In this document: in pieces, positions 1 to 64,000 of the stretch
Layout of the letters: every line of letters begins with the position of its first letter
Numbering within the stretch: position 1 is the stretch's first letter
From: Shinella sp. WSJ-2
Lineage (GTDB): Bacteria > Pseudomonadota > Alphaproteobacteria > Rhizobiales > Rhizobiaceae
Assembly: GCF_003432075.1 (NCBI RefSeq)
Contig: NZ_QWBU01000008.1
Span: 124,001 to 188,000, forward strand
Direction: 5' to 3'
Length of the DNA: 64,000 nt
The notes under the pieces: generated by a model
The model's database searches: none
Seen by the model: the letters and a program-made list of their open reading frames with translations, nothing else
What the model was told of the DNA's origin: nothing
Program-made: the position numbers and the translations under genes

Positions 1-674
1 AGGCATTTGATATAATCGCCCGAACCGCTCGCCCGGCGTTCGATGAGCCGCGCCAGCCGCTGCAATCCGCGCCCCGGCTTGCCGGCATTTCGCTCGATCG
101 GATTGGGCAGCGAGACGGCGAGAAGGGCGGCCTGGCGGCGCGAGAGCTTTGCGGCGGGCACCTTGAAATGATACTGGGCGGCAGCCTCGATGCCATAGAT
201 GCCAGGGCCCCATTCGGCGATGTTGAGATAAATCTCCATCAGCCGGCGCTTGCTCCAGACGAAATCCGCCGCCACCGCCAAAGGCAGTTCCATCGCCTTG
301 CGCAGGAAGGAACGGCCGTTCCACAGGAACAGGTTCTTGGCCGTCTGCATGGGAATGGTGCTCGCCCCGCGCGTCTGCTCGCCGGCAAGCGCCTCGTTGA
401 CAACGGCACGCATCTGGCCCCAGTCGACGCCGGCATGGCGGCAATATTGCCCGTCCTCGGACATCATTACCGACTGCACGAGATTGGGTGAGATATCCTC
501 GAACTCCACCCATTGCCGATCATAGCCGCGCAAAAGCACGAGATCGCGCAGCATCAGCGTGGAGACGGGACGGATGAAATCGATCGCATAGAGCACGATC
601 AGCACATAGGGCAGCGCGACGAATGCCATGAAAGCAAGAGTAATCCGTCGCCAGTTCCGGCGCAGGCGGGTCAT
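1..674 (-). CDS. mtgA: Monofunctional peptidoglycan transglycosylase MtgA (partial, C-terminus beyond window start)
   Basis: Polymerises glycan strands of peptidoglycan from lipid II at the periplasmic face of the inner membrane. The frame reads from an ATG at 674 to the window edge, about 224 codons, so only a short tail should be missing. After a basic start ([10 protein letters not shown]) there is one hydrophobic anchor (about residues 11-27). The GT51 signature follows: [14 protein letters not shown] with the catalytic Glu, then [25 protein letters not shown] and [19 protein letters not shown]. There is no transpeptidase domain. The start at 674 has a strong GGGAGGG site. The frame stays open upstream to an ATG at 782, which would add an acidic 36-residue extension as some rhizobial homologues have, so the start is not certain. 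Confidence 0.88.
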
Positions 675-882
675 CCAACCCTCCCTCTCACCGGCCTCTG
701 CCTCCGAATGATCCGTCTCTGCCCGTGTTTCCGGTACGATGTCCAAGTGCCGGCGCCCATCCTTGCGTCGCTGCGTCTTCATACCGTTCCGGCTTGCCAA
801 AAACCAGCACTCCCCCGCGATTCTTTGCCGCCGTCCCGTCCTTCCCGTTGCCTCCGCCCGGCACCCATGCCAAAGAGCGGCC

Positions 883-1800
883 ATGAGCGCACGTCAACAG
901 GAATTCCAGGCCCGCCTGAAGGGCAATGCCGAAGCGGTGGAAGCGCTGCTGGCCGACCTGCTTTCCGGCGAAAGGCAGCCGGACGAGATTGCCCGCCCCG
1001 AGCGCCTGATGGCCGCGATGCGCCATGGCGTGCTGAATGGCGGCAAGCGGCTGCGACCCTTCCTCGTCATCGAATCGGCGGCGCTGTTTCCCGGCGTTGC
1101 GCGTGAAACGGCGCTGCGCATCGGTGCCGCACTCGAATGCATCCATTGCTATTCGCTGGTGCATGACGACCTGCCGGCGATGGACGACGACGACCTGCGC
1201 CGGGGCCAGCCGACCGTGCATATTGCCTTCGACGAGGCCGCCGCGATCCTAGCAGGCGACAGCCTGCTGACGCTCGCCTTCGATGTCGTCGCAGCACCCG
1301 AGACGCAACTGCCGGATGCCACCAAGATCGCGCTCGTTGTGGCGCTGGCGCGCGCCGCCGGCATCGGCGGCATGACCGGTGGCCAGGTGCTCGACCTGGC
1401 AGCGGAAAAAACAGCGCCGGACGAGAACGGCATTGTCACGCTTCAGGCAATGAAGACCGGCGCGCTTCTGCGTTTCGCTTGCGAAGCCGGTGCGATCATC
1501 GCCGGCGCGTCCGGCGACGAGCGGCTGGCGCTGCGCCGCTACGGCGAGACCGTGGGCCTCGCCTTCCAGATCGCCGACGACCTGCTCGATCTCACCGCCG
1601 ACGCCGCGACCATGGGCAAGGCGACGGGCAAGGATGCCGACCGCGGCAAGGCGACGCTGGTGTCGCGCCGCGGCCAGGCCTGGGCGGAAGATCGCCTTCA
1701 GGCGCTTGTGACGGAGGCCGAGGCGCTGCTTGCGCCATTCAGCCATCGGGCCGCAATCCTGATCGAAACCGCCCATTTCATTGCCAATCGCAGGAACTGA
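883..1800 (+). CDS. ispA: Farnesyl/geranylgeranyl diphosphate synthase, IspA family polyprenyl synthetase
   Basis: Condenses isopentenyl diphosphate with allylic diphosphates in the cytoplasm to give C15 or C20 isoprenoid diphosphates. The 305-residue protein has the two Asp-rich motifs of trans-prenyl synthases: the first as DDLPAMD at residues 95-101, the second as DDLLD at 232-236, followed by [18 protein letters not shown] at about 191-193 and GGKRLRPF at about 53-60 are also family positions. The two-residue insertion in the first Asp motif is typical of bacterial FPP synthases. The frame is open further upstream, but ATG 883 fits the family N-terminus and has an AAAGAG site. It is followed after 4 bp by hisC, so the two are probably cotranscribed. 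Chain length (C15 against C20) cannot be settled by eye. Confidence 0.88.
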
Positions 1801-1804
1801 CGTC

Positions 1805-2860
1805 ATGAGCAAATTCTGGTCGCCGATCGTCGCCACGCTCAAGCCCTATGTCGCAGGTGAACAGCCGCGCATTCAAAACCTCACCAAGCTCAACACCAAC
1901 GAAAACCCCTATGGCCCCTCGCCCAAGGCGATCGCCGCCATGCAGGCCGCCGTCGCCGACAGCCTGAAGCTCTATCCGGACCCCTCGGCGCTGGCGCTGT
2001 GCCAGTCGATTGCCCGCTTCTACGGCGTCGATGCAGACGAAGTCTTCGTCGGCAACGGTTCGGACGAGGTGCTGGCGCACGCCTTCGTCGCACTTCTCAA
2101 GCACGACAAGCCGCTCGCCTATCCCGATATCACCTACAGCTTCTACCCGACCTATTGCCGGCTCTTCGGCATCGAATCGGTCGAGATCCCGCTCAAGGAC
2201 GATTTCACCATCGATCTCGCGGACTATGAGCGCCCCTGCGGCGCCATCATCATCCCGAACCCGAACGCGCCGACCGGCATCGGCCTGCCGCTGTCCGCCA
2301 TCGAGAAGCTGGTCGCCGAGCACCCGGACCAGCCCGTCGTCGTCGACGAGGCCTATATCGACTTCGGCGGCGAGAGCGCGATCCCGCTGACCAGAAAATA
2401 CGACAACCTGCTCGTCGTGCATACTCTGTCGAAATCCCGCTCGCTGGCCGGCCTGCGCGTCGGCTACGCCATCGGCCAGCGCCCGCTGATCGATGCGCTG
2501 GAGCGCGTCAAGGACAGCTTCAACTCCTATCCGCTCGACCGCGTCGCCCAGGCGGGTGCCGCCGCTGCCGTGGACGACCGCGAATGGTTCGACGAAACGC
2601 GCGGCAAGGTCATCGAGACCCGCGATCGCGTTACCGGCGCCTTGCGTCAGCGCGGCTTCGAGGTACTGCCCTCGCAAGCCAATTTCGTTTTCGCCCGCCA
2701 CCCGGCCCATAGCGGTGAGGCGCTCGCCAAGGGTCTGCGAGACCGTGCCGTGTTGGTGCGCCATTTCGCCAAGCCCCGCATCTCGGATTTTTTGCGCATC
2801 ACCATCGGTACGCCGGAGGAATGCGACCGACTGATCGCGGCGATCGAAGAGATCGTCTGA
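1805..2860 (+). CDS. hisC: Histidinol-phosphate aminotransferase
   Basis: PLP enzyme that transaminates imidazole acetol-phosphate with glutamate to histidinol phosphate in histidine biosynthesis. The 351-residue product has the class II aminotransferase layout: [12 protein letters not shown] near the N-terminus (residues 29-40), GNGSDEVL at 83-90, PNPNAPTG at 151-158, DEAYIDF at 181-187, and the Schiff-base Lys210 in [20 protein letters not shown] 1805 follows AGGAA at 1791-1795 and lies 4 bp after the prenyl synthase gene. No other his genes are nearby. Rhizobia often carry several HisC-like enzymes, so aromatic aminotransferase activity is also possible. Confidence 0.88.
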
Positions 2861-2927
2861 GGTTTTCGGATAGCGTCTTCTCATTCGGCCTGGAAAGGCC
2901 GGATGACAGAGACAAGTGGTGCAATTC

Positions 2928-2944
2928 TCCGGCTTGGAGCCGGA
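2928..2944 (+). terminator. Small hairpin after hisC, possible terminator
   Basis: Arms TCCGGCT and AGCCGGA with a 3-base loop, followed by AAA and not by a T-run. A second imperfect inverted repeat lies at 2882-2906 (CATTCGGCC / GGCCGGATG, one mismatch). Either could end the ispA-hisC transcript, but neither is a textbook terminator. Confidence 0.3.
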
Positions 2945-2986
2945 AAACCGATCGATTATCGTTCGCCGACATAGCAGCGGTGAACC

Positions 2987-3631
2987 ATGACTGAACTCAC
3001 GCCCTACCTGCCGCAACTCGCCGTCGCCTGGACGGCCTATTTCATTGCGACGGCCTCGCCGGGGCCGGCGATCATCGCCATCATCGCGACCTCGATCAGC
3101 CAGGGACGACGCGCCGGTCTTGCGCTCGCCTCCGGCGTGCTGACCGGCTCCTATATCTGGGCGATCCTGACGGCCTCAGGCCTGTCCGCGCTCATCCGCA
3201 CCTATGGCGAAGCGCTGATCGTCCTGAAGATCGTCGGCGGCTGCTACCTGCTGTGGCTCGCCTGGAATGCCTATCGAGCGGCCCGCAGGAGCGAGGAAAC
3301 CTACCGCGCCCAAATGGCGGCGATGCCGGCACTGTCGCCGCGCCGGCAATATCTCAAGGGTCTCGGCATTCACATCACCAATCCCAAGGCGATCTTCAAC
3401 TGGATCATGCTGACATCGCTCGGCATGCCGCCGGGCGCACCCGGCGGCGTCATGGCGGCCTTCATCGCCGGCTGCATGGTTCTGGGGGTCTGCGTCTTCC
3501 TCGGCTTCGCGCTGGTCTTCTCGCTTGGCCCGGTGCACCGCGCCTATCTGAAGTCGCGCCGCGTCATAGAAGGCGTCATGGCCGCCTTCTTCGCCTTTGC
3601 GGGTTTCAAGCTGCTGACGACGCGGCTCTAA
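2987..3631 (+). CDS. LysE/RhtB family amino-acid exporter
   Basis: Inner-membrane translocator of 214 residues, predicted to export amino acids or related metabolites. The sequence has the LysE-superfamily start: an N-terminal hydrophobic helix, then TASPGPAIIAIIATSISQGRRAGLALASG around residues 22-50, the conserved SPGP turn and QG-R-AG loop. About six hydrophobic segments follow, with a polar loop (YRAARRSEETYRAQ) in the middle. It starts 126 bp after hisC on the same strand and ends exactly where ispG ends on the other strand, so the two genes meet tail to tail with no spacer. The substrate cannot be told from sequence. Confidence 0.83.
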   Translation: MTELTPYLPQLAVAWTAYFIATASPGPAIIAIIATSISQGRRAGLALASGVLTGSYIWAILTASGLSALIRTYGEALIVLKIVGGCYLLWLAWNAYRAARRSEETYRAQMAAMPALSPRRQYLKGLGIHITNPKAIFNWIMLTSLGMPPGAPGGVMAAFIAGCMVLGVCVFLGFALVFSLGPVHRAYLKSRRVIEGVMAAFFAFAGFKLLTTRL

Positions 3632-4885
3632 TTATTCAGCCGCCGCCTGGCCCTGCCCGTAGCGCTTCTCGATATAGTCGTTGACCAGCGTTTCGAATTC
3701 GCCGGCAATGTTGGTGCCGCGCAGCGTCATCGCCTTCTTGCCGTCGACGTAGACGGGGGCGATGGGGAGTTCGCCGGTGCCGGGCAGCGAGATGCCGATA
3801 TCGGCATGTTTGCTCTCGCCCGGTCCGTTGACGATGCAGCCCATGACGGCGACCTTGAGGCCTTCGACGCCAGGATATTTTTCCCGCCAGACCGGCATAT
3901 TCTTTCGGATGTCGTCCTGGATTTTCTGCGCCAGTTCCTGGAAGACAGTCGAGGTCGTGCGTCCACAACCCGGACAGGCCGCGACAACGGGAATGAACTG
4001 CCGGAAGCCCATGACCTGCAGCAGCTCCTGCGCCACCTGCACCTCACGGGTGCGGTCGCCGCCGGGCTCCGGCGTCAGCGAGATGCGGATCGTATCGCCG
4101 ATGCCCTGCTGCATGAGAATGCCGAGCGAGGCGGAGGAGGCGACGACGCCCTTGGTACCCATGCCGGCCTCGGTGAGGCCGAGATGCAGCGCATGGTCGG
4201 AGCGGGAGGACAGCATTGCATAGACGGCGATGAGGTCCTGAACGTTGGAGACCTTGGCCGAGAGGATGATGCGGCTGCGCGGCAGGCCGATTTCTTCCGC
4301 CAGTTCCGCCGAGAGCAGCGCCGACTGGCAGATCGCCTCGCGCATGACCTGCTGGGCCGTCAGCGGAAAACCCTTGTTCTGGTTTTCGTCCATCAGCCGG
4401 GTCAAGAGCTCCTGATCGAGCGAACCCCAGTTGACGCCGATGCGCACCGGCTTGTCGTAGCGGATCGCCGTCTCGACGATGGCTGAGAACTGCTTGTCCT
4501 TCTTGTCCTTGAAGCCGACATTGCCCGGATTGATGCGGTACTTCGCCAGCGCCTCGGCGCAGGCCGGGTGGTCGGCAAGCAGCTTGTGGCCGATATAGTG
4601 GAAATCGCCGACCAGCGGCACGTCGAGACCGAGGCGCTCCAGCCGCTCGCGGATCTTCGGCACGGCCGCGGCACTTTCGTCGCGATCGACCGTAATGCGT
4701 ACGATCTCGGAGCCGGCGCGATGCAGGGCGGCGACTTGCGCCACCGTGCCGTCAATATCGGCCGTATCCGTATTGGTCATCGACTGGACGACGACGGGCG
4801 CACCGCCGCCGACAAGCACGCCGCCGACATCGACACCGACGGACTGACGCCGCGGCTTCGGTTCAAAGTCGAAGGAAAAGGACAT
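3632..4885 (-). CDS. ispG: 4-hydroxy-3-methylbut-2-en-1-yl diphosphate synthase (IspG/GcpE)
   Basis: Reduces the cyclodiphosphate MEcPP to HMBPP in the penultimate step of the MEP isoprenoid pathway, using a 4Fe-4S cluster and flavodoxin or ferredoxin. The 417-residue product starts [34 protein letters not shown]-like (split here as motif description only). The cluster ligands are visible as Cys304 and Cys307 in ACPGCGR and Cys350 with Glu357 in [14 protein letters not shown]-barrel half carries INPGNVG. Length is typical of the alphaproteobacterial type. The gene stands alone, converging on the LysE gene. With the IspA-type synthase in the same window it belongs to isoprenoid supply, but not to one operon with it. 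Confidence 0.95.
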
Positions 4886-4985
4886 TTTGGAGCCTCTTGC
4901 TCGAAAAGCGGCCAGCGCCCGGAAGCGCGCGGCCTTTGCCCTCAGGTGGATCAGGAAGCCCGGCTTGTCAACTGCAAGGGCAGGT

Positions 4986-5012
4986 GCGCGCGACGATTTG
5001 ATCGCCGCGCGC
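4986..5012 (-). terminator. GC-rich hairpin after the MFS gene
   Basis: Seven plus four paired bases around one A/C mismatch (arms GCGCGCG-A-CGAT and ATCG-C-CGCGCGC) directly downstream of the minus-strand MFS gene. No clear U-tract, so a terminator role is inferred from position. Confidence 0.35.
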
Positions 5013-5020
5013 GGTTCGTC

Positions 5021-6211
5021 TCAGTGGTGCTCGCGCACATCCGCATGGATCGCGTGGCGCGACAGGAGGAGCACGACGATGAAGAGCACCGGCAAGAGTG
5101 TGAAGATGATGGCAAAGCCGGTGTGTTCGGCGATGAAGCCGATGACCGAAGGCGCGAAAAGCGAGCCGGAATAGCCCATGACGGTCGCGACTGACAGCGC
5201 GACACCCTGCGCGAAGCCCGGCAGGTTGCCGGCTGCGGAAAAGGCGATCGGCACCATGTTGGAAATGCCGATGCCGCAGAGCGCGAAACCGACCATCGCC
5301 ACATAGGCATTCGGTGCCTGGCCGGCGATGACCATGCCGATGATCGCCATGACCGTGCAGAACCGCAACGTCTTCACCGCGCCAAAACGGTCGCGCACAT
5401 GGTCGCCGGCAAAGCGCATGACGGCCATGGTGAGCGAGAAGGCGCCGAAGGCGAAGCCCGAGAGCGCCAGCGACGCACCGAGTTCGTCACGCATATAGAG
5501 CGCGCCCCAATCGAGGATCGCGCCTTCTGGCACCATGGAGAACAGTGCCATAATGCCGATCAGCCAGGGCAGCAGCGTCATTGGCAGGCGCACCTTCTGG
5601 CGCTCCTCGCTCGGATGCGGCGCATCGTGCAGCACGAAGGGCCAGATGACGACGAGCGCGACGATGCCGAGCCCCGTCAGGAGCAGCGCATGGCCCATCA
5701 CACCCATCGTCTCGATGAGGAAACCGCCGGTGGAGGCGCCGATAAAGGCGCCGAGGCTCCAGAAGGCGTGGCAGGATGACATGATCGCCCGGCGCATCGA
5801 TTTTTCCACCTCGACGGCATTACCGTTCATCGAGACGTCCATCGCGCCCATCAGGCCGCCGAAGAAGAAGATCGCGACGGCACCGACCGGAATGGTCGGT
5901 GCAATCGAGAGCAGCAGCATGGTGGTGAGGAACAGGATCGTCGCGCCCTTCACCGTGCGCGTCGTACCGAAATGCGCAATCAGGATGCCGGCAATCGGCA
6001 TCAGCACCAGCGAGCCGATGCCGAAGCACATGATCATCAGGCCAAGACCCGATTCGGAGAGATCGAGACGGCTGGCGAATTCCGGAATTTTCGGCGCCCA
6101 GGCGCCGGCGAAAGTGCCGTTCAGCAAGAACAGGCCTGAGACGGCGAGCCGCGTCGAGGGGAAATAGGTCTTTGCGAAGGATTTGCCGGAAACGGCATTT
6201 TCGGGCGTCAT
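5021..6211 (-). CDS. MFS transporter, sugar-type (YbjJ/FucP-like)
   Basis: Twelve-helix major facilitator of 396 residues in the inner membrane. Visible family features are GTFAGAWAPKIPEFASRLDLS in the first loop, FGTTRTVKGA after helix 2, a Ser/Asn-rich helix 5 segment MDVSMNGNAVEVEKSMRRAIMSSCHAFWSLG, and a cytoplasmic middle loop HDAPHPSEERQK. It starts 26 bp downstream of the DeoR regulator on the same strand, so the two almost certainly form an operon. DeoR partners usually respond to sugar phosphates, which favours a carbohydrate or sugar-acid substrate. Efflux is not excluded. Confidence 0.8.
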   Translation of the reverse strand: MTPENAVSGKSFAKTYFPSTRLAVSGLFLLNGTFAGAWAPKIPEFASRLDLSESGLGLMIMCFGIGSLVLMPIAGILIAHFGTTRTVKGATILFLTTMLLLSIAPTIPVGAVAIFFFGGLMGAMDVSMNGNAVEVEKSMRRAIMSSCHAFWSLGAFIGASTGGFLIETMGVMGHALLLTGLGIVALVVIWPFVLHDAPHPSEERQKVRLPMTLLPWLIGIMALFSMVPEGAILDWGALYMRDELGASLALSGFAFGAFSLTMAVMRFAGDHVRDRFGAVKTLRFCTVMAIIGMVIAGQAPNAYVAMVGFALCGIGISNMVPIAFSAAGNLPGFAQGVALSVATVMGYSGSLFAPSVIGFIAEHTGFAIIFTLLPVLFIVVLLLSRHAIHADVREHH

Positions 6212-6237
6212 CTTGGGAGTTCCATTGCTTGGGAGGG

Positions 6238-7008
6238 CTAGCTGGCCCGGATGGTTTCGATGCCTGCGCCTGCAAGCGCTGCAGCTTCCGCATCGTCCGC
6301 GTCCGCCTCAATGACGGCGCGCGTGACGCGGGAAAGCGGCACGACCGAATAGGGGGCCGCGGTGGAAAGCTTGTCGTTGGTGACGGCGATGAGCACGGAC
6401 CTCGAGCGCGAGGCGAGGAAGCGCTTGAACTCGGCATCCTCGAAGGAATAAGCGGTGACGCCGGCCTCCGCATCAATGCCGCAGACACCAAGCACCAGGA
6501 TATCGGGGCGGAAGGCCTCCGCATCCCGCAGTGCCTTGGCGCCGACCGCACCGCCGACAGCCGGATCGATCACCCCGCCAAGCTGGATCGTCCGTATATC
6601 CCGCTCGAGCACGGCCGCCGCGATGGTCGGCGCATTGGTCACCACCGTCAGGTCGACGCCGACAGGCAGCGCACGGGCCAGAGCGAGATTGGTGCTGCCG
6701 GCATCGAGAAACACATTGGAGCCGGATGGGATGAGCGCCGCCGCGGTCCGCGCCAGCGCCGCCTTGCGCTCGCCGCCGATCGCGATTCGTTCGGTCATCG
6801 AGACCTGCGCCTGGGAGATGCGCAGGGCACCGCCGTAGACCCGGCGGCAGAGGCCGGCCGAGGCCATCTCGCGCAGATCCCGCCGGATCGTGTCTTCCGA
6901 CACGCCCAGTTCCTGCGCCAGTTCCGCCGCGATCACCCGCCCCGAAAGGTCGAGCCGCGTGCGGATGAGCGCCTGCCGCTCGCCAAGAAGAAGATCCTGT
7001 ATCGACAC
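6238..7008 (-). CDS. DeoR family transcriptional regulator
   Basis: Repressor-type regulator of 256 residues. The N-terminal winged helix-turn-helix is clear: ERQALIRTRLDLSGRVIAAELAQELGVSEDTIRRDLREM, followed by GLCRRVYGGA, the usual DeoR junction. The C-terminal DeoRC sensor half has FLDAGSTNLALA and VVTNAPTIA for sugar-phosphate binding. The start codon is GTG at 7008; an in-frame stop lies just upstream, so no longer start is possible. It is first in an operon with the MFS gene and is probably autoregulated through the palindromic elements at 7019-7086. No metabolic enzyme accompanies it, so the effector is unknown. Confidence 0.85.
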   Translation of the reverse strand: MSIQDLLLGERQALIRTRLDLSGRVIAAELAQELGVSEDTIRRDLREMASAGLCRRVYGGALRISQAQVSMTERIAIGGERKAALARTAAALIPSGSNVFLDAGSTNLALARALPVGVDLTVVTNAPTIAAAVLERDIRTIQLGGVIDPAVGGAVGAKALRDAEAFRPDILVLGVCGIDAEAGVTAYSFEDAEFKRFLASRSRSVLIAVTNDKLSTAAPYSVVPLSRVTRAVIEADADDAEAAALAGAGIETIRAS

Positions 7009-7018
7009 CGCATCACCA

Positions 7019-7086
7019 AATCATGCATGATTGCGCTATAATGCGCACAATCAGGCATGAACGTCAATAAATGCGGACAATCACGT
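7019..7086. promoter_or_regulatory. Probable DeoR operator region
   Basis: A perfect 14-bp palindrome AATCATGCATGATT (7019-7032) lies just upstream of the deoR-type start. It is followed by the inverted repeat TGCGC-TATAAT-GCGCA (7032-7047) and two near-identical direct repeats TGCGCACAATCA and TGCGGACAATCA about 32 bp apart. The clustering of related half-sites fits cooperative repressor binding; the link to this regulator is inferred. Confidence 0.5.
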
Positions 7087-7094
7087 TTGTTTGC

Positions 7095-7646
7095 TTATGG
7101 CATCGTGCCGGGATAATCCGTTGCCGATGGCTCGCTTTCGGCGCCTTCGCCGAGCGCGCGCTGCATAAAGACCGTATCCAGCCATCGCCCGTGCTTGAAG
7201 CCTGTGGCAGTCATGCGGCCGGAATGCTCGAAGCCGGCGGCACTGTGTACGGCGATCGAGGCCGGATGCGCGCCGCCGATGACGGCCACCATCTGGCGAA
7301 AACCAAGGTCGGTCGCGCGGCGGATCAATTCGCCGAGCAGCGCCTTGCCGACGCCCTTGCCGCGCGCTTCCGGCGCCAGATAGACCGAATCCTCGACGAG
7401 CCAGCGATAGGCCGGCCGCGTGCGAAAGGCCGAAGCATAGGCATAGCCGAGGATGAGGCCGGTCTGCTCAACGGCGACGATATAGGGATAGCCCTTGCCG
7501 GTAATCGCGGTGAAGCGCGCCTCCATCTCGTCGAGCGAGGGCGGATCAATCTCGTAGCTCGCAACCCCGTTCAGCACGGATTCGCGATAGATCTCGGTAA
7601 AGGCGGCGATGTCGCCGAGGTCGGCGGTGCGAATGACGAAGCTCAT
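7095..7646 (-). CDS. GNAT family N-acetyltransferase, phosphinothricin/methionine-sulfone acetyltransferase-like
   Basis: Acetyl-CoA dependent N-acetyltransferase of 183 residues. It begins MSFVIRTADLGDIAAFTEIYRESVLNGVASYE and carries the GNAT core WLVEDSVYLAPEARGKGVGKALLGELI, with the RGKGVG acetyl-CoA loop, then NxxSIAVHSAAGF-like HPASIAVHSAAGFEHSGRM. This pattern is shared by the Pat/MddA group, which acetylates methionine sulfone, methionine sulfoximine and phosphinothricin. ATG 7646 is preferred because the motif begins there; an in-frame ATG at 7658 would add four residues, and neither has a strong ribosome site. It lies alone between the DeoR promoter region and the pyc terminator. Confidence 0.8.
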   Translation of the reverse strand: MSFVIRTADLGDIAAFTEIYRESVLNGVASYEIDPPSLDEMEARFTAITGKGYPYIVAVEQTGLILGYAYASAFRTRPAYRWLVEDSVYLAPEARGKGVGKALLGELIRRATDLGFRQMVAVIGGAHPASIAVHSAAGFEHSGRMTATGFKHGRWLDTVFMQRALGEGAESEPSATDYPGTMP

Positions 7647-7711
7647 GGAAGCCAACATTTGTTGAACAATTTCGCCGCGTTTTGCGTCCGCCCCCGCCGG
7701 AAAGCAAGACG

Positions 7712-7741
7712 AAAAAGGGGATGGGGTTAATCCCCATCCCC
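7712..7741 (-). terminator. Rho-independent terminator of pyc
   Basis: Perfect 10-bp stem (GGGGATGGGG 7717-7726, CCCCATCCCC 7732-7741) with a 5-base loop. On the minus strand it is followed by five T residues (7712-7716). It lies 30 bp after the pyc stop codon. Confidence 0.88.
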
Positions 7742-7770
7742 TGCAATTAGGCTTCCAGGTCGTGAGCCGG

Positions 7771-10700
7771 TCAGGCGCCGTAGACGATCAGCAGGTCCTT
7801 GGCGTCGATCTGGTCGCCGGCGCGGACCAACACTTCCGATATCGTGCCGTCCTTCTCCGCATGCAGCGCCGTCTCCATCTTCATCGCCTCGATGGAGAGC
7901 AGGACGTCGCCGGCCTTGACAGACTGGCCGGCAGACACCGAAACCGTCGAGATGACGCCCGGCATCGGCGCACCGAGATGGGCGGCATTGCCGTTGTCGG
8001 CCTTGCGGCGGACGGCGGAGGTAGCAGCGCGGTTGCGATCCGGCACCTTGATCAGGCGCGGCTGGCCGTTCAGCTCGAAGAACACCTTCACCATGCCCTG
8101 CGCATCCGGCTCGCTCGTCGCCTGGTGCAGGATGACGAGGGAAACGCCCTTTTCCAGCTCCGGCTGGAGCTCCTCGCCGGGCGCAAGCCCGTAGAAATAG
8201 GCGGGCGTTGGCAGGACGCTGACGGGACCGTAGGTATCGACAGCCAGCGCATAGTCGGTGAAGACCTTCGGGTACATCAGGTAGGAGGCGAACTCGAAGT
8301 CGTCGACCGGACGCTCCAGCTTGTCCTCGATAGCCTTGCGCTCGGCCGCGAGATCAGCCGGCGGCAGAAGCGAGCCGGGAACGGCGGTGTAGGCTTCCTC
8401 GCCTTTCAGCACCTTCTTCTGGAGCGCAGCCGGCCAGCCGCCCGGAGGCTGACCGAGGTCGCCCTTCAGCATGGAGACGACCGAATCCGGGAAGGCGATG
8501 TCGCGCGCCGGGTTCTCGACATCGGCAACGGTGAGGTCCTGGCTGACCATCATCAGCGCCATATCGCCGACCACCTTGGAGGACGGCGTCACCTTGACGA
8601 TATCGCCGAACATCTGGTTGGCATCGGCATAAGCCTGGGCGACCTTGTGCCACTTGGTCTCCAGACCGAGCGAACGGGCCTGTTCCTTGAGATTGGTGAA
8701 CTGGCCGCCCGGCATTTCATGCAGGTAGACCTCCGAGGCCGGCCCCTTGAGATCGCTTTCAAAGGCGGCATACTGGAAGCGCACGGCCTCCCAGTAGAAG
8801 GAGATGCGGCGAATCCATTCCGGATCGAGGCCCGGATCGCGCTCGGAGCCGCGCAGCGCCTCGACGATCGAGCCGAGGCAGGGCTGCGACGTGTTGCCTG
8901 ACAGCGCGTCCATCGCCGCATCCACGACATCGACACCGGCATCGACGGCGGCAAGCACGGTCGCGGCTGCGATACCCGAAGTGTCATGCGTGTGGAAGTG
9001 GATCGGCAGGTCGGTCGCCTCGCGCAGCGCCTTGAACAGCACACGGGCGGCGGCGGGCTTCAGGAGGCCCGCCATGTCCTTCAGCGCGATCATATGCGCG
9101 CCGGCCTTTTCCAGTTCGCCGGCAAGGTTGGTGTAGTATTTCAGGTCGTATTTCGGGCGAGCCGCGTTCAGGAGATCGCCGGTATAGCAGATCGTCGCCT
9201 CGCAGATGCGGCCCTCTTCCGCCACAGCGTCCATCGAGACCCGCATGTTGTCGACCCAGTTCAGGCAGTCGAAGACACGGAAGACGTCGATGCCGCCCTT
9301 GGCCGCCTGACGTACGAAGTACTTCACGACATTGTCGGGATAGTTCTTGTAGCCAACGCCATTGGCGCCGCGCAGCAGCATCTGGAGCAGCAAGTTCGGC
9401 GCATCTTCGCGGATGCGGGCGAGACGCTCCCACGGGTCTTCCGTCAGAAAGCGCATGGAGACGTCGAAGGTCGCGCCGCCCCAGCATTCCAGCGAGAAGA
9501 GTTGCGGGAGCGCGCGGGCATAGGTGCCGGCGACGCGGGCGATGTCATGCGTGCGCATGCGTGTCGCCAAAAGCGACTGGTGCGCATCGCGCATCGTCGT
9601 GTCAGTCAGCAGGACCTGCTTTTGCCCGCGCAGCCACTCAGCGAATTTCTTCGGGCCGAGTTCATCGAGCTTCTGCTTGGTGCCATCAGGGATATCGCCA
9701 TTGATATAGGGCACGACGGGCTTGGCGGCATCCGACGGCGGCTTCGGACGGCCCTTGGCCTCCGGATGACCGTTGACGGTAACATCGGCGATGTAAGTGA
9801 GCAGCTTCGTCGCACGGTCCTGCCGCTTCACCTGCTGGAAGAGTTCCGGCGTCGTGTCGATGAAGCGGGTCGTGTAGGTGTTGTCGCGGAAGGCCTCATG
9901 GCCGATGATCGCCTCAAGGAAGGTGAGGTTGGTCGCCACACCACGGATACGGAATTCGCGCAGCGCGCGGTCCATGCGGGTGATGGCTTCCGCCGCCGTG
10001 CTGCCCGAGGCCGTGACCTTGACGAGCAGCGGATCGTAATAGCGGGTGATATAGGCGCCGGTATAGGCCGTGCCTCCGTCGAGACGGATACCGAAGCCGG
10101 CGGCCGAACGGTAGCCGGTGATGCGGCCATAGTCTGGGATGAAGTTCTGCTCCGGATCCTCGGTGGTGATGCGGCACTGCAGCGCGTGGCCGTTGAGGCG
10201 GATGTTTTCCTGTGCCGGAACGCCCGATTCCGGGGTGCCGATCGCCTCACCATCGAGGATGTGGATCTGCGCCTTGACGATATCGATGCCTGTCACGACC
10301 TCCGTGACGGTATGCTCGACCTGGATGCGCGGGTTCACCTCGATGAAGTAGAATTTGCCGCTCTCGACATCCATCAGATACTCGACCGTGCCGGCACCGA
10401 TGTAGTTCGTCGCCTGGCCGATCTTCAGCGAATAGTTGGCGAGTTCCTGGCGCTGCGCTTCCGTCAGATAGGGGGCCGGCGCGCGCTCGACGACCTTCTG
10501 GTTGCGGCGCTGGATGGAGCAGTCACGCTCGAAAAGATGTACGACATTGCCATGGGTATCGCCGAGAATCTGGCTTTCGACGTGGCGGGCGCGCTCGACG
10601 AGCTTTTCCAGATAGACCTCGTCCTTGCCGAAGGCGGCCTTGGCCTCGCGCTTGGCTTCCGTCACCTCGCGGATCAGTTCCTTCGGGTCGCGAATGGCGC

Positions 10701-11229
10701 GCATGCCGCGTCCACCGCCGCCCCAGGAGGCTTTCAGCATGACGGGATAGCCGATCTCGGCGGCGAGACGGTGGATCTCCGCTTCGTCATCCGGCAGCGG
10801 ATCGGTGGCCGGCACGACCGGAACACCGACGGAGATCGCCAGATTGCGCGCGGCCACCTTGTTGCCGAGCTGGCGCATGGTCGACGGGCGCGGGCCGATG
10901 AAAGTGATGCCGGCGGCATCGCAAGCATCGACGAATTCCGGGCTTTCCGAGAGAAGGCCGTAACCGGGATGGATCGCATCCGCGCCGGAAAGCTTGGCGA
11001 CACGGATGACCTCCTCGATCGACAGATAACTTTCGATGGGGCCGAGATCACGCGTGAGATGCGGGCCGCGGCCGATCTGGTAGCTCTCGTCCGCCTTGAA
11101 TCGGTGCAGCGCCAGTTTGTCCTCTTCCGCCCATATCGCAACTGTTTTCAGACCGAGTTCATTGGCCGCGCGGAACACGCGGATGGCGATTTCGGATCGG
11201 TTGGCGACAAGGATCTTGGAAATGGGCAA
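7771..11229 (-). CDS. pyc: Pyruvate carboxylase
   Basis: Biotin enzyme that carboxylates pyruvate to oxaloacetate with ATP and bicarbonate, an anaplerotic step. The 1152-residue single chain has biotin carboxylase first (ISKILVANRSEIAIRVFRAANELG at the start, GGGGRGMR ATP loop, MEVNPRIQVEHTVTE-like FIEVNPRIQVEHTV), then the carboxyltransferase barrel (TDTTMRDAHQSLLATRMRTHD; ALKDMAGL; HFHTHDTSG), an allosteric/tetramer linker, and the C-terminal biotinyl domain with the biotinylated Lys in EAMKMET near residue 1117. The frame is open to 11451, but TTG 11229 preceded by GAGGAG with 7-base spacing gives the family start PISKILVANRSE. Length agrees with the Rhizobium etli enzyme, about 1154 residues. 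Confidence 0.96.
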   Translation of the reverse strand: MPISKILVANRSEIAIRVFRAANELGLKTVAIWAEEDKLALHRFKADESYQIGRGPHLTRDLGPIESYLSIEEVIRVAKLSGADAIHPGYGLLSESPEFVDACDAAGITFIGPRPSTMRQLGNKVAARNLAISVGVPVVPATDPLPDDEAEIHRLAAEIGYPVMLKASWGGGGRGMRAIRDPKELIREVTEAKREAKAAFGKDEVYLEKLVERARHVESQILGDTHGNVVHLFERDCSIQRRNQKVVERAPAPYLTEAQRQELANYSLKIGQATNYIGAGTVEYLMDVESGKFYFIEVNPRIQVEHTVTEVVTGIDIVKAQIHILDGEAIGTPESGVPAQENIRLNGHALQCRITTEDPEQNFIPDYGRITGYRSAAGFGIRLDGGTAYTGAYITRYYDPLLVKVTASGSTAAEAITRMDRALREFRIRGVATNLTFLEAIIGHEAFRDNTYTTRFIDTTPELFQQVKRQDRATKLLTYIADVTVNGHPEAKGRPKPPSDAAKPVVPYINGDIPDGTKQKLDELGPKKFAEWLRGQKQVLLTDTTMRDAHQSLLATRMRTHDIARVAGTYARALPQLFSLECWGGATFDVSMRFLTEDPWERLARIREDAPNLLLQMLLRGANGVGYKNYPDNVVKYFVRQAAKGGIDVFRVFDCLNWVDNMRVSMDAVAEEGRICEATICYTGDLLNAARPKYDLKYYTNLAGELEKAGAHMIALKDMAGLLKPAAARVLFKALREATDLPIHFHTHDTSGIAAATVLAAVDAGVDVVDAAMDALSGNTSQPCLGSIVEALRGSERDPGLDPEWIRRISFYWEAVRFQYAAFESDLKGPASEVYLHEMPGGQFTNLKEQARSLGLETKWHKVAQAYADANQMFGDIVKVTPSSKVVGDMALMMVSQDLTVADVENPARDIAFPDSVVSMLKGDLGQPPGGWPAALQKKVLKGEEAYTAVPGSLLPPADLAAERKAIEDKLERPVDDFEFASYLMYPKVFTDYALAVDTYGPVSVLPTPAYFYGLAPGEELQPELEKGVSLVILHQATSEPDAQGMVKVFFELNGQPRLIKVPDRNRAATSAVRRKADNGNAAHLGAPMPGVISTVSVSAGQSVKAGDVLLSIEAMKMETALHAEKDGTISEVLVRAGDQIDAKDLLIVYGA

Positions 11230-11283
11230 GTCGAACTCCTCAAGACTTGGAAAACGGGAAATGCTGCACCCGCGAAGAGAATT

Positions 11284-11296
11284 ATTAGCGGCTAAT
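11284..11296. promoter_or_regulatory. Short palindrome in the pyc-expR intergenic region
   Basis: ATTAGC-G-GCTAAT, a perfect 6-bp dyad 55 bp upstream of the pyc start, in the only stretch that can hold the pyc promoter. Its role is not known. Confidence 0.25.
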
Positions 11297-11434
11297 TTCC
11301 AAAGTGCAATTTTGTAGTCGTCATGGAACAAAAGATTTGCGCCGCTGGAAACAATCCAATCGGCCGCTAGGGGCGGTTTTTCGCCATAGATCCTTTTGAA
11401 ACAAACAGTTGATGCTGAGAGCCAAAAGCCCGTC

Positions 11435-12175
11435 TTACGAGACGAGGCCAAGCCGGAAGGCGATGGCGACAGCGTGGTGACGATTGCGCGCGCTAAGCTT
11501 CTCCTGGATGCCGTTCATGTACCAGTCGACCGTATGGCTGGAGATGCCGAGAATCCGGCCGATGTCAGGCGATGTCAGGCCCTCGGCCAATAGACTCAAC
11601 GCCTCCATTTCGCGACGCGTCAATTCGACGTCGACGATGGCCGAAAGCCGCGCCGCCATATCGGGATCGGCGATATGGATCAGTTTCCAGTACAGCCGTC
11701 GGGCAATGCTGTCGAAAAGGCCGAGCTCGACGCTTTCGAGCTCGACCGGTTTACCACCGAGGCTGAGGCTGCCGACAAGGCCGCGCCGTCCGTGCACGGG
11801 AAAGATGTACCCGTCCTCCAGCCCGTTCTGCCGCGCATCCACCATCATGCGCTCCATGCGCTTGCGGTGCGGGCTGGTGCGAAAAGCGCTCAACGTATCG
11901 CGCCAACGGAAGCCGGTCTGGGCATGGCCGAGATAGCGCACGGTCGGGTCGACCTGCATGTAGCGTTTCTTAAGATAGGTTTCCGGCCAGTCTTGCGGCC
12001 AGCGACCGGCGAGGATGAGGTCCGACAGGGTCTCGGCCGGCTTGGGCGCCCGGTTCAGCCAGTAATAGTCGAAACCATAAAGCGTCAGCAGACGCTCGAA
12101 TTCGGCCGTTGTCTCCTCACGACCGCGCAACTCGTCGATCAGTGCAAGGAACTGCACCAGCACGTTGATCTTCAT
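11435..12175 (-). CDS. expR: LuxR-type quorum-sensing regulator, ExpR-like solo
   Basis: Transcription factor of 246 residues with an N-terminal acyl-homoserine-lactone domain and a C-terminal LuxR helix-turn-helix. The ligand-pocket residues of TraR (W57, Y61, D70, P71, W85) are matched with identical spacing by W63, Y67, D76, P77 and W91. The DNA-binding end reads LTRREMEALSLLAEGLTSPDIGRILGISSHTVDWYMNGIQEKL. The order pyc-expR-ndvA is the same as in S. meliloti, where expR sits between these genes, so the symbol rests on synteny plus domain type. ATG 12175 has an AGGG site; the frame extends to 12241. No luxI-type synthase is in the window, so the signal must come from another locus or another cell. 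Confidence 0.8.
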   Translation of the reverse strand: MKINVLVQFLALIDELRGREETTAEFERLLTLYGFDYYWLNRAPKPAETLSDLILAGRWPQDWPETYLKKRYMQVDPTVRYLGHAQTGFRWRDTLSAFRTSPHRKRMERMMVDARQNGLEDGYIFPVHGRRGLVGSLSLGGKPVELESVELGLFDSIARRLYWKLIHIADPDMAARLSAIVDVELTRREMEALSLLAEGLTSPDIGRILGISSHTVDWYMNGIQEKLSARNRHHAVAIAFRLGLVS

Positions 12176-12355
12176 ATGCCCTGCGCGGGAAGCGCCCCAT
12201 TCCAACTCGGAGAAATAACCGGCCCTGTTCCGGCCAGTCATGTCCCATTCATGTTACCCCGCATACACTTGGCAGGATCGAATGATGAAAATCAATCGGA
12301 TAAGGACGTCACGGCGCGCAATTCTCAAGACATCACGCAACATTTCATAGGAGTC

Positions 12356-12403
12356 ATGAAATTTGCGCTGCCGTGGAGAACTTTCGCCCCTTGCGCTGCT
12401 TAA
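12356..12403 (+). CDS. Possible 15-residue leader peptide upstream of ndvA
   Basis: ATG-AAA-TTT to TAA encodes MKFALPWRTFAPCAA. AGGAG lies two bases before the ATG, and both sit in a perfect dyad: ATTTCAT (12342-12348) and ATGAAAT (12356-12362). The dyad could instead be an operator for the divergent expR/ndvA promoters. Translation is unproven and the spacing is short. Confidence 0.22.
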   Translation: MKFALPWRTFAPCAA

Positions 12404-12475
12404 CGCCCGTAGCGAAGGGATCGAGGGTGCGTGTATCGCACTGCACAATAGGTTTTGCCCGGAAAGGCCGCATTC

Positions 12476-14233
12476 GTGTCTTTGTTTCAGGTCTATGCAC
12501 GGGCGCTCAGTTATCTGAGCGTCTACAAGCTCAGGGTAGGCTCGGTCGTTGCCGCCAACGTCGTGCTCGCCGTGATCGCCATTGCCGAACCGATCCTGTT
12601 CGGCCGTATCGTCGATGCCATCTCCACACAGGGCAATGTCACCCCGATGTTGCTGATGTGGGCGGGCTTTGGCTTGTTCAACACCATCGCTTTCGTGCTC
12701 GTCGCCCGCGAGGCCGACCGGCTGGCTCATGGCCGCCGCGCCAGCCTGCTGACGGAAGCCTTCGGCCGCATCATTTCCATGCCGCTCGCCTGGCACAGCC
12801 AGCGCGGCACCTCCAATGCGCTTCACACGCTGCTGCGCGCCTGCGAAACGCTGTTCGGCCTCTGGCTCGAATTCATGCGCACGCATCTGGCGACCGCCGT
12901 GGCGCTCGTTCTGCTCGTGCCCACCGCTTTCGCGATGGATTACCGCCTTTCGCTGGTGCTCGTCGTGCTCGGCGCGCTCTACGTGCTGATCGGCAAGGTC
13001 GTGATGAACCGCACCCGCGAGGGTCAGGCCTCGGTCGAGAACCACTATCACACCGTCTTCTCGCATGTGTCGGACTCCATCAGCAACGTGTCGGTCGTGC
13101 ACAGCTACAACCGCATCGAGGCAGAGACGCGCGAGCTGAAGCGCTTTGCCGAGCGGCTGATCAATGCCCAGTATCCGGTGCTCGACTGGTGGGCGCTTGC
13201 CAGCGCGCTGAACCGCATCGCCTCGACCATTTCGATGATGACCATCCTCGTCATCGGCACGGTTCTGGTGCAGCGCGGCGAGATCAAGGTGGGTGACGTC
13301 ATCGCCTTCATCGGCTTTGCCGGCCTGCTCATCGGTCGCCTCGACCAGATGAAAGCCTTCGTCACGCAGATTTTCGAGGCCCGTTCGAAGCTTGAGGACT
13401 TCTTCACGCTGGAAGATGCCGTGAAGGAACGCGAAGAGCCGGCAGGTGCCGGGGATCTCGGTGAGGTCAAGGGCCGGGTCGAGTTCCGCAATATCAGCTT
13501 CGACTTCGCCAATGCCACCCAGGGCGTGCGCGACGTCTCGTTCACCGCCGAGGCCGGTCAGACGGTCGCCATCGTCGGCCCGACGGGTGCCGGCAAGACG
13601 ACGCTGGTCAACCTCTTGCAGCGCGTCTACGAGCCGCAATCTGGCCAGATCCTCATCGACGGCATCGATATTTCGACGGTGACGCGCAAGTCGCTGCGCC
13701 GTTCGATCGCCACCGTCTTCCAGGATGCGGGCCTGCTCAACCGCTCGATCTCCGAGAATATCCGTCTCGGCCGCGAGGGTGCGACAGAAGAGGAGATCAT
13801 GGCGGCGGCGGAAGCGGCGGCGGCGAACGACTTCATCGTCTCGCGCCAAAGCGGCTATGACACCCATGTCGGCGAGCGCGGTAACCGCCTGTCGGGCGGC
13901 GAACGCCAGCGCATCGCCATTGCGCGCGCCATCTTGAAGAACGCGCCGATCCTCGTTCTTGACGAGGCGACGAGCGCACTCGACGTGGAGACGGAAGCCC
14001 GCGTGAAGGCGGCGATCGACCAGCTGCGCCGCAACCGCACGACCTTCATCATCGCGCACCGCCTCTCGACGGTCCGCGAGGCCGATCTCGTGGTGTTCAT
14101 GGATCACGGCCAGATCGCCGAGATGGGTACCTTTAACGATCTCAGCCAGAGCAACGGCCGCTTCGCCGCCCTGCTGCGCGCCAGTGGCATCCTGACGGAC
14201 GACGACGTGCGCAAGAGCCACACGGCGGCCTGA
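12476..14233 (+). CDS. ndvA: Cyclic beta-1,2-glucan ABC exporter NdvA/ChvA
   Basis: Fused membrane and ATPase ABC transporter (585 residues) that moves cyclic beta-1,2-glucan from cytoplasm to periplasm; loss impairs nodule invasion or virulence in rhizobia and Agrobacterium. The first ~310 residues hold six membrane helices (ANVVLAVIAIAEPILFGRIVDAIS, then EADRLAHGRRASLLTEAFGRIISMPLAWH). The ATPase half has Walker A GPTGAGKTT, the Q-loop FQDAGLLNRSI, signature LSGGERQR and Walker B ILVLDEATSALD. GTG 12476 with GGAAAGG upstream gives the family start SLFQVYARAL; a TTG at 12455 is less likely. It converges on opgC-ndvB, so exporter, synthase and modifier genes are adjacent. Confidence 0.94.
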   Translation: MSLFQVYARALSYLSVYKLRVGSVVAANVVLAVIAIAEPILFGRIVDAISTQGNVTPMLLMWAGFGLFNTIAFVLVAREADRLAHGRRASLLTEAFGRIISMPLAWHSQRGTSNALHTLLRACETLFGLWLEFMRTHLATAVALVLLVPTAFAMDYRLSLVLVVLGALYVLIGKVVMNRTREGQASVENHYHTVFSHVSDSISNVSVVHSYNRIEAETRELKRFAERLINAQYPVLDWWALASALNRIASTISMMTILVIGTVLVQRGEIKVGDVIAFIGFAGLLIGRLDQMKAFVTQIFEARSKLEDFFTLEDAVKEREEPAGAGDLGEVKGRVEFRNISFDFANATQGVRDVSFTAEAGQTVAIVGPTGAGKTTLVNLLQRVYEPQSGQILIDGIDISTVTRKSLRRSIATVFQDAGLLNRSISENIRLGREGATEEEIMAAAEAAAANDFIVSRQSGYDTHVGERGNRLSGGERQRIAIARAILKNAPILVLDEATSALDVETEARVKAAIDQLRRNRTTFIIAHRLSTVREADLVVFMDHGQIAEMGTFNDLSQSNGRFAALLRASGILTDDDVRKSHTAA

Positions 14234-14268
14234 GCCTCAGGGCCCACGCTTCGGGCTGACCGCCCCTT

Positions 14269-15435
14269 CTAACCGGCAGGGCCTCGAACGCCCTGCCGTT
14301 TTGCGTTGGTGCTGGCGATCACGGCGGCCTGCCAGTCGAGATACCGCGCATAGACGAAATGCAGCGCGATGCCGGCCAGCGCATAGAGCGTGCCCAGGAC
14401 GGGGCTCTTGCCTGTGACGAACATCATCACCTGCCCGACCATGGCGAGGATCGTGCCGAAGATGAAGACGGCGAGCGAATGACGGCCGACGGCCACCAAC
14501 GGGTGGGAGAGTGGCAGCGCTGCCCAGTTCGACAGGACAGGGATTGTCGCCACAAGATAGGCGCCGGCCAGCACGTGCAGGAGGCGGGTGGTCGAGAGGA
14601 AGGTCTTGTCGAAGCCGGTCAGCACGGCAGGCAGGCCGTAGGAGAAATCGATGTTCCACCAGGAAAACACGACCCAGAGCATCGAGACGAAGAGATAGGC
14701 GGCGGACAGCACCGTCAGAACGCTGTTGCGGGGAATGCCGGCCCGTTTCGCCCTGAGCACGCCGACGAAGCCGATGACGAAGAGGAACTGCCAGGACAGC
14801 GGGTTGAGGAACCATTTGCCGTCGTCGAGGAAGTTCGAGGGCGCGATCTGCCAGATGCCGGCGCAGAGCCAGAGCGTGCCGGAGACGGCGAGCAGAAGCA
14901 GGGCGCTCTGCCGGTAGAGCCAGAGAAATCCGGGCAGCATCAGAAACAGCACGGCATACATCGAGAGGATGTTGTTGTAACCGAACTGGTGGCCGAGCAG
15001 CACCATGCTGACAACGCCCTGCTCCGTGCGATCGACGACGGCGCGCAGGTTGATTTCCGAGATCAAGTCCGGTCGCTCGAACCACAGGGCGCCGCCCGCG
15101 AAGATCGCGAAAGTCAGGATGCTCGTCATGATATGGGCGACATAGAGCGTCAGCGCCCGGCGCAGGATGCGCAGCGTCACCGCCAGCCGCTCGCCGACGG
15201 CAAAACGCGCGCCGTAGGCAAGCCCCACCGACATGCCGGAAATCAGCACGAAGGCCTCGGCCGAATCGGAAAAGCCGAAATTCTTGTGCGTTAGGTGTTC
15301 CAGATATTGGCCCGGAACGTGATTGACGAAGATCGTCAGAAGGGCGATGGCCCTGAAAACATCGAGGCGCGTGTCGCGTTGCCGCGGCACGGCGCCCGTC
15401 AGTCCGGTTTTGTCTGTCATGTCAGTCTGATCCAC
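14269..15435 (-). CDS. opgC: OpgC-type glucan succinyltransferase, integral membrane acyltransferase
   Basis: Predicted to add succinyl groups to periplasmic glucans, giving them negative charge. The 388-residue protein is very hydrophobic, with about ten membrane segments. It opens with the OpgC/acyltransferase-3 signature RDTRLDVFRAIALLTIFVNHVPGQYLEHLTHKNFGFSDSAEAFVLISGMSVGL (described in part), including the conserved His of FVNH and the SGMSVGLAYG turn. It starts 10 bp after the ndvB stop, so the two form an operon, and it lies tail to tail with ndvA (36 bp apart). The start is GTG 15435 or ATG 15420; neither has a strong ribosome site, consistent with coupling to ndvB. Confidence 0.85.
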   Translation of the reverse strand: MDQTDMTDKTGLTGAVPRQRDTRLDVFRAIALLTIFVNHVPGQYLEHLTHKNFGFSDSAEAFVLISGMSVGLAYGARFAVGERLAVTLRILRRALTLYVAHIMTSILTFAIFAGGALWFERPDLISEINLRAVVDRTEQGVVSMVLLGHQFGYNNILSMYAVLFLMLPGFLWLYRQSALLLLAVSGTLWLCAGIWQIAPSNFLDDGKWFLNPLSWQFLFVIGFVGVLRAKRAGIPRNSVLTVLSAAYLFVSMLWVVFSWWNIDFSYGLPAVLTGFDKTFLSTTRLLHVLAGAYLVATIPVLSNWAALPLSHPLVAVGRHSLAVFIFGTILAMVGQVMMFVTGKSPVLGTLYALAGIALHFVYARYLDWQAAVIASTNAKRQGVRGPAG

Positions 15436-15444
15436 ATCTGCGGA

Positions 15445-18400
15445 TCAGAGCAAATAACCCTCGTTTGAAGATTTGATGACGGTGCCGTTCACATTAGCGA
15501 GCCATCCACCATCGTCACCGCGATCGACGCGGATCGTGATCTTCTTGCCATCGATGGTTAGCGTCGCGCCGTAGCCGTTCCAGGAAGAGGGCAGGACCGG
15601 ATTGACGAAGAGGCGGTCACCTTCCTTGCGGATGCCGAGGATGCCCTCGACGGCCGCGCGGTAGAGCAGGCCCGCGGAACCGGTGTACCAACTCCAGCCG
15701 CCCTGCCCGGTGCGCTCGCCTTCGCCATAGACGTCAGCGGCAACCACATAGGGCTCGACGCGATAGCGTTCCGCCGCGTCCGGATCGAGCGCATGCTTGA
15801 CCGGATTGAGGATGTCGAAGCAGGCAAAGGCATCATCGGCCCGGCCCTGACGCGCCAGAGCCAGCACGACCCAGGTCGCAGCATGGGTATATTGTCCGCC
15901 GTTTTCGCGAACACCTGGCGGATAGGCCTTGATGTAACCCGGATCCTGCGGCGTCTCGGCAAGCGGCGGGGTGAACAGGCGGATGATGCCGTTTTCCCGG
16001 TCGACGAGGTTTTCCAGCACCGCATCCATCGCCTGGCGCGAGCGTTCCGCATCGCCCTCGCCGGAGAGCACGCTCCAGCTCTGCGCGATGGAATCGATGC
16101 GGCATTCGGCGCTTTCCGACGAGCCCAGCGGCGTGCCGTCGTCGAAATAGCCACGGCGATAATAGCCGCCATCCCAGCCCGCCGTTTCCAGCGCCTGCTT
16201 GAGACGGCCGAGATGGCCTTCCCAGGCTTCGGCGCGACCATTGTCACCGCGATCGCGGGCGATGGCACTGAAGCCGCGCAGCGTGCCAGCGAGGAACCAG
16301 CCGAGCCATACGCTGGTGCCGCGGCCGGCTTCGCCGACGCGGTTCATGCCGTCGTTCCAGTCGCCGCCCAGAATGAGCGGCAGGCCGTTTTCGCCGGTGC
16401 GCTTGATCGCAAGATCGAGCGCACGGGCGCAATGCTCGTAAAGCGAGGCCTCTTCAGAGGAGCGGCCCGGTTTGTAGAAGGAATCGTGCTGGCCCTCGGC
16501 AAGCGGCTGCCCCTCGATGAAGGCGAGCTTTTCGTCGAGTACGGCGCGGTCACCCGAGGCGCGGCAATAATACTCCACGGCATGGGCAAGCCAGACCACA
16601 TCGTCGGAGATCATGGTGCGCACACCGGCGCCGCTGTCCGGCAGCCACCAATGCTGCACATCGCCCTCGATAAACTGGCGCGAGGCGGCGTTGAGGATCT
16701 GCCGGCGGGCAAGCTCCGGCCGGTGCAGCACGAAGGCGAGCGTATCCTGCAACTGGTCGCGGAAGCCGTAGGCGCCACTGGCCTGATAGAAGGCCGAGCG
16801 CGCCATGATGCGGCAGCCGAGCGCCTGATAGGGCAGCCAGTCATTGACCATGCGGTCGAGCGCGGCATCGGGCGTCTTGACCTGCAAGGTACCGGTGAAG
16901 TCTTCCCAGAAGGCCCGCACCGCCACCATGACGGCGTCGAAATCCGCCGCGCGGCTCTTCTCGGCCAGCGCCTTGGCGCTTTCCGCATCCGCGGTATCGC
17001 CGAGCACGAAGATGAGCTCGCGCTTCTCGTCGGGCTTCAGCACGATATCGACGGATAGTGCCGCGCAGGGATCCCCCATGCCGTCGGCCGCACCCGAAAG
17101 GGCAAGGCCCGCCGCAAGGGCCGCAGGCGACGCGATATCGCCCTTGCCGATGAAATCGCGGCGTTTGGCCGTGAAGCCCGCAAGCGGCGCATCGACAGCA
17201 AAGAAGCTGGTCCGACCGGCAAAATCGAAACTGTAGGGATTGGTGGCGAAAAGAGCGCTGGTCTCTTCGTCATGGCTGGTCAGGATGAACGGCGCCGTCT
17301 TGACGGGATTGTTGCCAAGCACCCATTCGACATAGCCGAAGACCGAGAGATTGCGTTCCGTGTCGCCGGTGTTCTTCACGACGAGGCGCGAATATTTCAC
17401 CGGATCCTCGGGATCGACCGTCTGCACGAGATCGAGCTCGATGCCGTCCTCCCAACTGCGGAAGGCAGTGTAGCCGAGACCGTGCCAGGTCTCGAACTTC
17501 ACCGACGGACGCTGCGACAGCGCCGCGAACGGCGTCATCACGGTCCCGCGATCGCGATCGCGCACATAGAAGGCCTCGCCGGGGCGGTTGACGACCGGGT
17601 CGTTCGTCCAGGGCGTCAGCTGAAAATCGCGCGAATTGCGGCTCCAGGTGAAACCCGCGCCCTCGGCCGAAACGTGGAAGCCGAAGTCCCTGTTGGCGAT
17701 GACGTTGATCCACGGCTGGGGCGTCGCCGCTCCGCCGCGCAGGCGCACCGCATATTCGCGGCGATCGGCGTTGAAACCGCCGAAACCGTTCCAGAAGGTC
17801 AGGCCCTCGCCGTCGATGGCAACCGGCTCCGTGGTAGAAGGAGCTGGCAGCTTTGGAACGACGATTTCGGCCTTCACATCGTCTTCACCACGCGGCGTGG
17901 AGAAGAGCATCGCCATGCGGTTGATCTGGTCGGAGAGCGTGCCGTTGCGCGCATGGAAGACGGCGCGGGCGGTGGCCAAGAGCGCCTGCCAGGTGGAAAC
18001 CTCCATCAGGTCGCGGCGCACTGCGAAGATATGCTGGCGCATGCCGTCGGACTGGCCGCGCAGGCGCAGATTCTCGCACATCTGGTCAAGCGTGTGCTGC
18101 ATGTCCTGCGCATAGGAGGATGCGCGCTCGTTGAGGATGACCAGATCGGCCGTCACGCCGCGGTGGCGCAGATACTCCTGCGCGCGCAGCGCCTCGCGGG
18201 CAACGTCGAGATCGATCTCGTCGTTGATGCGCAGGACGAAGATCGGGAAATCGCCCGAAATCGCCAGCGGCCACAGCGCCGACTGGGCCGTCAGCCCCGT
18301 CTGGATCGTGCCGGCATCGGCACGCAGGTGCATGTCGGGATAGGTGAGGTAGCGGCCGAGCGTCTGGAAGCTCGCCGCCTCCTGCGAGGTCACGCCGATA

Positions 18401-21400
18401 TGGCGCATATGCACCTGCGAGCGCGTCCAGGCATGAATCATTTCCTGGTTGAAGCTCTCCGGATGGCGGTAGAGGTCGATGGCCGCATCCAACTCTGCCC
18501 GGCTCGGCGAAGCAATCGTCCAGAAAATGACCTTGACCTTCTTGCCGGCCGGAACGCGCACCACGCGACGCAGCGCCAGAACCGGATCGAGCGTGAAGCC
18601 GTCCGTGCCGGACAGCTGCGCGCCCGGATCGAAGGCGGCGGCGGTGGCGAGCGTGCGGCCACGGCCGATGAAGCGGCGGCGATCGGTCTCGACCTCGGTG
18701 CGGCGCGACGGGCCGGCATTATCGACGATCAGATGGGCGATCGCCATGTCGGGCTCGTTCGGATTGCGCTTGTTGCGCTCCGCGCGGATGACGTCGCCGC
18801 GCTTGCCGATCTCGGTGCGTATGAACATCTTGGAGAACAGCGGATGGGCGCTGTCGGCGTCGTCGGTCGAGATGACCGGCTCCATATAGGAGGTCACCTC
18901 GATGAAACGGTCTTCCGTGCCTGTGTTGAGCAGCGTCAGGCGACGCCCCTCGGCATCATGCTCGGTGGCGACGATGACCTCGACCTCGCTGGTGAGCGAG
19001 CCGATCGTCTTGACGAATTCGGCCTTGTCGTCGCCGAACTGCGTCTTGGTCTTCTCGCCCTCGATGCGCTTGGGTTCCGCCGTCGCGGACCACCATTCAC
19101 CCGAGACGGTGTCGCGCAGGAAGAGGAAGGAGCCCCAGCGATCTTCGGTCGGATCAGGCTTCCAGCGCGTGACGGACTGGCCGTTCCAGCGCGAATAGCC
19201 CGAGCCGTTCGCCGTCAGCATCACCGAATAGTGGCCGTTCGACAGGAAGACGGTTTCCCGCTCCTTGGCGAAGGGGTTTTCGATGATGCGGATTTCCGGG
19301 CGCAAGAGGTCGGCCTGCGTGCTGCCGACGGTTTCCGGCTCACGCTTGGCATTGATAACCGGAATGTCACGCGGCGCCTTTTCCTGCAGCAGCAGCTCGG
19401 CCGCTTCGATGACAGGGTCGGCATGGAAGCGCTCGCGCAGCGCGCCGTTGAAGACGACGTTGGCGACGGCCGCAATCGACATGCCGTGATGGTGCGCCAT
19501 GTAGTTCTTCACGACCACGCAGGTCTTGCCTTCCGGCACGCGGGTCGGCGTGAAGTCGACGGCGTCGTGGAAACCATAGACGCCGAGCGCACCGAGCTTA
19601 CGCAGGCGCTCGAGGTTTTCGAGCGCTTCTTCCGGCGCGTACTGGGCGGCGAGCAGCGAGGCATAGGGTGCGATGACGGCGTTCTGGCCGAGGCCACGCT
19701 TCAGGCCGAGCGTCGGCACGCCGAAGTTCGTGTACTGATAGGTCAGCTCATGGTCGCGCGCATTGAAGGCCGCTTCCGAAATGCCCCAGGGCGTGCCGAG
19801 GCGGCGGCCATGGTTCATCTGCTCCTTCACCACCAGATTGTTGGTCTGGTTCAGGATACCGCCCTGACGTTCCTGCATGACCAGCGGCGGCATCAGATAC
19901 TCGAACATCGAGCCGGACCAGGAGACTAGCGCGCCGCGCGAGCCGACCGGCACGACCGGACGGCCGAGCTTGTACCAGTGCTCGGTGGGCAGATCGCCCT
20001 TCGCGATGGCGAAGAGGCTGGTGAGGCGAGCTTCCGAAGCCAGAAGATCGTAGCAGGCCTCGTCGAGCTCGTTGGTCTCGACGCGGTAGCCGATGGAAAG
20101 CAGGCGTCGTTCCGGACGGAACAGGAAGCCGAAATCCATCGAGAAGGCGATGTCGCGGGCACGGTCGCGCAGCACGATGAGCCGGTCGCGCAGGCCCTCG
20201 ATCGAGCCGAGGTCGAAGACGCTGTCGGCGATATGGGCCTCGCAGGTGGCGACCAGCGCGCCTGCCCATTTGGCAAGCTCGCCACTGTCGGCAGACTTGA
20301 TCTCGTGGTCGAGATTGACGATCAGCTTGTTGACGTCGCGCGCCAGCACCGAGAGATTGATGACGCGGATCGAGGCGAATTCGTGCTCACGCTTGACGGC
20401 GGCAAGCGCGTTGTGGAAGCCGACGATACGCTCCTCGATGAGGCGGCGTAGCGGACGTACCGTCTTGCGGTCATCCGGCAGCTTCTTCAGCGTTTCCGAG
20501 AGGATCGAGGCCACGTCACCGATACCGTCGAGGCTGCCCTGAAGATGCGCCGAGGGCGCTTCCGCCCATTCGCGGCACATCGAGGAGATCGCGATGAGGT
20601 GGCCGGCGAGGTTGCCGCTGTCCACGGCCGAAACGTAACGCGGACCCAGCGTTTCAAGCGTGTTGGTGCGGTACCAGTTGTAGAGGTGGCCGCAGTACTT
20701 CGGCATGCCGTCGATGGTGGCGATGGTCTGTTCGAGGCGGCGGACCGTCTCCTCGAACGAGATCCAGCCGAAATCGCGGGCGGAAATGACCGAGAGCAGG
20801 TAGACGCCGACATTGGTCGGCGAGGTGCGTTCGGCGAGCACCGGCTGCGGCGTTTCCTGGAAATTGTCCGGCGGCAGATAGTGCTGCTCGGCGGTGACGA
20901 AATCCTCGAAATAGCGCCAGGTGCGGCGGGCATATTTGCGAAGCTCGGTCGCGACATAATCCGACACGACGAGCTGGTCTTCGGTCTCGGCCGTCTGGCT
21001 GACATACCAGGCAATGGCCGGCGAGAGCGCCCAGACGAGCGCGAAGGGCACACCGATGAAGGGCAGGCCCGTATCCGAGATCATGGCGAGCGCCACGGAA
21101 AGCACGGCAAGCGCCGGCGCCTGCCACATCGCCTTGTAATGGTCGAGGATGCCGCCGCGTGCCGCACTGTCTGCCTGGGCGGCCGTGCGCCATTCCAGCA
21201 TTAGCTTGCGGCTTACGAAGGTGCGATAGACCGAGCGCACGATGGCATCCGCCATCAGCGCCGCCGAATGGGCGATGAAGGCGATACGGAGCGCAACCTG
21301 GGCATTGGAGGCGCGGATATCGGAGATGACCCGGTGCACATGGGCGCGCGCGACGATATCGCCGCGGCGCGGCATGATGCCGGAGATCAGCGAGAGCGTC

Positions 21401-23931
21401 GGTGCGACGAAGAGCAGGAAGATCAGCACGAGCTGCCAGATCAGCGCCTGGCGCGGCTCCATGTAGTACCAGCCCATGACGGAGGCGACGAGCCAGCCGA
21501 TGGGGATGAGGCTGCGGCGCAGATTGTCGTACATCTTCCAGCGGCCGAGCATGGAAATGCCGTTGGCCGGGTTGAACAGATAGGGCAGGAGCTGCCAGTC
21601 GCCACGCGCCCAGCGATGCTGGCGCGAGGTTTCCGTGCCGTAGCGGGTCGGGAAGTCCTCGATGAGCTCGACATCGGTCACCAGTGCGCAGTGCGACAGC
21701 GAGCCTTCGAGCAGATCGTGGCTGAGCACTTCGTTTTCGCCGATGCGGCCCTTCACGGCCGCTTCGAAGGCGTCGACGTGGTAGAGACCCTTGCCGGTAA
21801 ACGTGCCTTCGCCGGCGAAGTCCTGATAGACGTCGGACACGGTGAAGACATAGGGGTCGACGCCACGGTCGGCGGAGAAGATGCGCTGGAAGGTCGAGGC
21901 TTCCTTGCCTGTCGTCAGCGACGGCGTGACGCGCGGCTGGAGAATGCTGTAGCCGGCGGTGACCTTGCCCTTTTCGGCATCGATGACCGGACGGTTGATC
22001 GGGTGGTGCAGCTTGCCGACGAGCTTGGTCACGGCATCGCGCATCAGGCGCGTGTCGGAATCGAGCGTCATGACGTATTTGACGTCCGGCGGTACCACAT
22101 TGGCGCCCGGTAGGAAGGTCGTGTCGCCGTCACCGCGAAGCAGCAGGTTCAGCTCGTGCAGCTTGCCGCGCTTGCGCTCCCAGCCCATCCACGCACCTTC
22201 GGAGGGATTGTAGAGGCGGCGGCGGTGCAGGAGGTAAAAGCGCGTGCGGCCATCATAAGCATAACGCGCCGAAAGCGCGGCGATCTCGCGCTTGGCGTAT
22301 TCGAGCACTTCGAGGTCGGCGGGGGTTTCCTCCACCTGACTATCCGTCCAGTCGCTGACCAGCGCGAAATAGATCTCGCCGCGTGGATTGGCGAGGTAGT
22401 GCACTTCGAGATTGCGCACCAGTTCGTCGACATGGTCGCGCTTGGCGATCAGACAGGGCACGACGACGAGCGTGCGCGCATCGTCGGGAATGCCGTCCTT
22501 GAACTCATAGCCGACGAGCCGCGAGGGTGTCACGAAGAAGGTGACCAACGTGTTGAACAGGCCCGACGCGCCTTCCGAGGCCGGCAGCGCGAAGAGCACC
22601 AGCATGATCAGCCAGGCGCCGTTCGGAATATCGAGCTGATCGAGGAAATAGAAGACCGCGATCATCGCCAGAAGCGTCAAGAGAATGTTTGGCCCGGCAA
22701 TGGCGAACCAGTCGAGCTTTCGGCCGAAACGCACGATGCGCTGAACGAACGAGGGGCGATAAGCGATGCGCTTTTCGAGCAGCTTGCGCTTTTTGCCGAC
22801 GAGGAAGGCAGCGACATTGGCCTCGTAGTCGAGATCCTCGACATGGGCGGCGGCGTCTTCCGCCGTCATGGCGAGCGCGGTTTCGGTGACTTCCAGCTCC
22901 GTCTTGCCGGAGCGGCGGGCGAAACGCTCGATCGTGTTGCGGTACTTGTTGCGCGAGCCGAAATCGAGGTCGGAGTAGTCCGAGCCCTGGCGCAACGCCT
23001 CGTCGAGGCGGCTGACGCTTTCGAACCAGACCGGCCATTCCGTGTCGTCGACGGTGCGTAGGCTCTTGATGAGCGAGCTCATCGTGGCATTGCCGGAGGA
23101 CAGGCGATTGTTTTCCGAGACGATCAGCTCTTCGAGGTCGCTGCCGCGGCTCTCGATCCTGCGCTCCAGCCATTGGATGACGGCGCCCGAGGCCTGCAAA
23201 CCGTCGCGCAGCCGGTAGAGCAGCTGCGTGACGAAGGTGTTGTCCTCGGCGAAGCTCTCCATGGTGCGCAGATGCGCGATGGCCTTTTCCGGATCGTTGA
23301 GGCGGACCAGTTCGTCGGCCACCTCGTTCGCCTTGAAGCGCATCTTGCGCGAGCGCTCGACGCGGCTGGAAATGCGCCTGAGGTTTTCGAGCAGCACGAA
23401 GCGAATGAACGAGGGCAGCGCCCAGAGTTCGCCGATCTTCAGCGCATCGACCCGCTGGAAACCCTGCACGAAGGCCGTCAGGCTCTCATGCGAGATATTG
23501 CTTTGGGTATGCGCGACATAAAGCCAAGCGAGCACCAGCGTGCGCGGCACCGACGTTCCATCGATCGCGATGGTCGGCAGCTGGCGGTAGAAGCGTCGCG
23601 GGAAGTCGCGGCGGACCTCCTGGATAGCCTCTTCGATGACGTAATAGTTGTCGAGCAGCCATTCCGCGGCGGGTGTGATCTGCGCGCCGGCTTCCACGTC
23701 CTTGGCGGTCGCCTGATAGACGCGGAAGATTTCCTTCTCGTTTTCCTTATGCCGCGGACGGAATTCGAAAGGCTGATAGCCCGGCAGCGCAGCAGTCTTG
23801 TCGCGCGCCAAAGCCTCACCGCAATCGGCCAACTCCTCCAGCGTCAGATAGGTGGCGCGGATCGAGTCGTTATAATCGATCTGCTTGGCGTCTGCGTCGC
23901 GGGCGGCGTGCGGCGTATTGTGAAGGGACAT
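15445..23931 (-). CDS. ndvB: Cyclic beta-1,2-glucan synthase NdvB/ChvB
   Basis: Giant inner-membrane enzyme that starts, elongates, trims and cyclises beta-1,2-glucan from UDP-glucose. The 2828 residues agree with S. meliloti NdvB (about 2832). In order: an N-terminal soluble region, membrane segments around 410-480, the GT84 domain with the metal-binding LDSDTR near residue 624 and RQHRWARGDWQ near 775, more membrane segments at about 810-860 and 930-1000, then two large beta/alpha regions ending in a GH94 phosphorylase-like domain with its catalytic-Asp signature GGDWNDGMNRVGEAGRG near 2525. The frame is open to 24129, but the ATG at 23931 (SLHNTPHAARDADAKQ-IDYNDSIRATYL) fits homologues. 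It is followed by opgC. Confidence 0.95.
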   Translation of the reverse strand: MSLHNTPHAARDADAKQIDYNDSIRATYLTLEELADCGEALARDKTAALPGYQPFEFRPRHKENEKEIFRVYQATAKDVEAGAQITPAAEWLLDNYYVIEEAIQEVRRDFPRRFYRQLPTIAIDGTSVPRTLVLAWLYVAHTQSNISHESLTAFVQGFQRVDALKIGELWALPSFIRFVLLENLRRISSRVERSRKMRFKANEVADELVRLNDPEKAIAHLRTMESFAEDNTFVTQLLYRLRDGLQASGAVIQWLERRIESRGSDLEELIVSENNRLSSGNATMSSLIKSLRTVDDTEWPVWFESVSRLDEALRQGSDYSDLDFGSRNKYRNTIERFARRSGKTELEVTETALAMTAEDAAAHVEDLDYEANVAAFLVGKKRKLLEKRIAYRPSFVQRIVRFGRKLDWFAIAGPNILLTLLAMIAVFYFLDQLDIPNGAWLIMLVLFALPASEGASGLFNTLVTFFVTPSRLVGYEFKDGIPDDARTLVVVPCLIAKRDHVDELVRNLEVHYLANPRGEIYFALVSDWTDSQVEETPADLEVLEYAKREIAALSARYAYDGRTRFYLLHRRRLYNPSEGAWMGWERKRGKLHELNLLLRGDGDTTFLPGANVVPPDVKYVMTLDSDTRLMRDAVTKLVGKLHHPINRPVIDAEKGKVTAGYSILQPRVTPSLTTGKEASTFQRIFSADRGVDPYVFTVSDVYQDFAGEGTFTGKGLYHVDAFEAAVKGRIGENEVLSHDLLEGSLSHCALVTDVELIEDFPTRYGTETSRQHRWARGDWQLLPYLFNPANGISMLGRWKMYDNLRRSLIPIGWLVASVMGWYYMEPRQALIWQLVLIFLLFVAPTLSLISGIMPRRGDIVARAHVHRVISDIRASNAQVALRIAFIAHSAALMADAIVRSVYRTFVSRKLMLEWRTAAQADSAARGGILDHYKAMWQAPALAVLSVALAMISDTGLPFIGVPFALVWALSPAIAWYVSQTAETEDQLVVSDYVATELRKYARRTWRYFEDFVTAEQHYLPPDNFQETPQPVLAERTSPTNVGVYLLSVISARDFGWISFEETVRRLEQTIATIDGMPKYCGHLYNWYRTNTLETLGPRYVSAVDSGNLAGHLIAISSMCREWAEAPSAHLQGSLDGIGDVASILSETLKKLPDDRKTVRPLRRLIEERIVGFHNALAAVKREHEFASIRVINLSVLARDVNKLIVNLDHEIKSADSGELAKWAGALVATCEAHIADSVFDLGSIEGLRDRLIVLRDRARDIAFSMDFGFLFRPERRLLSIGYRVETNELDEACYDLLASEARLTSLFAIAKGDLPTEHWYKLGRPVVPVGSRGALVSWSGSMFEYLMPPLVMQERQGGILNQTNNLVVKEQMNHGRRLGTPWGISEAAFNARDHELTYQYTNFGVPTLGLKRGLGQNAVIAPYASLLAAQYAPEEALENLERLRKLGALGVYGFHDAVDFTPTRVPEGKTCVVVKNYMAHHHGMSIAAVANVVFNGALRERFHADPVIEAAELLLQEKAPRDIPVINAKREPETVGSTQADLLRPEIRIIENPFAKERETVFLSNGHYSVMLTANGSGYSRWNGQSVTRWKPDPTEDRWGSFLFLRDTVSGEWWSATAEPKRIEGEKTKTQFGDDKAEFVKTIGSLTSEVEVIVATEHDAEGRRLTLLNTGTEDRFIEVTSYMEPVISTDDADSAHPLFSKMFIRTEIGKRGDVIRAERNKRNPNEPDMAIAHLIVDNAGPSRRTEVETDRRRFIGRGRTLATAAAFDPGAQLSGTDGFTLDPVLALRRVVRVPAGKKVKVIFWTIASPSRAELDAAIDLYRHPESFNQEMIHAWTRSQVHMRHIGVTSQEAASFQTLGRYLTYPDMHLRADAGTIQTGLTAQSALWPLAISGDFPIFVLRINDEIDLDVAREALRAQEYLRHRGVTADLVILNERASSYAQDMQHTLDQMCENLRLRGQSDGMRQHIFAVRRDLMEVSTWQALLATARAVFHARNGTLSDQINRMAMLFSTPRGEDDVKAEIVVPKLPAPSTTEPVAIDGEGLTFWNGFGGFNADRREYAVRLRGGAATPQPWINVIANRDFGFHVSAEGAGFTWSRNSRDFQLTPWTNDPVVNRPGEAFYVRDRDRGTVMTPFAALSQRPSVKFETWHGLGYTAFRSWEDGIELDLVQTVDPEDPVKYSRLVVKNTGDTERNLSVFGYVEWVLGNNPVKTAPFILTSHDEETSALFATNPYSFDFAGRTSFFAVDAPLAGFTAKRRDFIGKGDIASPAALAAGLALSGAADGMGDPCAALSVDIVLKPDEKRELIFVLGDTADAESAKALAEKSRAADFDAVMVAVRAFWEDFTGTLQVKTPDAALDRMVNDWLPYQALGCRIMARSAFYQASGAYGFRDQLQDTLAFVLHRPELARRQILNAASRQFIEGDVQHWWLPDSGAGVRTMISDDVVWLAHAVEYYCRASGDRAVLDEKLAFIEGQPLAEGQHDSFYKPGRSSEEASLYEHCARALDLAIKRTGENGLPLILGGDWNDGMNRVGEAGRGTSVWLGWFLAGTLRGFSAIARDRGDNGRAEAWEGHLGRLKQALETAGWDGGYYRRGYFDDGTPLGSSESAECRIDSIAQSWSVLSGEGDAERSRQAMDAVLENLVDRENGIIRLFTPPLAETPQDPGYIKAYPPGVRENGGQYTHAATWVVLALARQGRADDAFACFDILNPVKHALDPDAAERYRVEPYVVAADVYGEGERTGQGGWSWYTGSAGLLYRAAVEGILGIRKEGDRLFVNPVLPSSWNGYGATLTIDGKKITIRVDRGDDGGWLANVNGTVIKSSNEGYLL

Positions 23932-24349
23932 ATTTCTTAATCTGGATCCGGCCATGTTGAACCATCCGGCAAAGGCCTGTGCGCCGGATGGATTTTTGCG
24001 GGCAGGTTTCGTCTCTGTGCCGCGATCAGCCATGAGACCATGCGACGCCCTCATGGCGCTGACGGAAAGAACATGGCTCAGGCGACACGCTGATTGGCAT
24101 CCTGGCCGCGTGGTGCATGAAAACGGCATTTTTTAGCCGTAAGGACAGAGACTTGCAACATCTGAGCGTGTCGGGATGGCTCGGCATCGGCCCTCATCTG
24201 CGGTTTTGGTGAATCACGCCCTCACCGCGTGATGAGCAAGGGGCGGGAGGCAGGCGAAACCCCAAATGCGCCGGTGGGAAAAAAGTTCCAGGCCTGTGCA
24301 TGATGTCCTCTCATCCTTGACTTGCCCGTCGCGCCGAGCCAGTCTCCAA
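23932..24349. other. Intergenic region between ndvB and the cobalamin riboswitch
   Basis: No convincing gene in about 418 bp between two divergent transcription units. It must hold the ndvB promoter and that of the riboswitch transcript. One perfect 7-bp hairpin is visible at 24213-24233 (ATCACGC / GCGTGAT). An in-frame extension of ndvB runs to 24129 but lacks family similarity. Confidence 0.5.
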
Positions 24350-24548
24350 ACGTCAGGGTCTTCCGAGTCGCATGCGGCTCGGAAGCTAAGAGGGAAGCCG
24401 GTGCGATGCTCCAACGAGGATCAAGACCGGCGCTGCCCCCGCAACTGTGAACGGCGAGCCGATGTCGCTCCATGCCACTGGTGTGAACCACCGGGAAGGC
24501 GAGACAAAGGCAATGACCCGCAAGCCAGGAGACCTGCCCTGACACGTC
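24350..24548 (+). promoter_or_regulatory. Cobalamin (AdoCbl) riboswitch
   Basis: The conserved aptamer blocks appear in order: GGGAAGCCGGTG, then GCTGCCCCCGCAACTGTGA at 24432-24450, GCCACTGG...CCGGGAAGGC, ACCCGCAAGCCAGG and the B12 box GCCAGGAGACCTGCC at 24524-24538. Outer strands ACG-TCAGGG and CCCTGACACGT can pair as P1. The reading direction is plus, towards the 71-residue gene and metH. Binding of adenosylcobalamin to this class normally lowers expression of the downstream gene. Confidence 0.93.
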
Positions 24549-24591
24549 TGTAACGTCCATGGGCGGGGTGTCCCAAGGGTGCGCTTGTTGT

Positions 24592-24605
24592 CACCTTCGG
24601 GTGAG
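24592..24605 (+). promoter_or_regulatory. UUCG hairpin in the riboswitch expression region
   Basis: TCACC-TTCG-GGTGA, a 5-bp stem with a very stable tetraloop, between the B12 box and the small gene. It may be part of the expression platform or compete with it. Confidence 0.4.
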
Positions 24606-24631
24606 AATCCATGAGCGTGCGTCCGGTCATC

Positions 24632-24650
24632 CCCCAATTTTCGATTGGGG
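24632..24650 (+). promoter_or_regulatory. Hairpin covering the ribosome site of the small gene
   Basis: Perfect 7-bp stem CCCCAAT (24632-24638) and ATTGGGG (24644-24650). The 3' arm GGGG lies 5 bases before ATG 24656 and would serve as its Shine-Dalgarno site, so the hairpin should block translation. It is a candidate output helix of the riboswitch. Confidence 0.55.
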
Positions 24651-24655
24651 AAACA

Positions 24656-24871
24656 ATGTTTCAATTCACCGACATCAAACCGTCCGGCACCGGCAAGCCG
24701 GAATCCGTGTTCATCTCTTGGCTGCTCTGGCAGCCGCGCGGCGCCGACCTCGCGGTCGAGGCGCTGAAGGAAGTGGAAAAGCTTGCCCGCTGCCGAAGCG
24801 CCGATCCCGATATCATCCGCCTCAAGGCGATGTTCGCCTCGCTTGCGGGGGCGGATGGGCCAATGCACTAG
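24656..24871 (+). CDS. Uncharacterised 71-residue protein under the cobalamin riboswitch
   Basis: Not recognised as a member of a named family. The product begins MFQFTDIKPSGTGKPESVF, has a short hydrophobic stretch (ISWLLWQP), and then a mainly helical part with the acidic/basic run AVEALKEVEKLARCRSADPD. No signal peptide and no metal motif apart from one Cys. ATG 24656 has GGGGA at the right distance; an ATG at 24611 would add 15 residues. It is the first gene after the riboswitch and lies 82 bp upstream of metH on the same strand. Codon use looks like its neighbours. The position suggests a B12-regulated role, for example in cobalt or cobalamin handling or as a methionine-cycle accessory, but that is only inference. 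Confidence 0.6.
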   Translation: MFQFTDIKPSGTGKPESVFISWLLWQPRGADLAVEALKEVEKLARCRSADPDIIRLKAMFASLAGADGPMH

Positions 24872-24895
24872 GTCAACCACATAAAGACATATTGA

Positions 24896-24913
24896 CATAA
24901 AGATATGTTTATG
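24896..24913. promoter_or_regulatory. Palindromic operator candidate upstream of metH
   Basis: CATAAAGATATGTTTATG, symmetric except at one base pair, with a further partial copy of the half-site (ACATAAAGACATATTG) 17 bp upstream. Its position 41 bp before the metH start fits a regulator of the methionine/SAM cycle (for example an ArsR-type SahR), which is inferred and not shown. Confidence 0.5.
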
Positions 24914-24916
24914 TGA

Positions 24917-24944
24917 CTCCGGTGCAGTTTTGCCTGCACCGGAG
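24917..24944 (+). promoter_or_regulatory. Hairpin containing the metH ribosome binding site
   Basis: Perfect 11-bp stem CTCCGGTGCAG (24917-24927) and CTGCACCGGAG (24934-24944), 6-base loop. The GGAGGG that serves ATG 24954 begins inside the 3' arm, so the helix can mask it. It could also act as a weak terminator for the upstream small-gene transcript. Confidence 0.6.
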
Positions 24945-24953
24945 GGTTTTCCC

Positions 24954-27900
24954 ATGGCTATTTCCCACTTGGACGATCTGTTCGGCCCCGAACAGCCGAA
25001 GCGGGATGGTGCCGAAATCCGCGCCGCGCTTGAAGCCGCCGCGCGCGAACGAATCCTCGTGCTCGACGGCGCAATGGGCACCGAAATCCAGACGCTGAAG
25101 CTGGTCGAGGACGATTTCCGCGGCGATCGTTTCGGCGACTGCGCCTGCCATCAGCAGGGCAACAACGATCTGCTGACACTGACCCAGCCCGGCGCCATCG
25201 AGGACATCCACTATCGCTACGCGCTCGCCGGCGCGGACATTTTGGAAACCAACACCTTCTCGTCAACGACCATCGCCCAGGCCGACTACGGCATGGAGCA
25301 CATGGTCTATGAGCTGAACCGCGACGGCGCACGCCTTGCCCGCCGCGCCGGCCTGCGCGCACAGGAGAAGGACGGCAAGCGCCGCTTCGTTGCCGGCGCG
25401 CTCGGCCCGACCAACCGCACCGCCTCCATTTCGCCTGACGTTAACAATCCCGGCTACCGCGCCGTCAGCTTCGATGATCTTCGCATCGCCTATGCCGGAC
25501 AGCTGCGCGGCATCATCGACGGCGGCGCCGACATCATACTGATCGAGACGATCTTCGACACGCTGAACGCCAAGGCAGCGATCTTTGCGACGCGCGAGGT
25601 CTTCGAGGAGAAGGGCATCGACTTGCCCGTCATGATCTCGGGCACCATCACCGACCTCTCCGGCCGCACCCTCTCCGGCCAGACGCCGGAGGCTTTCTGG
25701 AATTCGGTTCGCCATGCCAACCCCTTCTCCATCGGCCTCAACTGCGCGCTCGGCGCCAATGCCATGCGTGCCCATCTCGCCGAAATTTCTTCGGTCGCCG
25801 ACACCTTCGTCTGCGCCTATCCCAATGCCGGCCTGCCCAACGCCTTCGGCCAGTATGACGAAACGCCGGACGAAATGGCCGCCCAGATCGAAGGGTTCAT
25901 GCGCGACGGTCTGGTCAACATCGTGGGCGGTTGCTGCGGCTCGACGCCCGACCATATCCGCACCATCGCCGCGGCCGCCGCGCGCCACAAGCCGCGCGCC
26001 ATCCCCGACATACCGCGCCACATGCGCCTGTCCGGCCTCGAGCCCTTCACGCTGACCGAGGCCATTCCCTTCGTGAATGTCGGCGAGCGCACCAACGTCA
26101 CAGGCTCGGCGAAATTCCGCAAGCTGATCACGGCGGGCGACTATGCGGCAGCGCTCGACGTCGCCCGGGACCAGGTGGCGAACGGCGCGCAGATCATCGA
26201 TATCAACATGGATGAGGGCCTCATCGATTCCGGCAAGGCGATGGTGGAATATCTCAACCTCATCGCCGCCGAGCCCGACATCGCCCGCGTGCCCGTGATG
26301 ATCGACTCGTCCAAATGGGAGGTGATCGAGGCGGGCCTGAAATGTGTGCAGGGCAAGCCGCTGGTCAATTCCATCTCGCTGAAGGAAGGCGAGGAAGCTT
26401 TCCTGCACCATGCCAAACTGGTGCGCGCCTATGGCGCCGCCGTGGTCGTCATGGCCTTCGACGAGAAGGGGCAGGCAGATACGAAGGTGCGCAAGGTGGA
26501 AATCTGCACCCGCGCATACAAGCTCTTGACCGAAGTCGCCGGTCTCGCACCTGAAGATATCGTCTTCGACCCGAACATCTTCGCCGTGGCCACCGGCATC
26601 GAGGAGCACGACAATTACGGTGTCGACTTCATCGAGGCGACGGCCGAGATCACCGCGACCCTGCCGCATGCGCATATTTCCGGCGGCGTGTCCAACCTGT
26701 CCTTCTCGTTCCGCGGCAACGAGCCGGTGCGCGAGGCGATGCACGCCGTCTTCCTCTACCATGCCATTCAGGCGGGCATGGATATGGGTATCGTCAATGC
26801 CGGCCAGCTGGCGGTCTATGACACGATCGAGCCGGAGCTGCGCGAGGCCTGCGAGGACGTGGTGCTGAACCGCGTGCCGAAAGCCGGCGGTACCGCCACC
26901 GAGCGCCTGCTCGACATCGCAGAGCGTTTCAAGGGTGCGGCCGGCAAGGAAGCCAGAGAACGCGACCTCGCCTGGCGCGAATGGCCGGTGGAAAAGCGGC
27001 TGGAACACGCCCTCGTCAACGGCATCACCGAATTCGTCGAGCAAGACACGGAGGAAGCGCGGCAGAACGTCGAACGCCCGCTGCACGTCATCGAGGGTCC
27101 CTTGATGGCCGGCATGAACGTCGTCGGCGACCTTTTTGGCACGGGTAAGATGTTCCTGCCGCAGGTCGTCAAATCCGCTCGGGTGATGAAGCAGGCTGTC
27201 GCCGTGCTACTGCCTTACATGGAGGCGGAAAAGCTGGCCAATGGCGGCAGCGGCGAGCGGCAGAGCGCCGGAAAAATCCTGATGGCGACGGTCAAGGGCG
27301 ACGTGCACGATATCGGCAAGAACATCGTCGGCGTCGTGCTCGCCTGCAACAATTACGAGATCATCGACCTCGGCGTCATGGTGCCGGCGACGAAAATCCT
27401 GGAGACCGCGAAGGCCGAGAAGGTCGACATCATCGGCCTCTCCGGTCTCATCACCCCCTCGCTCGACGAGATGGTGCATGTCGCGGCCGAAATGGAGCGC
27501 GAGGGCTTCGACATCCCGCTCCTCATCGGCGGCGCCACGACAAGCCGCGTCCATACGGCGGTCAAAATCCATCCACGCTACGACCGGGGCCAGGCCGTCT
27601 ATGTCACCGATGCCAGCCGCGCCGTCGGCGTGGTCGGCAGCCTGCTCTCGCCGGAGATGAAGCCCGGTTATGTCGAGACGTTGAAGGCGGAATACCGCAA
27701 GGTGGCGGACGCCCATGCGCGCAGCGAGGCCGAAAAGCAGCGCCTGCCGCTGGCGAAAGCCCGCGAAAACGCCTTTAGGGCCGACTGGTCCGCCTACCGG
27801 CCGAAAACGCCATCCTTCCTCGGCACCCGCGTCTGGCAGGATTGGGATCTGGCCGACCTCGCCCGCTACATCGACTGGACGCCTTTCTTCCAGACCTGGG

Positions 27901-28745
27901 AGCTGAAGGGCGTCCATCCGAAAATCCTCGACGACGAAAAGCAGGGCGCCGCCGCCCGCCAGCTTTTTGCCGATGCACAGGCCATGCTGGAAAAGATCAT
28001 TTCGGAAAAATGGTTCACGCCCAAGGCCGTTGTCGGCTTCTGGCCGGCCGGCAGCGTGGGTGACGACATCAGGCTCTTCGCCGACGAGGCGCGCGACACG
28101 GATCTCGCCACCTTCTTCACCCTGCGCCAGCAGCTCTCAAAGCGCGACGGCCGGCCGAACGTGGCTCTTTCGGATTTCGTCGCCCCCGTCAGCAGCGGCA
28201 AACAGGATTATCTCGGTGGCTTCGTCGTGACGGCCGGCATCGGCGAGATCGCCATTGCCGAGCGCTTCGAGCGGGCGAACGACGACTACAACTCGATCCT
28301 CGTCAAGGCGCTCGCCGACCGTTTTGCCGAGGCCTTTGCGGAGCGCATGCACGAAGTTGTGCGCAAGGAGCTCTGGGGCTATGCACCGGACGAAACCTTC
28401 ACCCCGACCGACCTGATCGGCGAGCCCTATGCCGGCATCCGTCCCGCACCCGGCTATCCCGCCCAGCCAGACCATACGGAAAAGACGACGCTCTTCCGCC
28501 TGCTCGATGCGGAAAGGGAGATCGGCGTGACGCTGACCGAGAGCTTTGCCATGTGGCCGGGCTCCTCTGTCTCCGGCCTCTACCTCGCCTCGCCCGAGAG
28601 CTACTATTTCGGCGTTGCCAAGGTGGAGCGCGACCAGGTGGAGGACTATGCGCGGCGCAAGGGCATGGCGGTCGGCGAGGTCGAGCGCTGGCTGGGGCCG
28701 GTGCTCAACTACATACCGGCGACCGCGCGGGAAAACGCGGCCTGA
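24954..28745 (+). CDS. metH: Cobalamin-dependent methionine synthase
   Basis: Transfers the methyl group of 5-methyltetrahydrofolate to homocysteine through methylcobalamin. All four modules are present in 1263 residues: the homocysteine domain with zinc ligands in NCALGANAM (about 263) and GGCCGS (about 325); the pterin domain ([20 protein letters not shown]); the cap and B12 domains with the cobalt-ligand motif DVHDIGKN near 783 and [13 protein letters not shown]; and the reactivation domain with SAM-binding [18 protein letters not shown] 24954 follows GGAGGG with normal spacing; a TTG at 24930 lies inside the hairpin and is unlikely. metF is not in the window. The gene ends 4 bp before the tail of the YeiH gene on the other strand. 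Confidence 0.97.
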
Positions 28746-28749
28746 GACT

Positions 28750-29784
28750 TCAGGCCGTCGCAAGGTTGAGCAGCAGCACCATGGCATAGCTTGCCGCCAC
28801 CAGCACACCGAGCGACAGCACGACTGCGACTGTCACCCGCGGCCCCGCGTGCATCACCCTGCGTAGGTCGATACCGAGGCCAAGGGCTGCCATCGACAAA
28901 ATCGTCAGCCCCGTGGCCACACCGTTCATGCGGGCGGCCAAGGCGGCATCGACGAGGCCAGTGCTGCGCGCAACGAGCAGCGCGAGAAAGCCGAGGATGA
29001 ACCAGGGCACCATCCGGTGCAGCGCCGGGCGTTCGCCCCGCGCCTTGCCCGAGACGAGCGACAAGAGGAAAATCACGGGGCCGAGCATCAGCACCCGCAC
29101 CAGCTTGACAAAGGTGCCGACCTGGATGCTCAGCGCAGAAACCGGTGCGGTGGCGGCAAGCACCTGCGGCACCGCATAGACCGTCATGCCCGCCATCACG
29201 CCATAGCCCGTCGCCGAAAGCCCGAGCAGCGGCACCAATGCCGGCAGAGCAAGCACGGTCAGCATGCCGAGAACCGCGGTGAAGGCGATGGAGGAGGCGA
29301 CATCCTCCGCATCCGCCCGGATGACCGGCGCGGTCGCCGCGATCGCCGAATTGCCGCAGATCGAGTTGCCGCAGGCGATGAGCAGCGCGACGGGGCGCGA
29401 TAACCCAAGCCCACGGCCGATCGCATAGCTTGCGCTGAGGGCGATGCCCACCACAACCGCAATGGCCGCGATCAGCGGCAGGCCCATCTCCGTCACCGCT
29501 GCAGCACTCACGCTTGCACCCAGCAGCACGATGGCAATCTCCAGGAAATACTTTGCCGAAAAGGCAATGCCGGGGTCGAACAGGGCAGGCCGGCGCAGCG
29601 CGAGACGGCAGAGCGCACCGATCAGGATTGCCAGCACCAGCGCCTCGACCCAGGCGCCACCCGTCAGCCATCGTTCCAGCTGCTCGGCGCAGAATGCGAG
29701 GCCGGAGACCAAGGCCGAGAGCAGCACGCCCGGAAACAGGGATGCGTTTCCAAAATTCCTGCGATTCTTGATCAAATTTTCCAT
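28750..29784 (-). CDS. YeiH family (UPF0324) putative sulfate exporter
   Basis: Inner-membrane protein of 344 residues with about ten hydrophobic segments. The family core is easy to see: PGIAFSAKYFLEIAIVLLGASVS, then GRGLGLSRPVALLIACGNSICGNSAIAATAPVI with the conserved GNSICGNSAI turn, AVPQVLAATAPVS, and LSMAALGLGIDLRR near the end. YeiH proteins are annotated as sulfate or sulfonate related transporters, with limited experimental support. ATG 29784 (MENLIKNRRNFG) is preferred; the frame is open to 29826. It is divergent from a LysR regulator, 78 bp away, the same arrangement as yeiE-yeiH in enterobacteria. Confidence 0.82.
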   Translation of the reverse strand: MENLIKNRRNFGNASLFPGVLLSALVSGLAFCAEQLERWLTGGAWVEALVLAILIGALCRLALRRPALFDPGIAFSAKYFLEIAIVLLGASVSAAAVTEMGLPLIAAIAVVVGIALSASYAIGRGLGLSRPVALLIACGNSICGNSAIAATAPVIRADAEDVASSIAFTAVLGMLTVLALPALVPLLGLSATGYGVMAGMTVYAVPQVLAATAPVSALSIQVGTFVKLVRVLMLGPVIFLLSLVSGKARGERPALHRMVPWFILGFLALLVARSTGLVDAALAARMNGVATGLTILSMAALGLGIDLRRVMHAGPRVTVAVVLSLGVLVAASYAMVLLLNLATA

Positions 29785-29810
29785 GCGCCAAAAGTGCGCT
29801 TGAAAATCCA

Positions 29811-29856
29811 TTCGATCCATCGGCAAATATCGGATGTTTCATTCGACTGGATCGAA
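29811..29856. promoter_or_regulatory. Inverted repeat between the YeiH gene and its LysR regulator
   Basis: Perfect 9-bp arms TTCGATCCA (29811-29819) and TGGATCGAA (29848-29856), 28 bases apart, filling most of the divergent promoter region. The spacing of about 37 bp between centres is four helical turns less a little, which suits a LysR tetramer; the assignment is inferred. Confidence 0.5.
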
Positions 29857-29862
29857 CAAATG

Positions 29863-30732
29863 ATGACGCTTGAGCAACTCCGCATTTTCATCGCCGTGGC
29901 CGAGCGCGAGCATCTGACGCAAGCGGCCGAAGCGCTCCATCTCACGCCCTCGGCCGTCAGCTCGGCGATCCGGGTGCTAGAGGAGCGCTACGGCATCGCG
30001 CTGTTCCACCGCACGGGGCGGCGGATCGAGTTGACGGAAACGGGCGCAGCCTTCCTGCCCGAGGCGAAGGCGACGCTGGCGCGGGCGGCGGGCGCGGACC
30101 TCTTCCTCACCGAGATCGGCGGCCTGAAGCGCGGCACGCTGACGCTGGCGGCCAGCCAGACCGTCGCCGGCTCCTGGCTGCCGCCCCGGCTGATGCGCTT
30201 CAAGGCGGACTATCCGGCCATCGATATCAGGCTCGGCGCCAGCAACACCGAGCAGGTGGCGGACGCTGTGCTGGAGGGGCAGGCGGAACTCGGCTTCGTC
30301 GAGGGTATAGTGGATCATCCAGTACTTGCCCAGCGCATCGTCGCCCATGACCGGGTGGTGATCGTCGCGCCGTCAGGCCATCCGCTCGCCGGCCGCCCGG
30401 CGGATGCGGCGATGCTCACCACAGCCCGCTGGGTGCTGCGCGAACCCGGCTCCGGCACCCGCAGCGCGCTGATCGCGACACTTGCCGGTCACGGCGTGAG
30501 GGAGGATGCACTGGATGTGGCGCTGTCGCTGCCCTCGAACGAGGCGGTGCGCAGCGCGGTGCTGAGCGGCGACGCGCTGACGGCGGTATCCTTTTCCGTT
30601 GTGACGGACGACATCGCCGCCGGCCGGCTCCTGCCCGTCGGTTTCGACCTGCCGGAACGGGCCTTTCGCTCGCTGCGGCACAAGGAGCGCTACCGCTCCA
30701 AGGCCGCCCTCGCCTTCGAGGCGATGCTCTAG
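29863..30732 (+). CDS. LysR family regulator, YeiE-like
   Basis: Regulator of 289 residues with an N-terminal winged helix-turn-helix (MTLEQLRIFIAVAEREHLTQAAEALHLTPSAVSSAIRVLE, shown in part) and a periplasmic-binding-type sensor domain (LTLAASQTVAGSWLPPRLMRF; GIVDHPVLAQRIVAHDRVVIVAP). The motif HLTQAAEALHLTPSAVS is typical of the CysB/YeiE side of the family. Two adjacent ATGs (29860, 29863) can start it; neither has a strong ribosome site. Divergent orientation from the YeiH gene suggests it controls that gene, probably in response to a sulfur compound. Confidence 0.83.
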   Translation: MTLEQLRIFIAVAEREHLTQAAEALHLTPSAVSSAIRVLEERYGIALFHRTGRRIELTETGAAFLPEAKATLARAAGADLFLTEIGGLKRGTLTLAASQTVAGSWLPPRLMRFKADYPAIDIRLGASNTEQVADAVLEGQAELGFVEGIVDHPVLAQRIVAHDRVVIVAPSGHPLAGRPADAAMLTTARWVLREPGSGTRSALIATLAGHGVREDALDVALSLPSNEAVRSAVLSGDALTAVSFSVVTDDIAAGRLLPVGFDLPERAFRSLRHKERYRSKAALAFEAML

Positions 30733-30759
30733 GATTTTGTTTTTACCGCACTATCCGAC

Positions 30760-30781
30760 GCCGAAGCGAACGCGCTTCGGC
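30760..30781. terminator. Hairpin between the convergent LysR gene and cobM
   Basis: Nine-base arms GCCGAAGCG and CGCTTCGGC with a 4-base loop. It is flanked by two copies of ATGCTCTAG (30724-30732 and 30788-30796), the first supplying the LysR stop and the second the cobM stop. A T-rich stretch (30735-30744) lies on the cobM side. Confidence 0.5.
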
Positions 30782-30791
30782 TGGAAATGCT

Positions 30792-31556
30792 CTAGAAACC
30801 GTCGCGGCCGCGGAAGCGGCGCTGGTAGGCGGGGTCGTAGAGCGAGCTTTCGCGAAAATCCTCTGCCGCCAGCGAGCGGCCGACGAAGATCAGCGCCGTG
30901 CGCTCGATCGGCTCCACCGCCACCTTCGCCGCGATATCGGCAAGCGTGCCGCGCACCACGCGCTCATCCGGCCAGGAAGCCTTGACGACGATCGCGACAG
31001 GGCAATCGGCGCCATAGAGCGGCGTGAGTTCCGTCACCACCTGATCGAGCGCATGGATGGCGAGGTGGATGGCGAGCGTCGCGCCCGTCGCGCCGAAGCC
31101 CTGCAGGGTCTCGCGGTTCGGCATGGGCGAGGCGCGGCCGGAGACGCGGGTGAGCACGAGGCTCTGCGCGACGGCGGGGATGGTGAGTTCGCGGCCGAGC
31201 GCCGAAGCCGCTGCCGCAAAGGAGGGCACGCCCGGCGTCATCGTGTAGGCGATGCCGTTCTTCTCCAGCCGGCGGATCTGCTCGGCAACGGCGCTCCAGA
31301 CCGAGAGATCGCCGGAATGCAGTCGCGCTACGTCCTCCCCCGCCGCGGCCGCCTTGACATATTCCGCCTCGATCTCGTCTAGCGACATCGGCGCCGTATC
31401 GATGATGCGCGCACCGGGCGGGCAATATTGCAGCAACTCCGGCGAGACGATCGAGCCGGCATAGAGGCAGACGGGGCATTTGCCTATGAGATCGCGGCCG
31501 CGCACGGTGATAAGGTCGGCAGCGCCGGGGCCTGCGCCGATGAAATGAACAGTCAT
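30792..31556 (-). CDS. cobM: Precorrin-4 C(11)-methyltransferase
   Basis: SAM-dependent methylation at C-11 of precorrin-4, giving precorrin-5, in the aerobic cobalamin pathway. The 254-residue product has the uroporphyrin/precorrin methyltransferase fold: [19 protein letters not shown] at the start, [24 protein letters not shown] with the HSGD loop, [15 protein letters not shown], and the C-terminal [13 protein letters not shown] 31556 overlaps the cobL stop as ATGA and has AAGGA upstream. It is the last gene of the minus-strand cob series. Confidence 0.94.
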
Positions 31557-32830
31557 CTTTGATCCTTGGATATGTCGGCCGGCTTGACCCAGCTCCATTG
31601 TGTGACCGGCATGGCCGGCCGCCAGCCTGTCATCTGCCCAACGGGCGATGCGCGGGCGATATCGATGCGGGTGAGCGAACCGCCGAGCCGGGCATGGTGG
31701 GCGAGCAGCACCGCTTCCATCTCCGTCGTCACCGCATTGGCGACCAGCCGGCCGCCGGGTTTCAGGCCGGCCAACGCCACCTCCATCACCCCCGCCTCGC
31801 TGCCGCCGCCGCCGATGAAGATTGCATCAGGGGCGGCAAGACCTTCCAGTGCGCCGGGCGCGGTGCCCTCGACGACCACTAGGCTCGGTACGCCAAAAGT
31901 CTGCGCATTGCGCCGGATACGCGCTGCGCGCTCGCCATGACCTTCGATGGCGATGGCCCGGAGCGACGGGTCTGCCAACATCCATTCGATGCCGATGGAG
32001 CCAGAACCGCCGCCGACATCCCACAGAAGCTCACCGCGCTTCGGCGCCAAGGCCGAAAGCGTCAAAGCGCGCACCTCGCGCTTGGTGATCTGCCCGTCAT
32101 GGTCGAACAGCGCGTCATCGAGACCCGGCGTGAAGGCGAGCACGCGCGCCGCGCTGTCGGCCGAAACCTCCACCGCGCAGACATTCAGCATATCGGCATC
32201 GGCAAGCGCGAAACTTCGCGCCTGATGGCGGCTCACCCGCTCGCGCGCGCCGCCGAGTGCTTCGAGAACCGTGAGCGCCGAGCCGCCGAAACCGCTTTCG
32301 GAGAGCAGCGCCGCCAGCGCCGCCGGACCGTCGCTGTCCGAGGTCAGTGCGAGGATACGGCTGCCGGGATGCAAATGCGGGCGGATGAGATCGAGCGGAC
32401 GGCCATGCAAGGAAACGCAGACCGTATCCTGCAAGGCCCAGCCCATGCGCGAGGCCGCGAGGCTGAACGAAGAGGGCGCCGGGAAGACCTGCATTTCGGC
32501 GCGTGCAATGCGCCGCGAGAGCGTGACGCCGACGCCGTAGAAGAAGGGATCGCCCGAGGCGAGCACCACCACCGGCCGCCCCCGCGCGGCAAGCACGGCC
32601 TCGACGGAGCGCTCGAAGGGGCTGAGCCAGCCCTGACGCTCGCCGTGGATGGCGGCGTCCGCAAGTTCCAGATGCCGCGCGCCGCCGAAGACGATCTCGG
32701 CGCGGCCTATCGCGGCCTTGGCCTCGTCACCGAGACCGGCTAGACCGTCCTCGCCGATCCCGATGATGGAAAGCCACGGGGCGGCGGAGACAAGGGATCG
32801 ATCAGGCGTGGACAAGCGACGCATCCTCAT
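31553..32830 (-). CDS. cobL: Precorrin-6Y C5,15-methyltransferase (decarboxylating)
   Basis: Fusion of CbiE-like and CbiT-like halves that methylates C-5 and C-15 and decarboxylates the acetate side chain at C-12. In 425 residues the N-terminal half has [18 protein letters not shown] and [15 protein letters not shown], and the C-terminal half has the Rossmann SAM site [17 protein letters not shown] and [17 protein letters not shown]. The start is uncertain: ATGs at 32830 and 32824 and a TTG at 32815 (with GAGG 9 bases before it) are all possible. Any of them makes the 5' end overlap that of cobK, which reads the other way. Its promoter must therefore lie inside cobK, or it depends on read-through from cobF-J. 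Confidence 0.93.
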
Positions 32831-33578
32831 TCTGGGCGGCACGACGGAGGCGCGCGATCTGGCCGGTCGCCTTGCCGAACGGACCGAGCTTGCCGTCACG
32901 CTGTCGCTCGCCGGCCGCACGCTCGATCCCGCCCCGCAGCCTGTGCCAGTGCGTACGGGTGGTTTCGGCGGTGCCGAAGGGCTTGCCGCCTATCTTGGAT
33001 CGCACGCGATCGATCTCCTGATCGACGCCACGCATCCCTTCGCCAAGCAGATTTCCGCCAATGCCCGCGCGGCCAGCGGTATCACCGGCATCCCGCTGCT
33101 GCGGCTGGAGCGGCTTGGCTGGGAAGAGGTTTCCGGCGACTGCTGGACGCGCGTCGCCTCGGTCGCCGATGCGGTGGTCGCCCTTGGTGAAGCACCACGC
33201 CGCGTTTTCCTCGCCATCGGCCGGCAGGAGGCGAAGGCTTTCGATGCGGCCCCGCAGCATCACTATCTCGTGCGCAGTGTCGATCCCGTCGATCCGCCGC
33301 TCACCGCCCCTGATGTCGAATACCTGCTCGCCCGCGGCCCCTTCGCCGTCGAAGACGAGATCGCCTTGCTGCGCGCCAACAGGATCGACGTTGTCATCAG
33401 CAAGAATTCCGGTGGTGAAGCCACCTATGGCAAAATCGCTGCCGCACGCAGTCTCGGCCTTCCGGTCGTGCTCATCGAGCGATCGGCGGTCGCGGACGAC
33501 CACCGCGCCGAAACGGTCGAGGATGCGATGCGGCTCGCCGATCATCTGCTCGCGTCCTTCAGGAAACGCGGCGTATAG
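32808..33578 (+). CDS. cobK: Precorrin-6A reductase
   Basis: NADPH-dependent reduction of precorrin-6A to dihydro-precorrin-6. The 256-residue protein shows [22 protein letters not shown] (nucleotide fold), TGGFGG, LLIDATHPFAKQISANA with the family DATHPFA motif, RVFLAIGRQE, and VISKNSGGEATYGKI near the C-terminus. The start is GTG 32808. It is the only cob gene on the plus strand: its 5' end overlaps cobL by up to 23 bp head to head, and its last 37 bp overlap the end of cobJ. It is flanked on both sides by minus-strand cob genes and needs its own promoter inside cobL. Confidence 0.94.
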   Translation: MDKRRILILGGTTEARDLAGRLAERTELAVTLSLAGRTLDPAPQPVPVRTGGFGGAEGLAAYLGSHAIDLLIDATHPFAKQISANARAASGITGIPLLRLERLGWEEVSGDCWTRVASVADAVVALGEAPRRVFLAIGRQEAKAFDAAPQHHYLVRSVDPVDPPLTAPDVEYLLARGPFAVEDEIALLRANRIDVVISKNSGGEATYGKIAAARSLGLPVVLIERSAVADDHRAETVEDAMRLADHLLASFRKRGV

Positions 33579-34306
33579 ACGAGATCGGCCAAGCCGGGGC
33601 GTGCGATGATACGGGTTTCCGGCGAACCGATGACGACGCAGGTCGCCATGTCGGCGCGCTCGGCTTCGGCCTCGCCCAACGGCATGACCAGCATGCGCTC
33701 ATCCGGCCGGCCGGCGGCGCGGCCGAAAATGACGGGCGTCGAAGCCGGCAAGGTCTCGCGCAGGATCTCGAAGGCCCGGCCGAGCTGCCAGGGCCGCGCC
33801 TTGCTGATCGGGTTATAGAGCGCGATCACCAGGCCCGCCTCGGACACCAGACGCAGACGCTTTTCGATGATGTCCCAGGGTTTCAGATTGTCCGACAGCG
33901 AGATGGCGCAGAAATCATGGCCGAGCGGCGCGCCGATGCGGGCGGCGACGGCGAGCATCGCGGTGACACCCGGCACGACCGTCAGATCGACCGATTTCCA
34001 CTCCTCCGGTCCCGCATCGATGGCCTCGCAGACCGCGGCCGCCATGGCGAAGACACCGGGATCGCCGCCCGAGACGACGCAGACGTCGACGCCTTCGGCG
34101 GCCCGCGTCAGAGCTGCCTGCGCACGGTTCAGTTCCTCGCGGTTGTCGGAGGCGACCTTGATCTGGTCCGGCCGAAGGTTCAGCCGGTCGATATAGGGAA
34201 AGTAACCGAAGAACTCGGTCGATGCGGCGACGGCAGCAAGCGCTTCCGGCGTCAGCTGGTCCGGATTGCCGGGACCGGTGCCGATGACGAATAGTTTGCC
34301 GGTCAT
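33542..34306 (-). CDS. cobJ: Precorrin-3B C(17)-methyltransferase
   Basis: Catalyses C-17 methylation with ring contraction, giving precorrin-4. The 254 residues start MTGKLFVIGTGPGNPDQLTPEA and include EFFGYFPYIDRL, SDNREELNRA, VVSGGDPGVFAMAAAV, VPGVTAMLAVAARIGAPLGHDFCAISLSDNLKPW and ALYNPISKARPWQ, all standard for CobJ/CbiH. ATG 34306 overlaps the cobI stop as ATGA. The 3' end overlaps that of cobK by 37 bp. Confidence 0.95.
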   Translation of the reverse strand: MTGKLFVIGTGPGNPDQLTPEALAAVAASTEFFGYFPYIDRLNLRPDQIKVASDNREELNRAQAALTRAAEGVDVCVVSGGDPGVFAMAAAVCEAIDAGPEEWKSVDLTVVPGVTAMLAVAARIGAPLGHDFCAISLSDNLKPWDIIEKRLRLVSEAGLVIALYNPISKARPWQLGRAFEILRETLPASTPVIFGRAAGRPDERMLVMPLGEAEAERADMATCVVIGSPETRIIARPGLADLVYTPRFLKDASR

Positions 34307-35037
34307 GCCCGCGCGCTCCAGCCCGGCACGAGCACCAGCGAGAAATAGGGCGCGGTATCGTCGAGTTTTTCCGAGAGCCGCATGGATTTGCTCGTCGCCA
34401 TGGTGCCGCGCTCGACATAGACCGCCTCACCGAGGCGACCGGCCAGCGAAAGCGCGCGGCGGATCTTCGGCAGATTACGGCCGACCTTCATGATGACGGC
34501 GGCCTCGGTATCGCCAAGCCGGCGCGACAGCTCTTCCTCGCGCATCGTGCCCGGCAGCACGGAGAGCACGTCATCGCCCTGCACGATGGGCAGGCCCGAC
34601 AGCGACCAGCAGCCGGACATGGCGGTGATGCCGGGAATGACCTCGGTCGGGAAGCGGTCTGCCAGACGCACATGCAGATGCATGTAGGAGCCGTAGAACA
34701 TCGGATCGCCCTCCGACAGGATCGCGACCGTGCGGCCGGCGGCAAGATGCTCCGCAACGGCCGCGGCGGAGGCATCGTAGAAGGCCGTGATCTGGCTCTT
34801 GTAGTCGTCGTGATCCTTGTCGATTTCCGTCGTCACCGGATAGTAGAGCGGCAGCTCCACCATGCTGGGCTTCAGCAGGCCTTCGACGATCGCCCGGCCA
34901 TTGCCCGAGCGGCCGGCCTTGGCGAAATAGGCAAGCACATCGGCCTCGCCGATCGCCCGCACCGCCTTGAGGGTCAGAAGCTCTGGATCGCCCGGCCCCG
35001 TGCCCACGCCGTAAAGTCGTCCTGTCGTCATCGTCAT
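34303..35037 (-). CDS. cobI: Precorrin-2 C(20)-methyltransferase
   Basis: First committed methylation of the corrin branch, converting precorrin-2 to precorrin-3A with SAM. The 244-residue protein begins MTMTTGRLYGVGTGPGDPELLTLKA and shows ILSEGDPMFYGSYMHLH and VIPGITAMSGCWSLSGLPIVQGDDVLSVLPG, characteristic of CobI/CbiL. ATG 35037 overlaps the cobH stop as ATGA; a second ATG at 35031 is possible. The frame is open much further upstream, but that part is cobH in another frame. Confidence 0.95.
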   Translation of the reverse strand: MTMTTGRLYGVGTGPGDPELLTLKAVRAIGEADVLAYFAKAGRSGNGRAIVEGLLKPSMVELPLYYPVTTEIDKDHDDYKSQITAFYDASAAAVAEHLAAGRTVAILSEGDPMFYGSYMHLHVRLADRFPTEVIPGITAMSGCWSLSGLPIVQGDDVLSVLPGTMREEELSRRLGDTEAAVIMKVGRNLPKIRRALSLAGRLGEAVYVERGTMATSKSMRLSEKLDDTAPYFSLVLVPGWSARA

Positions 35038-35666
35038 ACTCCCGGCCGTGCGAGCGAATTGAGGGCGGCGGCCGTCATGGCGCTGCCGCCGAGGCGGCCG
35101 CGCACGATGGCGAAGGGCACGCCGTAGGAATTGCCCGCCAGCGCATCCTTGGATTCCGCCGCCCCGACGAAGCCGACGGGCATGCCGAGGATCGCCGCCG
35201 GTTTCGGCGCCCCGTCGCGCAGGAGTTCGAGCAGGTAGAACAGCGCGGTCGGCGCATTGCCGATGGCGACAACGGAGCCGGCCATGCGCTCGAGCCACAG
35301 GCGGATGGCGGCGGCCGAGCGGGTATTGTCGATCTCCTTGGCAATGTCGGGCGTGCGCGGATCGCGCAGCGTGCAGATGACATCGTTATTGGCCGGCAGG
35401 CGGGCGGCGGTGACGCCGCGCGCCACCATTTCGGCATCGCAGAAGATCGGCGCACCGGCCTGAAGGGCGGCGCGCGCCGAGGAGACGAAATCCGGCGAGA
35501 AGACGAAATGCGCTGCGGCCTCGACGAGACCGGCGGCATGGATCATGCGCACGGCGACATCCGCCTCTTCTTCAGAGAAGCGCGAAAGGTCGGCTTCGGC
35601 GCGAATGATCGCGAAGGATTTTTCATAGATGGCCGTGCCATCCTTGATGTAGTCGTAATCGGTCAT
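35034..35666 (-). CDS. cobH: Precorrin-8X methylmutase
   Basis: Moves the methyl group from C-11 to C-12 to give hydrogenobyrinic acid. The 210 residues contain RMIHAAGLVEAA with the catalytic His, IFCDAEMVARGV, ANNDVICTL, GSVVAIGNAPTALFYLLELL and AAILGMPVGFVGAAESKDAL. The product is close to the family length. ATG 35666 overlaps the cobG stop as ATGA, so translation is probably coupled along cobG-H-I-J. Confidence 0.95.
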   Translation of the reverse strand: MTDYDYIKDGTAIYEKSFAIIRAEADLSRFSEEEADVAVRMIHAAGLVEAAAHFVFSPDFVSSARAALQAGAPIFCDAEMVARGVTAARLPANNDVICTLRDPRTPDIAKEIDNTRSAAAIRLWLERMAGSVVAIGNAPTALFYLLELLRDGAPKPAAILGMPVGFVGAAESKDALAGNSYGVPFAIVRGRLGGSAMTAAALNSLARPGV

Positions 35667-37000
35667 TGTTGGCCTTGATATGCGGAAACGAAAAGGGCGG
35701 GCGCGGTGCGGTCGATCAGGCTTTTCGCCGTTTCCCGGTTGTTACGGCGATTGCGCGAGAGGGCACCGAGACGCTGGATCGCCGGCACGAGGCCGTCGGC
35801 GGGAACGGTCACCAGCGCCGGGTCGGATGCCTTGCCGTTGACGACAAGGCCGACCCCATCGGCCGTACCGCACAGCGTGACGGCGGCGCGCGCCGGATGG
35901 GCGCAGCCTTTGGGGCAGCCGGAAACATGCACGTCGACGGTGCCGTCGAGCCATTCGGCCGCATGCGCGACAAGCGCATCGGCGGCGGCATGGGTATCGA
36001 AGCTGGCGGAAGCGCAACCGGCGGCACCGGCGCAGACCGAAATGGAGCGGCCGGGCGCCCTGTTCGTGCACCAGAAACCTTCGCGCTGCGCCGCGTCCTG
36101 CGCGGCAGCGAGCGCAGCCTCGGACAGGCCGCGCACCAGCAGCGTGCGGTGCGGCGCAAGGCGAAACTCCGTGGCACCACAGGACGAGAGGCTGCGCACG
36201 AGGGCAGCAAGACGATCAGCATGCATCTGACCATAGGCCGGGGAAACACCGAGAACGGGCGCACCGTCGATACGGTGGACGCCAATCGGATGGGTCGGGA
36301 TGATGCCGGCAAGCGGTAAAGCTGGCATATTGAAGCGCGCCACCAGCGCTTCGGCATCGAGGTCGCGGCCACGGGTGCCCGCACCGGCCGCAGCCAGCGC
36401 CGCCACGACCGTCATCGCGCCTTCAACCACCGTTTCGGACGATAGCAAAGCGATAGGCTGCGCCGTTTCCCGGTCACCGCCAGCCGACAGGCGCCAGGCC
36501 ACCGCATCGTTCGTCTCGACGGCATCGAGCCTGATATCTGCAACCATATCGGCAAGCGACAGCACGCCGCCGCCATCGACGACGATGGCAAGTTTTGGCG
36601 CAAGCGTCAGCGCGACGTCTGCGATAACATTGCGCAAGGCATCGGCAATCGGCGTGGCGTCGGCAATCTCGGAGGGATCGATGCCTGAAAGCGCCGGCGT
36701 TTCGATGGCGACGCCGGTCTGGGGCACGATGCCGGCGGCCTCTAGTCCCTCAGCAAGACGCGGCACGGTCCCCAGGGTCAGGCCGCGCAGCTGGATGTTG
36801 CCGCGCGCCGTGATTTCGATGAGGCCGTTGCCGGTTTCGCGGGCAAGATCGGAAAGCGCGAGAAGATCATCCGCCGTCAGCGCTACCGCAACCGGACGCA
36901 GGCGCACGAGAAAACCGTCGCCGGTGCGCATGGGCGTAGCGAGTGACGGGCAGGCGCCACGCCGTAGGGTGCCGGGATCGCAGGCGAGCACCGTGGTCAT
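35663..37000 (-). CDS. cobG: Precorrin-3B synthase (oxygen-dependent, Fe-S)
   Basis: Mono-oxygenase that hydroxylates precorrin-3A using O2 and a 4Fe-4S centre; its presence marks the aerobic cobalamin route. The 445-residue product resembles sulfite/nitrite reductases: an N-terminal ferredoxin-like repeat with LIEITARGNIQLRGL, a second repeat with EFRLAPHRTLLVRGL, and the cluster ligands in CAGAAGCASA and VSGCPKGCAHPARA. ATG 37000 overlaps the cobF stop as ATGA. The frame is open to 37333 within cobF, which is a shadow. Confidence 0.93.
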   Translation of the reverse strand: MTTVLACDPGTLRRGACPSLATPMRTGDGFLVRLRPVAVALTADDLLALSDLARETGNGLIEITARGNIQLRGLTLGTVPRLAEGLEAAGIVPQTGVAIETPALSGIDPSEIADATPIADALRNVIADVALTLAPKLAIVVDGGGVLSLADMVADIRLDAVETNDAVAWRLSAGGDRETAQPIALLSSETVVEGAMTVVAALAAAGAGTRGRDLDAEALVARFNMPALPLAGIIPTHPIGVHRIDGAPVLGVSPAYGQMHADRLAALVRSLSSCGATEFRLAPHRTLLVRGLSEAALAAAQDAAQREGFWCTNRAPGRSISVCAGAAGCASASFDTHAAADALVAHAAEWLDGTVDVHVSGCPKGCAHPARAAVTLCGTADGVGLVVNGKASDPALVTVPADGLVPAIQRLGALSRNRRNNRETAKSLIDRTAPALFVSAYQGQQ

Positions 37001-37776
37001 GCCGCGCCCTCCTCGCTTTCCACGGCGGGGCGGCGGATCAGGTAGGTGTCCATGATCCAGCCGTGTTCCGCGCGCGCCGTGCGGCGGGTCTCGGCGATGG
37101 TCTCGGCCATTTCGGAAAGGCGGCCGGAGAGCAGGATTTCGTGCGGCGTGCCGAGATAGGCGCCCCACCAGATTTCGGCTTCCGGATCCTCGACGGTGCG
37201 GAACGCCTGCACGCCATCGAGCATGACGAGCGCATCGCGCGCGCCCGCCGGCCAGCCTTCGGACAGTCTTCGGCCGGTGGTGATCTCGACGGGAAGGCCG
37301 ATGCGGTTGAGCGCGATGCCGTGGCCGGCGCACAGCGCCTGAACGCTGGTGATGCCGGGAATGACCTCCATCTCGAAAGCGACACGCCCGGCGGCGCGTA
37401 CATGCTCGACGATGCGCAAGGTGCTGTCATAGAGCATCGGGTCGCCCCAGACGAGCAGGCCCAGCGTTTGATCCTCGCCCACCTCATGCCCGAGCGTGCG
37501 CTCGTAGATCGCGGCGATGGCATGGTGCCAGTCGTGAACGCCGTCCTCGTAGGAACCGTCGGCGCGGCGCACCGGCACGGCGTAATCGAGGATGCGGCAG
37601 GCTTCGTTGGTGAGAAAACGATCGCAGATATCGCGGCGCGCGTCGGCGAGAAAGGCCTTCTCGGCTCCCTTGGTAGGGATCAGCAGCACATCGGCCCGGT
37701 TCAGCGCATTGATTGCCTGAACGGTCATGTGCTCGGGATTGCCCGCGCCGATCCCGATAACCAGTATCTTTCTCAA
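36997..37776 (-). CDS. cobF: Precorrin-6A synthase (deacetylating)
   Basis: Methylates C-1 of precorrin-5 with loss of the acetyl group to give precorrin-6A; found only in the aerobic pathway. The 259 residues begin with RKILVIGIGAGNPEHMTVQAINALNRADV, followed by LLVWGDPMLYDSTLR, VIPGITSVQALCAGHGIALNRIG and WIMDTYLIRRP. The start codon is TTG at 37776, with GGGAG six bases upstream. That TTG overlaps the stop of a 19-codon ORF (TTGA), so translation may depend on it. It heads the cobF-G-H-I-J run. Confidence 0.93.
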   Translation of the reverse strand: MRKILVIGIGAGNPEHMTVQAINALNRADVLLIPTKGAEKAFLADARRDICDRFLTNEACRILDYAVPVRRADGSYEDGVHDWHHAIAAIYERTLGHEVGEDQTLGLLVWGDPMLYDSTLRIVEHVRAAGRVAFEMEVIPGITSVQALCAGHGIALNRIGLPVEITTGRRLSEGWPAGARDALVMLDGVQAFRTVEDPEAEIWWGAYLGTPHEILLSGRLSEMAETIAETRRTARAEHGWIMDTYLIRRPAVESEEGAA

Positions 37777-37832
37777 ATCCGTCTCCCGTGCGGCTCGCGC
37801 TCCCGGTTTGCGGCCCGGTGTGGGTCCCGCAT
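37773..37832 (-). CDS. Short upstream ORF coupled to cobF
   Basis: Nineteen codons (MRDPHRAANREREPHGRRI) from ATG 37832 to a TGA that shares two bases with the cobF TTG. AGGAAGGGG stands immediately before the ATG. The peptide is very Arg-rich (7 of 19). It may be a leader peptide that couples or attenuates cobF translation. No riboswitch core was found in this 128-bp leader. Expression is unproven, and it is not a recognised family. Confidence 0.4.
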   Translation of the reverse strand: MRDPHRAANREREPHGRRI

Positions 37833-37904
37833 CCCCTTCCTAATCCCAAATGCGACAGGAAAACAGCCCCCGGTTCGCGTCCTTTGCCGGTCTGTTTGAG
37901 ACGA

Positions 37905-38726
37905 TTAGGCGGCTTTGCGGCTGGTGAGGTAGGCGCGCGGCGAAGTGCCGAGCATGCGCTTGAACATGGTGGTGAAAGCGGGAACACTCTCGTAGCCGGC
38001 GTCGAGCGCCACGCGCGTCACCGGCTCGCCGGCGGCAAGCCTTGGCAGGCAGGCGAAAAGACAGGCCTGCTGTCGCCAAGTGACGAAGCTGACGCCCGTC
38101 TCCTCGCGGAAAAACCGCGTAAAGGTGCGCCGGCTCATGTGGAGATGCCGCGCCCAGTCATCGATCTTGGCGACAGGCGACGGCGCCTCGACGAAATCGC
38201 GGCAGAGGCCGGCGAGCCGCCCGCTTGCGGGAAAGGGCAGGCCGAGGCGGCGCTCCGGCAAGCGGCCAATCTCGTCGAGCAGCAGCGCCATCACCAATTC
38301 CCCGCGTCCGCGATCCTCCGCAAGCGCGCCCTTGCGCACGGCCTCCGCAAGAAGCTGGCGCGCCAGATCCGTCACCTCGAGCACGGTGGGCTCTTCGGAG
38401 GCCGCACGGCCCTCCGGCGAATAGATATAGACCGAGCGCATGCTGACATCGCTCGCCATCTCGACGGAATGCTCCAGCCCGCGCGGGATGAGCAGCGCGT
38501 GGCCGGGCGGGATCATCCAGCGCCCGCGGTCCGTCGAAACCAGCACGACACCGGAGAAGACGCAGAGAAACTGCGTGCGCCGATGGCGATGCGGCGGCAC
38601 GGTGTACCCACCCGGAATATCCGAACTGTGGACCAGAACGTCCTCGTTCGACTGCTCCATGCGAGAAAGATTGCGGATGTGGTCGTCATCGAGCGCTTTC
38701 AGGCGCGCCGGCGTCAATTTTTCCAT
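37905..38726 (-). CDS. AraC family regulator with N-terminal cupin
   Basis: Regulator of 273 residues. The N-terminal cupin part contains GGYTVPPHRHRRTQFLCVFSG and WMIPPGHALLIPRGLEHSVEM, typical of AraC members that lack a separate large sensor. The C-terminal double helix-turn-helix reads IDDWARHLHMSRRTFTRFFREETGVSF then VTRVALDAGYESVPAFTTMFKRMLGTSPRAYL. ATG 38726 (MEKLTPARLKAL) is preferred; the frame is open to 38762. It is divergent from the MFS exporter gene, 110 bp away, which is its likely target. It also lies upstream of cobF on the same strand, but with a 128-bp gap. Confidence 0.84.
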   Translation of the reverse strand: MEKLTPARLKALDDDHIRNLSRMEQSNEDVLVHSSDIPGGYTVPPHRHRRTQFLCVFSGVVLVSTDRGRWMIPPGHALLIPRGLEHSVEMASDVSMRSVYIYSPEGRAASEEPTVLEVTDLARQLLAEAVRKGALAEDRGRGELVMALLLDEIGRLPERRLGLPFPASGRLAGLCRDFVEAPSPVAKIDDWARHLHMSRRTFTRFFREETGVSFVTWRQQACLFACLPRLAAGEPVTRVALDAGYESVPAFTTMFKRMLGTSPRAYLTSRKAA

Positions 38727-38836
38727 ATTTGGCCCACTCGCGTAAGAAATGGACCTCAGCACAAAAGCAGGCCGCGCGCAATCCTTGTATGGAACGGCAA
38801 ATCGCGCCGCCTGCGGCGAACAGTTCGAGGCTCCCC

Positions 38837-40036
38837 ATGTCGACAGTCGTCCCGGCCGCGCCCTCCCGCGCCGCCGCCACCACCTATTCCATCATCGTCG
38901 CGGTCAGCGCCTGCCACATGCTTAACGACATCATGCAGTCGCTGCTGACGTCGCTCTACCCGCTGCTCAAGGAAAACTACGCGCTCGATTTCGTGCAGAT
39001 CGGCTTGCTCACCATGGCCTTCCAGGTCACGGCCTCGCTTTTGCAGCCGGCCGTCGGCATCGTCACGGACCGCTGGCCGATGCCCTTCTCCCTGCCGGTC
39101 GGCATGGGCAGCACCTTCGTCGGCCTCATCATGCTTGCCTACGCGCATTCCTTCCCGGTCCTGATCCTCGGCGCCTGCCTGATCGGCCTGGGGTCGGCGA
39201 TCTTCCACCCGGAATCCTCGCGCGTCGCGCGCCTTGCCTCGGGCGGCCGCCATGGCCTTGCGCAGTCGATGTTCCAGGTCGGTGGCAATGCCGGCACGGC
39301 GCTCGGCCCGCTGCTCGCCGCCTTCATCGTGCTGCCCTTCGGCCAGACGAGCGTCGCCTGGTTCTCGGCCATCGCCCTTGTCGGCATGATCATTCTGACC
39401 TGGGTCGGCAACTGGTATGCCGGCGAGCGCCGCTCGTCGGCGGGCCGGCCCGCCGTCAGCCGCGAACTGCCGCTGCCGCGTGGAAAAGTCGCCTGGGCGC
39501 TGGCGGTGCTCGTACTGCTGACCACGACCAAGAACGCCTACCTCGCCAGCATTTCGAGCTATTTCACCTTCTACACGATCGGCCGCTTCGGGCTCGACGT
39601 GCAGCAGGCGCAGCTGATGCTGTTTCTCTTCCTCGGCTCCTCCGCGCTCGGTGTCTTCATGGGCGGGCCGATCGGCGACCGGTTCGGCACGCGCTTCGTG
39701 ATCTGGTTCTCGATCCTCGGCGTTATTCCCTTCGCGCTGATGCTGCCCTATGCCAATCTATTCTGGACGGGCGTGCTGACGGTGATGATCGGCCTGATCT
39801 TCTCCTCGGCCTTCTCCAACATCGTCGTCTTCGCGCAGGAACTGGTGCCGGGCCGCGTCGGCATGATCGCCGGCATCTTCTTCGGCTTCGCCTTCGGCGC
39901 CGGCGGCCTGGGTGCTGCCCTGCTCGGCGGCGTCGCCGACCGTCACGGCATCGACTTCGTCTTCCAGGTCTGCTCCTACATGCCGCTGCTGGGCATCCTG
40001 ACGATCTTCCTGCCGCGCCTGCCGGCCAAGCACTGA
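38837..40036 (+). CDS. MFS efflux transporter, fosmidomycin-resistance (Fsr) family
   Basis: Inner-membrane exporter of 399 residues with twelve predicted helices. Fsr-type motifs are CHMLNDIMQSLLTSLYPLLKENYALDF at the first helix and loop, GLGSAIFHPESSRVARLASGGRHGLAQSMFQVGGNAGTALGP (the conserved FHPE...QVGGN region) and GGPIGDRFGTRFVI. ATG 38837 has GAGG six bases upstream; a second ATG at 38789 is possible. Divergent to the AraC gene and ended by a strong terminator, so it is a single-gene unit. The name reflects family membership; the real substrate is unknown. Confidence 0.84.
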   Translation: MSTVVPAAPSRAAATTYSIIVAVSACHMLNDIMQSLLTSLYPLLKENYALDFVQIGLLTMAFQVTASLLQPAVGIVTDRWPMPFSLPVGMGSTFVGLIMLAYAHSFPVLILGACLIGLGSAIFHPESSRVARLASGGRHGLAQSMFQVGGNAGTALGPLLAAFIVLPFGQTSVAWFSAIALVGMIILTWVGNWYAGERRSSAGRPAVSRELPLPRGKVAWALAVLVLLTTTKNAYLASISSYFTFYTIGRFGLDVQQAQLMLFLFLGSSALGVFMGGPIGDRFGTRFVIWFSILGVIPFALMLPYANLFWTGVLTVMIGLIFSSAFSNIVVFAQELVPGRVGMIAGIFFGFAFGAGGLGAALLGGVADRHGIDFVFQVCSYMPLLGILTIFLPRLPAKH

Positions 40037-40051
40037 GACTTTTGCCTCCAG

Positions 40052-40093
40052 CAAACAAAAACGCCCGGCATCGCTGCCGGGCGTTTTTGTTTG
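40052..40093. terminator. Long bidirectional terminator
   Basis: Perfect 19-bp stem (40052-40070 and 40075-40093) with loop TCGC. The GC-rich core GCCCGGCA/TGCCGGGC is followed by TTTTTGTTTG in either direction, so it serves both the MFS gene and the convergent flavin oxidase gene. Confidence 0.93.
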
Positions 40094-40106
40094 GAGCATG
40101 TTGCTT

Positions 40107-41390
40107 TTAAAGCCGGGCGCCTGCGAAATGGGCGATCTGGGCGCCGAGTTCGTAATAGCCCTCGCGCGCCGAGCGGAAGGACTGGGCTTCAGGGTCGGTG
40201 ACCGGCAGCGGCAGATCCTTTTCGGCGATCTCGCCGGAGATGAGTTCGGCCAGCGTGCGGCCGAAGACCGTGCCGGGCGCGATGCCCCGGCCGTTGTAAC
40301 CGGAGAAGCCAATGACGTTTTCGGCCAGGCGATGGAAGCGCGGCAGGTTGTCGGTGGTCATGCCGATCTTGCCGTACCACTCCGCCTCGAAGGCGACGTC
40401 GCCGATGGCGGGGAAAAGCTTCTTCAGCGCGCGGCGTGCCCAGGCCTTGTGGATGCCGGTGCCCGTGCCGCGCAGCGCACCGACGCTGCCGAACACGAGG
40501 CGGCCCCGCTTGTCGAAGCGGAAGGAGGAGAGCACCTCCTTGGTATCCCAGGCGCCCTGCTTTTCGGGAAGGATTTTGGCCTGAAGCTCCGGCGAGAGCG
40601 GCACGGTGGCGAAATTGAAATAGGGCAGGTGCACGAGTTCGGCGCGCACCTCGTTCCACGGTGCCACCGTATAGGCATTGGTGGCGACCACCACCCAGTC
40701 GGCCGTCACCGAACCGCGGGCGGTGTTGACCGTCCAGCGTTTGCCATTGCGTTCCGCACCCGTCACCGGGCTTCCCGTAAAGACCTGGGCACCGGCGGCA
40801 ATCGCCGCGCGGGCCAGGCCGCGCGCATAGGCGAGCGGCTGGATCGTGCCGGCGCGCATGTCGAGCAGCGAACCCGTATAGGCATCCGTGCCGACCTTGA
40901 CCGCAGTTTCCGCCGCATCGAGCAGCCGCACCGGCGCGCCACGGCGCGCCCATTGCTCGGCGCGCTGCTTCAATTCGTCGAGGCCGGACTGGCCGACGGC
41001 GCAATGCAGCGTGCCGACCGGGTTGATCTCGCAATCGATGGCATGCTTTGCGACGAGATCGAACACGGCGCGCGGCGCATTGCCGAGCAGTTCGAGCAGG
41101 CGGCTGCCGTGCAGGTCGCCCAGAACGCCCGGAAGCTCGTCGGGCATCACCCACATGCCGGCATTGACGAGGCCGACATTGCGGCCCGAACCGCCATAGC
41201 CGATCTCCGCGCCTTCCAGCAGGATGACGCGCGTGCCGCGCTCGGCCAGATGCAGCGCGGTCGAAAACCCGGTGTATCCGCCGCCGACGATGACGACATC
41301 CGCCTCGGCCTTACCCGAGAAGGCAACCGTTTCGGGGGCGGGCGGGGCGGTCATCTCCCAAAGGCCATGGGAGCGCGGGTCGTTGAGCAT
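40107..41390 (-). CDS. FAD-dependent amine/imino-acid oxidoreductase (DadA family), candidate L-pipecolate oxidase
   Basis: Flavoprotein of 427 residues. The dinucleotide-binding motif DVVIVGGGYTGFSTALHLAERG lies at about residues 31-52, followed by GYGGSGRNVGLVNAG; the C-terminal FAD contact is NVIGFSGYNGRGIAPGTVFGR. This is the DadA/glycine-oxidase-like group that includes AmaA of Pseudomonas putida, an L-pipecolate oxidase of about the same length found with amaB. Here it is downstream of a LysR gene and next to an amaB-like gene, so a role in turning pipecolate into piperideine-6-carboxylate is plausible. Other amine substrates, such as gamma-glutamyl putrescine, fit the fold equally well. 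ATG 41390 is preferred over an upstream frame extension. Confidence 0.75.
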   Translation of the reverse strand: MLNDPRSHGLWEMTAPPAPETVAFSGKAEADVVIVGGGYTGFSTALHLAERGTRVILLEGAEIGYGGSGRNVGLVNAGMWVMPDELPGVLGDLHGSRLLELLGNAPRAVFDLVAKHAIDCEINPVGTLHCAVGQSGLDELKQRAEQWARRGAPVRLLDAAETAVKVGTDAYTGSLLDMRAGTIQPLAYARGLARAAIAAGAQVFTGSPVTGAERNGKRWTVNTARGSVTADWVVVATNAYTVAPWNEVRAELVHLPYFNFATVPLSPELQAKILPEKQGAWDTKEVLSSFRFDKRGRLVFGSVGALRGTGTGIHKAWARRALKKLFPAIGDVAFEAEWYGKIGMTTDNLPRFHRLAENVIGFSGYNGRGIAPGTVFGRTLAELISGEIAEKDLPLPVTDPEAQSFRSAREGYYELGAQIAHFAGARL

Positions 41391-41510
41391 AGTGGTCTGT
41401 CTTTTCGGAAAAGGAGGATGTTCGCCGCACAATCGGCCATGCGGCACGCCGACTAAAGCAAAAAATCAGAACGGGGTCATGCCCCGTCCGCATGATCGGT
41501 CGCTGGAATT

Positions 41511-42407
41511 CTAAGCCGGGAGCTCTTTGGCAATCCAGGCGCGAAACGCCTGGCTGAGCGGGTTTTCCAGCTTGCCCTCGGGCACGACGAGATAATAGTT
41601 GTTCTCCGTCTCCATCGGCCGGTCGAAGACCAGCGCGAGGCGGCCGCTCGCAAGCTCCTGCTCGATGAGATATTTCGGCAGGAGCGCAAAGCCGAGGCCG
41701 GCGACGGCGGATTCGATCACCATGGCGAACTGATCGAAGCGGTGGCCGCGATAGGCCGTCTCCGAGGCGGCACCGTTCAGCTCGAACCATTGCGCCCAGA
41801 GCTTTGGACGCGTCGCGAGATGGAGCAGCGGCGCCGTTTCAAGATCTTTCGGATCGGTCAGATCCCAGGATTTCAGGAGTTCCGGGCTTGCCGCCGGCAG
41901 GATGATCTCGCTGCAGAGATAGGAGCAGGCCGCGCGCGCCCAGACCGGCTGGCCGTAGTGGATCGCGAGGTCGAAATTCTCCTCGTCGAAATCGAACGGG
42001 GCCGAACGCGACGCGATGTTGATGATCGTGCCGGGGTTTTCGGCGAGAAAACCCGGAATGCGCGGCGTCAGCCAGCGGCTGCCGAAGGTTGGCAGCGTCG
42101 CGATGGCGAGGCTGTGTTCGGAGGACGCCGACGCCATGGCGCGCAGCATGGTCTCTTCGGTCTGGTGCAGGAGCTTGCGCACCTCCGGCAGGAAGCGCCG
42201 GCCGTCGTCGGAGAGCACCACGCGCTGACGCACGCGCTCGAACAGCAATACGCCGAGCTGTTCCTCAAGGTCCTTGATCTGGCGGCTGACGGCGCTTTGC
42301 GTGAGGTTCAGCTCATGCGCGGCCTGCGTGAAGGAGCCGTGGCGCGCGGCACATTCGAACGCTTGCAGCGTGGTGACGTCCGGGATCAGCCTTCGACTGA
42401 GCTTCAT
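41511..42407 (-). CDS. LysR family regulator, GcvA-like
   Basis: Regulator of 298 residues with the N-terminal winged helix motif LQAFECAARHGSFTQAAHELNLTQSAVSRQIKDLEEQLG and a sensor half (SLAIATLPTFGSRWLTPRIPGFL; FDLAIHYGQP). It reads away from hglS with 117 bp between them, and the flavin oxidase gene follows it after 120 bp on the same strand. It is therefore well placed to control both the hglS operon and the oxidase, probably in response to a lysine-pathway intermediate. Confidence 0.83.
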   Translation of the reverse strand: MKLSRRLIPDVTTLQAFECAARHGSFTQAAHELNLTQSAVSRQIKDLEEQLGVLLFERVRQRVVLSDDGRRFLPEVRKLLHQTEETMLRAMASASSEHSLAIATLPTFGSRWLTPRIPGFLAENPGTIINIASRSAPFDFDEENFDLAIHYGQPVWARAACSYLCSEIILPAASPELLKSWDLTDPKDLETAPLLHLATRPKLWAQWFELNGAASETAYRGHRFDQFAMVIESAVAGLGFALLPKYLIEQELASGRLALVFDRPMETENNYYLVVPEGKLENPLSQAFRAWIAKELPA

Positions 42408-42453
42408 TCTTTCCTCGCATCAACATAGTCAGAACGGTCGCAATCGCTTGGAG

Positions 42454-42477
42454 AAACGATCCAGTATGATCCGTTTT
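42454..42477. promoter_or_regulatory. Dyad in the divergent LysR/hglS promoter region
   Basis: AAACGATC and GATCCGTTTT flank a 6-base centre, giving GATC-N6-GATC with nearly symmetric A/T-rich ends. It lies 47 bp before the LysR start and 48 bp before the hglS start. A LysR binding site is inferred from position. Confidence 0.45.
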
Positions 42478-42524
42478 GAGAATGAACAGGGCCCTCCCAC
42501 CCTTGTAAGATGAGACCGCCTCCC

Positions 42525-43922
42525 ATGAAAGCAAATTCGTACGTTTCCGCCGACAAGATCCGCTCGGATTTCTCCGCCGCCATGTCCGCCATGTATCGCG
42601 ACGAGGTCCCGGCCTATGGCACGCTGATGGCGCTGGTCGCCAAGGTCAATGACGAGACGCTCGCCGCCGACCCACGTCTGAAGACGCGCCTCGAAGCGAC
42701 CGATTCGCTCGACCGCATCTCGGAAGAGCGCCACGGCGCCATCCGCCTCGGGACGCCCGGAGAGCTTTCCATGATGCGCCGCGCCTTCGCCGTCATGGGC
42801 ATGTTCCCGGTCGGCTACTACGATCTCTCCACGGCCGGCGTTCCGGTTCACTCCACCGCCTTCCGCCCGGTCGGCGCCGAAAGCCTCAGCCGCAACCCCT
42901 TCCGCGTCTTCACCTCGCTGCTGCGTCTCGACCTGATCGCCGACGAAACGCTGCGTGAAGAGGCCGCCGCCGTTCTGGCCGCGCGCAAGATTTTCACCGA
43001 CGAAGCCGTTCGGCTGGTCGAGAAGGCCGAGCGTGACGGTGGCCTCGAGCCCGCCGACGCCGCCCGCTTCGTGACCGAAGTGCTGGAAACCTTCCGCTGG
43101 CACGACCACGCCATCGTCAGCACGGACATGTACAAGCGCCTGCACGACGCGCATCGCCTGATCGCCGACGTCGTTTCCTTCAAGGGCCCGCACATCAACC
43201 ACCTGACGCCGCGCACGCTCGATATCGACAAGGTGCAGGCCCGCATGCCGGAAGAAGGCATCGCGCCCAAGGCCATTGTCGAGGGCCCGCCGACCCGCGA
43301 CTGCCCGATCCTGCTGCGCCAGACCTCGTTCAAGGCGCTGGAAGAGGCCGTGTCCTTCATAGGCAGCGACGGCAGCTGGCAGAAGGGCTCACACACCGCC
43401 CGTTTCGGCGAGATCGAACAGCGCGGCGTGGCGCTGACCCCGAAGGGCCGCGCGCTCTACGACAAGCTCCTGAACGACACCCGCGCCCGCGTGCGCCCGG
43501 CCGCCGACGGCTCCAACGCCGCCGAATACGAGGCGGCACTCGCCGATGTCTTCAAGGCCTTCCCGGACACGTGGGACGGTATTCGCCAGGCGGGCCTTGG
43601 CTATTTCCGCTACTCGCTGACGGAAAAGGGCCAGTCCGTTACCGGCCGCAACGCCGATCTGGAAACCGCGATCGAAGCCGGCCTCATCCAGTTCGACCCG
43701 ATCGTCTATGAAGACTTCCTGCCGGTCAGCGCCGCGGGCATCTTCCAGTCGAACCTCGGCGACGATGCGACGCAGGATTTCGTCGCAAGCCCCAACCAGG
43801 TGATGTTCGAGCGCGATCTGGGCGCCACGGTTCTGGACGAATTCGCCCATTATGCCGGCATCCAGCGCGCCTCGCTTGAAATGTGCCTTGGCATCGTCAA
43901 CATGGCCGCCGCTGCAGAGTGA
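42525..43922 (+). CDS. hglS: 2-oxoadipate dioxygenase/decarboxylase (DUF1338, HglS)
   Basis: Fe(II) enzyme that converts 2-oxoadipate with O2 to D-2-hydroxyglutarate and CO2 in lysine catabolism. In the 465-residue product numbered from ATG 42525, His70 and Arg74 (ERHGAIR), His226 (GPHINH) and Glu296 (FGEIEQRG) fall at or next to the positions reported for the P. putida HglS metal and substrate site (H70, R74, H226, E294), and the V-S pair at 401-402 matches as well. This supports the start chosen over ATG 42510. It heads an operon with a D-2-hydroxyglutarate dehydrogenase, an ALDH7 enzyme and an aminotransferase: the next and the preceding steps of the same pathway. Confidence 0.9.
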   Translation: MKANSYVSADKIRSDFSAAMSAMYRDEVPAYGTLMALVAKVNDETLAADPRLKTRLEATDSLDRISEERHGAIRLGTPGELSMMRRAFAVMGMFPVGYYDLSTAGVPVHSTAFRPVGAESLSRNPFRVFTSLLRLDLIADETLREEAAAVLAARKIFTDEAVRLVEKAERDGGLEPADAARFVTEVLETFRWHDHAIVSTDMYKRLHDAHRLIADVVSFKGPHINHLTPRTLDIDKVQARMPEEGIAPKAIVEGPPTRDCPILLRQTSFKALEEAVSFIGSDGSWQKGSHTARFGEIEQRGVALTPKGRALYDKLLNDTRARVRPAADGSNAAEYEAALADVFKAFPDTWDGIRQAGLGYFRYSLTEKGQSVTGRNADLETAIEAGLIQFDPIVYEDFLPVSAAGIFQSNLGDDATQDFVASPNQVMFERDLGATVLDEFAHYAGIQRASLEMCLGIVNMAAAAE

Positions 43923-43933
43923 CGGACGAAAGC

Positions 43934-45352
43934 ATGATCGAGGCAAACCATATCGCGGTCTTGAAAAGCCTGCTCGGCGAGAAAGGTCTTCTCACCGAGC
44001 CCGCCGATATGGCCGCCTATGAGACCGGCGCGCGCTACGACAAAGGCCGGGCCGCCTTCGTCGCGCGCCCGGCAACGACCGCCGAGACCTCCGCCGTCAT
44101 GGCCTATTGCGTGAAGAACGGCATCGCACTCATTCCGCAGTCCGGCAATACCGGCCTCGTCTCCGGCTCGACGCCCGACGACAGCGGCCGCCAAGGCGTT
44201 CTGAGCCTCGACCGCCTCACCGCACCGTTCGAGTTCGATCGCGTCAACCGCACGATCAAGGCCGGCGCGGGCGTGCGACTTTCCGACCTCAACGGCAAGC
44301 TCGAAGACACCGGCCTGTTCTTCCCGATCGACCTCGGCGCCGACCCGCGCCTCGGTGGCATGATCGCGACGAACACCGGCGGCTCGCGCTTCCTGCGCTA
44401 CGGCGACGTGCGCCGCAACACGCTGGGCCTCACGGTCGTCCTCGCCGACGAGGCCGGAACCGTGCTCGACCTCTCTTCGGATCTGCGCAAGAACAATACC
44501 GGCGTCGACTGGAAGCAGCTGTTTATCGGCACGTCGGGCGCTTTCGGTATCGTCACCGAATGCGTGCTGAACCTCGAGCCCGCGCCGAAACAATCGGCGA
44601 CCGCGCTTCTCGTACCCTCCTCGGCCGAACAGGTCGCCACGCTGCTGGTTGCCATGGAAGACGCGCTCGGCAGCTATCTCTCGGCCTTCGAGGGCATGTC
44701 CGGCAATGCCATCAGTGCCGCGCTCGACCACGTTCCCTCGCTGCGCAATCCCTTCCAGGGCGGCATCGTGCCCGATTTCGTCATCCTTGCCGAAATCTCC
44801 CGCTCAACGCCGCCGCGCGAGGGCGAACAGCCGCTCGATGCGGTGCTGGAGGAGGTGCTGGCCGCGATCTGGGAGCGTGAGGACGCGCCGCTCGCCGACG
44901 CCTTCGTCGGTCCGCCGCACGAAATCTGGGCGCTGCGCCACGCGCTGTCCGAGGGCGTGAAGCATAGCGGACGATTGATCGCCTTCGATCTGTCCTTCCG
45001 CCGGGGTGACATCATGCCTTTCCTCGCCCATATGAAGGCGGACATGCCTGACCACTTCGAGGACGTGACGATCTGCGATTTCGGCCATATCGGCGATGGC
45101 GGCGTGCACTTCAACCTCGTCGTCGCCAAGGACGATCCGCGCCTTGCCGATCCCGATTTCGAGGCGGACCTGCGCGCCTGGGTCTTCACCGTCGCCGTCG
45201 AAAACTTCGGCGGCAGCTTCAGCGCGGAGCACGCCATCGGCCGCAAGAACCAGGCCTTCTACGACCAATACACCCCGGAAAAGATCCGCGACCTCGCGGC
45301 CGGGCTGAAAACCATCACCTCGCCGGGTCCGCTCGGCGCCATGACCTTCTAA
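43934..45352 (+). CDS. D-2-hydroxyglutarate dehydrogenase, FAD-linked (VAO family)
   Basis: Oxidises D-2-hydroxyglutarate to 2-oxoglutarate, passing electrons to a quinone or flavoprotein acceptor. The 472-residue product has the PCMH-type FAD domain with ALIPQSGNTGLVSGSTPDD and MIATNTGGSRFLRYGDVRRN, and the C-terminal FAD-oxidase domain with the metal-binding GHIGDGGVHFNLVV and FSAEHAIGRKN. Either ATG 43934 or a GTG at 43919 that overlaps the hglS stop (GTGA) could start it; both imply coupling with hglS. D-lactate dehydrogenase is a relative, but the neighbour that makes D-2-hydroxyglutarate decides the assignment. Confidence 0.88.
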   Translation: MIEANHIAVLKSLLGEKGLLTEPADMAAYETGARYDKGRAAFVARPATTAETSAVMAYCVKNGIALIPQSGNTGLVSGSTPDDSGRQGVLSLDRLTAPFEFDRVNRTIKAGAGVRLSDLNGKLEDTGLFFPIDLGADPRLGGMIATNTGGSRFLRYGDVRRNTLGLTVVLADEAGTVLDLSSDLRKNNTGVDWKQLFIGTSGAFGIVTECVLNLEPAPKQSATALLVPSSAEQVATLLVAMEDALGSYLSAFEGMSGNAISAALDHVPSLRNPFQGGIVPDFVILAEISRSTPPREGEQPLDAVLEEVLAAIWEREDAPLADAFVGPPHEIWALRHALSEGVKHSGRLIAFDLSFRRGDIMPFLAHMKADMPDHFEDVTICDFGHIGDGGVHFNLVVAKDDPRLADPDFEADLRAWVFTVAVENFGGSFSAEHAIGRKNQAFYDQYTPEKIRDLAAGLKTITSPGPLGAMTF

Positions 45353-45372
45353 GAAACTCAGGGAGATACCCC

Positions 45373-46896
45373 ATGACGAAAGTCGACGTGAAAAAGGAAA
45401 CCGAAGCCCTTCTCGACAAGCTCGGCGTTGCCCGTGGCCTGTGGCAGGGTGGCGACATGGCCTCGTTCAGCCCGGTCAGCGGCGAAGAGATCGGCAAGCT
45501 GAAGACCGTTTCGGGCGCCGAGACAGACAAGGCCATCGACGCCGCCCATGAGGCCTTCAAGGCCTGGCGCCTCGTGCCGGCCCCCAAGCGCGGCGAACTC
45601 GTGCGCCTGCTCGGCGAAGAGCTGCGCGCCGCCAAGGCAGATCTCGGTCGCCTCGTCTCCATCGAAGCCGGCAAGATCACCTCCGAAGGCCTCGGCGAAG
45701 TGCAGGAAATGATCGACATCTGCGATTTCGCCGTCGGTCTCTCCCGCCAGCTCTACGGCCTCACCATCGCCACCGAGCGCCCCGGCCACCGCATGATGGA
45801 AACCTGGCACCCGCTCGGCGTCGTCGGCATCATCTCCGCCTTCAACTTCCCGGTCGCCGTCTGGTCGTGGAACGCGGCGCTCGCGCTCGTCGCCGGCAAT
45901 TCCATCGTCTGGAAGCCCTCTGAAAAGACCCCGCTGACCGGCCTCGCCTGCCAGGCGATCCTCGATCGCGCGCTGGCCCGCTTCGGCGATGCGCCGGCGA
46001 ACCTTTCCCAGGTCCTCATCGGCGACCGCACCATCGGCGAAGCCCTCGTCGACAACCACAAGGTCGCGCTCGTCTCGGCCACCGGCTCCACCCGCATGGG
46101 CAAGGAAGTCGGCCCGCGCCTCGCCAAGCGTTTCGCCCGCTCGATCCTCGAGCTCGGCGGCAACAATGCCGGCATCGTCTGCCCGTCCGCCGATCTCGAC
46201 ATGGCCCTGCGCGCGATTGCCTTTGGTGCCATGGGGACCGCCGGCCAGCGCTGCACGACGCTCCGCCGCCTCTTCGTGCATGACAGCGTCTACGACCAGC
46301 TCGTGCCGCGCCTGAAGAAGGCCTATACCAGCGTTTCCGTCGGTAACCCGCTGGAGACCTCGGCCCTCGTCGGCCCGCTCGTCGACAAGCAGGCCTTCGA
46401 CGGCATGCAGAAGGCGCTGGAAGCCGCCAAGGCCGAGGGCGGTTCCGTCACCGGCGGCGAGCGCGTTGCCGACGCCGGCAAGGACACGGCCTACTACGTC
46501 AAGCCGGCCATCGTCGAAATGCCGAAGCAGGCCGGCCCGGTTCTCGAAGAGACCTTCGCGCCGATCCTCTACGTCATGAAGTATTCCGACTTCGACGCCG
46601 TTCTCGAAGACCACAACGCCGTTTCGGCCGGTCTCTCCTCGTCGATCTTCACGCTCAACGTTCAGGAAGCCGAGCGCTTCCTCTCGGCCGACGGTTCGGA
46701 CTGCGGCATCGCCAATGTCAACATCGGCACTTCGGGTGCTGAAATCGGCGGCGCGTTCGGCGGCGAGAAGGAAACCGGCGGCGGCCGCGAATCCGGCTCC
46801 GACGCCTGGAAGGCCTATATGCGCCGCGCCACAAACACGGTGAACTACTCGAAGGCCCTGCCGCTCGCCCAGGGCGTCTCCTTCGATATCGAGTAA
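45373..46896 (+). CDS. amaB: L-2-aminoadipate-6-semialdehyde dehydrogenase (ALDH7, AmaB)
   Basis: NAD(P)-dependent oxidation of 2-aminoadipate semialdehyde (in equilibrium with piperideine-6-carboxylate) to 2-aminoadipate. The 507 residues match the antiquitin/ALDH7 type: MMETWHPLGVVGIISAFNFPVAVWSWNAALA with Asn158, Lys181 in WKPSEK, the catalytic Glu260 in LELGGNN and Cys294 in GQRCTTLRR, and the C-terminal GGAFGGEKETGGGRESGSDAWK. AGGGAGA precedes ATG 45373. It is third in the hglS operon, 20 bp after the previous gene and 6 bp before the aminotransferase. Confidence 0.92.
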   Translation: MTKVDVKKETEALLDKLGVARGLWQGGDMASFSPVSGEEIGKLKTVSGAETDKAIDAAHEAFKAWRLVPAPKRGELVRLLGEELRAAKADLGRLVSIEAGKITSEGLGEVQEMIDICDFAVGLSRQLYGLTIATERPGHRMMETWHPLGVVGIISAFNFPVAVWSWNAALALVAGNSIVWKPSEKTPLTGLACQAILDRALARFGDAPANLSQVLIGDRTIGEALVDNHKVALVSATGSTRMGKEVGPRLAKRFARSILELGGNNAGIVCPSADLDMALRAIAFGAMGTAGQRCTTLRRLFVHDSVYDQLVPRLKKAYTSVSVGNPLETSALVGPLVDKQAFDGMQKALEAAKAEGGSVTGGERVADAGKDTAYYVKPAIVEMPKQAGPVLEETFAPILYVMKYSDFDAVLEDHNAVSAGLSSSIFTLNVQEAERFLSADGSDCGIANVNIGTSGAEIGGAFGGEKETGGGRESGSDAWKAYMRRATNTVNYSKALPLAQGVSFDIE

Positions 46897-48135
<1,239 letters not shown>

Positions 48136-48166
48136 GTCAGCAAAAAGACAATCCGGCAAAAATCAT

Positions 48167-48768
48167 AACCTCCACCGGAGGTGGAGGTTTGAAACGCTGC
48201 GCTTGGACCGCTAGAAGCGGTTTTGCTATAAGTTAGTAGCTACGGTTAAAGAGGTCGGCAGAGTCGGAAGCTTTGTCGACCTTTTCCTGATTACGGATAT
48301 ATCGTCTGACGACCTGCTCATCATAGCCAGACGTCGACACGAAGTACCCTCGCGCCCCAAAATGGTATCCCTTGTAGCGCCGCTTGCGCGCATATTTATT
48401 GGCAACGTAAAGAGCCGTCTTACCCTTTAAAAAGCCAACAATGTGCGACACAGAATACTTCGGCGGTATCGATATCAGCATATGCACATGGTCGGGCATC
48501 AAGTGCCCTTCCTCGATCCGGCAATCCTTCTGCAAAGCAAGTCTATGCAACAGATCACCAAGCTCACGGCGCAAATCCCCGTAGAGCCTTTTCGTTCGGT
48601 ATTTACTCGCGAAGACCACATGATATTTGCAGTCCCACGTCGCGTGCGATTGCGAGCGTTCGTCCATAAAACCTCCGTTCTATGTCTCGGAAAACCTAAC
48701 GGTCCAAGCACGGAGGTCTCTCAATCACGATGTAAAACCCGTCCAGTCCTCCACCGCAGGTGGAGGTT
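48167..48768 (-). mobile_element. IS200-type insertion sequence
   Basis: About 0.6 kb with one transposase gene and a subterminal hairpin at each side, the usual layout for IS200/IS605 elements, which have no inverted terminal repeats and make no target duplication. The hairpins are near copies: AACCTCCACC/GGTGGAGGTT at 48167-48189 and CCTCCACC/GGTGGAGG at 48748-48766. An inner hairpin ACCGCT/AGCGGT (48207-48221) is followed by TTTT and could stop incoming plus-strand transcripts. Because tnpA is on the minus strand, the right side is the element's left end. Exact ends are not fixed here. No tnpB is present. Confidence 0.85.
48233..48667 (-). CDS. tnpA: IS200 family Y1 transposase TnpA
   Basis: Single-strand transposase of 144 residues that cuts and joins DNA through a tyrosine. 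The HUH motif is H60-V61-H62 in PDHVHMLISIPP and the catalytic Tyr is Y123 in RRYIRNQE. The N-terminal WDCKYHVVFASKYRTKRLYG and the GARGYFVSTSG stretch are also typical. GGAGG precedes ATG 48667. The frame is intact and the length is near the usual 140-155 residues, so the element may still be active. Gene composition is less GC-rich than the flanking genes, as expected for a mobile element. Confidence 0.93.
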   Translation of the reverse strand: MDERSQSHATWDCKYHVVFASKYRTKRLYGDLRRELGDLLHRLALQKDCRIEEGHLMPDHVHMLISIPPKYSVSHIVGFLKGKTALYVANKYARKRRYKGYHFGARGYFVSTSGYDEQVVRRYIRNQEKVDKASDSADLFNRSY

Positions 48769-48787
48769 TATTTACTTCATAATAAAA

Positions 48788-48812
48788 GGGGCCTCGAAAG
48801 AGGCCCCATTTT
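48788..48812. terminator. Terminator between the lysine-pathway gene blocks
   Basis: Perfect 8-bp stem GGGGCCTC/GAGGCCCC with a GAAA loop, followed by ATTTTT on the plus strand and TTTTATT on the minus strand. It is now separated from the aminotransferase gene by the IS element, which suggests insertion between the gene and its terminator. Confidence 0.85.
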
Positions 48813-48873
48813 TATGTGTCCGCGCCTTGTGGCGTTCTCTGCTTCCCCGCGGCTTTGGGCCACAGATGCGAAA

Positions 48874-48902
48874 GATGCCCCGGCCTTTTCGGCCGGGGCA
48901 TC
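48874..48902 (-). terminator. Terminator of the lysine dehydrogenase gene
   Basis: Perfect 12-bp stem GATGCCCCGGCC/GGCCGGGGCATC with a 5-base loop, 17 bp after the stop codon. On the minus strand it is followed by only TTTC, so it is a weak U-tract. Confidence 0.65.
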
Positions 48903-48919
48903 GAAGGTCTTCAAAGAGA

Positions 48920-50020
48920 TCAGGCGGCGTGGGCGCCGCGGTTTTCCTGGGCGTAGTAGTGACCAAAGCGGTTGGCGAGGAAGGCGTCGAGGGCGATTTC
49001 TTCCTGGCGGATGAAGCCTCTAGCGCGCAGCGAGCCATCGGCCAGCATGTCGAGCACGGCGCAGATCGAGCCGGCCGTCGTGATCTGGATGGCGGAGTGC
49101 AGGGCGCCGGCGACCGGGGCGCTATAGACCTTGTTGGCGTAGGTTTCCTGGATCAGGCGGCCACCCTTGCGGCCCGAAACGGTCACGAAGATGATCACGA
49201 CGTCCTGCGTGGTGGTCGGCAGGGCGTTTTCGAAGATGTCCTTGAGGACTTCGCGGCGATGACGGAGACCCAGGTCGTTCAGCAGCGCCTTCATGATGGC
49301 TGCGTGGCCGGGATAGCGGATCGTGCGGTAGTTCAGCGTCCGAACCTTGCCCTTCAGCGTCTCGCAGAGGGTGCCGAGGCCGCCCGAGGTGTTGAAGGCT
49401 TCGTAGGTAACGCCATCGAGCGAGAATTCTTCACGCTCTTCCAGCGCCGGAACCTCGATCAGCGCGCCTTCGACGATGGCTTCGCAGGGCTCGATATATT
49501 CGTTGATGACGCCGTCCGTGCTCCAGGTCAGGTTATAGTTCAGGGCGTTGGACGGGTACTGCGGCAGGGCGCCGACGCGCATGCGCACGCTGTCGAGCGT
49601 GTCGAAGCGGCTGGCAAGGTCGTTGGCGACGATGGAGATGAAGCCCGGTGCCAGGCCGCACTGCGGAATGAAGGCCGTCTTGGCGTTTTCGGCGATGCGC
49701 TTGACCTGGCGGGTGGATTCGACGTCTTCCGTGAGGTCGAGATAGTGCACGCCGGCAGCGGCGGCCGCTTCGGCGATCGCGACCGTCAGGTGGTAAGGGG
49801 CGGCCGAGAGAACGGCGAACTTGCCGGTCAGAAGGGCCTTCATGGCGGCAGCATCGGCGATATCGACGACGGCCGTGGTGACCGCGGCATGCTTCTCGAT
49901 GGCAGCGAGCTGCTCTTCGGCGCGGTCCGCAACGGTGACGCGGTAATCCCCGCTGTGAGCCAGCATGCGTGCAATGGTCGAGCCGATCTTGCCTGCGCCG
50001 ATGACGACGATGTCCTTCAT
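48920..50020 (-). CDS. L-lysine 6-dehydrogenase (saccharopine dehydrogenase-like fold)
   Basis: NAD-dependent oxidative deamination of L-lysine at the epsilon carbon to 2-aminoadipate semialdehyde. The 366-residue protein begins MKDIVVIGAGKIGSTIARMLAHSGDY (Rossmann GxGxxG) and continues with DLTEDVESTRQVKRIAENAKTAFIPQCGLAPGFISIVANDLA, the reductase-type dimer domain. Length is very close to the characterised Agrobacterium lysine 6-dehydrogenase. ATG 50020 has GGAGGG seven bases upstream. It lies next to its predicted downstream enzymes and is divergent from an Lrp regulator. Saccharopine reductase is the alternative, but no lysine-ketoglutarate reductase is present. Confidence 0.87.
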   Translation of the reverse strand: MKDIVVIGAGKIGSTIARMLAHSGDYRVTVADRAEEQLAAIEKHAAVTTAVVDIADAAAMKALLTGKFAVLSAAPYHLTVAIAEAAAAAGVHYLDLTEDVESTRQVKRIAENAKTAFIPQCGLAPGFISIVANDLASRFDTLDSVRMRVGALPQYPSNALNYNLTWSTDGVINEYIEPCEAIVEGALIEVPALEEREEFSLDGVTYEAFNTSGGLGTLCETLKGKVRTLNYRTIRYPGHAAIMKALLNDLGLRHRREVLKDIFENALPTTTQDVVIIFVTVSGRKGGRLIQETYANKVYSAPVAGALHSAIQITTAGSICAVLDMLADGSLRARGFIRQEEIALDAFLANRFGHYYAQENRGAHAA

Positions 50021-50083
50021 GTGATTTCCCTCCGGCATGAATTGATGCGCTTAATTTGAGAGGGATGGCTGTCGATTTAAAGC

Positions 50084-50095
50084 GCCATATCTGGC
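50084..50095. promoter_or_regulatory. Dyad between lysine dehydrogenase and Lrp genes
   Basis: GCCATATCTGGC, with perfect GCCA/TGGC ends, followed by AT-rich symmetric runs (ATAATCAATTAT, ATCGATAT) up to 50117. It occupies the 112-bp divergent promoter region and is a likely Lrp-type site. Confidence 0.45.
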
Positions 50096-50132
50096 ATAAT
50101 CAATTATCGATATCGGCAGAACGACGGTAAAA

Positions 50133-50573
50133 ATGAGCATTTCGACGCTAGGCGCCAAGGATCGTGAGCTCCTCGCCATCCTCAGCGAGAACGCCCGCGA
50201 GCAGACCGCGACGATCGCCCGCAAGCTGGGCCTATCGCGCACGACCGTGCAGGCGAAGATCGACCGGCTGGAACGGGCTGGCGTGATCGCCGGCTACGGC
50301 GTCAAGCTTTCGGATGCCTATGAGAGCGGCATGGTGAAGGCCCATGTCCTTATCACCATCGCGCCGAAGACGCTGGCGCGCATCACCACGGAACTGCACG
50401 CCATCTCCGCCGTGCGCACCCTGCATTCGGTGAGCGGCAGCTTCGACCTGATCGCCGTGGTCGAAGCGGCCTCGATCGCCGAACTCGACGACCTGATCGA
50501 CAAGATCGGCGCCATCGACGGCGTGGAACGCACGCTGTCATCGATCATCCTGTCGACGCGGATAAGGCGGTAG
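50133..50573 (+). CDS. Lrp/AsnC family regulator of the lysine dehydrogenase gene
   Basis: Small regulator of 146 residues: an N-terminal helix-turn-helix (LSENAREQTATIARKLGLSRTTVQAKIDRLERAGVIAGYGV) and a C-terminal RAM ligand domain (AHVLITIAPKTLARITTEL; VRTLHSVSGSFDLIAVVEA). Divergent orientation from the lysine 6-dehydrogenase gene, 112 bp apart, suggests that it senses lysine and controls that gene, as Lrp-type regulators do for other amino-acid dehydrogenases. It is followed by a terminator and is a single-gene unit. Confidence 0.86.
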   Translation: MSISTLGAKDRELLAILSENAREQTATIARKLGLSRTTVQAKIDRLERAGVIAGYGVKLSDAYESGMVKAHVLITIAPKTLARITTELHAISAVRTLHSVSGSFDLIAVVEAASIAELDDLIDKIGAIDGVERTLSSIILSTRIRR

Positions 50574-50691
50574 CCGATACTGTCATTCATGATTTACTGA
50601 AAGCATCAGTCGATCCTGCGCCACAAGCCTGCGGGCAATAGCCGCCACCATCGGCCGTATGACGCAGGGGACATAGCGGCGGGCACAAAAA

Positions 50692-50718
50692 AACCGGCTG
50701 CTTTTGACGGCCGGTTTT
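50692..50718. terminator. Bidirectional terminator between lrp-type gene and trcR
   Basis: Arms AACCGGC (50692-50698) and GCCGGTT (50710-50716) followed by TTTATTG on the plus strand; seven A residues precede it, giving a T-run for the minus-strand trcR gene. Confidence 0.75.
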
Positions 50719-50740
50719 ATTGTTAGCAATGAAGCGTCCC

Positions 50741-51439
50741 TTAGAAGCGGTCCTCTTCGTCCTCGTCCGGGGTAGACGACTTGAGCGACTTGAGCTTGGC
50801 GAAGACGGCGTCGGCGTCGATTTCCTTTTCCTCTTCACGGTCGTTGTAGGGCAGCTTTTCCGTTTCGTGGGCGGATTCGAGCGTGGCACCGAGTTCGGCG
50901 GCCGTCGGCAGAGGACGGCCCTTCGAGGCGCGTTCGACTTCGAGGTCGAGATCGATCTGCGAGCACAGGCCCAGCGTGACCGGATCCATCGGCGTCAGGT
51001 TCGTCGAATTCCAGTGGGTGCGGTCACGGATCTGCTCGATCGTCGATTTGGTGGTGCCGACGAGACGCGAGATCTGCGCATCCTTGAGTTCCGGATGGTT
51101 GCGCACGAGCCAGAGAATGGCGTTCGGGCGGTCCTGACGCTTGGAGACCGGCGTATAGCGCGGGCCCTTGCGCTTGGATTCGGGAACGCGAACCTTGGGG
51201 TCGGAAAGCTTCAGCTTGTGGTTCGGGTTGCCTTCGGCGCGCGCGATTTCCTCGCGCGACAGCTGGCCGGTCGAGATCGGGTCGAGACCCTTGATGCCCT
51301 GGGCTGATTCGCCGTCGGCGATCGCCTTCACTTCAAGCGGGTGCAGTTTGCAAAAAGTCGCGATCTGTTCGAACGACAGCGCCGTGTTGTCGACCAGCCA
51401 GACCGCGGTCGCCTTTGGCATGAGGAGCTGCTGAGCCAT
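50741..51439 (-). CDS. trcR: DUF1013 protein, TrcR-type RNA polymerase-associated cell-cycle regulator
   Basis: Conserved alphaproteobacterial protein of 232 residues. In Caulobacter and Sinorhizobium the DUF1013 protein TrcR travels with RNA polymerase and affects cell-cycle gene expression and antibiotic tolerance. Visible parts are MPKATAVWLVDNTALSFEQIATFCKLHPLEVKAIADGE at the start (helix-turn-helix-like), GPRYTPVSKRQDRPNAILWLVRNHPELKDAQISRLVGTTKSTIEQIRDRTHWN in the middle (a second helix-turn-helix-like unit), and a long acidic tail (SSTPDEDEEDRF). It is divergent from acs with a 236-bp gap. The symbol rests on family identity, not on a test in this organism. Confidence 0.87.
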   Translation of the reverse strand: MAQQLLMPKATAVWLVDNTALSFEQIATFCKLHPLEVKAIADGESAQGIKGLDPISTGQLSREEIARAEGNPNHKLKLSDPKVRVPESKRKGPRYTPVSKRQDRPNAILWLVRNHPELKDAQISRLVGTTKSTIEQIRDRTHWNSTNLTPMDPVTLGLCSQIDLDLEVERASKGRPLPTAAELGATLESAHETEKLPYNDREEEKEIDADAVFAKLKSLKSSTPDEDEEDRF

Positions 51440-51556
51440 GCATATAGTCCTTCTGTCCGTCCGCGCCGGTGTCGCGGGTCGTGGGGTAGTTAACCACTAT
51501 GTTCCGGGAATTGCGCCCTCTATACCCTCACTGTCGCAGAAATGCAATTCTTCAAG

Positions 51557-51575
51557 AGACAAATGACCTTTGTCT
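51557..51575. promoter_or_regulatory. Perfect dyad upstream of acs
   Basis: AGACAAA-TGACC-TTTGTCT, seven-base arms and a 5-base centre, 101 bp before the acs start in the trcR/acs intergenic region. Probably a protein-binding site; the regulator is not known. Confidence 0.45.
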
Positions 51576-51675
51576 AATTGCCGTAATGCTTTGACCTGAT
51601 ATGAATGGCGCCGAGAGTGGCGGGGCCGGAGGAGAATACGGTTTCCCGCGCATGCGCAGTCATAGGGAGGCATCC

Positions 51676-53631
51676 ATGTCCGCAAAGACCTATCCGGTCC
51701 TGAAATCCGCGAAAAACCGTACGCTCATCGACAACGACACCTATCAGAAATGGTATCGCGAGAGCATCGAGAACCCGGAGCGCTTCTGGGACAAGCACGG
51801 CATGCGCATCGACTGGTTCAAGCCCTATACAAAGGTGAAGACCACCTCGTTTACCGGCAAGGTCCCGATCAAGTGGTTCGAGGACGGCATAACCAACGTC
51901 TCCTACAACTGTATCGACCGTCACCTGAAGGCGCATGGCGACGACGTCGCCATCATCTGGGAAGGCGACAACCCCTATATCGACAAGAAGATCACCTACA
52001 ACGAGCTTTACGAACATGTCTGCCGCATGGCGAACGTGATGAAGAAGCACGGCGTCAAGAAGGGCGACCGCGTCACCATCTACATGCCGATGATTCCGGA
52101 GGCAGCCTATGCGATGCTCGCCTGCGCGCGTATCGGCGCCATCCATTCGGTGGTCTTCGGCGGCTTCTCGCCGGATGCGCTGGCCGGCCGTATCGTTGAC
52201 TGCGAATCGACCTTCGTCGTCACCTGCGACGAGGGCGTGCGCGGCGGCAAGCCGATCCCGCTCAAGGAAAACACCGATACGGCGATCGACATCGCCGCCA
52301 AGCAGCATGTCATCGTCAACAAGGTTCTGGTCGTGCGCCGCACCGGCGGCAAGATCGGCTGGGCACCCGGCCGTGACATCTGGCATCACAAGGAAGTGCT
52401 GACGGTGCCGCGCGATTGTCCGCCGGCCAAGATGAAGGCGGAAGACCCGCTGTTCATCCTCTACACCTCCGGCTCGACAGGCAAGCCGAAGGGCGTGCTG
52501 CACACCACGGCCGGCTACCTCGTCTACGCCTCGATGACGCACAAATACGTCTTCGATTATCAGGACGGCGATATCTACTGGTGCACGGCCGACGTGGGCT
52601 GGGTCACCGGCCATTCCTACATCGTCTATGGCCCGCTGGCGAACCGCGCCACCACGCTGATGTTCGAAGGCGTGCCGAATTTCCCGGATGCCGGCCGCTT
52701 CTGGGAGGTGGTCGACAAGCACAAGGTCAACATCTTCTATACGGCGCCGACGGCGATCCGCGCGCTGATGGGTGCCGGTGACGATTTCGTCAAGCGCTCC
52801 GACCGGTCGTCGCTGCGTCTGCTCGGCTCGGTCGGCGAGCCGATCAACCCGGAAGCCTGGGAATGGTACTACAACGTCGTCGGCGAAGGCCGTTCGCCGA
52901 TCGTCGATACCTGGTGGCAGACGGAAACCGGCGGCATCCTGATCACCCCGCTGCCGGGGGCGACGGACCTGAAGCCGGGTTCGGCGACGCGGCCGTTCTT
53001 CGGCGTCAAGCCCGAGCTCGTCGACAACGAGGGCAATGTGCTGGAAGGCGCTGCCGACGGCAATCTCTGCATCACCGACAGCTGGCCGGGCCAGATGCGC
53101 ACCGTCTATGGCGATCACAAGCGCTTCGTCGAAACGTACTTCTCCACCTACAAGGGCAAGTATTTCACCGGCGACGGCTGCCGCCGCGACGAAGACGGCT
53201 ATTACTGGATCACCGGCCGCGTCGACGACGTGCTCAACATCTCCGGCCACCGCCTCGGCACAGCCGAAATCGAATCGGCCCTCGTCTCGCACCACCTCGT
53301 TTCGGAAGCGGCGGTCGTCGGTTATCCGCACAGCCTCAAGGGCCAGGGCATCTATTGCTACGTATCGCTGATGGCCGGCGAGGAAGGCAATGACGCGCTG
53401 CGCCAGGATCTCGTCAAACACGTCCGCAAGGAAATTGGCCCGATCGCGACGCCGGACAAGATCCAGTTCGCCCCCGGCCTGCCGAAGACCCGCTCCGGCA
53501 AGATCATGCGCCGCATCCTGCGCAAGATCGCCGAGGACGATTTTGGCGCACTCGGGGATACCTCGACGCTGGCTGATCCAGCCGTCGTCGACGACCTGAT
53601 CGCGAACCGCCAGAACAAGGCGGGCGGCTGA
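51676..53631 (+). CDS. acs: Acetyl-CoA synthetase (AMP-forming)
   Basis: Activates acetate to acetyl-CoA via acetyl-AMP in the cytoplasm. The 651-residue product has the AMP-binding loop [39 protein letters not shown], the [10 protein letters not shown] acetyl/AMP site, the hinge [23 protein letters not shown], and the C-terminal regulatory Lys in [16 protein letters not shown], the site that is acetylated to switch the enzyme off in other bacteria. GGGAGG lies five bases before ATG 51676. Length equals E. coli Acs (652) within a residue. A hairpin terminator follows. Confidence 0.97.
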
Positions 53632-53659
53632 ACCGTCGGGTGACGGAACGACAAAGCGA

Positions 53660-53688
53660 AACGGCGGCCATTATCGGCCGCCGTTTTC
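53660..53688 (+). terminator. Terminator of acs
   Basis: Perfect 10-bp stem AACGGCGGCC (53660-53669) and GGCCGCCGTT (53676-53685), then TTCG, 28 bp after the acs stop. Confidence 0.82.
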
Positions 53689-53749
53689 GTTTGAAGAAAT
53701 TGCTTGGACTTATTGGAATGGGGCACCCCTCCCCTTCCCACTCACGTCA

Positions 53750-53770
53750 TCCTCGGGTTTGATCCGAGGA
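53750..53770. repeat. Palindromic intergenic repeat
   Basis: TCCTCGG-GTTTGAT-CCGAGGA, preceded by ACGTCA. This resembles the short dispersed CTCGGG...CCCGAGG palindromes common between genes in rhizobia; only one clear copy was noticed in this window. Confidence 0.5.
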
Positions 53771-53840
53771 CGGAGAGAGGTTGGGCGCATGAAGCAAAGG
53801 GGCATGAAGCGATGTGACTTCCTAAGCTGGCTTCCCACTC

Positions 53841-54050
53841 TCAGAAATCGATCGCCCGGCCCTTGATCTCCCAGTCACCGAACCGCGCCGGGTCTTCACC
53901 GCCGCGGCCGCCGATCTCCTCGGCGCGCTCGGCGGGCTGGGTTGCCTTGCGACGTTCCTCGGCTTCCTGCAGGGCGCGCTGGGCTGCGGGCGGAAGCACT
54001 TTTCGGCCGTCGGAATGATTGTCGTTGTCGCTGTCCATGAAAATCGGCAT
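53841..54050 (-). CDS. DUF1674/SDHAF4-like succinate dehydrogenase assembly factor
   Basis: Short soluble protein of 69 residues with the family signature at the C-terminus, ARFGDWEIKGRAIDF, after a charged helical part (QRALQEAEERRKA). Homologues (SDHAF4/Sdh8) bind the flavinylated succinate dehydrogenase subunit and help its assembly; the bacterial members are little studied. The start is ATG 54050, with AGGAAGG directly before it, or ATG 54038. It stands alone and divergent from htpX; no sdh genes are in the window. Confidence 0.82.
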   Translation of the reverse strand: MPIFMDSDNDNHSDGRKVLPPAAQRALQEAEERRKATQPAERAEEIGGRGGEDPARFGDWEIKGRAIDF

Positions 54051-54196
54051 CCTTCCTGGATATTGAAGAAGTGCGGGTGGTTTCCCATCATATAGGAGCG
54101 CGACGACGCTGTGGAAAGCGCCGTTTCACGTGAACCATGTCCTTGAAACCAAGGATCGATAGCGGGGTCGATGGACCTGACAGGAGCCGAAAACGT

Positions 54197-55162
54197 ATGA
54201 ACATCGTTCGCACAGCCATGCTTCTCGCCGCTATGACGGCGCTTTTCATGGGCGTGGGCCTGCTCATCGGCGGCAAGGGCGGCATGATGATCGCGCTCGT
54301 CGTTGCGATCGGCATGAATGTCTTTTCCTACTGGAATTCCGACCGGATGGTGCTGTCCATGTACGGCGCCAAGGAGGTCGACGAACGCACGGCACCCGAA
54401 TATTACGGCATCGTGCGGGATCTCGCGGCGCGTGCCGGCCTGCCCATGCCGCGCGTTTTCGTCATGAACAGCGACCAGCCCAATGCCTTCGCGACGGGCC
54501 GCAATCCGCAGAACTCCGCCGTCGCTGCCTCCACCGGCCTTCTCCAGGCGCTGTCCTATGAAGAGGTGGCGGGCGTGATGGCGCATGAGCTGGCGCATAT
54601 CCAGAACCGCGACACGCTCACCATGACGCTGACGGCGACGCTCGCGGGTGCGATCTCCATGCTCGCAAACTTCGCCATGTTCTTCGGCGACAGCAACAAC
54701 CGCGAGAATAACAATCCGCGTGGTTTCGTCGGCGTGTTGATTGCGATGATCGTCGCGCCGTTCGCCGCCATGTTGGTGCAGATGGCAATCAGCCGCACGC
54801 GCGAATATTCTGCCGACAAACGGGGTGCGGAGATTTGCGGTAACCCGTTGTGGCTGGCCTCCGCACTCGGCAACATCGCAGTCGCGGCCGGCCGCGTTCC
54901 CAACAATCAGGCCGAGCGCAATCCGGCAACTGCGCATATGTTCATCATCAATCCGCTCTCGGGCGAGCGCATGGACAACCTGTTTTCGACCCATCCGAAC
55001 ACCGAGAACCGCATTGCCGCGCTTCAGGAAATGGCTCGCACCATGCAGGCCCGCTCGACGGAACCGGCCCGGGCTGATAATCCCGTGCGCAAATCGCGCT
55101 CCGTACCGACGACGGGCTGGGGACGCGGTGGCTCCGAACCACCCAAAGGTCCCTGGTCTTGA
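54197..55162 (+). CDS. htpX: Membrane zinc metalloprotease HtpX
   Basis: Inner-membrane protease that removes damaged membrane proteins. The 321-residue protein has two N-terminal hydrophobic helices (residues about 5-45), the zinc motif HELAH at 130-134 with IQNRDT, two further helices ([39 protein letters not shown]), and the third ligand region [18 protein letters not shown] 54197 with AGGAG ten bases upstream is preferred; the frame is open to 54137. The stop overlaps the TTG start of rsmB (TTGA), so the two are translationally coupled. Confidence 0.94.
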
Positions 55163-56565
55163 ACGACGACACGCGCAGAAAAAAATCATTCCCGAAACGC
55201 CATGACGGTCCCAGGCGACCGAAGCCCGAGGCGGTCGAGACCCAGCCGGAAAAGCCGGGCTTGCGCGCCCGCCAGGCTGCGGCAAAGATCCTCGCGGCCG
55301 TGGTCGATCGCAAGACGTCTCTCGACGGCATGCTGGACCTCGAAAACGGCAACCCCGCCTATCGCCAGCTGAACGATGCCGACCGGGCGCTGGTGCGCGC
55401 CATCCTCAACACGGCGTTGCGCCATCTCCCACGTATCGAGGCCATTCTCGACACGCTCGTCGGCACGCCGCTGCCGGATGGCGCCCGCGCGTTGCACCAT
55501 GTGCTGACCGTCGCGGCTGCGCAAATCCTCTATCTAGACGTGCCGGATCATTCGGCCGTCGACCTCGCCGTCGAGCAGGCGCAGCTCGACCCGCGCAACC
55601 GTCGTTTTGCCAGCCTCACCAATGCGGTGCTGCGCCGGCTGTCGCGCGAAAAGGCCTCGCATCTCACCGCGACCCGCGCCGTTCCCGTCATTCCTGAATG
55701 GTTTTACGACCGACTCGCCAAGATCTACGGCCGCGAGCATGCCGGCCGCATCGCCGAAGCGATGCTGCAACCGTCCGCCATTGATCTAACCGTCAAGTCC
55801 GATGCCGAAGGCTGGGCCGCCAAACTCGGCGGCCGTGTGCTGCCGACCGGCTCCGTTCGGCTTCCCGCCGCCTCCGGTGCCATTCCCGCACTGGAAGGGT
55901 TCGACGACGGGCAATGGTGGGTGCAGGATGCGGCGGCGAGCCTGCCGGCAAAGCTGTTCGGCGATCTCAGGGGCAAGCGTGTCGTCGATCTCTGCGCGGC
56001 TCCCGGCGGCAAGACGGCGCAACTTTTGCTCGCCGGCGCTAACGTCGTGGCGCTCGACCAGTCCGGCAACCGTCTGAAGCGGCTCATCGGCAATCTCGAG
56101 CGTCTCGGTCTATCGGCGACGACGCAGGAGATCAACATGGCGGATTTCCGCACCGACGAGCTCTTCGACGCCGTTTTGCTCGATGCCCCCTGCTCTTCCA
56201 CCGGCACGATCCGCAAACATCCAGACGTGCTCTGGACAAAAGGTCCCGAGGATATCGAAAAGCTCGCCCGCCTGCAGGAGCGCTTGCTCCGTCATGCCCT
56301 GACGCTGGTCAAGCCAGGCGGTGAGCTCGTCTTTTCCAATTGCTCGCTCGATCCCGACGAGGGCGAGGACATGGTTTCGCGCGTTCTTGCCGACAATGCA
56401 GACTGGCGAATCATTCCGGCCGATCCCGCCGACTGGCCGGGTCTGGAGGATGCGGTTTCGCCGCGCGGCGAGTTGCGCACGACGCCGGCCATGCTGCCGG
56501 CAACCGGAGATCATGCGGGCGGATTGGATGGATTTTACGCGGTAAGGCTTCGGAAAGCCGGTTGA
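55159..56565 (+). CDS. rsmB: 16S rRNA (cytosine-5)-methyltransferase, RsmB/NOL1-NOP2-Sun family
   Basis: SAM-dependent methylation of a 16S rRNA cytosine (C967 in E. coli). The 468-residue product has an N-terminal NusB-like helical domain (about residues 30-170, [28 protein letters not shown]) and a Rossmann methyltransferase domain with [20 protein letters not shown], the motif IV Cys in [19 protein letters not shown] and the catalytic Cys in [15 protein letters not shown]. The usual second motif is TCS; here it is NCS, a common variant. The start is TTG 55159, overlapping the htpX stop. Confidence 0.92.
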
Positions 56566-56678
56566 GCGCAAAATCATCCCAAAATATTGCCGAGGTCATC
56601 AACAGTCCATCAGCAGGCGATGAATTGACGGCGCTCCTCTCCTCGGCCTACCTATAGGTCTGGAGGCATTCGTTAACC

Positions 56679-58361
56679 ATGCAGCTTTCCGACCATCAGC
56701 GGCTATCCTATCTGTATATGCGTGAGGGCTGGCGGCGCTTCTCGCGAAGGCTTGCCTTGGGCCGGATCAGCGCCATGCGTTTTTCCGGCGGCACGCCAGA
56801 CCGCCTCATCGTTGCGCCGACCGATCTGCATCCGGCCGATTCCTTTGCCGGCGAAGAAATCACTGCTGGCCGCTTCCCGCTCGCCGGCCGCAGCCTCGAA
56901 TGCGAGGGCGAATCGCCCTTCGCGCTGGAACTGCCATCGGAAGAATTCGCCGTTCGCCTGCATTGCTTCGGCTGGCTGCGCCATATGCGCCTCGTCGATC
57001 CGGAAAAGGCGGCGCTGACGACCCGCTTCATCGTCGACGACTGGCTGCAAAGCCATGGCCGCGTCATCGGTGGGCTTGCCTGGCGGCCGGATGTCACGGC
57101 GCAACGCATCATCGCCTGGCTCTCACACTCGCCCGTCGTGCTGAAGGATGCCGATTATCCCTTCTACCGCCGTTTCCTGAAGAGCCTAGCCTTTCAGGTG
57201 CGCTACCTGCGTCACGTCGCCGATACGACGCGCGACGGCGAACCGCGGCTGCGTGTGCGTATCGCACTCGCCATGGCCTCCATCGCCATGCCCTCCTCGC
57301 CCTCCAAGATGCGCAAGGCCGCCCGTCATCTCGACGAGGAACTGGACCGGCAGATCCTGCCGGACGGCGGCCATTGCTCGCGCAATCCGCGGGCCGCCCT
57401 CGATCTGTTGCTCGATCTGCTGCCGCTGCGCCAGACCTATGTCAATCTAGGCCATGATATGCCGGCGCAGCTCATTCCCTGCATCGACCGCATCTATCCG
57501 GCGCTGCGCTTCTTCCGTCATCAGGGCGGCGAACTCGCGCTATTCAACGGCGCGACCTATACGCTCGCCAATGAGCTGATGTCGGCGCTTCGTTACGACG
57601 AGACCGGCGGTGCGCCCTTCAAGGCCCTGCCCTCGATCAATTACGACCGGGTGGCGGTGAAGGACACCGTGGTGCTGATGGATACCGGCATGCCGAAATC
57701 CGTCGATCTGTCATCGACGGCGGCCGCCGGCACGCTTTCCATCGAAGTTTCCTCCGGAAAGAACCGCTTCATCGTCAATTCCGGGCGCCCGCGTTTTGCC
57801 GGCGAGGCGATGCGGCAGATGTCGCGCATGACGGCCGCCCATTCGGTGGCGACGCTGAACGACACGTCCTCCTCGCGTATTTCCAGCTCACGCTTCCTCG
57901 GGCCCATCATCATCGGCGGCGTCAGCAAGGTGAACGTCACGCGCATCGAGCGCGATTCCGGTGCCGATGGCGTGACGGCGAGCCATGACGGATATCTCAA
58001 GCGCTTCGGTCTGATCTATGAGCGCGATATCCTGGTGTCGGCGACGGGTGGCGAAATCCGCGGCCGCGAGCGTTTCTTCAAGCCGGCGGCGGCGAATGCG
58101 CCGATCGACAAGGGTACGGCCATCGTACGCTTCCACGTCCATCCGACCATCCAGCTCTATCGCGCCTCTGCCAACGAGACGCGGCTGGTGGCGGCGGATG
58201 GCGAGGCCTGGGCGCTGACCTGCCTCGATGTGCCGGTCGAGGAGGAGGAAGACGTCTTCTTCGCTGATCCTTCCGGCGTGCGCCCCTCCCGGCAGCTGAC
58301 GCTGACAATGCCGCTTGCCGAGATGCCGGAAGTTCAGTGGTCCCTCGCGCGGCAACGTTGA
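56679..58361 (+). CDS. Heparinase II/III family protein
   Basis: Protein of 560 residues that looks like the heparinase II/III fold: an N-terminal alpha-barrel part ([54 protein letters not shown]) and a C-terminal beta-sheet part ([65 protein letters not shown]-like [21 protein letters not shown]). No signal peptide is visible, which is odd for a polysaccharide lyase. It lies between rsmB and purH, an arrangement often seen in rhizobia, although no functional link is known. The substrate is unknown. Confidence 0.82.
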
Positions 58362-58458
58362 GAATTCAGCCTTTCACGGTTTTCTCCCGGTCCTGCCTGT
58401 GATAACGGGGCGCATGACCATCCGCCCCTCCTCCCGGGGCCGCAGAACGGAGCGCCCC

Positions 58459-60069
58459 ATGGCCGTTGTTTCCAAGAAAATTCCCGCCCCTGACCGCGTT
58501 GCCGTCCGCACCGCGCTTCTGTCCGTCTCCGATAAGACCGGTGTCGTCGAGCTTGCGAAGGCACTCGCCGACAAGGGCGTTCGCCTGCTCTCGACGGGCG
58601 GCACGCACAAGACGCTCCGCGATGCCGGCCTTGCCATCACCGACGTTTCGGAGGTCACGGGCTTTCCGGAAATCATGGACGGCCGCGTGAAGACGCTGCA
58701 CCCGTCCGTGCATGGCGGCCTGCTGGCGATCCGCGACGATGCCGAGCATGTCGAGGCGATGAAAGCGCACGGCATCGGTGCGATCGACCTCACCGTCATC
58801 AACCTCTATCCGTTCGAGGAAGTCCGCGCCAAGGGTGGCGATTATCCGACGACGGTCGAGAATATCGATATCGGTGGACCGGCGATGATCCGCGCCTCGG
58901 CCAAGAACCATGCCTATGTGGCCATCGTCACCGATCCCTCGGACTATCCGGCGCTGCTGGAAGAGCTGGCCGACGGTTCGACCTCCTATGCCTTCCGCCA
59001 GCGCCTTGCAGCGAAGGCCTATGCCCGCACGGCGGCCTATGATGCGGCGATCTCCAACTGGTTTGCCGAGGCGCTCGATATCGCGATGCCGCGTCACCGC
59101 GTGCTCGGCGGCGTGCTGAAGGAAGAGATGCGCTACGGAGAGAACCCGCACCAGAAGGCGGGTTTCTACGTGACCGGCGAGAATCGTCCCGGTGTGGCCA
59201 CCGCGACGCTGCTGCAGGGCAAGCAGCTCTCCTACAACAACATCAACGACACCGACGCCGCCTTCGAGCTGGTTGCCGAGTTCCTGCCGGAAAACGGCCC
59301 GGCCTGCGCGATCATCAAGCATGCCAATCCCTGCGGCGTGGCCACCGGCAAAACGCTGAAGGATGCCTATGCGCGGGCGCTGGCTTGCGATCCCGTTTCG
59401 GCCTTTGGCGGCATCATCGCGCTGAATTCGACGCTCGACGGCGAGACGGCGGAGGAAATCGTAAAACTGTTCACCGAGGTCATCATCGCGCCCGATGCCG
59501 ACGAGAAGGCGCGCGCCATCATCGCCTCCAAGCCGAACCTTCGCCTGCTGGTGACGGGCGCCCTGCCCGATCCGCGCGTGCCCGGTCTCTCCGCAAAGAC
59601 GGTTTCCGGCGGCCTGCTCGTGCAGAGCCGCGACAACGGCATGGTCGAGGATCTCGACCTCAAGGTCGTCACCAAGCGCGCACCGACGGCGCAGGAGCTT
59701 GTCGACATGAAGTTCGCCTTCAAGGTCGCCAAGCACGTCAAGTCGAATGCGATTGTCTATGCCAAGGATGGCCAAACGGCCGGTATCGGCGCCGGCCAGA
59801 TGAGCCGTGTCGACTCCGCCCGCATTGCTGGCCTGAAGGCCGAGGAAGCCGCCAAGGCCATGGGCCTGGCCGAGCCGCTGACGCGCGGCTCTGCCGTCGC
59901 CTCCGAGGCCTTCCTGCCCTTCGCTGACGGCCTGCTCTCGGCGATTGCTGCGGGTGCGACGGCCGTGATCCAGCCGGGCGGCTCGATGCGCGATGCGGAA
60001 GTCATTGCCGCGGCGGATGAAGCGGGCGTCGCCATGGTCTTCACTGGCATGCGCCACTTCCGCCACTGA
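58459..60069 (+). CDS. purH: Bifunctional AICAR formyltransferase / IMP cyclohydrolase
   Basis: Last two steps of purine synthesis: formylation of AICAR with 10-formyl-THF and ring closure to IMP. The 536-residue product has the N-terminal IMP cyclohydrolase (MGS-like) domain, [46 protein letters not shown], and the C-terminal formyltransferase domain with [35 protein letters not shown] and [13 protein letters not shown] 58459 has GGAG upstream. The 97-bp leader has a GGGGCG/CGCCCC inverted repeat, and a terminator follows the gene. Confidence 0.97.
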
Positions 60070-60098
60070 TCCTTAGCCGGAGTCATCCCGGAAATCGA

Positions 60099-60122
60099 AA
60101 CGCCCCGCTTGCGGGGCGTTTT
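60099..60122. terminator. Terminator between purH and the convergent MFS gene
   Basis: Arms AACGCCCC (60099-60106, extendable through GC) and GGGGCGTT (60113-60120) with a short loop, followed by TTGTG on the plus strand; GAAA precedes it, so it can serve both directions weakly. Confidence 0.78.
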
Positions 60123-60127
60123 GTGTT

Positions 60128-61513
60128 TCAGGCCTCGACTTTCGCTGCCGGATAGGGCGTGCGCAGCAGGAGCAGGAAGCCGACGACGAGGAAGACGATG
60201 AGCGCCATCATGCCCGCGCGGGCAGAGCCCGTTGCCGTTGTGATGAGGGCGACGGAGAGCGGCGCCAGAAAGGACGTGGCGCGGCCTGAGAGGGCGTAGA
60301 GGCCGAAATAGCGGCCGGCCTCGTCCGGATGGATGCTCTGGGCGAGATAGGAGCGTGCCGAGGCCTGCACGGGGCCGAAGGCGACGCCGATCAGCAGGCC
60401 GTAAAGAATATAGGCCTTTTCCGCGGCGGTGCCGAAGAGACCGCCGGAATCCTCTGCCGGAAGCGGGATCAGGCCGAACAGAGTGAAGCCGGGGCCGGTC
60501 GAGACGATACCGACCGTCGCGATGGTCAGACAGACGAGGCTCATGATGACCACGGTCTTGGATCCCAGCCGCGTATCGAGCCGGCTGGCGTAGAGGCAGC
60601 CGCCGATGGCGACGACATTGAGGATGATGCCATAGATGCCGAGTTCGAAGGTCTGCCAGGCGAACATGCCGGCAGCGAAGGTGCCGCCGAGCGCGAGGAG
60701 GCCGTTGACGCCGTCCTGGTAGATCATGCGGGCAACGAGGAAGCGCAGGATGCCGGGCTTGTTCTTCAGGTCCTTCAGCGCCTCGGACAGGTCGGCGAAG
60801 CCGGCGCGCACGGCAGCGGCGATCGGCAGGCCCTTGCTCTGGTCCGGCGTGAAGAAGAACATCGGCAGGATGAAGACAAAATACCACAGCGCCGAGATCG
60901 GCCCGGTGATGCGGGCATCCTCCCCAGCCGCCGCATCAAGGCCGAAGAGCGGCGCGATGCCGATGGCCGTCTTGCCGGTCTCCGGATTGGCGGCGAGAAG
61001 GGCCACAACCGCGATCAGCACGATCATGCCGCCGAGATAGCCGAGACCCCAGGCAATGTTGGAGATGCGGCCGGTATCCTCAGGGCGCACGAGCCGCGGC
61101 ATCATGGAATCGTTGAAGACGATGGAGAATTCGGCGGCGACGGTCGCCAGAACGATCAGCACCATGGCGTAGATGAGACCGCTGCCGGGGGCGGCATACC
61201 ACAGGGCGGCAAGCGAGAGGATCTTGATGGCCGCAAAGACGGCGATCCAGGGTTTTCGCGCACCGGAAGCGTCGGCAATCGAACCCATGATGGGGGCGAG
61301 CAGCGCAATCGCGATGCCGGAAAGCGTGAGCGTATAGCTCCAGGCAGCCTGGCCGGCGGCGTGATCCTCCGTCAGGCGCGAGACGAGATAGGGGCCGAAG
61401 ATGAAGGTGGTGATGACGGTGAAGAACGGCTGCGCCGCCCAGTCGAACAGCATCCAGCCCGCAATCCCGAGCCGGCCCGTGCGTGGCTCCCGGCTTTCCG
61501 TGACAACCGTCAT
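60128..61513 (-). CDS. MFS transporter, UMF1/Atg22-like
   Basis: Membrane transporter of 461 residues with about twelve helices. The N-terminal [24 protein letters not shown] is the hallmark of the UMF1 group, followed by [44 protein letters not shown] and [15 protein letters not shown]. Relatives in yeast (Atg22) export amino acids from the vacuole; bacterial substrates are unknown. The ribosome site GGGAGGGG and the ATG at 61513 lie in the 3' arm of a 9-bp hairpin. It sits downstream of the glutamate dehydrogenase gene on the same strand, 84 bp away. Confidence 0.84.
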
Positions 61514-61542
61514 CGCCCCTCCCGCTGATATCGGGGGCGATG
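61511..61542 (-). promoter_or_regulatory. Hairpin enclosing the start codon of the UMF1-type gene
   Basis: On the minus strand CATCGCCCC pairs with GGGGCGATG over nine bases; the loop is 14 bases. The 3' arm contains the ATG itself and part of its Shine-Dalgarno site, so translation initiation could be masked. A further imperfect repeat, GCCGGCT/AGCCGGC (61560-61586), lies between it and the glutamate dehydrogenase stop. Confidence 0.5.
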
Positions 61543-61597
61543 ACCGCGCCCGTCCCCAAGCCGGCTAACGGGGTCCGTCAGCCGGCAGGGAACTGTG

Positions 61598-64000
61598 TCA
61601 TTTCGCTCTTTCCTGCGCAAGGTCGCTCAGGATGCCCGCAGCGACGGAGACCTTGGCCAGCGTCGCTTCGCCGCCGTCCGTCAGCGCCGAGAGGTTTGCC
61701 GTCACACGGGCAAGCCGCTCCTTGTCGCCCTGCTGCCAGGTGGTGAGCGGCGCCTTGTCGCCCTTGTGGCGCGTCAGCACCACGGTGGCAAGGTCGCGCC
61801 GGGCATTGGCGATATCGGTGAGGCTGCGCTGGAGGGCGAGCGCCTCGTAAAGATCGCCGGTCGGGATGCGGCTTGCCGACGAGAGCAGACGGCCGATGTT
61901 CAGCGTCGCGCTGATGCCGGCGAAGGTCTGCGCCGTCTTGGCGAGTGAATCGCCTGTCGCATTGGCGATCAGCATGACCTCGGGCACGAAGGTGAGCAGG
62001 GAGAGCGTTGCGATCTCTTCCGCAAGCTCGGCCGGAACACCCTCGTCCTCATAGGCATGCGCCTTGCGGCGGGCCTCGTCGCCGATGGCGTCGGACACCA
62101 GCGTGGAGAGCTGCGGACGCAACTGCTTCAGCGCCTGTTTCAGTTTGTGCACCGCTTGGTCCATTGGGCCGGAGACGGCGCCGGTGGTCAGTAGCAGGCT
62201 GGTGACGTTGGCATAGATGCGGCCGATCTCTTCGTAGAGCTCGTTCTGCAAGGTGCCGGCGACTTGGTTGTCCAGGGCATCGACGCCAGCATAAAGCGCG
62301 GCAAGACCATAACCGTCACGGGCGATCACCGCTGCCTTCACCGCATTCGCCGGGCCGAAGCCGGTGCCATCGGTCAGGCCGTTGATGAAGGCCGGGCCGC
62401 CGCGGTTGATCACTTCATTGGCGAGAATCGTCGCGATGATCTCGCGGCGCAGGCGATGCGAGCGGATATCGTCCGCATAGGTCTTCTGCATCTTGGCCGG
62501 GAAGTAACCGGTCAATGTCGGCTCAAAATAGGGCTCGTCCGGCAGGTTGGTGTGAACCAGCTCATCGAACAGCACCAGCTTGGCATAGGAGAGGAGCACG
62601 CCGATTTCCGGCCGCGTCAACGGCTTGCCGGCCTGGTAGCGTTCGGCAAGCGTGCGGTCGTCGGGCAGCGTCTCGACCTTGCGGTTGAGCAGGCCGCCTG
62701 CCTCGAAGCGGTCCATCAGGCGGGTCAGCGGCGCGCGGTTGGCCGTGCCCTGCTTTTCGACCAGCGAGATCGCCAGCGATTGCAGATAATTGTTGCGCAA
62801 CACGAGATGGCCGACTTCATCAGTCATCGAGGCAAGCAGCACGTTGCGCTTGGCGCGCGTCAGCCGCTCGTCGCGCATGGCCGAGGCGAGTGCGATCTTG
62901 ATGTTGACCTCGACGTCCGACGAATTCACGCCGGCCGAGTTGTCGATGGCGTCCGAGTTGCAGCGTCCGCCCTTGAGGGCGAAGGCGATACGACCGCGCT
63001 GGGTGACGCCGAGATTGGCGCCCTCGCCGATCACCTTGGCGCGGACATCGTCTGCGACGATACGGATCGGATCGTTGGCGCGGTCGCCCACCTCGGCGTC
63101 CGTCTCGTTCTGGCCGCGGATATAGGTGCCGATGCCGCCGAACCACATCAGGTCGACCGGCGCCTTGAGGATCGCCGTCATGATTTCGAACGGGGTGGCC
63201 TTGGCCTTGTCGAGGCCGATGACGGCTTGTGCCTCCGGCGTCAGCGTCACGGATTTCTCTGTGCGCGGAATGATCATCGCGCCCTTGGAGAGGACGGAGC
63301 GATCATAGTCCTGCCAGCTCGAGCGCGGCAGGTTGAACATGCGGCGGCGCTCGGCGAAGGACGTGTCGGTATCCGGCGACGGATCGATGAAGATGTCGCG
63401 GTGGTCGAAGGCCGCGACGAGCTTGATCTTGCGCGACAGCAGCATGCCGTTGCCGAAGACGTCGCCCGACATGTCGCCGACGCCGGCGACGGTAAATGGC
63501 GTCTTCTGGATGTCGATGTTCATCTCGCGGAAGTGGCGCTTGACGGTTTCCCAGGCGCCACGGGCGGTGATGCCCATCTTCTTGTGGTCGTAGCCGGCCG
63601 AGCCGCCCGATGCAAAAGCGTCGTCGAGCCAGAAGCCGGCTTCCTGCGCCAAGCCGTTCGCGGTGTCGGAGAAGGTCGCGGTGCCCTTGTCCGCGGCGAC
63701 GACGAAATAGGGATCGTCCCCGTCGAGGCGCACCGTATCGGCCGGCGGCACCACATCCTGGCCGACGATGTTGTCGGTGACGGAGAGCAGCGTGCGGATA
63801 TAGGTCTTATAGGCTTCGGTGCCGGCCTTGAAGACGGCGTCGCGGCTGCCGCCAACGGGCAGCTGCTTCGGATAGAAGCCACCCTTGGCACCGACGGGCA
63901 CGATGACCGAGTTCTTGACCTGCTGCGCCTTCACGAGGCCGAGCACTTCCGTGCGGTAGTCCTGCGCGCGGTCGGACCAACGCAGGCCGCCGCGGGCGAC
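61598..64000 (-). CDS. NAD-specific glutamate dehydrogenase, large type (partial, N-terminus beyond window end)
   Basis: Oxidative deamination of glutamate to 2-oxoglutarate, feeding the TCA cycle. About 800 C-terminal residues of a protein normally near 1600 are present and the frame stays open through the window edge. The visible part begins with ARGGLRWSDRAQDYRTEVLGLVKAQQVKNSVIVP, the substrate-site region of this family, then VGAKGGFYPKQLP, GVGDMSGDVFGNGMLLS, FIDPSPD, MWFGGIGTYIRGQNETDAEVGDRAND and VIGEGANLGVTQRGRIAFA, and ends with a long helical C-terminal domain. It can recycle glutamate formed by the aminotransferase of the lysine block, although the two are not cotranscribed. Confidence 0.94.
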   Translation of the reverse strand, partial: VARGGLRWSDRAQDYRTEVLGLVKAQQVKNSVIVPVGAKGGFYPKQLPVGGSRDAVFKAGTEAYKTYIRTLLSVTDNIVGQDVVPPADTVRLDGDDPYFVVAADKGTATFSDTANGLAQEAGFWLDDAFASGGSAGYDHKKMGITARGAWETVKRHFREMNIDIQKTPFTVAGVGDMSGDVFGNGMLLSRKIKLVAAFDHRDIFIDPSPDTDTSFAERRRMFNLPRSSWQDYDRSVLSKGAMIIPRTEKSVTLTPEAQAVIGLDKAKATPFEIMTAILKAPVDLMWFGGIGTYIRGQNETDAEVGDRANDPIRIVADDVRAKVIGEGANLGVTQRGRIAFALKGGRCNSDAIDNSAGVNSSDVEVNIKIALASAMRDERLTRAKRNVLLASMTDEVGHLVLRNNYLQSLAISLVEKQGTANRAPLTRLMDRFEAGGLLNRKVETLPDDRTLAERYQAGKPLTRPEIGVLLSYAKLVLFDELVHTNLPDEPYFEPTLTGYFPAKMQKTYADDIRSHRLRREIIATILANEVINRGGPAFINGLTDGTGFGPANAVKAAVIARDGYGLAALYAGVDALDNQVAGTLQNELYEEIGRIYANVTSLLLTTGAVSGPMDQAVHKLKQALKQLRPQLSTLVSDAIGDEARRKAHAYEDEGVPAELAEEIATLSLLTFVPEVMLIANATGDSLAKTAQTFAGISATLNIGRLLSSASRIPTGDLYEALALQRSLTDIANARRDLATVVLTRHKGDKAPLTTWQQGDKERLARVTANLSALTDGGEATLAKVSVAAGILSDLAQERAK

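Follow-up and report, generated by a model that had tools for sequence, protein, structure and literature searches.

Gene content and integrity of the block

The window is the whole 64,000-nucleotide stretch of DNA analysed here, from the soil bacterium Shinella sp. WSJ-2. Positions 40107-50573 of the window contain the following genes.

40107-41447, minus strand: AmaA-like FAD (DAO) oxidase, predicted L-pipecolate oxidase (PF01266, 2e-64; NF050086, 468 bits)
41511-42407, minus strand: LysR-family regulator, divergent from the HglS gene run (PF00126/PF03466)
42510-43922, plus strand: HglS, 2-oxoadipate dioxygenase/decarboxylase, DUF1338 (NF049974; PDB 6w1g)
43934-45352, plus strand: FAD dehydrogenase of the D2HGDH/GlcD type, lysine-less lineage, predicted to convert D-2-hydroxyglutarate to 2-oxoglutarate (PF01565 and PF02913)
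45373-46896, plus strand: ALDH7/AmaB, P6C (allysine) dehydrogenase to 2-aminoadipate (NF050084)
46903-48135, plus strand: AatB-type class I aminotransferase, predicted to convert 2-aminoadipate to 2-oxoadipate (6f35 match)
48233-48667, minus strand: IS200 transposase TnpA gene, between the convergent AatB and LysDH genes (NF033573, 130 bits)
48920-50038, minus strand: predicted lysine 6-dehydrogenase (LysDH), saccharopine-dehydrogenase fold (PF03435/PF16653; 3abi)
50133-50573, plus strand: Lrp/AsnC regulator, divergent from LysDH (PF01037 and PF13404)

An earlier note on this DNA had named five enzymes here and called their genes intact. An open reading frame survey of the window finds each of the five as a single uninterrupted frame within 40107-50573, and domain, NCBIfam and PDB matches agree with the names given at the family level. 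The existence and integrity of the genes, and their names at that level, are thereby confirmed. The AmaA-like gene, at the left edge of the same interval (40107-41447), went unnamed in that note. The presence, families and spacing of the genes are direct observations: the run HglS-FAD dehydrogenase-ALDH7-AatB has gaps of 11, 20 and 6 bp (with the FAD gene starting at ATG 43934) and faces the LysR and AmaA-like genes, and the divergent LysDH/Lrp pair sits past the small IS200 element. The gap between AatB and LysDH is 784 bp in the window versus about 160 bp in S. curvata (locus L013). Disruption of the pathway by IS200 was considered and rejected, as the element falls in the gap where two genes converge by their 3' ends, and no frame is broken.

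The core enzymes and the predicted pathway

HglS scores 753 bits on NF049974, over the cut-off of 550, and 563 bits against PDB 6w1g. Alignment to this P. putida structure, with numbering checked, places equivalents of His70 and Arg74 in an RHGAIR motif, and HINHLTPR, FGEIEQRG and PVSAAGIF also align; the protein retains the HHE metal triad and the substrate residue Arg74, with the triad residues other than His70 presumed from the alignment. ALDH7 reaches 823 bits on NF050084 (L-piperidine-6-carboxylate dehydrogenase; cut-off 730) and about 500 bits against structures of alpha-aminoadipic semialdehyde dehydrogenase. The aminotransferase matches PDB 6f35, a chain named aspartate aminotransferase B that we take to be S. 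meliloti AatB, at 740 bits, and a homologue is found in the ALDH7/HglS gene sets of LysDH-locus relatives, S. meliloti, Roseovarius (48% identical) and the Ri plasmid pRiA4b.

From these family assignments, we consider it likely that the block encodes a catabolic funnel from L-lysine and L-pipecolate to 2-oxoglutarate, and the lysine-to-2-oxoglutarate chain proposed earlier for this one block holds as a prediction. We infer every substrate in the block, as well as operon transcription and all regulation. LysDH would oxidatively deaminate L-lysine at the epsilon carbon to delta1-piperideine-6-carboxylate (P6C)/allysine, and the AmaA-like oxidase would form the same product from L-pipecolate; ALDH7 (AmaB) would then yield 2-aminoadipate, the AatB-type aminotransferase 2-oxoadipate and HglS D-2-hydroxyglutarate, which either the neighbouring FAD dehydrogenase or a YdiJ or canonical D2HGDH encoded elsewhere would convert to 2-oxoglutarate. 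The probable regulators are LysR for the core gene run and Lrp for the LysDH gene.

The D-lysine/pipecolate route of P. putida comprises AmaA, AmaB, an aminotransferase, HglS and YdiJ. The Shinella block resembles it in having HglS and ALDH7 that exceed their NCBIfam cut-offs, an AmaA-like oxidase and a LysR gene, and differs in adding LysDH-Lrp, in its AatB-type aminotransferase, and in a gene run with a GlcD-type FAD enzyme in place of the YdiJ of P. putida. Three genes of the Ldh_2 family, to which DpkA of the P. putida D-lysine entry belongs, lie elsewhere in the Shinella genome, on contigs C9, C12 and C1. Those on C9 and C12 best match, under cut-off, a sulfolactate dehydrogenase model; about 2 kb from the C12 gene is a solute-binding protein gene whose best match, also under cut-off, is a lysine/arginine/ornithine model, and the C1 gene adjoins amidohydrolase/adenine deaminase-type and AraC-type genes.

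The FAD dehydrogenase and the last step

The FAD dehydrogenase matches human D2HGDH (6lpn) at 192 bits and keeps the Zn ligands and C1-carboxylate residues, with equivalents of R386, H434, H441, E475 and H476; the Zn ligands and the Arg386, Glu475 and His476 equivalents are common to the human and bacterial enzymes (6lpn, 3pm9). These differ from it at Lys401, which binds the C5 carboxylate, is strictly conserved in orthologues of the human/bacterial type, and is Ala in Shinella. A tree built with 25 rows of this lineage, in 23 of which the equivalent residue is Ala and in 2 Gly, sets the lineage apart from human/bacterial D2HGDH as a clade with 100/100 support. All HglS-linked members examined have one of these two residues at the position. 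Because the lysine is replaced, we describe the protein as one that works like D2HGDH rather than filing it as a member. The earlier identification as a D-2-hydroxyglutarate dehydrogenase thus stands as to the FAD family, given domains PF01565 and PF02913, and is weakened as to the specific activity by the alanine and by two other candidates in the genome.

Those candidates are a YdiJ (C24:499468; 1441 bits on NF049975, over the cut-off of 1350), a model on which the FAD dehydrogenase itself scores 40 bits, and a canonical D2HGDH (C22:127228). Either could carry out the last step while the FAD dehydrogenase acts on another D-2-hydroxyacid, an alternative that we regard as rather unlikely but worth weighing. 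It draws on the loss of Lys401, the mutation of which abolishes human D2HGDH activity according to PMC7801405, and on the occurrence of same-lineage relatives in stretches that lack HglS and have unrelated contexts. Against it, the FAD dehydrogenase gene is next to HglS in 16 of the 37 family genomes, and wherever its identity reaches 62% or more (16 of 16); an S. pollutisoli assembly lacks both genes, yet keeps the remaining block and a canonical D2HGDH; the pRiA4b block, with no GlcD-type dehydrogenase in the stretch seen, has a YdiJ instead; and at the remaining C5-carboxylate positions the FAD dehydrogenase has the same Ser, Phe and Asn as the bacterial homologue 3pm9, which does bear the lysine.

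The change of Lys401 to Ala was also considered as a mark of HglS linkage and rejected, since relatives in HglS-free stretches carry Ala, Gly or Ser; as these too are without the lysine, the change belongs to the lineage. A search for substitutes finds several arginines that are invariant or nearly so across the lineage, and in the alignment no invariant polar position separates HglS-linked from unlinked members. The AlphaFold model of the FAD dehydrogenase is poor (pLDDT 51) and was therefore not used.

Two predicted entries and their recurrence in relatives

For the AmaA-like protein, NF050086 is the best model, but at 468 bits the score falls under the cut-off of 600; we therefore describe it as AmaA-like only and take its function from genomic linkage to ALDH7 and HglS. 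Of the 37 family genomes that have HglS, 19 carry a homologue no more than 12 kb from it (16 with at least 59% identity, 3 with 43-45%), and among the matches listed for both, 10 of 16 plasmid records show the same proximity. A 67%-identical paralogue is present at C8:3620-4918 of the same genome. The product of 40107-41447 is predicted to be an L-pipecolate oxidase that provides a second entry to P6C, and with it in the block LysDH would be an added entry rather than a substitute for pipecolate. The earlier view that direct lysine deamination takes the place of the Pseudomonas pipecolate route is thus half right: the combination of LysDH with HglS holds, and two predicted entries, L-lysine and L-pipecolate, would meet at P6C/allysine.

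The conservation and co-occurrence of these genes are likewise observed. The full block stands beside LysDH in 13 of 80 related loci, in all 80 of which an Lrp gene adjoins LysDH, and 62 of the 80 are without HglS and without ALDH7/AatB orthologues in the flank examined. Among the matches listed for both genes, 31 plasmid records include 19 in which HglS and LysDH are at most 12 kb apart, one of them a confirmed Ri plasmid. The comparative search for this gene order in other Rhizobiales, as the earlier note had proposed, finds that the run recurs: S. meliloti has LysR / HglS-FAD dehydrogenase-ALDH7-AatB in identical order at 72-86% identity, differing in that no AmaA homologue occurs in the 19 kb examined and LysDH-Lrp sits at a separate locus (L041; pSymB in strain Ak57). 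The Ri plasmid pRiA4b carries LysR, HglS, ALDH7, AatB, LysDH and Lrp in a single block adjoining RolB-family and iaaH genes, and differs in having YdiJ (1466 bits, cut-off 1350) and no AmaA in the stretch seen. The placement of LysR is common to Shinella, S. meliloti and pRiA4b. Chance clustering is excluded because these genes recur as a group in several genera, and the LysDH-plus-HglS combination, put forward earlier as a little-described hybrid, holds up as a prediction from sequence but is not unusual, as it recurs across Shinella, Mycoplana, Rhizobium and the confirmed Ri plasmid. According to PMC7286885, a conserved function of HglS is supported by fitness data published for P. fluorescens and S. 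meliloti.

These arrangements could also be read as an operon for pipecolate (and 2-aminoadipate) that LysR controls, with LysDH-Lrp a separate neighbouring unit and lysine entering otherwise. This is improbable, although it accommodates several observations: HglS has an AmaA homologue nearby in more genomes than it has LysDH (19 versus 7 of 37 family genomes within 12 kb, one of the 7 at 41% identity), a Roseovarius run of aminotransferase-ALDH7-AmaA-HglS-FAD has no LysDH in the stretch seen, the S. meliloti LysDH-Lrp pair is far from the HglS genes, and in Shinella AatB and LysDH are convergent with a hairpin between them that, judged by eye, looks terminator-like. It sits poorly with the finding that LysDH, at 60% identity or more, is found together with HglS much more often than expected (in 25 of the 37 family genomes that have HglS versus 11 of the 84 that lack it, as raw counts that ignore kinship), and that LysDH is next to HglS in differing arrangements in Shinella, Rhizobium and pRiA4b. 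We thus favor the two-entry funnel.

Lysine 6-dehydrogenase (EC 1.4.1.18) occurs in Agrobacterium, Geobacillus and Pyrococcus. The Shinella candidate resembles it in fold and in its domain pair, PF03435 (Sacchrp_dh_NADP) and PF16653 (C domain), with only the Pyrococcus enzyme 3abi compared by sequence. 3abi is the best full-length sequence match and the closest full-length solved relative, the N-terminal fragment 3ic5 outscoring it in one comparison; the AlphaFold model of the candidate is of middling confidence (pLDDT 69). Assignment as half of a lysine-ketoglutarate reductase/saccharopine dehydrogenase pair was dropped, as the nine block proteins include no reductase partner. That this protein acts instead on another amino acid or a saccharopine-like conjugate is less probable still, despite an NCBIfam search in which no model names it, an identity to 3abi of 22-24%, and a fold comparison in which the next matches are carboxyspermidine and saccharopine dehydrogenases, since 3abi ranks first both by fold and among full-length sequence matches, the gene co-occurs with HglS, and a lysine-ketoglutarate reductase domain is absent from the block. 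We predict that it is a lysine 6-dehydrogenase.

Significance

Bacterial lysine catabolism is reportedly treated in a 2013 ISME J paper. Among the matches listed from openly licensed PMC literature, we find no description of LysDH together with HglS, and a search there with S. meliloti locus tags matched one paper, on phage defence. The Shinella block is a new arrangement of a known lysine-breakdown pathway, and as predicted it is a compact genetic unit for the 2-oxoadipate/HglS branch outside Pseudomonas, with two converging inputs. The assumed activity of its FAD lineage conflicts with a known substrate-binding rule. As a tentative proposal, on which we place less than even weight, the flavoprotein partner of HglS may be a separate D-2-hydroxyglutarate dehydrogenase lineage that binds the C5 carboxylate without a lysine regarded as essential in this family, and together LysDH, AmaA and this flavoprotein may give root- and tumour-associated bacteria a two-entry funnel for lysine and plant pipecolate. 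PMC7286885 notes that pipecolate is able to trigger systemic acquired resistance in plants, and such a block in root bacteria, and a related one on an Ri plasmid, are of interest for that reason.

Gene layout of the block

We assign the host genome (5.14 Mb) to Shinella because its nearest named relatives are S. curvata and S. zoogloeoides, with which the predicted lysine 6-dehydrogenase (LysDH) is 98% identical. Nine open genes occupy window positions 40107-50573, which bears out the earlier note's impression that all genes look intact:

AmaA-like oxidase and LysR regulator, minus strand
HglS (2-oxoadipate dioxygenase/decarboxylase), FAD dehydrogenase, ALDH7 and AatB-type aminotransferase, in that order, plus strand
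IS200 transposase gene, then LysDH, minus strand
Lrp, after LysDH, plus strand

The run from HglS to AatB has gaps of 11, 20 and 6 bp, with the FAD gene starting at ATG 43934, and both HglS (753 bits vs 550) and ALDH7 (823 bits vs 730) pass their NCBIfam equivalog cut-offs. The IS200 transposase gene lies in the gap between convergent genes (window 48137-48919), flanked, by eye, by the inverted repeats CCTCCACC..GGTGGAGG; in S. curvata the same gap is short and holds only a terminator-like hairpin, and two Mycoplana loci and an S. zoogloeoides locus (L023 11119-12698, L024, L025) show a LysDH-AatB spacing of 1.2-1.6 kb, with frames of ~230-320 codons inside.

Two predicted entries into the pathway

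Among NCBIfam models the first gene fits AmaA, the L-pipecolate oxidase, best, but its 468 bits fall short of the cut-off of 600, and we therefore call it AmaA-like rather than a certified member. Genomic linkage supports a pipecolate-oxidase role. Among 121 family genomes searched, 37 hold HglS, and in 19 of these 37 a homologue of AmaA lies no more than 12 kb from it (16 at ≥59% identity and three at 43-45%, weaker matches being left out); the two genes also lie ≤12 kb apart in 10 of the 16 plasmid records common to both tables, among the matches listed (40 of 145 AmaA and 60 of 77 HglS records). Roseovarius sp. THAF9 carries aminotransferase, ALDH7, AmaA, HglS and FAD dehydrogenase as a single gene run, and LysDH was not found in the examined stretch around it. 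In Phaeobacter inhibens, L-pipecolate builds up after curing of a plasmid with a candidate pipecolate oxidase, according to PMC5653290; a plasmid homologue from another P. inhibens strain, which may be the same gene, is 47% identical to the window's AmaA-like protein. Thus, of the earlier note's contrast with the Pseudomonas pipecolate route, the LysDH entry stands as a prediction, but the implied absence of a pipecolate entry does not, since the AmaA-like oxidase had been overlooked. A second AmaA-like oxidase, 67% identical, is encoded elsewhere in the host genome (G000:C8:3620-4918, locus L130), and the gene divergent from it shares 29% identity with the window's LysR.

In a profile search with LysDH, the best full-length solved relative is Pyrococcus 3abi, whose title in the fold list reads L-lysine dehydrogenase; the N-terminal fragment 3ic5 outscores it across 114 residues, and the saccharopine and carboxyspermidine dehydrogenases rank below it. 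Foldseek of the AlphaFold model (pLDDT 69, weak at approximately residues 160-280) also ranks 3abi first, and these profile and model matches support the predicted family, not the substrate.

LysDH and AmaA would both supply Δ1-piperideine-6-carboxylate/allysine, which ALDH7, AatB, HglS and a D-2-hydroxyglutarate dehydrogenase would take to 2-oxoglutarate, all chemical steps being predicted from the context and families of the genes. In Agrobacterium tumefaciens C58, by contrast, lysine feeds biotin synthesis via glutaryl-CoA (PMC7645780), which suggests that 2-oxoadipate has two fates among these bacteria. The host genome also has three Ldh_2-family genes, which may or may not bear on a supply of pipecolate from D-lysine; one (L132 4410-8109, on contig C12) lies ~2 kb from a gene for a solute-binding protein whose best match, a lysine/arginine/ornithine transport model, falls under its cut-off, and the pair has a possible link to D-lysine or pipecolate.

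Recurrence of the block

We find the full block at 13 of 80 LysDH loci (the best 80 of at least 565 confirmed), and Lrp adjoins LysDH in all 80. Four loci, all Rhizobium, have AatB, ALDH7, HglS and LysR beside LysDH, with no match to the FAD dehydrogenase or AmaA within the flanks covered; one, from S. pollutisoli (L019), has the block without HglS and FAD dehydrogenase, and 62 have LysDH-Lrp without block neighbours in the flanks covered, some of which are short. LysDH at ≥60% identity occurs in 25 of the 37 family genomes with HglS vs 11 of the 84 without it (Fisher p = 5e-9, ignoring kinship). It lies ≤12 kb from HglS in seven of the 37 (one at 41% identity only), and both AmaA and LysDH are near HglS in five. 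Among plasmid matches listed (60 of 82 LysDH and 60 of 77 HglS records), 19 of the 31 records common to both tables, including R. tropici CIAT 899 and pRiA4b, have the two genes ≤12 kb apart. At the AmaA end of the block, window 37905-40036 holds AraC-like regulator and MFS-like transporter frames, named by eye; homologues of the MFS-like frame occupy the equivalent place in 7 of the 14 AmaA-holding loci of the LysDH set.

S. meliloti 4H41 carries LysR/HglS-FAD-ALDH7-AatB in the window's gene order, but its LysDH-Lrp locus (L041), unlike the window, has none of these genes; in S. meliloti Ak57 the LysDH-Lrp and HglS loci are ~250 kb apart on one record. On the Ri plasmid pRiA4b (NZ_CP128217.1 188509-207597), a LysDH/HglS/ALDH7/AatB/YdiJ block directly adjoins RolB-family and iaaH genes, with YdiJ (1466 bits, above cut-off) between AatB and LysDH rather than next to HglS. 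Two R. rhizogenes plasmids (245 and 252 kb) share pRiA4b's LysDH-HglS spacing of 7394 bp.

A lysine-less FAD dehydrogenase lineage

In the window's FAD dehydrogenase the zinc ligands and C1-carboxylate/hydroxyl residues are conserved, but Ala occupies the position of human D2HGDH Lys401. PMC7801405 describes this lysine as salt-bridged to the C5 carboxylate and strictly conserved among orthologues, and reports loss of activity on its mutation. The Lys401 position is Ala in 23 and Gly in two of 25 lineage tree rows, Roseovarius among them, which form a single clade separate from lysine-bearing enzymes (support 100/100). The lineage is not confined to HglS, because plasmid members, likewise without the lysine, sit in other contexts (Shinella sumterensis, Agrobacterium larrymoorei, Mesorhizobium, S. 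americanum and Ochrobactrum); a Variovorax member adjoins an HglS homologue of 56% identity. Members at loci L154, L157, L158 and L159 lie near ETF alpha/beta genes or similar, which suggests ETF as electron acceptor.

In the family sample, all 16 matches at ≥62% identity directly adjoin HglS; the sole weaker match, a 49% identical tree member in genome G089, where HglS was not found, does not. The S. pollutisoli assembly lacks an HglS match, and its relatives of the FAD enzyme are only 33% identical, one being a lysine-bearing D2HGDH. This adjacency and joint absence, together with the YdiJ in the pRiA4b block, argue for a role with HglS, and from sequence we consider oxidation of D-2-hydroxyglutarate the likely job of the HglS-linked enzyme, with appreciable doubt. 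The host genome also encodes YdiJ (1441 bits) and a lysine-bearing D2HGDH.

Neither the enzymes nor the two halves of the route are new, and PMC7286885 already points to fitness data on HglS from S. meliloti. The earlier note's "little described" may hold for the combination: we found no description of LysDH together with HglS among the matches listed from openly licensed PMC literature. To this we add the predicted dual entry through LysDH and AmaA in a single block, the recurrence of that block in chromosomes as well as plasmids, and a lineage of FAD dehydrogenases without the lysine.
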